Source: Planctomycetota bacterium
Lineage (GTDB): Bacteria > Planctomycetota > UBA1135 > GCA-002686595
Length of the DNA: 38,062 bases
Direction of reading: 5' to 3'
Assembly (NCBI GenBank): GCA_029259655.1
Contig: JAJDET010000016.1
Location: 1-38,062, forward strand
Part shown: in pieces, positions 1 to 38,062 of the stretch
How positions within the stretch are numbered: position 1 is the stretch's first letter
Layout: each line of letters starts with the position of its first letter
Notes under the pieces: generated by a model
Databases searched by the model: none
The model's input: the letters and a program-made list of their open reading frames with translations, nothing else
What the model was told of the DNA's origin: nothing
Translations under genes and position numbers: made by a program

Positions 1-123
1 AGCAGGCGATGCGTCGAGCGCGTCTTGTACGGCCTCCAGTGCGGACTCACGAATGAGCTCGGTCAGGTCCTCGACGAAGGCGTCGACACGGTCACGAAGT
101 GCAGAATCGGTAGTTCGGGGCAT
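1..123 (-). CDS. Unidentified protein, N-terminal 41 residues only (runs off left edge)
   Basis: An open frame starts with ATG at 123 and continues without a stop off the left edge, so only 41 residues are visible. A plausible ribosome site (AAAGGGA, then CA) precedes the ATG, which supports this start. The peptide begins MPRTTDSALRDRV and continues as a charged amphipathic helix containing LIRESALEAV. There is no signal peptide or membrane segment, so a cytoplasmic protein is likely. The family cannot be named from this much sequence. The 179-base stretch between it and the asparagine synthetase gene holds a small GGAAGC/GCTTCC inverted repeat at 179-192 and nothing else I can support. Confidence 0.5.
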   Translation of the reverse strand, partial: MPRTTDSALRDRVDAFVEDLTELIRESALEAVQDALDASPA

Positions 124-302
124 TGTCCCTTTAGTTGTTTAGGCCGCGAGCGCCGACAGTAAAGCGTTTTCGAGCGCTGGAAGCGAGCTTCCTATTCACA
201 TTTGCTCGACACTTCTCAGTCGAAAGTGCCCTCGAAGGCCGGATCGCCACCCGTGGAGAAAGTCCCCGACGAGGTGATGAAGGGGAGCGGTCTCGTACCG
301 CC

Positions 303-2288
303 CTACGCCTCGACCCCGAACCGTTCCATCCACGCGCCTACGCACAGAATTCGCCAGAGCACCGAGTTGGCGTGGCGCTTGCCGGAAGCGGTCTTCTCGA
401 AGAGGTCCATCACGCCCTTGCCATCGAAGACCTCGGGCGCGAGCTCGCAAGAACGCTCGAGGAGCGGGCGGAAGACCTGCGACTGCTCGCGGAACCAGAC
501 CTTCTCTGCGGTGACGAAAGCCATCTTGTCCTTGCGCTCCCTGATCACGTCCGGGATCGTCCCGCGCATCGATTCGCGCAGCACGGCCTTCGTGGTCGCG
601 TCCTGGATCTTCAGCTCACCGGGCAACGACATCGCGTACTCGACGAGACGGTAGTCGAGATACGGGACTCGGCTCTCGACCGAGTGCGCCATCGAGTTGC
701 GGTCCTCGTAGTGCAAGAGCATCGGCAGGTTCGAGTAGAGCAACTGGTCGAGGGACCAGTCGGCGAGCGAGTGCCCCGGCGTCACCGGCTTGCGGCTCGG
801 CTCGCCGTCACCGGCCGCCGGCCCCTTGCTCATCCAGCGCGGCCGGAAGTGCGTCTCGAACCAGGTTCCCGCGCCCGACCGCAAACCCGTCGGCACGAGC
901 TGGCGCGCCGGCATCATCAGGAGCCTGCGCGCCTTGTAGCCGTGCACCTCGCGCGCTGTCCGAACGTTCCGGGCGAGCGCGCTCCAGCGGCCGGAGACGA
1001 AGAGCTCGGCGATCCACGAAGCGTAGGCGGAGCGATAGCCGCCGAAGAGCTCGTCGGCGCCCTGGCCGTCGAGCATGACGGTGAGCTCGTTCTTCCGCGC
1101 CTCGTCGAACACGCACCACTGGGCGAAGATGCTCGTCGACCCGAAAGGCTCGTCCTGGTGCCAGACGATCCGGTCGAGATCGTCGAGCAGCCGGTCGCTC
1201 TCGGGGAACACGTAGTGCGCGCGCGTCTTGGTCTGTTCCAGGACCGCCGTGATGAACTGGCGCTCGTCGAACTCGGGCAGCTCGGAGCAGCTCGACACGG
1301 TCTCCTGCAACTCGCTCACACCCGCGCGCGCGAGCTCGCGGTTGACGAGGCACACGATGCTCGAGCTGTCGATGCCGCCGGACAGGCACGACCCGACCTT
1401 GACGTCCGCGCGAAGGCGCGCGCGGACGGAGTCGGAGAGGAGCTCCCGCACCCGCCCGGCCGCTTCCTCCATGCAGACATCGCGCGTCGAGGCTTCGAGC
1501 CTGTACCAGCGTCGCGCGCGCTCCGGCGCACGCGGTGCATCGACCCGGATCGTCAGGTCGTGGCCGCCCGGGACCTGCCGCACGCCTTCGAAGAACGTGT
1601 CCGCCGTGTGGTCGAACGTGGACCACTGCAGGAAGTCGCGCAGGCGTCGTCCGTTCGCTCGCGGCCGCCACCCCTCGAGCTCGGTCAGCTGCTTGATCTC
1701 GGAGGCGAACGCCAGCACTCCGTCGGGTGACGTCCAGTAGTAGAGCGGCTTGATCCCGAAGCGATCCCGCGACACGAAGAGCGTTCCCGCCTCGAGGTCG
1801 AGGATCGCGAAGGCCCACATGCCGTTGAAGCGCTGCGTACAGGCCTCGCCCCACTCCGCATAGGCCGCGAGCACGACCTCTGTGTCGGTTGCGGAGAGGA
1901 AGCCGTGGCCGAGCGACTCGAGCTCCGCGCGCAGCTCCTCGTAGTTGTAGACCTCGCCGTTGTACGTGATCCAGTAGCGGCGATCGCCGTAGCACATCGG
2001 TTGATGGCCGGCCGGCGAGAGGTCGAGGATCGAGAGTCGCCGGTGGCCCAGCGCCACGCTCGCGGGCTCCTCGCCGGCACCGCGCCCGGCCGGGGCGTAG
2101 GGGAAGTCCGAGCCGAGGACCGGCTCCGGCGTGTCGGCGCCGCCCCACACGCGGTTCAGGGTGCCGCCGGCGAACGAGGCGAACCCCTCGTCGTCCGGGC
2201 CGCGGTGTCCGATCGCCCCGGTCATCCGGGCGAGGGCGTCGTGCAACGCGATCGGATGGGGTGCTACGAGCGCCGAGATGCCGCACAT
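303..2288 (-). CDS. asnB: Asparagine synthase (glutamine-hydrolysing)
   Basis: A 661-residue cytoplasmic enzyme that transfers ammonia from glutamine to an activated aspartate. It begins MCGI, so Cys2 becomes the N-terminal nucleophile of a class II glutamine amidotransferase domain (about residues 2-215, with RLSILDLSP and YNGEVYNYEEL blocks). The synthetase domain carries the ATP-pyrophosphatase loop SGGIDSS at 303-309 and a later GQGADELFGGY block. The length is usual for AsnB-type enzymes. The start is fixed by the need for Cys2. No strong Shine-Dalgarno is visible. The gene is divergent from the CRTAC1 gene across a 213-base AT-richer spacer. Members of this family also amidate other substrates in surface-polysaccharide or natural-product clusters, but nothing nearby argues for that, so the housekeeping role is the default reading. 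Confidence 0.93.
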   Translation of the reverse strand: MCGISALVAPHPIALHDALARMTGAIGHRGPDDEGFASFAGGTLNRVWGGADTPEPVLGSDFPYAPAGRGAGEEPASVALGHRRLSILDLSPAGHQPMCYGDRRYWITYNGEVYNYEELRAELESLGHGFLSATDTEVVLAAYAEWGEACTQRFNGMWAFAILDLEAGTLFVSRDRFGIKPLYYWTSPDGVLAFASEIKQLTELEGWRPRANGRRLRDFLQWSTFDHTADTFFEGVRQVPGGHDLTIRVDAPRAPERARRWYRLEASTRDVCMEEAAGRVRELLSDSVRARLRADVKVGSCLSGGIDSSSIVCLVNRELARAGVSELQETVSSCSELPEFDERQFITAVLEQTKTRAHYVFPESDRLLDDLDRIVWHQDEPFGSTSIFAQWCVFDEARKNELTVMLDGQGADELFGGYRSAYASWIAELFVSGRWSALARNVRTAREVHGYKARRLLMMPARQLVPTGLRSGAGTWFETHFRPRWMSKGPAAGDGEPSRKPVTPGHSLADWSLDQLLYSNLPMLLHYEDRNSMAHSVESRVPYLDYRLVEYAMSLPGELKIQDATTKAVLRESMRGTIPDVIRERKDKMAFVTAEKVWFREQSQVFRPLLERSCELAPEVFDGKGVMDLFEKTASGKRHANSVLWRILCVGAWMERFGVEA

Positions 2289-2439
2289 GGTTCGGGTCGG
2301 ACTGCCTGCCGGGTGCTTCGCCGCCCGCCCCCCGGGGGCCGAGGGTGGGTGGGCTCGCGGGGATCATAGATCCCCGGTGGCGGCTAACTCCTGTCGAACC
2401 AAGGAATTGGAGCACACAGCACGGGGCGCCTCAGCTGCT

Positions 2440-2500
2440 TCCATACGGTGTAAATACAGTTTCAATGCGCCACGATTACACTGTAAGTACGTCAATCACA
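2440..2500. promoter_or_regulatory. AT-rich divergent intergenic segment with nested inverted repeats
   Basis: This is an AT-rich island in otherwise very GC-rich DNA, placed between the divergent asnB and CRTAC1 genes. GTGTAA at 2448-2453 is mirrored by TTACAC at 2476-2481, and TACAGT at 2455-2460 by ACTGTA at 2480-2485. The paired half-sites suggest an operator or a pair of divergent promoters. I could not find a convincing -35/-10 pair. The CRTAC1 start at 2502 has no Shine-Dalgarno, so its message may be leaderless or start close by. Confidence 0.35.
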
Positions 2501-2501
2501 C

Positions 2502-5500
2502 ATGGGTAATCGCTCGTCCCATCCCCTGCGATCGAGTGCCGTTCGCACCGCGAGCCCCCGAATAGCCGCGCTGTGTGTCCTGGCCATTGCGCCCCTCCCG
2601 CTCGAGCACGAGGGGTCGCTCGATCAGATGGTCGCGGAGCTCGAGGTGCTGGCCGGGCGCCTCGAGGGAGACAAGGACGTCAAGTGCTGGACGTCCTTCA
2701 AGCAGCTCGAGACGTTCATCGCCGGCTGCCAGCTCGACCCGAGGACGACGCACCTGAAGGTCGCGGCGGTCAAGAGCTACGTCGACCACGTCTGGAAGGA
2801 AGCCGCCACCCACACGAAGGACGTCATCTCGCGCGAGGAGCTCGACGCGACGGTGAGCCGGATCTTCCCCCACACGAGCCTCGAGCTCGTGCGGTTCACG
2901 GTCCAGCTGGGCACCATCACCGTGACCGTCCCGTTCCACGACGTGACGAACTACGAGGACACGGTCGAACCGCTTCGGCTGCTCCAGACGCTGGCGAAGG
3001 AGGTGCAGGCCCAGTCGCCGGAGCGGCCCGCGCTCACGATGGGGGCGATCGAGTCCGCTCGCCACCTGATCGCACTCCTGAGCACGGCGCTCCTGCGCGA
3101 GGCCGCGGAGATCGCCCGGGCCAGGCGTCACGCTTCGATCGAGGCGGAGGACCTCCTGGAGGTCGACCGTCGCCTTGCAGCGGAGCTCGGGATCGCTCGC
3201 ATCGATCCGGATCGAGCCCCCGAGAACATCCGGGCGAACACGGAGAGTCCGCGGGATGCGATGCTGGCCGTGGCGAGGGCGAAGATCGGCGCCCTGGCCG
3301 AGTTCAACACGCGCTATTCCGCGGAGAAGCTCGAGCGCACCTTCGACGCGGACCTCGCTCTCCTCGAGAGCGAGTGGGCCACGCGGCCGGTCGAGCCGGA
3401 GGCCTCCTCGCTGCACAAGCAGGCCCTGGTCTCACTGGCGCGCTTCCTGCACACGACGTGCGCACGTGCCAACCAGAGCGACGCCGTCCTGTCGGGAACG
3501 CAGATGCTGGCGACGATCGAGGCTCACTATCCATCGGTCACGACGTGGGCCGGGATCATCAACCTGTTCCCGAACGAGCCGGTCCTCAACGACGTCTGGG
3601 TCGCTGAGTACCAGGCCGACGCCCTGCGGGACTCCGCCTGGCACTGGCGGGCCATCGAACGGTCGCTCGTCGGGCAGGACGAGCGCGTGCGCGAGCTCGA
3701 TCTGTACGCGATGGAAGAGCTCTCGGAGTTCCTCTCCGTGTATGCGGTCGCACTGCTCATGGTCGCCGGGAACGTGGCGGAGAACACGGGGCGGGACACG
3801 GTCGGAGTCGACGAGCTCCGCGCCGCCCAGCGAGCGTTCCGGCTGACCCGCAGGAACCTGGTCGCCAAGGACAACAAGACGCTTCCCGCCTCGCCGCCGG
3901 CAGACCCCGAGCGGGCTCGCTCCGCGCTCGAGAGCCAGCTGCGCGCCGCCTACATCGATCAGGTCTTCACGGATCGGACCGAGCGGTCGGGCATCGACTT
4001 CGTTCACGAGACCTCGCGTCGAATCACGGACTATCGCTTCGGTGAAGTGTCCGAGGGCGTGACCCAGAGCTATCTCGACACGGCGCGGGAGAAACAGCTC
4101 GACCGCGACAAGGGCGTGCGTATCCCCAACCTGGAGATCGGGATCGCCGGCGGCGGCGTGGCCGTCGCCGACGTCGACGGGGACGGCCTGCTCGACATCT
4201 ACCTCGTCAGCGGCGGCCGGGACCGGCTCTATCGCAACCTGGGTGACCTACGGTTCATCGACGTGACGGACGATTCGCGTCTCGTCGACGGCGGCGAGGG
4301 TCGCGGCGCCTATTTCGTCGACTACGACAACGACGGCGACCAGGACCTCTTCGTCACACACGTCTATTCACCGAACCGCCTGTACCGGAACCGGGGCGAC
4401 GGAACCTTCGAGGACGTGACAGAGGCCAGTCGGCTTCCGCTCGACGACGACCGGATCAGCCACTCGGCCACGTGGTTCGACTACGACGGTGACGGCAATC
4501 TGGACCTGTACGTGGGTGACTTCGGCGACTGGCTGGGAGGGGATCGCCCGTTCCTGGCCGCCGACTCGCGCAACGGAGGACGAGATCGTCTCTACCGCAA
4601 CACCGGCGACGGGCGCTTCCACAACGTCACACTGGAGACGAATGCGGGCCGTACGGGCTGGACCCAGGCGGTCTCGCACTTCGACGCCAACGGAGACGGA
4701 TGGCAGGACATCTACGTCTGCAACGACTTCGGCAGCGACGAGCTCTTGATCAACGAGGCCGGTCGGGGATTCGTGAACGAGACGCCGCCCGGGATCAAGA
4801 ACCGCTTCCTGCACGGCATGAGCGTCGGGTTCACGGACGCCAACGGCGACGGCGTCGACGACATCTATGTCAGCAACATCGCGATCTTCAGCTTCGTCTC
4901 CAAGTACATCACTCCCGGCGCCGAGACCCAGATCGTGCTCAGCCAGCACACGGCACTGAACGCTCGCATCATCGAGGCCAACATGTTCCTCGTGAGCGAT
5001 GGCTCCTCGTACTCCGAAGCGCACAACGACTACTTCGATCGAGTGAGCGGATGCGGCTGGGCCTGGGATGCCGACTTCTTCGACTTCGACAACGACGGCC
5101 ACGAGGACCTCTACGTCGTCAATGGCCGGGAGCCGAACCTGACCTACGACCGCGAGCGAAACGTCCTCTTCAAGCAGGTCGACGGCCAGTTCTACGACGT
5201 GTCGGTGAACAGCGGCGCCGACATCCGGTCGAACTCGCGCGGAGCCGTCCACGCCGACCTGGACCGGGACGGAGACCTGGACCTGATCGTCAACTGCTAC
5301 GAGTCCGGTGCGATCCTCCTCTCCAACAACACGCAGAGGCGGCACTGGGTCCGCCTCGAGCTCGAGGGATCGCTCTCCAACCGCGATGCCATCGGGGCTC
5401 GCGTCGAGCTCCGCGCGGGTGGCCGAGTGCAGCGTCGTACGATTCGCGGCGGCAGCGGGTTCCTCTCCAAGGAGCCCTGCGAGCTGCACTTCGGCCTGGG

Positions 5501-5636
5501 GGCGGCGGAGAGCGTGGAAGAGGTCGTGATCACGTGGCCGAGCGGCGGTCGTCAGGTCCTGACCGACCTCGCCATCAACCGCGCGCACGAGATCGTCGAG
5601 TCGGAGATGGTGGGACCCGAGACGGCGGGACGGTGA
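2502..5636 (+). CDS. Exported CRTAC1-family protein: helical N-terminal region, FG-GAP propeller, ASPIC/UnbV domain
   Basis: A 1044-residue protein. An arginine-rich start and a short hydrophobic stretch (residues 20-32) suggest export. Residues about 40-450 are almost entirely helical, with four repeats of a long helix, a short turn and a short helix (about 85-123, 178-226, 299-345, 399-448). Two of these resemble histone folds (see findings). Residues 545-935 hold seven calcium-binding-like DxDxDGxxD turns (near 557, 606, 659, 727, 778, 860 and 918), as in seven-bladed FG-GAP/VCBS propellers. Residues 945-1035 match the ASPIC/UnbV domain, with WPSGG and the IGARVEL block. CRTAC1-type proteins are extracellular and usually bind metal or carbohydrate. 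No enzyme activity can be assigned. The start lacks a Shine-Dalgarno and could lie slightly downstream. Confidence 0.88.
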   Translation: MGNRSSHPLRSSAVRTASPRIAALCVLAIAPLPLEHEGSLDQMVAELEVLAGRLEGDKDVKCWTSFKQLETFIAGCQLDPRTTHLKVAAVKSYVDHVWKEAATHTKDVISREELDATVSRIFPHTSLELVRFTVQLGTITVTVPFHDVTNYEDTVEPLRLLQTLAKEVQAQSPERPALTMGAIESARHLIALLSTALLREAAEIARARRHASIEAEDLLEVDRRLAAELGIARIDPDRAPENIRANTESPRDAMLAVARAKIGALAEFNTRYSAEKLERTFDADLALLESEWATRPVEPEASSLHKQALVSLARFLHTTCARANQSDAVLSGTQMLATIEAHYPSVTTWAGIINLFPNEPVLNDVWVAEYQADALRDSAWHWRAIERSLVGQDERVRELDLYAMEELSEFLSVYAVALLMVAGNVAENTGRDTVGVDELRAAQRAFRLTRRNLVAKDNKTLPASPPADPERARSALESQLRAAYIDQVFTDRTERSGIDFVHETSRRITDYRFGEVSEGVTQSYLDTAREKQLDRDKGVRIPNLEIGIAGGGVAVADVDGDGLLDIYLVSGGRDRLYRNLGDLRFIDVTDDSRLVDGGEGRGAYFVDYDNDGDQDLFVTHVYSPNRLYRNRGDGTFEDVTEASRLPLDDDRISHSATWFDYDGDGNLDLYVGDFGDWLGGDRPFLAADSRNGGRDRLYRNTGDGRFHNVTLETNAGRTGWTQAVSHFDANGDGWQDIYVCNDFGSDELLINEAGRGFVNETPPGIKNRFLHGMSVGFTDANGDGVDDIYVSNIAIFSFVSKYITPGAETQIVLSQHTALNARIIEANMFLVSDGSSYSEAHNDYFDRVSGCGWAWDADFFDFDNDGHEDLYVVNGREPNLTYDRERNVLFKQVDGQFYDVSVNSGADIRSNSRGAVHADLDRDGDLDLIVNCYESGAILLSNNTQRRHWVRLELEGSLSNRDAIGARVELRAGGRVQRRTIRGGSGFLSKEPCELHFGLGAAESVEEVVITWPSGGRQVLTDLAINRAHEIVESEMVGPETAGR

Positions 5637-5660
5637 GCGCGAGGATCGGACCCGTGTCCG

Positions 5661-6056
5661 TCAGTGCGCGTGCGCGTGCCGAGGCCCCGGGAAGCGGAGC
5701 GCCTCACAGACCCACACGATGACCTCGAGCGGGACGACCACACAGACGAGGAACACGATCTCCCCCACGAGGTAGCCGAGCGTGAGTACGGCGAGGGACA
5801 CGAGGGCCGCAGCGAACAGCGCGAAGAGCGCCATGACGTCCGAGAGAACGCCCGCCGCGTGTGGCGGCACGCGGTCCTCGAAGGACAATGCTCGGCCCCG
5901 AGCGACGAGGACCGTATCGGCGGCGGCGATCGTCGCGCACACGACGACGAGAACGGCACCCGTACACGTGTCGATCAACGCGGACAGCAATAAGACCGCC
6001 CGCGAGGGGGCAACAGCCCGCACGACACGTATTCTCGGTGGCGAAGAGTCCCTCAC
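5661..6056 (-). CDS. Small integral membrane protein, unknown function
   Basis: A 131-residue frame that starts with GTG at 6056. Its composition is clearly that of a membrane protein: hydrophobic segments at about residues 20-50, 75-97 and 98-118, separated by a charged loop containing ARGRALSFEDRVPP. The tail ends in alternating histidines (RHAHAH), which could bind a metal, though that is speculation. It ends 24 bases from the 3' end of the convergent CRTAC1 gene. Other in-frame GTG codons close downstream could be the true start. I do not recognise the family. Confidence 0.55.
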   Translation of the reverse strand: MRDSSPPRIRVVRAVAPSRAVLLLSALIDTCTGAVLVVVCATIAAADTVLVARGRALSFEDRVPPHAAGVLSDVMALFALFAAALVSLAVLTLGYLVGEIVFLVCVVVPLEVIVWVCEALRFPGPRHAHAH

Positions 6057-6134
6057 GCTCTCTATTAGCCGACGCCCTGGCGGGAGTTACGAAACGAGAG
6101 CGGAGGGTGTCGAGGGCCCTAGCGGAGGGGCTCC

Positions 6135-8282
6135 TCAGTGCTTGGCGCCCGCCGGGATCGGGAAGCCTCGATCGCGCATCAACGCTTCGATCGCCGCATC
6201 GCGGCCTCGGAAAGCGCGATAGGCCTCCTGCGGATCGACTGCGTTGCGCACGGCGAACAGATTCTCGACGAGCTTCCGTGCGAGGTTCCGATCGTAGAAA
6301 CCGCCGGGAGCCTCTTCGAATGCTTCGGCCGCATCCGACGTCAGAACATCGGCCCACATGTAGCCGTAGTATCCCGTGGAGTAGCCCTCGCCGGAGAAGA
6401 CGTGCGCGAAGTGCGGGCTCCGGTGTCGCATGACGATCTCGTCGGGCATGTTCAGCTCGGCGAGCGTGGTCCGCTCGAACTCGACCGGGTCGATCCCGGT
6501 CGGGTCCGTCATGTGATAGCGCATGTCCATCAGCGCCGACGCCAGGTACTCGGCCGTGCTGAAGCCCTGGTTGAAGGTCGCGGCCTTCTTGATCTTACGG
6601 ACGAGCTCGGCCGGGATGGGCTTGCCGGTCTCGACGTGGACCAGGTACCCGTCGATGACCTCGTCGGTGGGCAGCCAGCGCTCGAGCAGCTGAGACTGGA
6701 ACTCGGTGTAGTCGCGCACGCCGCCGTCGAGTCCCGGATAGGTGATGTTCGCCGACAGGAAGTGCAGCGCGTGGCCGAACTCGTGGAAGAGGGTCTGGGC
6801 GTCGTCCCAGGAGATCAGGACGGGTTCACCCGGCTCGCCCTCGATGAAGTTCGAGTTGTTGGACGCGAGGACGGTCTTCTTCCCGTCGAAGGTCTCGTGG
6901 ACCCGGTACATGGTGGCCCAGGCGCCCGAGCGCTTGCCCCGCCGCGCGAAGGGGTCGAGATACCAGAGCCCCACGTGCTTGCCCGAGTCGCGGTTCTTCA
7001 CCTCCCACACGCGCACGTCCTCGTGGAAGACGGGAACGGTGCCCTCCGGGATCGCCTCGAACTCGAACCGGAAGAGCTCCCCCGCCACGAAGAACATGGC
7101 CTCGCGCAGCTTGTCGAGCTGGAGGTACTGCTTCACCTCGTCGGAATCGAGGTCGTACTTCGCCTTGCGAACCTTCTCGGCGTAGTAGCGGTAGTCCCAG
7201 GGCGCGATCGTGATCCCGGCCCCATCCTCGTCGGCGACCGCTTGCATGTCGGCGACCTCTTCCTCGACGCGCGCGAGCGCGGCGGGCCAGACGGCCTCGA
7301 GCAGTCCCAGCGCTTGCTCCGGCGTCTTCGCCATGCGGTCCTCGAGTTGCCACTGGGCGTAGTTCTCGAAGCCCAGGAGCTGCACCCGCTCGTGACGCAA
7401 CTGCAGGATCTCGGCGATGACCGCGTTGTTGTCGTGCTCGTCCTTGTTGTCGCCCCGCGAGTAGTAGGTCCTCCAGACCTTTTCGCGCAGGTCCCGCTCG
7501 TCGGAGAAGGTCAGGAACGGGTCCATCGAGGAGCGCGTGTTGGTCACGGCGTACTCGCCGTCGCGGTCGCGTTCCGTCGCCGCCGCGGCCGCCGCCTGGA
7601 CGAAAGAGCTCGGCAGACCGGAGAGTTGACCTTTGGCGAGGTAGAGGACGTAGCCTTCCTCGTCCGCCAGCACGTTGTTGCCGAACGTGGTGTGGAGCTC
7701 GGCCAATCGCTTGTTGATTGCTGCATAGCGCTCGCGCTTCTTGCCCGCGAGCGTCGCGCCGTTCTTGGCGAATTGCGTGTAGCGCAACCAGACGAGGCGC
7801 TTCTGCTCTGCGTCGAGCCCCGACTTGTCGCCCTCGTGGACGGCCTTGATCCGGGCGAACAACGCCTTGTTCTGCGTGATCTTCGAGCTGTACTCCGCGA
7901 GCTTCGGAGCCATCTCCTGCTGGATCTCACGGAACTCCTCGGACGAGAGGTTGTTGCTCCAGATCCCGTAGTAGGTCTGCGCGCGGTCCAGATCGTGGCC
8001 GGCGCGCTCCATCGCGACGATCGTGTTCTCGAAGGTCGGCGGTTCTTGGTTCTTCGCGATGGCGTCGATCTCGGCCAGGTGCTCCTTCATCGCGAGCTCC
8101 AGCGCCGGCTTCAGTTCCTCGAGGCGCACGGCGTCGAACGCGGGGACGCCGCCGTAGGGACCGGTCCACTCCGCGAGAAGGGAGTTGTCGTGCGTCTTCT
8201 GGGTCATGGATTCACCGGATCGGCACGCAGCGGCGACGAGGGTCAGGGTGGCGAGACAGGCGAGTGCGCGAGGGCTGGGCAT
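6135..8282 (-). CDS. M3 family zinc metallopeptidase (oligopeptidase A / dipeptidyl carboxypeptidase type), lipoprotein
   Basis: A 715-residue zinc peptidase that cleaves short peptides. A lipoprotein signal ends at LVAAAC, with Cys20 as the probable lipidated residue, so it should sit at a membrane facing the periplasm or outside. The M3 signature HEFGHALH places zinc ligands His500 and His504 and catalytic Glu501. The third ligand is Glu527 in YTEFQSQ. Near the C-terminus the GYSTGYYGYMWADV block is typical of the family's substrate-binding loop. Length and domain order fit Dcp/OpdA proteins, most of which are cytoplasmic, so the lipobox is a notable adaptation for degrading peptides outside the cytoplasm. 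The next gene upstream on the same strand is 79 bases away with a hairpin between, so the two are probably independent units. Confidence 0.92.
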   Translation of the reverse strand: MPSPRALACLATLTLVAAACRSGESMTQKTHDNSLLAEWTGPYGGVPAFDAVRLEELKPALELAMKEHLAEIDAIAKNQEPPTFENTIVAMERAGHDLDRAQTYYGIWSNNLSSEEFREIQQEMAPKLAEYSSKITQNKALFARIKAVHEGDKSGLDAEQKRLVWLRYTQFAKNGATLAGKKRERYAAINKRLAELHTTFGNNVLADEEGYVLYLAKGQLSGLPSSFVQAAAAAATERDRDGEYAVTNTRSSMDPFLTFSDERDLREKVWRTYYSRGDNKDEHDNNAVIAEILQLRHERVQLLGFENYAQWQLEDRMAKTPEQALGLLEAVWPAALARVEEEVADMQAVADEDGAGITIAPWDYRYYAEKVRKAKYDLDSDEVKQYLQLDKLREAMFFVAGELFRFEFEAIPEGTVPVFHEDVRVWEVKNRDSGKHVGLWYLDPFARRGKRSGAWATMYRVHETFDGKKTVLASNNSNFIEGEPGEPVLISWDDAQTLFHEFGHALHFLSANITYPGLDGGVRDYTEFQSQLLERWLPTDEVIDGYLVHVETGKPIPAELVRKIKKAATFNQGFSTAEYLASALMDMRYHMTDPTGIDPVEFERTTLAELNMPDEIVMRHRSPHFAHVFSGEGYSTGYYGYMWADVLTSDAAEAFEEAPGGFYDRNLARKLVENLFAVRNAVDPQEAYRAFRGRDAAIEALMRDRGFPIPAGAKH

Positions 8283-8307
8283 GGGGACACCGTTTGGTTG
8301 AGGAGCT

Positions 8308-8331
8308 CGAGCCCCGCAAGATAAGGGCTCG
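8308..8331 (-). terminator. Hairpin between the SGNH hydrolase gene and the M3 peptidase gene
   Basis: CGAGCCC at 8308-8314 pairs perfectly with GGGCTCG at 8325-8331 around a 10-base loop. It lies in the 79-base spacer downstream of the SGNH gene and upstream of the M3 peptidase start. There is no T tract, so it may be a weak terminator or a leader structure. Confidence 0.3.
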
Positions 8332-8361
8332 GGCGACCGGCTGCCACTCGATACGCCCGGG

Positions 8362-9648
8362 TCAGTCTCGCGCGCTCAACCGTGCGAACGCTCTGGCCAA
8401 CGGCTCCACCAGCACGAGCTGCCCCTTCGTGTTCCAGTGCGTGTCGGCCGAGAGGTATCCGAGCGTCCCCTCCGCCGCTTGCGCTTCGAGGTACGGCGTC
8501 GCGGACAGGAGGGGGATCCCTGCCTCCTCGCAGAACTCGAACAGGAGATTCTCGAGGCTCCCTCGATTCGCCAGGGCGGCGGCGAGCGCAACCTCCGGAT
8601 CGATCCCGATCGATTCGTCGAGGCCGAAGGTCGCCATGGCCATCAGCGCGTCGTGGTCCTGCTCGACGTGCTGAAGCAGTGCCTGCGCCTTCGAGGGAAC
8701 GTAGACGAGTATCAGATCCGCCCCCGCGCGCCTGGTGACCGATCGGACCGCTCGGATCGCCTCCAGGGAGGGAGCCATTCCCGGAGAATGACGCCACGAC
8801 GACTCGTCGCGTACGAGCGCCTGCAGATGGCCCGGTGCGAACCACAGCGGGAGGTCGGAATCGGCGCCGGTGCGAAGGTGGACGGGCTCGACGTGCGCCG
8901 CGTGGTGGAGGACCGGCATGCGGAAGGTGAGCTGTCCGAAGTCCGAGTGTTCGACGCCGAAGAGCAACGAATCGATCCACCCGAGCACCCGGCTCCGGGG
9001 GAGCGCTCGGTATCCGGGCATGTCGGAGAACGTGCGGACGCCGAGCTGCCGGGCGCGCAAGGTCTCCTCGGCGTCGCCGATGCTGTTCCCCCCGAAGAAG
9101 AGCCACACGACGAATCGAGGCCGGAGCGGGAGTCCGTAGCGCTCGAGCAACCACGCCTCGCGCAGAGGTCCGATCCCGGGGACACCGAGGTTGTAGACGG
9201 CGAGCCCGGTCGTGCGTTCGAGCTCACGACAGAGACCGGGCGGGGAAGTCACGCCCGCGGCCAGCGCGAAGGAGTCCCCCATCACGACGACGTCCGCCGC
9301 GTCGAGCGCACGTTCGTTGGGGAAGCCGAGCACGTCGATCGGCAACTTGATTCGGGGGAAGCGCTCGGGATCGGGGTTCGAGGCGGGATCCACGAGCCCG
9401 AAGGCCTCGACCAGATCGGCGGAGGGCAGACCGGCGTAGGGGCGCTGCGGGCCGGGCACGGGATAGCCCTCGATCGGAGTCGCCGAGAGCAGGCCCGGCT
9501 CGAAGAACTCGACCCCGCCTAGCGGGAAGCTCGCCCGGTACCACCCGGGCAGGAGCGCGGGGCGCGTTCGCACCACGAGCTCTCCGACGCCGAGCAGGCA
9601 CAGCGCGAGGGCGGCGTGGAGGACGAGGAACCGGCGGAGACCCTGCAC
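8362..9648 (-). CDS. SGNH/GDSL-type hydrolase with N-terminal membrane anchor (AlgJ/AlgX-like)
   Basis: About 428 residues from a GTG at 9648. The frame stays open to GTG 9849, but that extension is proline- and arginine-rich and overlaps the divergent gene, so the shorter start is preferred: it places a transmembrane helix (residues 7-26) at the N-terminus. The SGNH nucleophile block is VVMGDSF (Ser126). The oxyanion-type block is YNLGVPGIGP and the C-terminal catalytic block is DTHWN (Asp402, His404), the arrangement seen in AlgJ/AlgX O-acetyltransferase-like proteins. Such enzymes add or remove acetyl groups on cell-envelope polysaccharides. No MBOAT acetyl-transporter gene is nearby, so the direction of the reaction is unknown. 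Confidence 0.8.
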   Translation of the reverse strand: MQGLRRFLVLHAALALCLLGVGELVVRTRPALLPGWYRASFPLGGVEFFEPGLLSATPIEGYPVPGPQRPYAGLPSADLVEAFGLVDPASNPDPERFPRIKLPIDVLGFPNERALDAADVVVMGDSFALAAGVTSPPGLCRELERTTGLAVYNLGVPGIGPLREAWLLERYGLPLRPRFVVWLFFGGNSIGDAEETLRARQLGVRTFSDMPGYRALPRSRVLGWIDSLLFGVEHSDFGQLTFRMPVLHHAAHVEPVHLRTGADSDLPLWFAPGHLQALVRDESSWRHSPGMAPSLEAIRAVRSVTRRAGADLILVYVPSKAQALLQHVEQDHDALMAMATFGLDESIGIDPEVALAAALANRGSLENLLFEFCEEAGIPLLSATPYLEAQAAEGTLGYLSADTHWNTKGQLVLVEPLARAFARLSARD

Positions 9649-9800
9649 CTCGGTCTCATCGACCCCCGGCCCGCCCCGGACGAAGCCAACCGCCGGGTTC
9701 GGGGGGAGACGCAAGTCGTTCCCCGCGAAGGGCCTGGATGCGGCTCGAGCGGGAATTTGGTGTCGGTCGGGCCGGCCGGTCTGCGTTGGCCTTGGGCAGA

Positions 9801-9817
9801 GGGGGCCTCCGGCCCCC
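9801..9817 (+). promoter_or_regulatory. GC hairpin in the leader of the propeller lipoprotein gene
   Basis: GGGGGCC (9801-9807) and GGCCCCC (9811-9817) form a perfect 7-bp stem with a TCC loop, 18 bases before the start codon of the propeller lipoprotein gene. The likely ribosome site GGAG at 9823-9826 lies just after it. It may mark the 5' leader or affect translation. There is no T tract on the plus strand. Confidence 0.3.
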
Positions 9818-9835
9818 CCCCGCGGAGCCCTCCCC

Positions 9836-11881
9836 ATGATGATCCCCACCTACCGAAGCCTGCTCTCGGCCCTCGTCCTGACCCCCCTCGTCGCCTGCGG
9901 CGGCGGCAACCCCCTCCCCACGGCCCAGGTCGGTGTCCCGGCGTCCGGGACCGTGACCGACGCGAGCTCGATCACCGTCAGCGGCAAGACCGCGCCCGGC
10001 CCCGCGGCGATCGCGATGGTCCGGGTCGAGGGCGTCGACGCCACGACCACGGACGACTACACGACCTGGTCGGCAGAGGTGCCCCTGAATGAGGGACGAA
10101 ACAGCCTCGACATCGAGATCGAGGACGTGAACGGCGAGGTGTTCGACGACACGGCCGAGGTCGTGGTGCGACGCCGCCCGCTGTTCATCATCATGAGCGA
10201 CCTGGACATCGACGCGACGATGAAGCTCGGCTGGGCGCTCGACGGATACGACTACGCGCTCTACTCGTTCGACGTCACCGACGGCGAGGTGGACCTGATC
10301 ACCAGTGACGATCGTGGAACGGGCCCCCTGTTCGGACAGCCCACGACCATCGCCGCCGTGGCCGGCAGCGCGACGGTCTACGTCGCCGACACGCAGCTCG
10401 ACGTGATCTTCGAGGTCGAGACGCTCACAGGCGATCGGACGCCGATCCCCGTGACCGGCGACCCGATCGGGAACTTCATGTTCGACCTGGAGATCGACCC
10501 CGTGAGCGGCGTGCTCTACCTGGTGACGGGGAACGGGGTCTTCACGGTGGACCCCGTGTCCGGAGTCGCGAAGAACATCGCTCCGGACGGGGACGCCACG
10601 AACGGTCCCCTCCTCGAGAATCCGCGGGACGTCGCGATCGACCCGACGACCGGCGCGGTCTACGTCGCCACCCCGCTCGACATCCAGCAGGTCGACCCCT
10701 CGAGCGGGAAGCGCAAGGCCGTGTCCATGCCGCCCGCCGTGGGCAAGGGCCAGGCCTTCCTGCAGATCATCTCGCTGGACATCGACCCGAACACGGGGAC
10801 GCTCTACGTCATCGACAACCTCCTGGACGCGATGCTCGCGGTCGACCCAGATTCGGGGGATCGCACGGTGATCCGGCTACTCGAGCAGGGCATCGAACCC
10901 GCCGACTTCGTTCTCGACCCGGCGAACGAGGCGCTGCTCGTCTCCGACAACGAGAGCCGATCGATCCTGTCCTACGGCCTGGACGGAAGCGGCCCCCGGA
11001 TGCTCGTCACCAACAACGTCGGGCGCGGGCCCGCCCACGGCGAGCTGAGAGAGCTCGCCTTCGGTGCCAGCCGCTGTTTCGCCATCGACACGCGCAGATC
11101 CGCCCTCATGGAGATCGACACGCGGAACGGCAATCGAGCGGAGCTCTCCGGTGACCTCGTCGGAGGGGGTGATATCTTCAGCAGCGTCGAGGGGCTCGCG
11201 CTCGACATCGAGAACGGTCGCGCCTACGTCTCCGAGACCTCGAACGGCGTGATCACGGCGGTCGACCTCGCGACCGGCGACCGGACGACCGTCGCCGAGG
11301 GCGGCCAGGTGGACGGATTCGAGGACCCGGAGGACATCGCGCTGCTCCCGGACGGCCGGCTCGTCGTCATGGACGGCACGCGGGGGCTCTACCTGCTCGA
11401 CCCGTCGACGGGCGTGCAGCGCGTGCTCTCGATCACGGGCGACGGCCAGGGCGTCGACTTCCGCGAGAACCTGGGTCGGATGCGCCTCGACCTCGAGAAC
11501 GACCGTGTCCTCGTCTGCGATTACTCATCGACGCTGAGCGGCGTCAAGGCTGTAGGCCTCTCGTCGGGTACTCGAACGCCCCTCTTCGCGTTCGCTGGTG
11601 AGAACTACCCGGTCGACGCCCCCGGTCTCGCACTAGACGAGGCCCGTGGGCTGGCCTACTTCGGAGTGCGACAGATGCGCCAGATCTACGTCATCGATCT
11701 GGAACAAGGGGGTGCCACGCTCGTCGCCGCGCACAACCGGGAGCAGGGTCTCGAGCTCGACTCCCTGCTGTGCCTGGAACTGGACGCCGAGAACGGCCAG
11801 CTCTTGACCTACTCCCGGAGGCACGGCGCCCTCCTGGGCGTGAGCCTCGAGAGCGGCGACCGCGTGATCCTCTCCAAGTAG
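9836..11881 (+). CDS. Beta-propeller lipoprotein with N-terminal Ig-like domain
   Basis: A 681-residue lipoprotein. The signal ends at the lipobox LVAC with Cys21, followed by GGG, typical of surface lipoproteins. Residues about 30-115 form an Ig-like beta sandwich resembling glucodextranase domain B. The rest consists of repeated units with the pattern TGxLYVxDxxxxxIxxVDxxSGxR, such as YVSETSNGVITAVDLATGD and YVATPLDIQQVDPSSGKR. This is the style of NHL/YncE/SMP-30-like beta-propellers. These proteins are usually binding platforms; no catalytic residues stand out. Two ATGs are adjacent (9836 and 9839) and GGAG at 9823 serves either. The gene converges on the membrane-protein gene with only 18 bases between. 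Confidence 0.82.
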   Translation: MMIPTYRSLLSALVLTPLVACGGGNPLPTAQVGVPASGTVTDASSITVSGKTAPGPAAIAMVRVEGVDATTTDDYTTWSAEVPLNEGRNSLDIEIEDVNGEVFDDTAEVVVRRRPLFIIMSDLDIDATMKLGWALDGYDYALYSFDVTDGEVDLITSDDRGTGPLFGQPTTIAAVAGSATVYVADTQLDVIFEVETLTGDRTPIPVTGDPIGNFMFDLEIDPVSGVLYLVTGNGVFTVDPVSGVAKNIAPDGDATNGPLLENPRDVAIDPTTGAVYVATPLDIQQVDPSSGKRKAVSMPPAVGKGQAFLQIISLDIDPNTGTLYVIDNLLDAMLAVDPDSGDRTVIRLLEQGIEPADFVLDPANEALLVSDNESRSILSYGLDGSGPRMLVTNNVGRGPAHGELRELAFGASRCFAIDTRRSALMEIDTRNGNRAELSGDLVGGGDIFSSVEGLALDIENGRAYVSETSNGVITAVDLATGDRTTVAEGGQVDGFEDPEDIALLPDGRLVVMDGTRGLYLLDPSTGVQRVLSITGDGQGVDFRENLGRMRLDLENDRVLVCDYSSTLSGVKAVGLSSGTRTPLFAFAGENYPVDAPGLALDEARGLAYFGVRQMRQIYVIDLEQGGATLVAAHNREQGLELDSLLCLELDAENGQLLTYSRRHGALLGVSLESGDRVILSK

Positions 11882-11899
11882 AGCGGGGTCTCGGCCCTC

Positions 11900-12748
11900 T
11901 CAGTAGTCGTAGTACTCGTCGCCGGGCGCTTCGAACGCGAGCGCGGCTCGCGTCACGGCGGCGCCGACGAAGACGAGCGCGAGGACCACGCGCAGAACGG
12001 CGCGCCGCCGTCCTCCGAACCGCTGAAGCACGGTCAGCTCCGCGATCGCGGGCGCGAGGACGCCCGCACACAGAGAGAGCGCGTCGACGGCGGGGAGCTC
12101 GCTGTAGAAGTGCGCACACAGCCCGAGGCCGAACGAAGCGAGCACGGCCAGCACGGCCTCGCTCGATCCGAACACGGCGCGGGGGCGGATCCAGGAGAGC
12201 ACGACGAGCGCACCGAGCCCTGCGCAGACGAGCCCCACGGTCTGGGCGATCTTCGCGCTCCCCGTGAGGCCGGCGCAGATCGCGAGCCCGGTCGACGCGA
12301 CCAGCAGCACCAGGGGCACGGAAGGTCCTTCGGTGCGTCGAGCGAGGGACGCGGCGGACCACCCGACGAGACCGCCGAGGAGCGCGAGCCCCGTGAGCCA
12401 GGCCGCCGCCTCGGGGCCGTCCCAGCGGTACTCGATCGTTGCGCGCAGGACGAGCCCGATCATCGCGGCGCCGAGCACGCAGCGGGCAGGGACGGCCCAC
12501 GCCCGGAGCTTGCCGTTCAGGAAGAGCAGCACGCCGCCGACGGGGACGACCCAGGCCATCCAGTCGGTGGCGGCCAGGACTCGCGAGCCGAAGGGAAGCG
12601 GCGGAGCGCCGAGGAGCCCCGCGTGTCCGGCCGCGAACCCGAGCGCGAGGAACAGCGCTCCGAAGGAGAGGTCCCGCTCGTTCCCTCTCGCCGGGGCGAA
12701 CCGCGTCCCTATCCCGACGACGAGACCCGGGACCAGCACGCCCCACAC
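11900..12748 (-). CDS. Polytopic membrane protein, unknown function
   Basis: About 282 residues from GTG at 12748, just after the end of the YceI gene (12769), so translation is probably coupled. The frame stays open much further upstream, but that part is an arginine-rich antisense artefact of the YceI gene. The protein has about eight or nine hydrophobic helices separated by short loops, some arginine-rich, and ends in the acidic, tyrosine-rich tail GDEYYDY. No transporter or enzyme motif is visible. Pairing with YceI suggests a shared envelope role. In other bacteria yceI often neighbours a cytochrome b561-like gene, but I do not see the expected heme histidine pattern here. Confidence 0.65.
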   Translation of the reverse strand: MWGVLVPGLVVGIGTRFAPARGNERDLSFGALFLALGFAAGHAGLLGAPPLPFGSRVLAATDWMAWVVPVGGVLLFLNGKLRAWAVPARCVLGAAMIGLVLRATIEYRWDGPEAAAWLTGLALLGGLVGWSAASLARRTEGPSVPLVLLVASTGLAICAGLTGSAKIAQTVGLVCAGLGALVVLSWIRPRAVFGSSEAVLAVLASFGLGLCAHFYSELPAVDALSLCAGVLAPAIAELTVLQRFGGRRRAVLRVVLALVFVGAAVTRAALAFEAPGDEYYDY

Positions 12749-12768
12749 GAGCGCCGCCTGCTCGAGGC

Positions 12769-13374
12769 TCAGTTCTTGCCCGCCTCGATGCTGACGATCA
12801 GCTCGACGTCCGAACCGAGCGGTCCGCCGGCGCCGTAGCTGACGCCGTAGTCCGTCCGGTCGACGACGAAGGTCGAGTGGAAGCCGGCCACCAGGCCGCC
12901 GCGACCTTCCGCCGTTCCGATGTGCTCGACCTCGATCGTGATCGACTTCGTCACACCGTGCAGCGTGAGGTCGCCGGTGACGAGATACAGGCCGGGCGAC
13001 TCGGCCTCGACCTCCGTGCTCTCGAAGCGGATGACGGGGAACTGCTTGGCGTCGAAGAAGTCGGGGCTGCGCAGGTGCTGATCCAGCCGCTCGCTGCGCG
13101 TGTCGACGCTCTCGGCCGCGACCTCGACCGCGAGCGAGCACTTCGACGCATCCTCGGAGTCGAGCACGAAGGTGCCGGAGACCGTTCCGAAGCGCCCGTA
13201 GAAGTACGCGGCCCGGTTGTGCATCACCTTGAACAGGACGTTCGAGTGCACGGGGTCGACGGTGAAGGAGTCGGCCCGGGCCGAGGTCGCGAGGGGCGCC
13301 GGAGAGCTCGGCCCGAAGAAGCCGAGGAGCCCGAGGGAGCCGAGAGCGATGAGAATGCCGAGAGTGAGTCGCAT
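12769..13374 (-). CDS. YceI-family periplasmic lipid-binding protein
   Basis: A 201-residue exported protein. Residues 1-35 form a signal peptide with cleavage likely after SARA. The mature part shows the YceI lipocalin-like pattern: FTVDPVHSNVLFKV at the start, a central LRSPDFFDAKQFPVIRF block, then LTLHGVTK and FVVDRTDYGVSYG. YceI proteins bind isoprenoid or other long-chain lipids in a beta-barrel. The start is well supported by AGGGAGGA six bases upstream of the ATG. It is followed without a gap by the membrane-protein gene, giving a two-gene unit. Confidence 0.92.
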   Translation of the reverse strand: MRLTLGILIALGSLGLLGFFGPSSPAPLATSARADSFTVDPVHSNVLFKVMHNRAAYFYGRFGTVSGTFVLDSEDASKCSLAVEVAAESVDTRSERLDQHLRSPDFFDAKQFPVIRFESTEVEAESPGLYLVTGDLTLHGVTKSITIEVEHIGTAEGRGGLVAGFHSTFVVDRTDYGVSYGAGGPLGSDVELIVSIEAGKN

Positions 13375-13530
13375 GGGGATTCCTCCCTGGGTGAGGGAAG
13401 CGTTCGGTCGTTGCCGAGTCGAGGTTGAGCGCAGGGCGGCCGAGCAGAGTGACAGCGGCCGTTCCAGCCCGCAAGGGGTGGTCCGCCCCTACGCGAAGGC
13501 CTCGATTCCTGCGACTTCGACCTCGGTCGC

Positions 13531-13728
13531 CTACTCCTCGTCCGCGCCCAGGGCGAGGCGCAGGCGCGCTTCCAGGCTGTACTCGGTCGGATCGCGCTCG
13601 CCGGGCTCGCGCATCTCGCGCGGGACGCCCTGCCGATCGAGGAGCCGGTGGGCTCGCTCGAGCTCCAGCTCGGCCGCCTCGGCGCGCGCCTCCAGGCGGA
13701 GGAGCCTGCGGTCGTCGTCCGGCGTCAC
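13531..13728 (-). CDS. Small coiled-coil protein
   Basis: A 65-residue frame whose GTG start overlaps the TGA stop of the DUF2007-like gene (GTGA), a classic translational-coupling arrangement and the main reason to accept it. Residues 5-32 form a leucine- and glutamate-rich amphipathic helix (RRLLRLEARAEAAELELERA), followed by a polar linker and a short helix. There is no signal peptide or membrane segment. It probably works with the membrane protein it is coupled to, perhaps on its cytoplasmic face. The family is not recognised. Confidence 0.6.
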   Translation of the reverse strand: MTPDDDRRLLRLEARAEAAELELERAHRLLDRQGVPREMREPGERDPTEYSLEARLRLALGADEE

Positions 13729-14153
13729 GCGCCCGGGTCCTTTCGCGCGCGCGCCCGCTGGATCGCGCTGATCGTGAGCAGGATCGCGAACCAGAGCGGC
13801 AACAGGAAGAGCAGCACCCAGTGCGCGTTGCTCTGCAGACCTCCGATCAGCACGACGAGGACGCCGATCACCAGCACGAGCAGGGTCACGCCGATGAACT
13901 GCCTGCGCATCTGCCCCGTGAGGTCGGCGAGCTTCGTGGAGGACTCGCGATCCCAGTCCGCGAGGATCCGATGCGCCTCCTCTGCCTGCCCCTCGGGAAC
14001 CGCCACGCGAATGCGGTAGGTCCCGAACGACACCAGGAGGACGATCGCGTTCGGCTCGTCCAGGGCGAACGCCTCCACGCCACCGTCGGCGAGACGGTCC
14101 AGGACGGCGTCGACGGCTCCCGGCGACGACCTGTGGACGATCGTGTGGCTCAT
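13725..14153 (-). CDS. DUF2007-like domain protein with two transmembrane helices
   Basis: A 142-residue protein. The start at ATG 14153 is fixed by GGAGG seven bases upstream; the frame itself extends much further as an artefact. Residues 10-68 resemble the DUF2007 'putative signal-transducing' domain, with the pattern of a helix, GVEAFALDEPNA, a beta hairpin, IRVAVPEGQAEEAHRIL. Two hydrophobic helices (about 85-105 and 110-130) and a basic tail follow. DUF2007 proteins are small and their function is not settled. The downstream coiled-coil gene overlaps by four bases. Confidence 0.72.
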   Translation of the reverse strand: MSHTIVHRSSPGAVDAVLDRLADGGVEAFALDEPNAIVLLVSFGTYRIRVAVPEGQAEEAHRILADWDRESSTKLADLTGQMRRQFIGVTLLVLVIGVLVVLIGGLQSNAHWVLLFLLPLWFAILLTISAIQRARARKDPGA

Positions 14154-14255
14154 GGGCGGGCCTCCGCGAGAGCGCGCAGGCGAGAACGGTACATCATCCG
14201 GGAGGTGGCCGCGAGCGGGAGGCGACCGGCGCCGGCGACGGCTATCCTGGTGCCG

Positions 14256-16496
14256 ATGGCGCTGCGACTCGCGGGACCGACGGCGTGGCGTGCAGGCGCG
14301 CTCGCGGCACTCATCGTGCTCGGGTTCGGGGCGATCGCGACGATCGCCGTCCGCGACCCGCAGGTCCCGTTCCTCGACGGCCGCGGTCCGGGAGACTGGA
14401 TCGTCTATCCGGTGGTTACCAGCTCGGGGTTGCGGACGCCGTTCCCGCTGGTGGCTGTGTTCGAGCGCTCCTTCGAGTTGACCGGCGCGCCGCGCGACGC
14501 GGAGCTCTCGGCTCGCGGGTTCCGGAAGCTCTCCGTTCGGGTGAACGGAGTCGAGGTCCTGTCCACGGACGACGCCTCGTCGTGGAAGCGCTTCGCGACG
14601 GTCGACCTCGACGGCGCACTGCGCCCGGGGCGCAACACGATCCGGGCGGAGGTCGAGAACGGGATGGGCCCTCCGGCGCTCGCACTCGAGCTGCGCCACG
14701 GCGGAGGGATCGTCTCGTCCGACGCCGCCTGGACGACGTCCATGCTCGGCGCGGCGGAGAAGCCGGCGCGACTCGCATCGGCACCCCTCGAGTACGACCC
14801 CGACACACCCGACCCCGACGACGCGACCGTCGCCGGCGCGCTGCGGAAGAGCGCACCGCTCCTCCTCGGGTTCGCCCTCGCAGCGGCGGGCCTCGCGTTC
14901 GCGTTCGAACGCCTCGAGCGCTCGCGGCTCACGGCGAGGATGGAGGCGGCGACACTCGTCGGTCTGTCGGTGCTCGCCTGGGCGGCGCTCTACCTGCACA
15001 ACGCCCCGGGACTCCTCGAGGGCATCGGCTTCGACGCACAGGAACACCTCGACTACATCGCGCTCGTCCGTCACGGAACGCTGCCGCTCGGCGACCAGGG
15101 TTGGCAGATGTACCAGCCTCCGCTGTTCTATCTCGTCGCCGGCGGCCTTCTGGCCGTGACGGGACTCGAGGTCGAGGACGACGGCGCGAGCCTCCTGCTG
15201 CGCACACTGACCTTCGCGCTCGGGCTTGCGCAGGTCCTGCTCCTGTACATCGGTGTGCGCATCGCGCTCCCGGACACGCGACGGAGCTGGAGAGCGGCGT
15301 GGGTGTTCGCGACCTTCCTCCCTCTCCACCTGTACCTCTTCCACTACGTGAGCAACGAGGCCATGTGCGCCCCGCTCGCGACGCTGGCGGGGGTGCTCCT
15401 GCTCCGGATCCTGCGGCGCGAGACGGTCAGCGTCGGGAGCGCGGCCTGGCTCGGCGCCGCTCTCGGGGCAGCGGTGCTCGCGAAGGTGACGGCGATCCTG
15501 CTGGTTCCGCTCGCGGTGCTCGCACTCGTGTGGAAGTCGGTGCTCGAGAGACACGAGAGCCGGGGCACGGTCGTCCGCACCGTGTCCGCGTTGTGCGTCG
15601 CGTTCGTCCTCGTCTGCGGCTGGCACTACGGACGCGTGTGGGCGCACTTCGGGAGCCCGCTCGTCGGCAACTGGACTCCGGGTCTCGGCATTCCCTGGTG
15701 GCAGGACCCCGGCTACCGGACGGTCGAGCACTTCCTGCGCTTCGGGAGCGTCTTCACACAACCCTGGTTCGCCGGGTTCCACGGTGTTCCCGACGGGCTC
15801 TACTCGACCTTGTGGGGCGACGGGCTCGTGGGCGGGCTCGTCTCGGCGCGCCTCTCACCCTGGAACCTCGCCCTCATGGCGTCCGGCTACGTCCTCGCGC
15901 TCGTGCCCGCGCTCTTGCTCGCGATCGGGGCGGTGCGGGCGATCGCGCGCGTCGTGCGCTCCGCGGACCCGACCATGATGTACCTGATAGGCGTGACGTT
16001 CGCGCTGGTCGGCGCCCTGGTCTACATGATCCTGCTCGTTCCGACCTACGCGCAGGCCAAGGCGTTCTACGTCCAGGTCGTCATGTTGCCGCTCGCCGTG
16101 TTCGTCGGGCTCGGTGCCGACTGGGTCGCGCGCCGCGGCCGGGGAGTGCGCCTGACCTGCGCGGTCCTCCTCGGGGTCTGGGCCATCAACGCCTACGCCG
16201 CGGTCTGGACGCCGGGGGAAGGAGCGCCGCCCTTCCCCGAAGCGGACCTGCCGGGCTCCGTCGCTGCATGCGCAGAGGTCCAGTCGGACGACCCGCGCGT
16301 CCACGTGCACTGCGCGATGCTCCACAGGGCCGCCGGTGAGCCGGAGCGCGCCGTCGCGTCGATGCGCGAGGTCGTGCGCATCCGGCCCCTCGACCGATCC
16401 ACTCACGAAGCCCTGTCGCGCCTGTACGACGAGATGGGCAAGCGGGAGCGAGCGGCCTACCACCGCCGTATCGCGGAGTCCCTGGCCGAACCCTAG
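14256..16496 (+). CDS. GT-C family glycosyltransferase-like membrane protein (PMT/ArnT type) with TPR tail
   Basis: A 746-residue membrane protein. After an N-terminal helix (residues 11-32), residues about 45-165 form a non-membrane beta-rich domain resembling a galactose-binding sandwich. The membrane region starts near 200. The first large loop carries GFDAQEHLDYI (Asp260, Glu263), the acidic pair typical of GT-C enzymes that use lipid-linked sugars, and MYQPPLFYLV matches the PPLYY block of the PMT_2 family. About ten further membrane helices follow. The last 65 residues are two TPR-like helix pairs (EPERAVASMREVVRIRP). It probably glycosylates a lipid or protein outside the cytoplasm. 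A GTG six bases upstream (14250) is an alternative start. Confidence 0.85.
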   Translation: MALRLAGPTAWRAGALAALIVLGFGAIATIAVRDPQVPFLDGRGPGDWIVYPVVTSSGLRTPFPLVAVFERSFELTGAPRDAELSARGFRKLSVRVNGVEVLSTDDASSWKRFATVDLDGALRPGRNTIRAEVENGMGPPALALELRHGGGIVSSDAAWTTSMLGAAEKPARLASAPLEYDPDTPDPDDATVAGALRKSAPLLLGFALAAAGLAFAFERLERSRLTARMEAATLVGLSVLAWAALYLHNAPGLLEGIGFDAQEHLDYIALVRHGTLPLGDQGWQMYQPPLFYLVAGGLLAVTGLEVEDDGASLLLRTLTFALGLAQVLLLYIGVRIALPDTRRSWRAAWVFATFLPLHLYLFHYVSNEAMCAPLATLAGVLLLRILRRETVSVGSAAWLGAALGAAVLAKVTAILLVPLAVLALVWKSVLERHESRGTVVRTVSALCVAFVLVCGWHYGRVWAHFGSPLVGNWTPGLGIPWWQDPGYRTVEHFLRFGSVFTQPWFAGFHGVPDGLYSTLWGDGLVGGLVSARLSPWNLALMASGYVLALVPALLLAIGAVRAIARVVRSADPTMMYLIGVTFALVGALVYMILLVPTYAQAKAFYVQVVMLPLAVFVGLGADWVARRGRGVRLTCAVLLGVWAINAYAAVWTPGEGAPPFPEADLPGSVAACAEVQSDDPRVHVHCAMLHRAAGEPERAVASMREVVRIRPLDRSTHEALSRLYDEMGKRERAAYHRRIAESLAEP

Positions 16497-16533
16497 TGGA
16501 GTGAATCAGAGAGACGTGTCCGATATTCCGCGG

Positions 16534-16680
16534 CTAGAGGTCCGGCCGAAGAGCAGAACCTCGCCGAGGCCGAAGGCCGAGCCCGGCGCGGAGTCGCGCC
16601 GTAGCCGCCCGCAGGGCATCCTTGGCGCGCGCTGATGCGCGCCAAGTCACAACCGGCCGACTTGTCGGCCGTGTCCCTAG
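16534..16680. repeat. Dispersed palindromic intergenic repeat, copy 1 (with 40-base insert)
   Basis: Positions 16534-16600 match 34511-34577 over 67 bases with three differences, and 16641-16679 match 34575-34613 with four. Between the two halves this copy has 40 extra bases (16601-16640) bordered by short CGCGCC repeats. The insert builds a perfect 10-bp hairpin, CTTGGCGCGC (16621-16630) with GCGCGCCAAG (16637-16646). A second perfect stem pairs CGGCCGAC (16654-16661) with GTCGGCCG (16664-16671). The element fills the space between two converging genes and probably works as a bidirectional terminator. It may be a REP-like family. Confidence 0.75.
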
Positions 16681-18032
16681 TAGCCGAGCGCCTCGAGCTT
16701 CTGCCGTGCCTCGGGGTCCGGTGTCATCGGGACGGCCCGACCCGGGGGATGCTCCGCGAGGAAGCGCGCGAGCCGTTCGCGTAGCTTCGCCAGCCTCTCG
16801 GGACGCTCGCGCCAGAGGTTCGAGAGCTCCTCGGGGTCGGCCGCGATGTCGTAGAGCTCGAAGGCCTGCTCCTCCGCTCCGCTCTCCGGGTTCGTCCGGT
16901 ACGTGCGCACGAGCTTCCAGCCGTCGTACTCGAGCCCTTCCTTCGCGATTCCGCCGACGCCGGTCTCGAGGGCTCCGTAACGCGACTCGAGATAGCAGGG
17001 ACGTGCTTCGACGCGGCCGCGCTGCGCCGCCGCCACGAGCGAGCTCCCCTCGATCGTCGCCGGCGCTTCGAGACCGACGAGCTCGAGGATCGTCGGCATG
17101 ACGTCGACGGAGCGGCAGGCTCCCGCGACTCGGACTCCCTCCGGGAGCTCGCCCGGGGCCCGGATCACGAACGGCACGCGCACGGCAGCGTCGACGAGCT
17201 GGCCCACGTGGTTCAGGCGCCCGTGCTCACCGAGGCACTCTCCGTGGTCGGCCGTGAAGACGACGAGAGTGTCCTCAGCGAGCCCTCGCCGCTCGAGCTC
17301 CTCGAGCAACCGCCCGAGCTGCGCGTCGACGAACGCGACCTCGCCACGGTACGGATGGGAGAAGGCTCCGCGGAACTCCTCCGGCGGCGCGTAGTCGTGG
17401 TGCGGGTCGAAATAGTGCACGAGCATGAAGAACGGTTCCCCGTCCACGTCCTCCAGCCAGCGGAGTGCACCGTCGGTCACGACGTCGGCGGTGTTCTCGA
17501 AGGCACCGGTCGTGTGTCCGAGCCACTCGAAGCTGCCGTCAGGCTCGCGTTCCAGCCCGCGCATGGCACGGTCGGAGCGCATCTCGTCGGCGTACGTCTG
17601 GAAACCCTGGTCCAGACCGAACCGGGCGTCGAGCGGGAAGCCGGCAATGAAGGCCCCCGTGCGATAGCCATCCGCGCGAAACACCTCGGCCAGGGTCTCG
17701 GCCTCCTCGCCGAGAGCGAACATGCCGTTGACGCGCACCCCGTGCGTAACGGGAAGAGTCCCCGTCAGGATGCTGCAGAACGACGGCAGGGTCTGGGGCA
17801 CGTGACCGAGCATGCGGTCGAAGAGCACACCCTCGGCCGCGAGCGCGTCGACGTTCGGCGTGGGCTCCTCCGGTCCGCCGTAGCACCCGAGATGATCCGC
17901 GCGCAGCGTGTCGACGATCACGAGCAGCACGCTCGTTCGCGCGTCGCTCCCTCGGAAGGGGGAGCACGCCCACACCACGACGAGGCATGCGACGGTGAGG
18001 ACGGACGCGAACCTCGGGCTCGAACGCTGCAC
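16677..18032 (-). CDS. Sulfatase-like hydrolase lacking the formylglycine cysteine, exported
   Basis: A 451-residue protein of the alkaline phosphatase/sulfatase superfamily, starting with GTG at 18032. Residues 7-23 are hydrophobic and end in WAC, a possible though imperfect lipobox, so it is exported. The metal-binding start IVDTLRADHLGCYG (Asp41) and the FTADHGECLGEHG block near residue 260 are intact. Where true sulfatases have CxPSR, this protein has TLPSF (Thr81), so it cannot carry formylglycine and may act as a phosphatase- or transferase-type member with threonine as nucleophile. The VTHGVRVNG and PFFMLVHYFDPHHDY blocks are typical of this branch. It converges on the GT-C gene across the palindromic repeat and lies 34 bases downstream of the selenoprotein candidate. 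Confidence 0.85.
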   Translation of the reverse strand: MQRSSPRFASVLTVACLVVVWACSPFRGSDARTSVLLVIVDTLRADHLGCYGGPEEPTPNVDALAAEGVLFDRMLGHVPQTLPSFCSILTGTLPVTHGVRVNGMFALGEEAETLAEVFRADGYRTGAFIAGFPLDARFGLDQGFQTYADEMRSDRAMRGLEREPDGSFEWLGHTTGAFENTADVVTDGALRWLEDVDGEPFFMLVHYFDPHHDYAPPEEFRGAFSHPYRGEVAFVDAQLGRLLEELERRGLAEDTLVVFTADHGECLGEHGRLNHVGQLVDAAVRVPFVIRAPGELPEGVRVAGACRSVDVMPTILELVGLEAPATIEGSSLVAAAQRGRVEARPCYLESRYGALETGVGGIAKEGLEYDGWKLVRTYRTNPESGAEEQAFELYDIAADPEELSNLWRERPERLAKLRERLARFLAEHPPGRAVPMTPDPEARQKLEALGY

Positions 18033-18066
18033 GCTGAGATCGTCCCGGTCAGGTCAGCCCGCGTCG

Positions 18067-18822
18067 CTAGAGCGGGACAGTGTGCTCCACCATGTAGGCG
18101 ATGATGTCCGCCGACTCCTGGATGACACCTTCGCCGGTGACGAGGGCCGGCGCCTGGTCCTTCCCGGCGCGCTCGCGCAGCTCTTCCAGAGCTCGAGCAT
18201 CCTCCGACACGTTGACGACCGGGAGCGCATCGGAGAGGTGCAGGTTGTCGCGCGCGATGAGCACCGAACGCGAGAAGCCGCAGGCGCTCTTGACGAAGAG
18301 CTTCGCCCCGGCATCGATCCCCGACGGAGCCGCGGAAGCCGGGAGCGAGCCCGAGTATCCGCGGTCGACCTCTTCGCACAGGGCTGCGAGCTCGGCCATG
18401 TCGCGCTTGCCGGAAGGCGTCACGGACGACACGTGGCGAACGACGCCCTCGGCATCGATGACGACCGTGGCGCGGTCGGTGATCCCGTTGTCCTCGAGAT
18501 AGAGCCCACAGGACGCCGCCACCGCCCCCTTGGGGTGAAAGTCCGCCAGGAGCGGGAAGGAGATCCCGTCCATACTGCGCGCCCAGTTCGCGTGCGAGAA
18601 CACGCTGTCGACGCTGATGCCGAGCGGTTGGGTGTGAGCCTCGAGGAACCTGGGGGCCAGCGCTTCCAGCGCCGGGACTTCCTGGCTTCATGTCGGCGTG
18701 AAATCCAGCGGATAGAAGAGCAGCATCACGTGCTTCTTCCCGCGGAACTGGGCGAGGCTCACCTTGCGACCGAGGTGGTCCGACAGGGTGAAGTCCGGGG
18801 CTTTCTCTCCGACGGCGGTCAT
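18067..18822 (-). CDS. Selenocysteine-containing peroxiredoxin-glutaredoxin fusion (in-frame TGA at 18690-18688)
   Basis: Reading TGA at 18690-18688 as selenocysteine gives one 251-residue protein from ATG 18822 to TAG 18067. Residues 1-150 are an AhpC/TSA-type peroxiredoxin: VGEKAPDFTLSD at the start, then YPLDFTPT-Sec45-SQEVPAL, where Pro38, Thr42 and Sec45 match the family's Px3TxxC motif. The catalytic arginine is Arg117 in TDRATVVID. Both sides of the TGA are in the same frame and both are needed for the fold. Residues 172-251 form a glutaredoxin-like thioredoxin fold with CGFS at 181-184 and a probable cis-proline at 225 (APALV). The likely role is reduction of peroxides, with the fused Grx domain or a monothiol partner recycling the selenenic acid. 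A SECIS-like hairpin follows the TGA. Other genes here end normally in TGA, so the code is standard. A nonsense mutation or sequencing error is the alternative, but the exact coincidence with the active site makes it unlikely. Confidence 0.85.
18657..18675 (-). promoter_or_regulatory. Candidate bacterial SECIS hairpin
   Basis: In the message, a stem of seven pairs (CCGGCGC with GCGCUGG, one of them G-U) closes a five-base loop UGGAA. The loop starts 19 bases after the UGA. Bacterial SECIS elements lie immediately after the UGA, with an apical loop roughly 16-37 bases downstream and a G in the first loop positions. Here G is second, or first if the U-A pair forms. SelB would bind here. The hairpin lies inside the coding sequence, as is normal in bacteria. 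Confidence 0.65.
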
Positions 18823-18862
18823 GTCTCGTGGCTCCTGAAATCGGGTTGCGGGGGGACGGACT

Positions 18863-21800
18863 CTATTCGGTGGGCTCGAGAACCGCTCGTGCCGTCTTCG
18901 GGTTCGGTGTGAACATGTCGCGCACGTCCGCGCGGTACTCCTCGTCGACGCTGCCCTCGGGCAACGCGTCGATGAGCTCGAGAGCGGCCTTGGCACCGGC
19001 CGCACGCTCGTCCCGGCGCAGCCGAGCGGCGAAACCCTTCAGGTCCGAGAGGACTGCGCGGGGTTCGTCGAGCAGTGCGCTCGCCCGTGCTCGAGAAAGC
19101 AGGATTCCGCGGACGTGAGCGGTGATCAACCGATCGATGAGGGCTCGGGCCTCTGCGCCTCTCTCCCTGCCGCCGCTATCGAGACGCCACTGGACGCGCA
19201 TCTGAATTGCCGCGAGGTATCCGGGCGCGTAGGGGTCGTTGCTCGCGAGCCGGTCGTCGATTCGCTCCAGCCCGCGGGTCGTGCCGGAGATCTCTCGCAG
19301 CCAGACCTCGAGCACGGCTCGCCCCGGATCGGGCACCCGCTCGAGCACGGAGGGCACGTCGCTCATCAGGCCGGGGAAGAAGGCGCGCATCCGCTCCAGC
19401 TGGAACAGGGCCTGGTGCGACTCGGAGTCGTGCGCGAGCGCGCGCTCGATGGCCGCTAGCGCAGCCTTCTCGTGGCGCTGTGCGATGAGGATCTGCGCCT
19501 TGGCGAGCTCGCGATCGACCGGATCCAGAGCCGCTTCGGCGATGGGCTTGGCACGGCGAGCCCAACCTCGCCGGAGGAGCCACGAGACCATGTAGGTGGC
19601 GTTCAGTCCCGGGAGCTCCGGGACCGGATTCCAATCCTCGAAGAACGCCTCTTCACCCAGCGGCCGCTTCTCGACCAGGGGCGACCGGGACTGCAGCAGG
19701 TTGTGACGGTCCGTCGTGATTTGCGCGCCCGCCGCCAGTCTGCGCGCTTCCTCCTCGTCGATGACGAGTCTGATGGCCACGTCCTCGGGTGTGAGGACAC
19801 CCACACGCAACATGTCTTCCCGGTTGTTCGCAATCGCCTCGGGCGACGTGCGCTCCACGGAAATCGGCTCGTCGGATGCCACAAACAGCGCCGTACCGAC
19901 GGCCGGATGGTAGACGCGCACCTCCGGGAAGACCGTGAGGAGCGTGGCCACCAGGGTCCGGAAGAGCTCCTGGTCCACGAACGGGAGGCCCATCCACTGC
20001 ACGAAGACGCCACCGGGCTCCAGGCGCTCTCGAACGATCTCGAAGAACTCCCGGGTGTAGAGATGGGACGCTCCGGCCGTCCACGGGTGCGACGGCTGGG
20101 ACACGATCGAGTCGTAGCGCTTGTCGGTGATCAGCATCGCTCCGCGCGCGTCGTTGACGCAGACCTTCACGCGCGGGTCGGCGAGCGGGTCGCGCACGCG
20201 CTTACCCGACAGGGCTCGGTTCGCCTCGACGACGGCGGGCTCGAGCTCGACCACGTCGATCGACTCGACGCTCCCTGGAACCGCCTCCAGGGCCATGCCT
20301 CCGCCGAGTCCGATCATGAGCATCGACCGCGTCTCGGGCCGGGCGAGCACCGGCATCGCAGCCATCCATCGAGTCGTTCTCATCTGACCCGCGTGCGGTC
20401 CGGTCACGGGGATCTCCGACTCCGGGAGGCCGTCGGTATTGAGAACCCAGGAGCCGCCTTCGTCGAGGAGCAAGACGGTCGTCGTCCGGCCGACGCGGTA
20501 GTAGACGACATCACCTCCGGCGGGCACGCGTGCGAGCGCGCTCGAGCGCAAGACGGCCCACGGAGTGGCGGGCCTCAGGAGGAAGAACACCGCGACCCCA
20601 ACGGCGCTTGCCACCAGCCAGCGACGTCCTCCGCCTGCGAGCAGCGCGATTGCGGAGAGAGTCAGGTTCACGCTCGCGGCCCCCGCCATCGTCCCTGCGT
20701 ACCCGAGCTCGGGCACGAACACGAAGCCCGCACCGATCGCACCCGCGATCGCTCCCACGGTGTTCCACGCGAAGACGCGTCCGCTGGCGTTCGCCGCGTC
20801 CCGCTCGTCGCGCGCCAGGATGCGCACGGCGAACGGAAAGGTCGCGCCGATGAACAACGCGCCGGGCAGCAACCCGCACGCGGCTACGCTCCCGTTCGCC
20901 AGGAGCTCGGTTCCGCGCCCGGTCCCCAGCCGCATGGCGAGCTCCGGGATGCGATCCAGGAGGGAGAAGGCCAGGAGCGACGCAACCGCGATGCCGACCT
21001 GGGAGAGAGCGAAGCCGCGCACCGCCCGCTCTCGATCTCCCGCGAAGCGCGACGCCACGGCCGACCCGAGCGCGATGCCGAGGAGGAACGTCGCGAGCAT
21101 CGTCGCGAATGCGTAGACGCTGCCGCCCAGGACGTGCCCGAGGAGCCGCGTCCACAAGACCTCGTAGGTGAACGACGCCACACCCGAGAGGAGGATTGCC
21201 GGCAGGATCCAGCGGCCGGGGCTCGCACCCGACTTCGCGTGCCCCCCCCGCGCGACCGACACCGGCAACGGGCCGCTGCCCCAGGAGAGCGCCGCCGCGG
21301 CCGCGAAGACCAGCCCGTTCACACCGGCACCGACCCAGACCGTCGCCGACAAGCCCAGCCTGGGCACCAAGACGAACGCCGTGAACAGCGTTCCGGCAAC
21401 AGCGCCGAGCGTGTTCACCGCGTAGAGCGAGCCCACGCGCGCGCCCAGCTCCTCCTCGCTCTTCACTGCGTGTCGCGCGAGGAGGGGCAGCGTCGCTCCC
21501 ATGAGCGCCGTGGGTACCAGCAGGATCAGGAATGCGGCCACGAGGAAGAACACGGTCTGGGAGGCCGCACCGGAGTCCGGAAGCTCCGCGAGTCCTCCGA
21601 ACATCGCCACGAAGACGCGCATCCCCAACCGGATCAGGAACGGCACGGCGAGCGCTGCCAAGGCAATGCCCAGCTCGAGGAACCCGTACGCCAGGACCGG
21701 GCGACGGATGCGGGACGCCAGTCGCGCCGACAAGCCCGCGCCGATCGCAAGGCCCGCCATGTACGCCGCCAGCACCGTCGCGACGGCCAGCTTCGACGTC

Positions 21801-21898
21801 CCGAAGACGAAGGTGAACTCCCCGGTCCACGCCGTCTCGTAGAGCAGCGCAGCGAAGCCCGAGAGCGCCAGACAGAGGTGGACGAGGAAGTTCCGCAT
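18863..21898 (-). CDS. Fused MFS-like transporter / spermidine synthase-like protein
   Basis: A protein of about 1011 residues from ATG 21898 (MRNFLVHLCLALSG); the frame is open 69 bases further but that part is not membrane-like. Residues 1-455 form about 12-14 transmembrane helices with the GFAALLYETAW opening typical of 'fused MFS/spermidine synthase' proteins. A Rossmann-fold aminopropyltransferase-like domain follows, with MLMIGLGGGMALEAV and DVVELEPAV, then SQPSHPWTAGASHLYTREFF. The C-terminal 300 residues are helical and TPR-like (AKAQILIAQRHEKAALAAIE). The synthase aspartates of true SpeE are not clearly retained, so polyamine synthesis is not assured. Such fusions are common in planctomycetes and their substrate is generally unknown. 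Confidence 0.82.
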   Translation of the reverse strand: MRNFLVHLCLALSGFAALLYETAWTGEFTFVFGTSKLAVATVLAAYMAGLAIGAGLSARLASRIRRPVLAYGFLELGIALAALAVPFLIRLGMRVFVAMFGGLAELPDSGAASQTVFFLVAAFLILLVPTALMGATLPLLARHAVKSEEELGARVGSLYAVNTLGAVAGTLFTAFVLVPRLGLSATVWVGAGVNGLVFAAAAALSWGSGPLPVSVARGGHAKSGASPGRWILPAILLSGVASFTYEVLWTRLLGHVLGGSVYAFATMLATFLLGIALGSAVASRFAGDRERAVRGFALSQVGIAVASLLAFSLLDRIPELAMRLGTGRGTELLANGSVAACGLLPGALFIGATFPFAVRILARDERDAANASGRVFAWNTVGAIAGAIGAGFVFVPELGYAGTMAGAASVNLTLSAIALLAGGGRRWLVASAVGVAVFFLLRPATPWAVLRSSALARVPAGGDVVYYRVGRTTTVLLLDEGGSWVLNTDGLPESEIPVTGPHAGQMRTTRWMAAMPVLARPETRSMLMIGLGGGMALEAVPGSVESIDVVELEPAVVEANRALSGKRVRDPLADPRVKVCVNDARGAMLITDKRYDSIVSQPSHPWTAGASHLYTREFFEIVRERLEPGGVFVQWMGLPFVDQELFRTLVATLLTVFPEVRVYHPAVGTALFVASDEPISVERTSPEAIANNREDMLRVGVLTPEDVAIRLVIDEEEARRLAAGAQITTDRHNLLQSRSPLVEKRPLGEEAFFEDWNPVPELPGLNATYMVSWLLRRGWARRAKPIAEAALDPVDRELAKAQILIAQRHEKAALAAIERALAHDSESHQALFQLERMRAFFPGLMSDVPSVLERVPDPGRAVLEVWLREISGTTRGLERIDDRLASNDPYAPGYLAAIQMRVQWRLDSGGRERGAEARALIDRLITAHVRGILLSRARASALLDEPRAVLSDLKGFAARLRRDERAAGAKAALELIDALPEGSVDEEYRADVRDMFTPNPKTARAVLEPTE

Positions 21899-21956
21899 CG
21901 GGCAGCGAGCCCGACAGCTTAGCGTCTGAGTCGCGACCCGGAACCGCGCGGGCCCG

Positions 21957-22038
21957 CTAGCCCGCATCCCTCACGGGGTCGTGAGCCAGAACGCCTCGAG
22001 TCGGTTCTGGCCGCGAACCCGTGAAGGATGCGGGCTAG
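21957..22038. terminator. Long inverted repeat with nested hairpin between two genes
   Basis: Arms at 21957-21977 and 22018-22038 are complementary over 21 bases with one mismatch, separated by 40 bases. Inside the spacer CCAGAAC and GTTCTGG form another 7-bp stem. The right arm contains the last codons and TAG stop of the sulfatase at 22035. The structure would form a strong nested hairpin in RNA from either strand and probably ends the sulfatase transcript. There is no T tract, so a REP-like element is an alternative. Confidence 0.6.
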
Positions 22039-23429
22039 GAGTCGAGGAGCGTGTCGCTGGTCTGGAGCAGCGCTTGGAACGCGTGCGACTGTTCGAAGCT
22101 GAGCGGCCCCTCGAGCAGATTCGTCGTCTCACCGGGATCGGACACGAGGTCGAAGAAGAACGTCCCCTCGGGAAGCGGCGGATCGAACAGCCCGATGTTG
22201 ATCATGATCTTGTAGCGCTCGTCCCGGATGGCCCGTCGGACGAGGACGGGTGTTGCGGGGACGTTCGGCCAGAACACCTCGGCCCAGGCGAAGTCTCGCA
22301 AGGACTGAGCTCCGGGATCCCTCAGATAGGGGAGGAAGCTGATCGAATCCGCGGCGAGCGGCAGGGCCGAGCTCGGTGGCTCGGCGCTCACGAAGGGTTC
22401 GAGCTGGAGCCCCTGAGCCACCTTGTTTCTCCTGTCCGTAGGCGTCGGAGCGGAAACAGTCCCGGCGGCCATCTCGACGATGGTGTCGTAGAGATCGTTC
22501 ACGCACACCAGCGAAGAATGTGTGCGACCGGGGTTCACGACAGACGGCCCCGAGACGATCAACGGCACGCGCACGCCGCCCTCGTAGGCCGTCCCCTTTC
22601 CCTTCGGCCCGTACGATCCGTTGTCGCTGAGGAAGATCACGCACGTGTCGTGGAGGCTCGGCGCGATTCCGCGCAGGAGCCGCCCGATCTCGGTGTCCAT
22701 CGCCTCGATGACAGCGTTCTGGTAGGGCACGGGGTTCAGCTTGGGCGATCCCGCAGCCGTCAGGTCCACGCTGTGCAGGTGGCTCGGTGGCTCGTGTGCG
22801 GGAGCGTGGGGAGCGTTGAACCCGACGAATGCGAACCACGGCTCCGCTGACTGCTGGATCCAGCCCAGTGCGTCGTCGACCGTGTCGCTCGTGATGTAAC
22901 CCGTCTGCGTGAAGACCACGCCGTCGACGATCTTCTCCCACTGGAAGTAGTCGCCGGGATCGATGCCGAGATTGGCGGCGACACCGGCGAAGTGGGAGTA
23001 GCCCGCGAGGTTGGGACCCAGCGGTCCGCCGACCGTGTCATTCGAGAGGTGCCACTTGCCGAAGTAGGCATGGCTGTACCCCCTGCCGAGCAGGTCGAGC
23101 GCCTCCGGGATGATGACGTGAGCCAGCGAGAGCCCCGGCTCTCCGTCCTGCGTCGACGACCCCAACCCCGTTCGGAACGGGAACAGACCGGTCTGGATCG
23201 CGACACGCGTCGGCGTGCACAGTGGATGCGCCCACGCGTTCTCGAACCGGACACCGTTCGCTGCAAGAGAGTCGATGACCGGTGTGGAGGGCGGACTCTG
23301 TCCGACACCGTAGGCGCCGACTTTGTCGACACCCATGTCGTCCGCCATGATTACGAGGATGTTCTCCTGACCCGCCGCTGTGGCGGCCAGGACGAGCACG
23401 GCGATTGCCGCGGAGCCTGTCCCGCGCAT
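22035..23429 (-). CDS. Exported sulfatase with formylglycine motif (arylsulfatase type)
   Basis: A 464-residue protein with a signal peptide (residues 1-20, ending TAAGQ). The metal site starts ILVIMADDMGVDKVG (Asp30, Asp31). The maturation motif CTPTR lies at 71-75, so Cys71 should be converted to formylglycine by an FGE encoded elsewhere. The FLSDNGSYGPKGKG block carries the second pair of metal ligands, and a lysine follows. This makes it a genuine type I sulfatase that removes sulfate esters, probably from sulfated polysaccharides. The start is supported by GGGAGGAGA ahead of the ATG. The C-terminal part is shorter than in many S1 sulfatases. It is downstream of the multiheme cytochrome gene by 159 bases. 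Confidence 0.92.
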   Translation of the reverse strand: MRGTGSAAIAVLVLAATAAGQENILVIMADDMGVDKVGAYGVGQSPPSTPVIDSLAANGVRFENAWAHPLCTPTRVAIQTGLFPFRTGLGSSTQDGEPGLSLAHVIIPEALDLLGRGYSHAYFGKWHLSNDTVGGPLGPNLAGYSHFAGVAANLGIDPGDYFQWEKIVDGVVFTQTGYITSDTVDDALGWIQQSAEPWFAFVGFNAPHAPAHEPPSHLHSVDLTAAGSPKLNPVPYQNAVIEAMDTEIGRLLRGIAPSLHDTCVIFLSDNGSYGPKGKGTAYEGGVRVPLIVSGPSVVNPGRTHSSLVCVNDLYDTIVEMAAGTVSAPTPTDRRNKVAQGLQLEPFVSAEPPSSALPLAADSISFLPYLRDPGAQSLRDFAWAEVFWPNVPATPVLVRRAIRDERYKIMINIGLFDPPLPEGTFFFDLVSDPGETTNLLEGPLSFEQSHAFQALLQTSDTLLDS

Positions 23430-23588
23430 GATTGTCTCCTCCCTACATGCGGGCTCCCCGAGCTCGAACGGCCCATGGAGCCCGTCCTTCTCTGCTTCTC
23501 TCTGCCTCGCCTTCCACTATAGGGAGCAAGGCACTTTGCGGGGCCTCGAGTCCGTCCCCCTGGACCTGTTCCCTAAACCGGGATCGTC

Positions 23589-25916
23589 CTAGTGCCCTAT
23601 CTCGTTCGCTGCGCGCTCCAGGAGGTGCGCGCGGAGGGGGTCTTCCCTGAACGCTGACGTCCGCGCGACTGCGTGACGGTAGGCCTGCCGCGCGTTCCTG
23701 TGCTGTCCGAGTCTCACGAGTGCGAGCGCTCTCAGGAGCTCGACCGTCGTCTCGTCTGCGTCCAGCTCCTCGGCGCGCGCAAGCTCCGCCAGACTGTCGT
23801 CCGGGCGATCGGATTCCAGGAGGGCATAGGCCCGGACCGTCCTCATCGTCGGATCGGAGTGCGCCCGGCGCACGGCCTCCTCGGCATAGGTCAGGGCCTC
23901 GGCGGGATCGCGCATCGGCGCCATGGTCAGGTAGGCGCGCGCCATGGTCGCCGGTAGCTCCGCGTCTTCCGTGATCGTGTCCACTCCGCGCTGGAGTGCG
24001 CGAACGGCGAGTTTCCAGCGGCCGCGCCGTGCAAACACTTCACCGAGGAGCAGATAGGGCTCGGGGCGCTCCGGATCCGCGGCGACGGAACTTCGCAGCG
24101 AGCTCGTCGCGAGTGCCAGTTTCCCCTGCTGCGTGAGGACTCCGCCCAGCACCTGGTGCGCATTCGCCGCACCGGGACGCAGCTCCAGCCCGCGCTCGAG
24201 ACTCTCGACGGCCTCCTCGAGCCTCCCGGCCTCCGCGTGCAACTCTCCGAGTGCGAACCAGAGGTCGGGGTCGTCCGGGTCGAGCTCCCGGGCGCGCTCC
24301 AGCGAGCGGAAGCCGCGGTCGAGCTCTCCCGATCGCATTGCAGCCAGCCCGCTGAGGATGTGCGCCCAGGCCATCCGGGGCTCTCGTGTCGTGACCTCCT
24401 CGAGCGTCGCGAGTCCTTCGCTCACGAGGCCCGCTTCGAGCTGGGCCTCCCCCAGCACGAGCAGCGGTTCGACCTCCCCGGTCTCCGTCGCACGGAGTGC
24501 GGCGCGCAGCGCCTCGATGCCGCCGGGCGCGCCCGAACGCACGGCGTGAACGCTCTCGTAGAGAGCCGCCTCGGACTCGGGTGGCCAGCGTTCCGACAGG
24601 TACGGCAGGGCGACGGTGTGCGGCGAAGGAACCGTCTCTCCGCGCGGCGCCGTCCAGTCGTCGGGTGCTGGCGCCTTGCGTATCCGGTGGTCCGTCATGA
24701 GAACCTGGATCACGTCGCGCGTGCGGTGCTGCGGCATGTGGCACGCGGTGCAGTCCGCGTCGGGACTCGTCGCGTGTCCCGAATCGCTGCTGCAGTCCTC
24801 CGGAGCGTGACAGGTAGCGCACGCCTGTCGGTAGTGCCGGGCGCGCTCCTCCGGCTGCACCTTCATGTGCGGGTCGTGACAGGTGAGGCAGGAGAGTGCG
24901 CCCTCGCTCTCCTGGAAACAGCGGCTCTGACGCAACCGGTAAGGATGGTGGTTGATCTCGAACCGATCCTCGTCCGCCGGTTCCTCGGCCATGTCCATCG
25001 GCAGCTGGTAGCTCGTCAGCGATTCGCCCGGTCGAAAGGAGTAGGCACCGCGATCGAACCGCCGGACGAAGCTCTCGACAGCCGTCGTCGGCTGGAGGTG
25101 GCACTGATAGCAGACGTCTTCTCGGCGCTCGGGATCGAGATCCGCCGGGTTCAAGATGGATGCGAGGAGCGACTCCCGGGACACGTCGGCGAGGCCCGCG
25201 ATCCGCACGTGCTCGGCGCCGGGACCATGACAGCGCTGGCAGCCGATCCCTTCGGGCAGCTCCTCGGGGAAGACGACGGGGTCGCCGAAACGGTCGGTAC
25301 CCTCCGCCACGTCCGGATACGCGTTGTGGCAGAACATGCAACGCCGACCTATCAAGCGCGTGAACCCCGAATGCCGAGGGAGGTCGTAGCCGGGGGCCAT
25401 CCCCCACGCGCCGTTCTTCGGATACCAGACCAGCGGGAGCTGATAGAGCTCACCTCGCGCGTTGCGATAGAGGTACGTGCGTCCGTTGTGTCCGGACCCC
25501 ATGACCCACTCGACCTTGCGCTCGAGGACGGCGTAGCGCTTGCCGGTCCGATCCACGCGATAGCGGCGCTGGAAGACCTCGTCTCCGCGCCGGACCATCT
25601 CGTAGTGGTTCCCGGACGGTTCATGGAAGAACGTGTTGTTCTCGAAGTCCTCGACGAGGACTTCCGGTGTCATGCGGTAGAAAGACCGCCCCATCCCGAC
25701 GTGCCGGTAGCTGTCGGCGAGATCCTCGTGGCACTCCGCGCAAGCCCGGTCGGGGACGTAACCGGGCGCGGCTCCGCCCGTGACGGGCCAGAGGAGCTCG
25801 TCCTCGGCCTGCACCGCGACACATCGCATCGCATGCGATGCGTGAGAGAACGCGAACAGGCTCACGAACGCCGGAAGGAGAACCGCGAGCCGGAACCCTG
25901 TATTCCGTCTGCGCAT
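23589..25916 (-). CDS. Seven-heme cytochrome c with C-terminal TPR domain
   Basis: A 775-residue exported protein from ATG 25916; the upstream extension is not protein-like. Residues 7-29 form the signal peptide. Seven CXXCH heme-attachment motifs lie at residues 59, 193, 226, 269, 343, 366 and 389 (CAECH, CMFCH, CQRCH, CYQCH, CLTCH, CATCH, CTACH). The order resembles multiheme c-type proteins related to cytochrome c554/NrfA. Residues about 450-770 are tetratricopeptide repeats (ALGELHAEAGRLEEAVESLE). Covalent heme attachment needs export, consistent with the signal. The likely role is extracytoplasmic electron transfer or sensing with protein-protein contacts through the TPRs; the terminal reaction is unknown. 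The FG-GAP gene ends 85 bases upstream on the same strand, so they may be cotranscribed. Confidence 0.9.
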   Translation of the reverse strand: MRRRNTGFRLAVLLPAFVSLFAFSHASHAMRCVAVQAEDELLWPVTGGAAPGYVPDRACAECHEDLADSYRHVGMGRSFYRMTPEVLVEDFENNTFFHEPSGNHYEMVRRGDEVFQRRYRVDRTGKRYAVLERKVEWVMGSGHNGRTYLYRNARGELYQLPLVWYPKNGAWGMAPGYDLPRHSGFTRLIGRRCMFCHNAYPDVAEGTDRFGDPVVFPEELPEGIGCQRCHGPGAEHVRIAGLADVSRESLLASILNPADLDPERREDVCYQCHLQPTTAVESFVRRFDRGAYSFRPGESLTSYQLPMDMAEEPADEDRFEINHHPYRLRQSRCFQESEGALSCLTCHDPHMKVQPEERARHYRQACATCHAPEDCSSDSGHATSPDADCTACHMPQHRTRDVIQVLMTDHRIRKAPAPDDWTAPRGETVPSPHTVALPYLSERWPPESEAALYESVHAVRSGAPGGIEALRAALRATETGEVEPLLVLGEAQLEAGLVSEGLATLEEVTTREPRMAWAHILSGLAAMRSGELDRGFRSLERARELDPDDPDLWFALGELHAEAGRLEEAVESLERGLELRPGAANAHQVLGGVLTQQGKLALATSSLRSSVAADPERPEPYLLLGEVFARRGRWKLAVRALQRGVDTITEDAELPATMARAYLTMAPMRDPAEALTYAEEAVRRAHSDPTMRTVRAYALLESDRPDDSLAELARAEELDADETTVELLRALALVRLGQHRNARQAYRHAVARTSAFREDPLRAHLLERAANEIGH

Positions 25917-26001
25917 GGGCACCCCCGCGCGAGCGCACGGCTCGGCGGAGGACCCGGAGTCTATCCCGTCGTGGCGTCGGATGACTTCTTCAACGGGCTC
26001 C

Positions 26002-27792
26002 CTAGGGTTCGGGAGTCTCGGCCGGGCCGATCCGGAGTCGCAGGGCGTCGGTGAGACCGGTTGCGACCTCGCCCGGTCCCGGCGAGGGTGTCTCCAGGAC
26101 GCCTTGGACGAAGATCGAGAGGCCAACGAGGTTCGGATCGTTCGGGATCACGAGCTGGATGGGAGCCGGCGGTCCGCCGGGTCCGGCCCAGGGGTTCCCG
26201 TAGATCGTCGGAAAGGCGAGGTCCGCGGGATCCAGGCTCAAGAGGAACTCCCCGTCGGCACCGGGCGCACTCATCCCCTGATCCGACGCGGTCGTCCCGA
26301 GCGGGAACGAGTACGCAGGTGCGATCGACGACAGGAGGTGCGGCAGAGCCCCTTCGGGCTGCGTGCCGAGGGGGTTCGAGATCCCCAGGATCACGGTTCC
26401 TCCGATGCGGATCTCCCCCGAGAGGACGGTCAGGCTCCCGACCGGATTCACTCCCGAGCCATAGCGCACCCACCCGGGTTCGAACTCTCCGGTGAACAGG
26501 ATCCACACCGCGCCCTCGTAGTTGCTCGGCGGGCCGGCACTACCCGGCGCTCCGACCAGGAGATCGACGAGGCCGTCGCCGTCGAGGTCACCCAGGCTGG
26601 CCAGGGCCTGGCCGAACCGGTCGTTCGGACCGACGGCGCCCAGGAACCCTCCTTCGGCCGAACAGTTCAGGCGCGACCCGAGCACGGCACCGGCGGAATC
26701 CAGCGCGAGCACCCAGACGGCGCCACGGCTCGAACCCCAGTCCCGGTGGCCGGGGGCTCCGACGGCGAGATCCGGAAGCCCATCGCCCGAGATGTCGCCC
26801 GGTGCCGCGAGCGATCGACCGAAAGCGTCTCCGTCTTCCAGGGCAACCAGTGCGGAGGACTCGGGGTTCCCGATCCGCGTCTCGGTCTGCACCCAGCCGA
26901 CGGCCGTCAGCGAGAGCAACCACACGGAGCCTTGATCGACACCGTCGCCATCGTCTCCCGGCGCGCCGACCGCCAGGTCGTAGAGGCCGTCTCCGGGAAC
27001 GGAGGCGATCGAGCACAGCGCGCTCCCGAACGCGTCGCCAGGCGCAAGACAGCCGGAGAGTCCCCCGAGGAGCATGCTGATCTTCTCCGATCGCACGACC
27101 GTACCGGGGCTCGAGCCGGGACCGCTCAGGGACAGGATCCACACCGCACCTGCTTCGTTTCCACCGTCGTCGTCCCCCGGGGCACCGACAGCGAGCTCGA
27201 CGGTTCCGTCGCCGTCGAGATCGCCCACTGCGGCGAGCGCGTAACCGAAAGAGTCGCCGTTGGTCAGGGCTCCCGTGAATTCCCCCGTCGATGCGCTGAT
27301 CTTCTGGTAGCCCTTCACCGTTCCGTCTCCATACAGGAACACGATCCAGACGGCGCCCCGGTCGCGACCCTCGTCGTCGTCACCCGGTGCCCCGACGGCG
27401 ATGTCACCCACGCCGTCTCCATTCAGATCTCCCAGGAAGGCGACCGACCAGCCGAAGACGTCGGCGAAGTCGATGTCGCCGAAGAAGCCGCCGTGGTGCT
27501 CGTTGATGATCTGCTCGGCCACGATCGCACCGGCGGCGTCCGGAAAGAGGATCTTCACTCCCCCTCCCGCGATCCCGCGCGTCCCGACGGCGAAGTCGGA
27601 CACGCCGTCGAGATCCAGATCCTCGAGAGCGGCGACCGCGGCGCCGAACCGGGCCTGGCCTGGCGCCGAGTCGATTCGCTCGGAGTCGCGAATCGGACAG
27701 AGACTCTCTTGAGCCTGACTCTCGAGACTCGTGACGAAAAGGGCACAGAGAGTGCAGACAGGCGCCGCAACGCGGAGCGTCGTGATGAACAT
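26002..27792 (-). CDS. Exported FG-GAP (integrin-alpha-like) repeat protein
   Basis: A 596-residue protein from ATG 27792; an upstream in-frame start at 27813 is disfavoured because AGGAGGAG sits directly before this ATG. Residues 1-27 look like a signal peptide. At least six FG-GAP repeats follow, each with a DxDGDGxxDLAVGAPGD turn (GDLNGDGVGDIAVGAPGD, GDLDGDGTVELAVGAPGD, GDISGDGLPDLAVGAPGH), as in calcium-binding beta-propellers. The last 150 residues start YGSGVNPVGSL and form a beta-rich domain of a kind often found at the end of planctomycete exported proteins. It probably binds ligands or calcium at the cell surface. No enzyme residues are visible. Confidence 0.88.
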   Translation of the reverse strand: MFITTLRVAAPVCTLCALFVTSLESQAQESLCPIRDSERIDSAPGQARFGAAVAALEDLDLDGVSDFAVGTRGIAGGGVKILFPDAAGAIVAEQIINEHHGGFFGDIDFADVFGWSVAFLGDLNGDGVGDIAVGAPGDDDEGRDRGAVWIVFLYGDGTVKGYQKISASTGEFTGALTNGDSFGYALAAVGDLDGDGTVELAVGAPGDDDGGNEAGAVWILSLSGPGSSPGTVVRSEKISMLLGGLSGCLAPGDAFGSALCSIASVPGDGLYDLAVGAPGDDGDGVDQGSVWLLSLTAVGWVQTETRIGNPESSALVALEDGDAFGRSLAAPGDISGDGLPDLAVGAPGHRDWGSSRGAVWVLALDSAGAVLGSRLNCSAEGGFLGAVGPNDRFGQALASLGDLDGDGLVDLLVGAPGSAGPPSNYEGAVWILFTGEFEPGWVRYGSGVNPVGSLTVLSGEIRIGGTVILGISNPLGTQPEGALPHLLSSIAPAYSFPLGTTASDQGMSAPGADGEFLLSLDPADLAFPTIYGNPWAGPGGPPAPIQLVIPNDPNLVGLSIFVQGVLETPSPGPGEVATGLTDALRLRIGPAETPEP

Positions 27793-27794
27793 TT

Positions 27795-27802
27795 CTCCTC
27801 CT
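27795..27802 (-). promoter_or_regulatory. Shine-Dalgarno that decides the FG-GAP protein start
   Basis: The message reads AGGAGGAG, AA, AUG. This near-perfect anti-16S match selects the ATG at 27792 over the in-frame upstream start at 27813. Confidence 0.75.
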
Positions 27803-28083
27803 GACCGAGCCACGTCCGACCCGCCCGTGTGCGAGAGTCGACGGTTGCTTCGTTACCTCCGATCAGTGCCGCACGGGCGGATTACCAACGCGCAAAAAGA
27901 AGAAAACGGCCCGCCCGGATCTCCAGGACGGCAGGATCGGATCCGTCCGGGAAGTAACGTGGTTTCCGCGTTGAGTCCGGTGTGCCCCGGTGCTCGACGT
28001 CACGCCCCCAATGTGAGTCGACGGTGTATCCGAGCCTCACGCGAGTTTCGGGAAACGAGAATGCGGGACACGGGAGAGTTCAG
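27803..28083. promoter_or_regulatory. Divergent promoter region between FG-GAP and kinase genes
   Basis: This spacer of about 280 bases separates divergent genes. It contains two copies of GAGTCGACGGT, at 27835-27845 and 28015-28025, one near each gene start, each with a GTCGAC palindrome; they may be binding sites for a shared regulator. It also has the purine-rich run CAAAAAGAAGAAAACGG near 27893, unusual in this GC-rich DNA. I found no convincing sigma-70 -35/-10 pair. Confidence 0.35.
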
Positions 28084-30585
28084 ATGGAAGCAAGAAGGAC
28101 CGCCGACTGTGGGTCGGCCGAGAGCGCACTGTTCGGATTCGTCTCGGCCTGCGAGGCAGGATTGGAGCCCGAACCGGAGCTCTTCGCCCGCCGCTGCGAG
28201 TCGCTGGCGGATCGCGATGAGTTCTACCGGCTCCTGGGCGAGTACCGGACGACCGAGAGCGTCCTGAACGACATCGAGGGTTCCCCTCAGGAGATCGGCC
28301 CCTACCAGGTCCAGGGCATGCTGGGCCGCGGTGGAATGGGGACGGTCTTCGAGGTCTGGGACCGCGACCTGAACCGGACACTCGCCATGAAGGTCGGCCG
28401 GGAAGGCATCGGGTTCGACCCCGACGGGACGCTGCTCCCGGGAGGCGAGCGCAGCACGGCGCGGTTCCTCCAGGAGGCCCAGATCGAGAGCCAGCTCCGC
28501 CACCCGGGCGTGGTCCCCGTTCACGAGCTCGGCGTCGATCCCGAAGGACGGCTCTACTTCACGATGCAGATCGTGGAAGAGGCCACCTTCGAGGAGGTGC
28601 TCCGCCAGCACGAGGAGGGGCAGGCAGACTGGCCGCGAACGCGACTGGTGGGCGTCTTGCTCAAGGTGTGTGAGACGATGACCTACGCGCACTCGCAGGG
28701 CGTGATCCACCGCGACCTGAAGCCGGAGAACGTCATGGTCGGGCGTTACGGCGAGGTCTACGTGATGGACTGGGGGCTGGCGAAGGTCCTGGACCGTCGC
28801 GGAGTCGCCATCCCCATTGCATCGGAGGGTCAACGCGCTGCGCTCGCCGAGGTCGTGGCGGACCTCTCCGAGGAATACGGGAGTTGTGACGCGGGTTTCA
28901 CTCACCACGGAAGCGTGCTGGGAACGCCGTCCTACATGGCTCCTGAGCAGGCCTCGGGAGACCCGGATGCGGTCGGCCCGCACTCCGACGTGTACTCGGT
29001 GGGCGCGATGCTCTACCGGCTCCTGAGCGGCCGAGCCCCCTACTCGGGAGAGGAAGAGCACGTCTCGCCCAAGGAAATGCTCGGCCTCCTCGGCGCGGGC
29101 CCTCCGACGCCTCTGGCCGACGGGACCGGCGGGGCAGCCGAGCTCAGGGCCATCTGCAGTAAGGCGATGGCGCGCGATCCGAAGCACCGGTACGAGGACA
29201 TGGAGGCGTTGCGAGTCGACCTCCAGAGCCTGCTCGACGGCCGCGTGGTGAGCGCCTACGAGAGCGGCGTCTGGGCGGCCACGAAGAAGTGGATCCTGAG
29301 GAACCGGCTCGCATCCGCCGCTGCCGTACTGATGTTCGCGGGGGGGATCACGGTCGCGGCCGTCAACTTGATCGACGCTCGCGAGCGATTCCTCGACGAG
29401 GACTCCCTTCGCCTGGAGAGCCTCCAACGAAGCGTGGAGGAGCTCTGGCCCGTGCGGTCAGGGACGGTCCCCGGAATGGACGAATGGTTGGGAGTGGCAA
29501 GGGATGTGCTCGGCAGGCGCGAGACTCACGAACGGCGCGGCAAGTCGCCGGCCATCGAAGCCGGACTGTCTCGACTCCCGGCGCTCGTGGCCGCGATGGA
29601 GGAACGGCGGCGGGATGCGTCGACGATCCTGGAACGCACGGTGGAGGCTCCGGGAATTGCCACCCGGTGGGCGGAGGCCGCGAACGCCGTGCGCGCCATG
29701 CCGCGCTACCGCGGCCTCGAGCTCATGCCGCAAGTCGGCCTCGTCCCGCTCGGGCCGGACCCGGTCTCCGGATTGTGGGAATTCGGTGACGTCCAGACGG
29801 GCATCCCCCCGGAGCGTGACCCCGACACGGGCCTGCTCGCCATTGACGAGGAGATGGGCATCGTCTTCGTGCTCTTGCCTCCGGGCAGTTTTCAACGCGA
29901 CCACCGAGATGACGCGAAGGATCCCCTGGAAGGCAACCAGGAGCTGATCACGATCAGCTCTCCGTTCTTCATGGCGAAGCACGAGATGACCCAGGCGCAG
30001 TGGAGTCGGATCATGGGGTTCAACCCGAGCCTGTACGGACCGGGATCGGGAACCCCGGAGCTCCAGACGACCGCACTGCACCCTGTCGAGCACGTGTCCT
30101 GGCTCGAGTGCAACGAGGCGATGGATCGGCTCGGCTTCGAACTACCCAGCGAGGACGAATGGGAGTACGCGGCTCGAGCGAACACGACCACTCCCTGGTG
30201 GACCGGTGACACCAAGGTGTCGCTCGAAGGAAAGGTGAACCTGTGCGACGGATCCGTGAGGCGTGCCGGTCTGCCCAACCCTGCCTGGGACAGGTGGCCC
30301 CATGCCGACGACGGTTACCCGTGGCATGCTCCTGTCGATTTCGGAGCCGCCAACCCGTTCGGGCTCTACAACGTCACCGGCAACGTCTTCGAGTGGTGCA
30401 GCTCGGCCTACGAGTTCGATAGCCAGGTGCGGGTTCCGGGTCCCCCGTCCCGAGTCGTTCGTGGCGGGAGCTTCGCCAACAGCACCTGGTACCTTCGGGC
30501 GTCCTACAACATCGGCCGTACTCAGCGACACGTTCAGGCCAGCCTGGGCCTTCGCCCTGCGCGGCGCATCTCCCCTCTGCCCTGA
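28084..30585 (+). CDS. Membrane Ser/Thr protein kinase fused to FGE/SUMF1-like domain
   Basis: An 833-residue protein from ATG 28084, preceded by GGGAGAG; the open frame extends upstream to 27982 without protein-like sequence. Residues 73-385 are a Hanks-type kinase: GRGGMG loop 81-86, Lys103, HRDLKPEN at 209-216, DWG at 229-231 (the usual planctomycete variant of DFG) and APE at 286-288. A transmembrane helix (about 409-430) follows. Residues 585-830 form a formylglycine-generating-enzyme-like domain (HEMTQAQWSRIMGFNPS, LPSEDEWEYAARAN, NVFEWC, VVRGGSF). The cysteine pair FGE needs is absent from the final block after RGGSF, so it should not mature sulfatases; it is more likely an extracytoplasmic ligand sensor. 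It converges on the sigma-factor gene. Confidence 0.92.
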   Translation: MEARRTADCGSAESALFGFVSACEAGLEPEPELFARRCESLADRDEFYRLLGEYRTTESVLNDIEGSPQEIGPYQVQGMLGRGGMGTVFEVWDRDLNRTLAMKVGREGIGFDPDGTLLPGGERSTARFLQEAQIESQLRHPGVVPVHELGVDPEGRLYFTMQIVEEATFEEVLRQHEEGQADWPRTRLVGVLLKVCETMTYAHSQGVIHRDLKPENVMVGRYGEVYVMDWGLAKVLDRRGVAIPIASEGQRAALAEVVADLSEEYGSCDAGFTHHGSVLGTPSYMAPEQASGDPDAVGPHSDVYSVGAMLYRLLSGRAPYSGEEEHVSPKEMLGLLGAGPPTPLADGTGGAAELRAICSKAMARDPKHRYEDMEALRVDLQSLLDGRVVSAYESGVWAATKKWILRNRLASAAAVLMFAGGITVAAVNLIDARERFLDEDSLRLESLQRSVEELWPVRSGTVPGMDEWLGVARDVLGRRETHERRGKSPAIEAGLSRLPALVAAMEERRRDASTILERTVEAPGIATRWAEAANAVRAMPRYRGLELMPQVGLVPLGPDPVSGLWEFGDVQTGIPPERDPDTGLLAIDEEMGIVFVLLPPGSFQRDHRDDAKDPLEGNQELITISSPFFMAKHEMTQAQWSRIMGFNPSLYGPGSGTPELQTTALHPVEHVSWLECNEAMDRLGFELPSEDEWEYAARANTTTPWWTGDTKVSLEGKVNLCDGSVRRAGLPNPAWDRWPHADDGYPWHAPVDFGAANPFGLYNVTGNVFEWCSSAYEFDSQVRVPGPPSRVVRGGSFANSTWYLRASYNIGRTQRHVQASLGLRPARRISPLP

Positions 30586-30599
30586 CCTCAGGTCAGGGC
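30579..30599. terminator. Palindrome overlapping both stop codons of convergent genes
   Basis: GCCCTGACC (30579-30587) and GGTCAGGGC (30591-30599) form a perfect 9-bp stem with a TCA loop. The kinase stop TGA (30583-30585) is in the left arm and the sigma-factor stop (TGA on the minus strand, 30588-30590) is exactly the loop. It probably works as a two-way terminator for converging transcripts, without a T tract. Confidence 0.6.
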
Positions 30600-31865
30600 T
30601 TCGCGCCGAACCTGATCCACCGCCTTCGCCAGGGCGACCCTCGCGCGGGTGACGAGCATCGAGATCGCGGCTTCGCTGCGGTTCATTCGCGTGGCCGTCT
30701 CACGGTTCGTCAGTTGCTCGAAGAAGCGATAGTGGATCGCCAGGCGATGGTCGTCTGCGAGCCGCTGGAGAGCCCGGTGAATGATCGAGCCCTCCTCGTC
30801 GCGGATGGTCTGCTCGGACTCGTCCCGCGGGTCGGTGAGATCGGAGAGCACCGCCTCCCCGTGGACCGTCGGACCGAGCTTCCTCTGGCTGCGGGCGTGA
30901 TTGCTGATGCGGTTCCGCGTGACCCGACACAGCCAGCGATAGAACGCCCGCTCCCCCTGCGGAGTGAACCCGTCGATCGAGCGCAACGCCTCGTGGAACA
31001 CTTCCTGGACCACGTCCTGAGATTCCAGTTCCGTGCGCAACCTCTCGCCGAGACGGCGCCGGACGAAGCGCAGGACACGGGTCTGATAGCGTTCCACCAG
31101 CATCGAGCGGGCCCTTCGGCTGCCCGCCTGCACCTGAACGATGAGCGACTCGGTGAGCGGAGCCGAAGGCACATGGGGCGAGCGGACGTATTCCTCCCAG
31201 GCCTCCTCGTCGTGCAGCGCTTCGAGATCCGGCGCGGCACACAGGAGGTCGACGAGGTGGAACCAGGCTGCGTCGGAGTCTTCCGAGAGGTCCGGTAGCT
31301 CTTCCTGCAGAGCGGAGCGAGTGGCAGAGCGCGCCCCCGTGCGCCACTCGTAGAGGCGCGCGACGTCGGCGTGGAGAACGTCATCGACGATCGCAGCGGG
31401 TGTCCGCCCCCCGTGGTCCAGGTCCATGAGGAGAACGCGCCCGATCGGGTCGTCCAGCTTTCTGGCGGTGCTGTGGACGATGGCCCGCAGGTACGGAGCT
31501 CTCCCGTCCGCACGCTCGACGTCGGAGAACGCAAATGCGAGGCGCATGCGGAGCTTCGACTTGCCGAGCTCCAGACCTCGTCTCCACAGCCAGAACTCGA
31601 GCCCACGCCGACCGGGCCCCGCCGCCCTGCCGGAGGAGCCGCTGATCGAGACGGTGAGGAGCTCGTGGATCAGGGCCTCGACCCCCGAGTGCCCGCGCAG
31701 GAATCGTCCGTAGCGCTGATCCAGGTAGCCGCGCAGCCGGCCGGTGTAGCCGTACAGGTGGTCGTAGGCCGGCCCCACGTCGTCCTTCTCGCAGAGCGTC
31801 AGGAAGGTGTCGGTCGCGCCCGGGTCGATGGGCGGTGGGCTTCCGGCGTGGCGGAGATCGGACAT
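30588..31865 (-). CDS. Long ECF-type RNA polymerase sigma factor with a second, degenerate sigma-like module
   Basis: 425 residues from ATG 31865; the upstream open frame is not protein-like. The C-terminal half is a clear sigma-70 factor: region 2 at about 252-330 (SQDVVQEVFHEALRSIDGF, YRWLCRVTRNRISNHAR) and region 4 at 358-418 (TNRETATRMNRSEAAISMLV), as in planctomycete ECF factors. The N-terminal 190 residues also look like a weak sigma core: region-2-like at 34-105 (YGRFLRGHSGVEALIHELL, FWLWRRG) and region-4-like at 137-190. A typical ECF factor is about 190 residues, so this is double length. No anti-sigma gene is adjacent; the convergent kinase may be a regulatory partner. It directs RNA polymerase to specific promoters, here unknown. 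Confidence 0.85.
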   Translation of the reverse strand: MSDLRHAGSPPPIDPGATDTFLTLCEKDDVGPAYDHLYGYTGRLRGYLDQRYGRFLRGHSGVEALIHELLTVSISGSSGRAAGPGRRGLEFWLWRRGLELGKSKLRMRLAFAFSDVERADGRAPYLRAIVHSTARKLDDPIGRVLLMDLDHGGRTPAAIVDDVLHADVARLYEWRTGARSATRSALQEELPDLSEDSDAAWFHLVDLLCAAPDLEALHDEEAWEEYVRSPHVPSAPLTESLIVQVQAGSRRARSMLVERYQTRVLRFVRRRLGERLRTELESQDVVQEVFHEALRSIDGFTPQGERAFYRWLCRVTRNRISNHARSQRKLGPTVHGEAVLSDLTDPRDESEQTIRDEEGSIIHRALQRLADDHRLAIHYRFFEQLTNRETATRMNRSEAAISMLVTRARVALAKAVDQVRREALT

Positions 31866-32357
31866 GGCGAGCTCGAAGAACACCTTTGCCGGTATGCGCA
31901 CGACGGGCCGGGGATGTCGATCGTGCGCGGCGAGGGTGCCAGGTGACCCGAGAATACCACGTCGCGAGCGGGTGTCGGCGCGTGGGCGGGCCCGCTCGCG
32001 TGAGGCGGCATTTCTCGCGGATTCGGCGTTGATCGGGTCGCCGCGCCGTTCTTGCGATCCCGGGACCGCTCGCAACACCAGGGTCCCAACCCGAGAGAGA
32101 GAGGGCTGGAGGTGGAAGGCCTCCACGGGCCTCGGGCTGCCTCCGGGCAGCCCGAGGCCTTTCTCGTCCCGGGTGTTCGCGACGCGGAGGACGCGTCCAC
32201 ATCCGGTGCAGGTCGAGGTCCTCCAGAGCATCCGGTCGGAGGTATCGGAGTGCGCGGCGCCACAGGAGGTCGACTGCAGGAAGAGAACGAGCTCTCGTCC
32301 TCATGATCCCGCGTCCGAAGCACGGCGTGGTGCGACGCGCCCGTCGAGAAGGCTCGG
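31866..32357. other. 490-base gap without a supported protein gene
   Basis: Frames across this gap are open on the minus strand but give arginine- and proline-rich sequence unlike real protein, so I call no gene. It must hold the promoters of the divergent sigma-factor and acyltransferase genes. Its main feature is a strong plus-strand terminator at 32128-32164, preceded by a smaller hairpin around 32108-32124 (GGAGG and CCTCC). This implies a transcript that begins between 31866 and 32100 and ends here: a small RNA, or a leader of the downstream gene with conditional termination. I do not recognise a known riboswitch. Confidence 0.45.
32128..32164 (+). terminator. Intrinsic terminator with no upstream gene on its strand
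   Basis: A perfect 14-bp stem pairs 32128-32141 (GGCCTCGGGCTGCC) with 32146-32159 (GGCAGCCCGAGGCC) around the loop TCCG, followed at once by TTTCTC. The T-rich tail is on the plus strand only, so it stops plus-strand transcription. The nearest upstream plus-strand gene ended at 30585, beyond a whole antisense gene. Confidence 0.8.
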
Positions 32358-33233
32358 ATGGAGCCTCGAGGAACGTATTCTACGCGGACCGTGAGCTGGC
32401 TCTGCCGCAACGTCGCCCTGCTCCCACCGCGCGAGCTCAGCCGCTGGAGGAACCTCTCCCTCGCCGCCTGGAGCTCGGTCTCCGCGGCCTCGGTTCACTC
32501 CGTCCTCGAGCTCGAAGCCGAGCCGATGCTCGAATACGTCCGACGCGAGTCCGAACGGACGGGACGGCGAATCACGATGGTCCACTTCGTCGGCAAGGCG
32601 CTCGCGCTCGCACTGCGGCGCTTTCCGGACCTCAACTGTCTCATCCGGCTGGGTCGGCTCTACCCCCGCCGGGACGTCGACATCTTCTTCCCCGTCGCCC
32701 TGGACTCCCGAGGGGAGGACCTGTCGGGCGCGGTGCTGAGGAAGGTGGACGAGAGCTCCCTGGCGGACGTCGCCGATGAGCTGACGGGCGCTGCCTACGC
32801 GCTGCGCAAGCACGGCGAGGGGGCGTGGACTTTCAAGGGTCAGGGCCCCTTCGCGCGAATCGCTTCCCGCCTGTTGATGCGGGCCGGCGGATTCGTGCTC
32901 TACACACTCAACCTCTGGAGCCCGATCCTGGGGTTTCCCAGGGATTCCTTCGGGAGCGCGGCGGTGACGGACATCTCGAAGTTCGGAGCGAAGTACGCCT
33001 TCCCCCCGCTGCTTCCGGTGGCTCGCCTGCCCCTGCTCGTCGGCCTCGGTGGAATCGTGGACGGCGGCGTCTGGGAAAACGAGGACTGGAGACGGCAGAA
33101 GCGGCTGCGACTGTCGATCGTCTTCGACCACCGCGTGGCCGACGGTGTCTACATGTCCCGCCTGTGTCGCCACCTGACGAAGATCGTCGAGCACCCCGAG
33201 ACCTACATGGACCCGAGCGCCGCGGAGTCCTGA
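32358..33233 (+). CDS. Stand-alone 2-oxoacid dehydrogenase-type (E2) acyltransferase catalytic domain
   Basis: A 291-residue protein resembling only the catalytic domain of dihydrolipoyl acyltransferases and chloramphenicol acetyltransferase. The active-site motif is DHRVADG, with His258 and Asp262 fitting HxxxDG. The block SFGSAAVTDISKFG matches the beta-sheet region before it, and VHFVGKALALALRRFP the usual substrate-channel helix. It has no lipoyl domain and no E1/E3-binding domain, so it cannot act as a normal E2 and probably transfers acyl groups from CoA to another acceptor. Its stop is two bases before the start of the next gene, so they are cotranscribed; a role in acylating a glycan or lipid made with that membrane protein is an inference. 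GAAGG precedes the ATG. Confidence 0.85.
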   Translation: MEPRGTYSTRTVSWLCRNVALLPPRELSRWRNLSLAAWSSVSAASVHSVLELEAEPMLEYVRRESERTGRRITMVHFVGKALALALRRFPDLNCLIRLGRLYPRRDVDIFFPVALDSRGEDLSGAVLRKVDESSLADVADELTGAAYALRKHGEGAWTFKGQGPFARIASRLLMRAGGFVLYTLNLWSPILGFPRDSFGSAAVTDISKFGAKYAFPPLLPVARLPLLVGLGGIVDGGVWENEDWRRQKRLRLSIVFDHRVADGVYMSRLCRHLTKIVEHPETYMDPSAAES

Positions 33234-33234
33234 A

Positions 33235-34449
33235 ATGCGCCCGGATCGCCTGCGGACGCTCGCCCTCCTGGTGGGCGCGGTCGTCGTCGCCTTCTTCCTG
33301 TTGCAACTGGAAGACAAGCGCCTGTTCTCCCAGTCGAGGGCGAACCTCCGGTTCACGAGGAGCACCTCGATCGGAGCGGCGATCGAGGACTACCCGAAGA
33401 CGCGTCCGCCGGCCTACCCCATGCTCCTGCGTGCCGCGGACCGGGCCGGCCTGCCCAAGCACCACTTCAACCTGGTCTGCTTCGCGGCACTGCTCGTCCT
33501 GACCCACGGATTCGCACGGAAGTACCTGCGAAACGTCTCCCCCGCTGTCCCGATTGCCTCGCTGGTGGCCTGCGGAGCCTTCTACACGAACATCCACCAG
33601 GTCGTGTCGGAGACGCTCTTCGTCCTCGTTGCATTCGCGATCATGACCGTCGTTGCCGCCCAGCGGTCACGACCGCGCCTGCCCGCAACGCTCGGGTTGG
33701 GCGTGCTGGCCGCGCTCGGCGGACTCACGAGGTACTTCGGTCTCGTCTGGACCTGTGCGCTCACGGGCGTCTACGTCTTGCTCGTCGCAGGGGGCCGATC
33801 CTTGAAGAGCGCCCTCGTGCACGGACTCCTGTTCACGAGCGTCGTCGTCGCATGCGTGTCACCGTGGCTCCTGTACGTCAAGCAGGAGACCGGGTGGTAC
33901 ACGGGTGCGCGGAGGACCGTCGTGCGGAACCTCCCGCCGAAGCTCCAGCACTGGAACGACCAGGTCGACTTCGTCTCGAACGTGACGTTTGCGATCAAGG
34001 TGACGGCGATCGACCTCCTGTCGCCCGTTCGCTTCGCCTATCACGACGTGATGGACGGCTCGCTCACGACGGGCGAGGCTGTGGCCTTCGGCGCGGCGGG
34101 CGCTCTCGCTGCGGGCGCGCTCTGGATCGCGATCCGGGCGGGCGTGTTTCTCGTACCGAAGGGGGAGCGGAGCCCGCGAGACGTACTGACCCGGCCGGCC
34201 GTGCTCCCGCTCGTCTTCGGTGCGTCCTACGTCGTCACGCTCGTCCTGGTCTGGTCGTTCTCCAACAACGACCCGCTGTACACGAGGTTCGTCTACCCCT
34301 CGTACGTGTTCCTGCTGCTCTCCTTCGTTTCGCTGTACTCCGCGACGAAGGACAAGACCTCCGCCCGCTGGGCCACGGCACCGTGTATCGTGCTCTTCGT
34401 CGCGTATCTCGGTCTCAACGCGCACCGCTGGATCCACATGGTGTCGTGA
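33235..34449 (+). CDS. GT-C-like multi-pass membrane protein (glycosyltransferase-39-like)
   Basis: A 404-residue protein with about nine or ten transmembrane helices. The first periplasmic loop contains IEDYPKTRPPAYPMLLRAAD, resembling the acidic residues followed by PPxYP found in GT39/ArnT-like enzymes. The late block DPLYTRFVYPSYVFLLL matches the RF/Y-x-x-P pattern near the end of this superfamily. It probably uses a lipid-linked sugar donor on the outer face of the membrane; substrate unknown. It starts two bases after the acyltransferase stop and is therefore coupled to it. It is followed by a palindromic repeat likely to end the operon. Confidence 0.75.
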   Translation: MRPDRLRTLALLVGAVVVAFFLLQLEDKRLFSQSRANLRFTRSTSIGAAIEDYPKTRPPAYPMLLRAADRAGLPKHHFNLVCFAALLVLTHGFARKYLRNVSPAVPIASLVACGAFYTNIHQVVSETLFVLVAFAIMTVVAAQRSRPRLPATLGLGVLAALGGLTRYFGLVWTCALTGVYVLLVAGGRSLKSALVHGLLFTSVVVACVSPWLLYVKQETGWYTGARRTVVRNLPPKLQHWNDQVDFVSNVTFAIKVTAIDLLSPVRFAYHDVMDGSLTTGEAVAFGAAGALAAGALWIAIRAGVFLVPKGERSPRDVLTRPAVLPLVFGASYVVTLVLVWSFSNNDPLYTRFVYPSYVFLLLSFVSLYSATKDKTSARWATAPCIVLFVAYLGLNAHRWIHMVS

Positions 34450-34510
34450 GCTCCGCGAAGCGCGGCAGCGCTCCGGATCCCGACCGAACCCATACGATCG
34501 CGACTGAAAA

Positions 34511-34613
34511 CTAGAGGTCCGGCCGAGAAGCAGGACCTCGCCGAGGCCGAAGGCCGAGCCCGGCGCGGAGTCGCGCCAAGTCACAAGCGGCCGACTTGTC
34601 GGCCGCGTCTCTA
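34511..34613. repeat. Dispersed palindromic intergenic repeat, copy 2
   Basis: This is the shorter copy of the element at 16534-16680, lacking the 40-base insert. Two internal stems are visible: GCGGCCGAC (34587-34595) with GTCGGCCGC (34598-34606), a perfect 9-bp hairpin with a TT loop, and GGCC-rich palindromes around 34552-34560. It lies just downstream of a gene, like copy 1, which suggests transcription termination or message-end protection. Confidence 0.75.
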
Positions 34614-34816
34614 CGGACTACGTGGCACGTGAGCTCGCGACCGAGAGGCTCGAGAGGATCGTGTCTCGCCGCCGAGGGATGCGGGTCCGGGACGCCGTCA
34701 TCGCGCACCTCGAGGAACACGGGTTCCAGGGCTCCGGCTGAAGCCGAGCTTCCCGGCGCCTCGGGTCGCCGGTCACCGGAAAACCGGTACCATGGGCGGG
34801 AGGCACTTGTTCGCTG
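34614..34816. other. Intergenic remainder with a 39-codon frame of doubtful status
   Basis: Between the repeat and the PSCyt1 gene, a GTG at 34622 opens a 39-residue frame to a TGA at 34741, containing ARELATERLERIV and DAVIAHLEEHGF. Its composition is protein-like and helical, but it is short, has no ribosome site and no recognisable family. It could be a relic of a gene cut by the neighbouring repeat. The following 75 bases presumably hold the promoter of the next gene. Confidence 0.25.
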
Positions 34817-37800
34817 GTGAGTTCCCGCTTCTTCCTAGGCAGTCTGGCGTGTGCGTCCGTCCTCGCAGTGCTGCCGGCGGTACCGGCCACCACGCGGACG
34901 GCGGATGACGACGTCTCCTTCGCGGGGACCGTTCTGCCCGTCCTGCGAGCGCGTTGCTTCGAGTGCCACGGACCCGCCCGGCGGCGGCCCAAAGGCGGGC
35001 TGCGCATGAACGGGATCGCGGGGCTCCTGAAGGGCGGCCACGGGGGACCCGCGCTCGTCCCCGGAGACCCCGACGCGAGCGCCATGATGGACGCCGTCCG
35101 GTGGGTCGACGAGGACCTCCGGATGCCGCCGGAGGAGAAGCTCCCCGAGAGCGAGATCGACATCCTCCGGAGCTGGATCGCCGCGGGGGCGGAGTGGCCG
35201 GAAGACGTGTCCGCGACCGAGGATTCGCCCGGGTTCAGCGGGGAGGACGTTCGCTTCTTCGAGGAGCGGGTGCAGCCCGTCCTGGCCGAGAACTGCTTCG
35301 AGTGTCACGGCCCGGAGGTCGAGAGCCCGGAGAGCGGATTCAGGATGAGCGGGCGCGCGGCATTCCTCGCCGGCGGAGACAGCGGCCCCGCGATCGTCCC
35401 GGGCAACCCGACGGAGAGCCTCCTCGTGCGCGCCATCCGTTACGGCGAGGCCCGCAAGATGCCGCCGACCGGGAAGCTCCCGCCGGACGCGATCGAGGTC
35501 CTCGAGCGCTGGGTCGAGCTCCGCGCACCCTGGACACCGGGGGACGAAGGCCCGACGGTCGAGGTCGCCGAGCACGAGATCGACGTCGAGGGCGGCAGGA
35601 CGTGGTGGGCGTTTCGACCGATCGGACGGCCGGAAGTCCCCGAGGTCCGGCACGCCCATCTGGTCGCCAGCCCGATCGACGCGTTCGTCTTCGCCGGCCT
35701 CGAGGAAGCCGGTCTCGAGCCGAATCCCCCGGCGGACCGTCGCGAGCTCCTGCGTCGGCTCACGTTCGACCTCGTGGGACTCCCACCGACCTTCGAAGAG
35801 ACGGTCGAGTTCGTGGCCAGCGAGGACCCGCGAGCCTCCGCCCGGGTCGTGGACGATCTGCTCGCGCGCCCCGAATACGGAGAGCGCTGGGCGCGCCACT
35901 GGCTCGACGTCGTGCGCTACTCCCAGACCAACGGCTACGAGACGGACTTCGAGAAGCCGTTCGCCTGGCGCTACCGCGACTGGGTCATCGACGCGTTCAA
36001 CGAGGACCTGCCCTACGACCGCTTCCTCGAGTTCCAGCTGGCCGGGGACGAGCTCGACCTCGTGACGCCCGACTCGCTCGTCGCGACGGGCCTGTACCGG
36101 CTGGGTCCCTGGGACCGCGAACCGGCGGATCCCGTCGAGGCGGAGTTCGACGAGCTCGACGACAACCTGCGCACGATCTCGGAGGGCATGCTGGGCGTGA
36201 CGCTCGGTTGTGCTCGGTGCCACGACCACAAGTTCGATCCCTTCCGCCAGGAGGACTACTACTCGCTGCTCGCGTTCCTGCGCAGCATCGACAGGTACGA
36301 GGAACCGCTCTTTCGGCTCGACTCGGCCGTGCTGACGCCGCTCGACACCACGAAAGAGCGGATCGCGGATTGGAGGGCGGAGTGGCGCCTCGAGAAGCAG
36401 GAAGTGAACCGGCAGCTCCGCGCCCTCAAGGAGGGGGGAAGGGAGGGCCTCGAGGACGTCGAGAAGCCCCTCGCGATCTACATCGCCTCGACGATGCTCG
36501 CCAAGTCGTTCCAGGGCGACCTCCCGTGGGCGCTGACGGTTCGCGACGCGGGACCGGAACCGCGCGCGACGCACCTCCTCGCACGAGGGCGCGCTTCGTC
36601 TCCCGGGAGAGAGGTGGAGCCCCGCTTCCCGAGCGTGCTCGTGCCCGACGATACGGCTGCCGCTCCGCCGCCGGCGTCCTCGATGGGCTCGCACAGTACG
36701 GGTCGCCGCCGCCTCCTCGCCGAATGGATCGCGAGCCCGCGGAACCCGCTGACAGCACGCGTCATCGTCAATCGCGTCTGGCATCACCACTTCGGACGCG
36801 GAATCGTGGCCACGACGAACGACTTCGGGAAGACGGGCACTCCCCCGACGCACCCGGAGCTCCTGGACTGGCTCGCGACTGCGTTCATGGAGAACGGCTG
36901 GAGCCTCAAGTGGCTCCACCGCGAGATCCTCTCTTCCTACGTCTGGCGCATGTCGTCGCGCGCGACGAACGCGGACGCGCTCGCCGTCGATCCCACCAAC
37001 CGGCTCTTCTGGAGGCAGAATCCCCAGCGGCTCGAGGCCGAGGCGATCCGGGACTCGATGCTGGCGGTCAGCGGTGAGCTCCGCCTCGACTTCGAAGGAC
37101 GGGGGTTCTTCCCGTCGCTCTCCCGCGAGGCGCTCGCGGGGATGTCGAAGCCGGGTTCGGGTTGGGGCCGCTCGAGCGAGCCCGATCGGGGATTCCGCGG
37201 CGTCTACGCCTACGCGAAGCGCGGGCTCCCCATCCCGCTGTTCGCGGTCCTCGACGCTCCCTCTGCGTGCTTGCCGACCGGCGAACGGCCGGTCACGACA
37301 TCGGCTCCCCAGGCGTTGATTCTGATCAACGGCGAGTTCGTGAATCGCCAGGCGGCCGCGCTGTCGGAGCGCGTCGCCCACGAGGCGGGTCCCGATCGCG
37401 AACGGAGGATCGAGCGCGCCTTCGAGCTGGCCTTCGCCCGCCGCCCGGAACCCCACGAGGCGGAGCTCCTCCTCGAGTATTTCAGGGCACAGAGCGCCGC
37501 CTTCGGCACCTCCCATCGGTCGATGGCCTTCGAGCCCAGGGTGCCCATCCGCCTGGACTTCGAGTACCTGGACAAGCTCGACGGTGAAGGCGTCTTGCAC
37601 GGTCCGCGCGACGCCTGGACCTTCCTGATGGGCGCCTGGGGCACCGGCTACAACTCGACCGTGCAGATGGACCGGAGTCGCAGCGCGGCGGCGGTGCTCG
37701 ACGATCCTTCGTTCGAGGACGGCGTGGTGGAAGCCCGGATCCGCCTGAAGCCGGACTGCGAGCTGGCGTCGCTCGTCGTACGCGGCCACGCGCAGGAAGA

Positions 37801-38062
37801 GGTCCTGTGCGGTCTCGAGCTCGCCTTCCTCTCGAGTGAAGGCGCGGTCGAGCTCCGGCGCCTGAACGATGCCGAGAGCGAGCCCGAGGTCCTGGCACGC
37901 GAGGCGATCGACATCGACCCGGAGCACGCGTACTCGGTGCGGATCGAGGTCGACGGACGGTCCGTCCGCGCCGAGATCGACGGGAGCGTGTCGATCGAAG
38001 CGGAAGACCCGGGCCCCGTGCGCACGGGGCGGCTCGGCGTCCGTGTCTTCGGCGGTGGCGCG
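34817..38062 (+). CDS. Planctomycete PSCyt1-PSCyt1-DUF1549-DUF1553 protein with C-terminal LamG-like domain (runs off right edge)
   Basis: The frame is open from GTG 34817 to the window end (1082 codons, no stop). Residues 1-24 form a signal peptide. Two planctomycete cytochrome-like PSCyt1 domains follow, each with CFECH (47-51 and 160-164) and later LRMPPEEKLP or ARKMPPTGKLPP. DUF1549 covers about 284-480, including ERWARHWLDVVRYSQTNGYE, and ends with a third heme-type motif CARCH (465-469) in the family's CHDHKFDP block. DUF1553 (about 630-890) has NPLTARVIVNRVWHHHFG and the PTHPELLDWLA block. A beta-rich LamG/3-keto-disaccharide-hydrolase-like domain begins near 935 and is cut by the edge. 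These proteins are planctomycete hallmarks, exported and probably redox or carbohydrate related; the reaction is unknown. Two PSCyt1 domains rather than one is a less usual arrangement. Confidence 0.93.
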   Translation, partial: MSSRFFLGSLACASVLAVLPAVPATTRTADDDVSFAGTVLPVLRARCFECHGPARRRPKGGLRMNGIAGLLKGGHGGPALVPGDPDASAMMDAVRWVDEDLRMPPEEKLPESEIDILRSWIAAGAEWPEDVSATEDSPGFSGEDVRFFEERVQPVLAENCFECHGPEVESPESGFRMSGRAAFLAGGDSGPAIVPGNPTESLLVRAIRYGEARKMPPTGKLPPDAIEVLERWVELRAPWTPGDEGPTVEVAEHEIDVEGGRTWWAFRPIGRPEVPEVRHAHLVASPIDAFVFAGLEEAGLEPNPPADRRELLRRLTFDLVGLPPTFEETVEFVASEDPRASARVVDDLLARPEYGERWARHWLDVVRYSQTNGYETDFEKPFAWRYRDWVIDAFNEDLPYDRFLEFQLAGDELDLVTPDSLVATGLYRLGPWDREPADPVEAEFDELDDNLRTISEGMLGVTLGCARCHDHKFDPFRQEDYYSLLAFLRSIDRYEEPLFRLDSAVLTPLDTTKERIADWRAEWRLEKQEVNRQLRALKEGGREGLEDVEKPLAIYIASTMLAKSFQGDLPWALTVRDAGPEPRATHLLARGRASSPGREVEPRFPSVLVPDDTAAAPPPASSMGSHSTGRRRLLAEWIASPRNPLTARVIVNRVWHHHFGRGIVATTNDFGKTGTPPTHPELLDWLATAFMENGWSLKWLHREILSSYVWRMSSRATNADALAVDPTNRLFWRQNPQRLEAEAIRDSMLAVSGELRLDFEGRGFFPSLSREALAGMSKPGSGWGRSSEPDRGFRGVYAYAKRGLPIPLFAVLDAPSACLPTGERPVTTSAPQALILINGEFVNRQAAALSERVAHEAGPDRERRIERAFELAFARRPEPHEAELLLEYFRAQSAAFGTSHRSMAFEPRVPIRLDFEYLDKLDGEGVLHGPRDAWTFLMGAWGTGYNSTVQMDRSRSAAAVLDDPSFEDGVVEARIRLKPDCELASLVVRGHAQEEVLCGLELAFLSSEGAVELRRLNDAESEPEVLAREAIDIDPEHAYSVRIEVDGRSVRAEIDGSVSIEAEDPGPVRTGRLGVRVFGGGA

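Follow-up and report, generated by a model that had tools for sequence, protein, structure and literature searches.

Does a TGA that falls on the catalytic position of a peroxiredoxin (Prx) gene end translation, betray an error or encode selenocysteine (Sec), and in the last case what kind of enzyme would result? The question is raised by a minus-strand frame of 251 codons in the window analysed here, a stretch of 38,062 nucleotides from a Planctomycetota bacterium; the frame starts with ATG, ends with TAG and contains a sole in-frame TGA at codon 45. The first-pass annotation of this DNA had claimed that the TGA interrupts one continuous peroxiredoxin frame at the site of the catalytic Cys, and this holds, as the sequence reads PLDFTPT-U-SQEVPAL around the codon and the AhpC-TSA profile spans it. 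A second, glutaredoxin-like (Grx) domain behind the peroxiredoxin had been overlooked (Table 1). According to our main reading, to which we give a probability of about 0.8, the TGA is read as Sec and the gene encodes a single-chain peroxidase composed of an AhpE-like domain bearing Sec45 and a Grx-like domain, the Cys181 of which likely returns oxidised Sec45 to its reduced state.

Table 1. Positions in the window of the predicted selenoperoxidase gene and its elements
Feature	Position	Strand	Basis or conservation
Whole gene, 251 residues, predicted to encode a Sec-peroxiredoxin (Sec45) fused to a glutaredoxin	18067..18822	-	
AGGAG, probable ribosome-binding site before the ATG	18832..18836	-	read in the sequence
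AhpC-TSA (AhpE-like) peroxiredoxin domain, residues 4-130	18433..18813	-	Pfam E 1.2e-34, across the TGA
In-frame TGA at codon 45, the peroxidatic site, where Sec is predicted	18688..18690	-	TGA in 24/24 fused loci
Predicted bacterial SECIS hairpin	18657..18675	-	8-bp stem, GGA loop with a closing U-A pair, 20 nt from UGA to loop, -12.2 kcal/mol
Arg117, conserved peroxiredoxin Arg	18472..18474	-	invariant
Cys149, candidate accessory resolving Cys	18376..18378	-	C in 20/24 fused TGA loci
Glutaredoxin/GST-N domain, residues 175-246	18085..18300	-	profile and predicted-structure search
Cys181 of the CGFS (CxxS) motif	18280..18282	-	C in 24/24 fused TGA loci

The PxxxTxxU motif is present within the AhpC-TSA domain, and the residue of M. 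tuberculosis AhpE that lines up with codon 45 is a Cys, which we take to be the catalytic one. Arg117, presumably the peroxiredoxin active-site Arg, lies behind the TGA, as had been pointed out beforehand, and is invariant in 18 of 18 loci encoding the fusion (fused loci) and in all 114 aligned database fragments. The AF2 model has a pLDDT of 96.2 and a pTM of 0.90. AhpE is the nearest subfamily by fold and by sequence; its one-Cys definition does not describe the window protein, in which predicted Sec45 is accompanied by conserved Cys149 and Cys181. The NCBIfam PrxU model NF040737 scored 81.7 bits, under its curated cut-off of 270, and none of the NCBIfam models listed reached its own cut-off.

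Related loci were collected from GTDB genomes, the best 80 of 97 being kept. Codon 45 was readable in 79 of these and was TGA in 48, TGC in 25 and TGT in 6, with no other codon; all 18 fused loci among the best 80 of 97 carry the TGA. From the same phylum 392 genomes were surveyed, 23 of which gave a match (own genome included); they added five fused loci, again all TGA, and the fused set analysed below thus consists of 24 loci: 18 from GTDB, five from the phylum survey and the window. Some of the survey matches contained a second TGA, which we read as a normal stop wherever the sequence was displayed. We left L088, which is fused to a different protein, out of the fused count, and L040 was placed in the unfused TGA group solely because a contig end cuts it. 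The count of 45 unfused TGA loci includes duplicates (the pairs L041/L110, L049/L113, L042/L111 and L054/L121 each represent a single gene across the Prx domain) as well as two loci, L047 and L080, that share one genome. Alignment with Cys-containing homologues, which the first-pass annotation had suggested, matched the TGA to Cys in the unfused DNA relatives and in fused database proteins, six of which are full-length and carry Cys (five) or Trp (one) at position 45.

These loci bear directly on the idea that the gene is a pseudogene, the TGA having arisen by nonsense mutation or standing, through a sequencing error, in place of a Cys codon. The assembly is indeed a draft (376 contigs, 91% complete), and its selA holds an in-frame TAG; however, 23 further fused loci share the TGA, and in all 24 the frames are otherwise open on both sides, with no sign of the decay of both parts in close relatives that a pseudogene had been expected to show. 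Purifying selection is apparent from the median pN/pS over 276 pairs of the fused set, which amounts to 0.41 ahead of the TGA and 0.43 over codons 46-160 and rises to 0.66 in the final 80 codons, the Grx part changing faster than the Prx part; uncorrected p-distances were used because Biopython dN/dS was mostly saturated, and single pairs reach 1.0-1.17. A pseudogene is accordingly very improbable.

A changed genetic code, in which TGA would be a sense codon for Trp, Cys or Gly, might seem to be favoured by four database relatives with Trp at position 45 (P0123, P0124, P0134 and P0135, the first a full-length fusion with Cys181). These proteins, which were excluded from the counts of Cys and Sec forms, probably derive from TGA genes called with code 4. 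The neighbouring genes had been said to stop at TGA, and in this the first-pass annotation was inexact, the immediate neighbours (two sulfatases and the spermine-synthase-like gene) and the gene itself ending in TAG; its conclusion that the code is unchanged stands nonetheless, because TGA terminates family-supported genes elsewhere in the genome, namely senA, senB and the RimK-like and EgtA-like genes. Furthermore, the UCA-anticodon tRNA found in the genome is tRNA-Sec, and in the DNA loci read the TGA is replaced by Cys codons, not by Trp. The probability left to a changed code is negligible.

Decoding of TGA as Sec requires dedicated genes, and a search for selA, selB, selC and selD had been proposed, with absence of selB and tRNA-Sec as an argument against Sec. 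Both were found: selB on contig C328 (346.9 bits, cut-off 242) and tRNA-Sec with the UCA anticodon on C34 (73 bits, cut-off 47). selD, on C240 (336.5 bits), is itself of the Sec type: it has an in-frame TGA, and an 8-bp hairpin comes after that codon. selA is full-length (C34, 484 bits) yet interrupted by one in-frame TAG, codon 291 counted from the frame start at 3654 of L101, and is otherwise intact. This gene is present in 40 of 41 genomes searched, own included, and the full-length matches of the 39 other relatives are free of internal stops; the TAG is an assembly error or a recent mutation. Among genomes with TGA loci, 45 of 47 had a selA score above the cut-off; among those with Cys loci, 18 of 31 did (Fisher 5e-5). 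The TGA batch as searched comprised 48 genomes, 46 with selA and two below cut-off, and included that of L037, whose codon is not visible and whose removal gives the 45 of 47.

A hairpin suited to bacterial Sec insertion lies behind the TGA. The bSECIS model as drawn in Figure 2A of PMC13188914 specifies a loop of 3-9 nt, a stem of 4-16 bp, a G in the first two loop positions, a distance of 16-37 nt from the UGA and a minimum free energy (MFE) <= -7.5, and the window hairpin falls within all four constraints of that published model. Comparison with synonymous shuffles indicates that the codon choice of the fused genes favours bSECIS-type hairpins (n = 24, p 1.4e-4) and separates fused from Cys loci (p 0.011), with the proviso for both values that related sequences are not independent. 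Neither the unfused TGA loci (n = 45, p 0.14) nor the Cys loci (n = 33, p 0.23) showed enrichment over shuffles, and the window taken alone gave p 0.10. Sixteen of the 24 fused loci have a hairpin reaching -7.5 kcal/mol and eight do not. In an initial scan of 42-nt segments the groups differed no more than weakly at offset 0 (Mann-Whitney p 0.13), with a dip seen at +15; a pair test at a fixed position, picked after that scan, gave p 0.0018 for fused, 0.998 for unfused TGA and 0.18 for Cys loci. We prefer the test that uses the published constraints only. Rfam gave no match within the window.

In public databases the gene appears otherwise: the window's own listed protein has 168 aa, the outcome of mechanical gene calling, as if the locus encoded a 44-residue peptide and a downstream protein from an internal start. 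That two such proteins are made is extremely improbable, given that the downstream piece would be deprived of the peroxidatic residue and of the first strands of the fold, and that the start positions differ among truncated relatives (47, 49, 52, 55 and 56 among the matches listed), merely tracking the TGA. The annotation hole is systematic, 191 of 238 relatives among the matches listed beginning directly behind the Sec position; automatic calls breaking the gene at the TGA had been correctly foreseen.

The C-terminal domain was recognised in the whole protein by the profiles GST_N_3 (34.1 bits, cut-off 22) and Glutaredoxin (20.3 bits, slightly below 22.9), and PF00462 matched 25 of 25 C-terminal domains at E <= 0.001. 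This part was also predicted and searched alone, the VIA-align list for the whole model spanning residues 1-159 only, and its Foldseek matches were MglA/SspA, Grx and GST chains. A PDB sequence search with the 79-residue C-terminal domain alone returned no match, whereas the profile search did. Within the domain Cys and Pro are invariant; of the 24 fused TGA loci, 23 carry the CxxS motif, the exception being L108 with CPVC. Cys181 is kept in 187 of 187 domain-holding relatives truncated behind the TGA (among the matches listed), and in three of the five Cys forms, two having lost it (Fisher 5e-4 against the 187 truncated relatives, with small numbers).

In the mechanism that we propose, the UGA would be decoded by SelB and Sec-tRNA(UCA), aided by the hairpin 20 nt downstream. 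Sec45 would be oxidised by peroxide to a selenenic acid, a reaction that follows peroxiredoxin chemistry. Oxidised Sec45 would in turn be reduced by Cys181 of the CxxS domain, perhaps via Cys149 or a low-molecular-weight thiol, either within one chain or across a dimer. The regenerating role of Cys181 is suggested by its conservation pattern, by the operon arrangement described below and by the reduction of AhpE by mycoredoxin-1. Alternatively, Sec might be inserted and then resolved by Cys149 or a small thiol, with the Grx domain acting as a deglutathionylase or a binding module. The distribution of Cys149 would agree with this, the residue being found, besides most fused TGA loci, in 22 of 45 unfused TGA loci and in one of 33 unfused Cys loci, of which 10 and 26, respectively, do not align at this site, as would the faster evolution of the Grx domain. 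Set against it are the retention of Cys181 in every fused TGA locus and in all of the listed truncated relatives that hold the domain, the occurrence of Ala at position 149 in four of 24 fused loci, and the Prx domain of L030, which is without any other Cys. We consider resolution independent of Cys181 unlikely and retain regeneration of Sec45 by the Grx domain.

As for small thiols, glutathione synthesis in the own genome is unsupported by profile search, the single gshB match being RimK-like. An EgtA-like glutamate-cysteine ligase gene lies on contig C334 (L128:502-2607; 209.7 bits, below the cut-off of 370.8). The frame behind it resembles, we assume, EgtD, and ergothioneine synthesis is possible judging from this pair of genes. 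Beside the TGA-bearing selD on C240 stand SenB (L102:2101-3216, plus strand; 356 bits, cut-off 300) and SenA (L102:3226-5001, minus strand; 488 bits, cut-off 420). Together with selD they probably constitute a selenoneine gene cluster, and the genome has genes for predicted selenoproteins as well.

In seven of the 45 unfused TGA loci the Sec-Prx gene ends where a separate Grx-like ORF begins, and these seven are the sister group of the fused loci (support 89-90); an adjacent ORF of this type is absent from the other 38, two of which are cut by contig ends. On a SAR324 contig, a second, CPFC-type glutaredoxin-like frame (L044:4012-4242) is located upstream of the Sec-Prx gene and its CGFS partner. 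The five Cys forms are scattered within the fused Sec group on a tree with few well-supported branches. The Prx domain of the window groups with Myxococcota L021 and L038 (SH-aLRT 91), the kin of the genome being Planctomycetota; gene transfer or a misbinned contig is possible from this placement. A broader proposal, which we advance tentatively and would not bet on, is that these proteins form a widespread, almost uncatalogued group of selenoperoxidases, each complete in itself, that were fused from a two-gene operon and depend on an obligate pair of Sec45 and the built-in monothiol Grx Cys; strict selection on the Grx Cys would last no longer than Sec occupies the peroxidatic site, and this Cys would decay once Sec gives way to Cys. 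For such selenoperoxidases, ergothioneine-type thiols may take the place of glutathione in bacteria rich in selenium. The wider operon count and the Trp form P0123 weigh slightly and in opposite directions, and the odds of our readings are unchanged by them.

To have its oxidised selenium reset, a selenoenzyme depends on a partner, and here enzyme and partner would share one chain. The fusion, the sister two-gene pairs and the natural Cys versions make the reason why selenium is kept testable by direct comparison. What appears to be new, from the gene sequences, is a predicted Sec-peroxiredoxin fused to a Grx, Sec-peroxiredoxins and Cys-type Prx-Grx fusions being already known; the literature searched, with most subscription papers and all supplements outside reach, contained no such Sec-Prx/Grx fusion. 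H. influenzae offers an example of the proteobacterial Prx-Grx fusions. According to the accessible part of PMC2679010, proteobacterial fusions likewise carry peroxiredoxin and glutaredoxin on one chain, with a Grx of the CPYC class, unlike the CGFS-type CxxS motif and the predicted Sec of the window gene. Sec-peroxiredoxins are known in bacteria, as the first-pass annotation stated, from TxxU proteins in print (PMC13188914, PMC1794560, PMC1088965 and PMC9312934, in the portions available). PMC13188914, in those portions, cites PrxU of Eubacterium acidaminophilum as a Sec-peroxiredoxin with PxxxTxxU; the window gene shares with these proteins the AhpC-TSA domain and a TGA/Sec at the peroxidatic position of that motif and differs from the PrxU type in being AhpE-like and fused to a Grx/GST-N domain. 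In M. tuberculosis, as described in the available text of PMC4360819, mycoredoxin-1, a Grx homologue, reduces AhpE; this peroxiredoxin uses Cys rather than Sec, and mycoredoxin-1 is a protein of its own, linked to mycothiol. Finally, ocean metagenomes include a Sec-Prx fused to a PP2C-type phosphatase domain (PMC2398784, accessible in part), which resembles the window gene in having an added domain with a conserved Cys and differs from it in the type of that domain.
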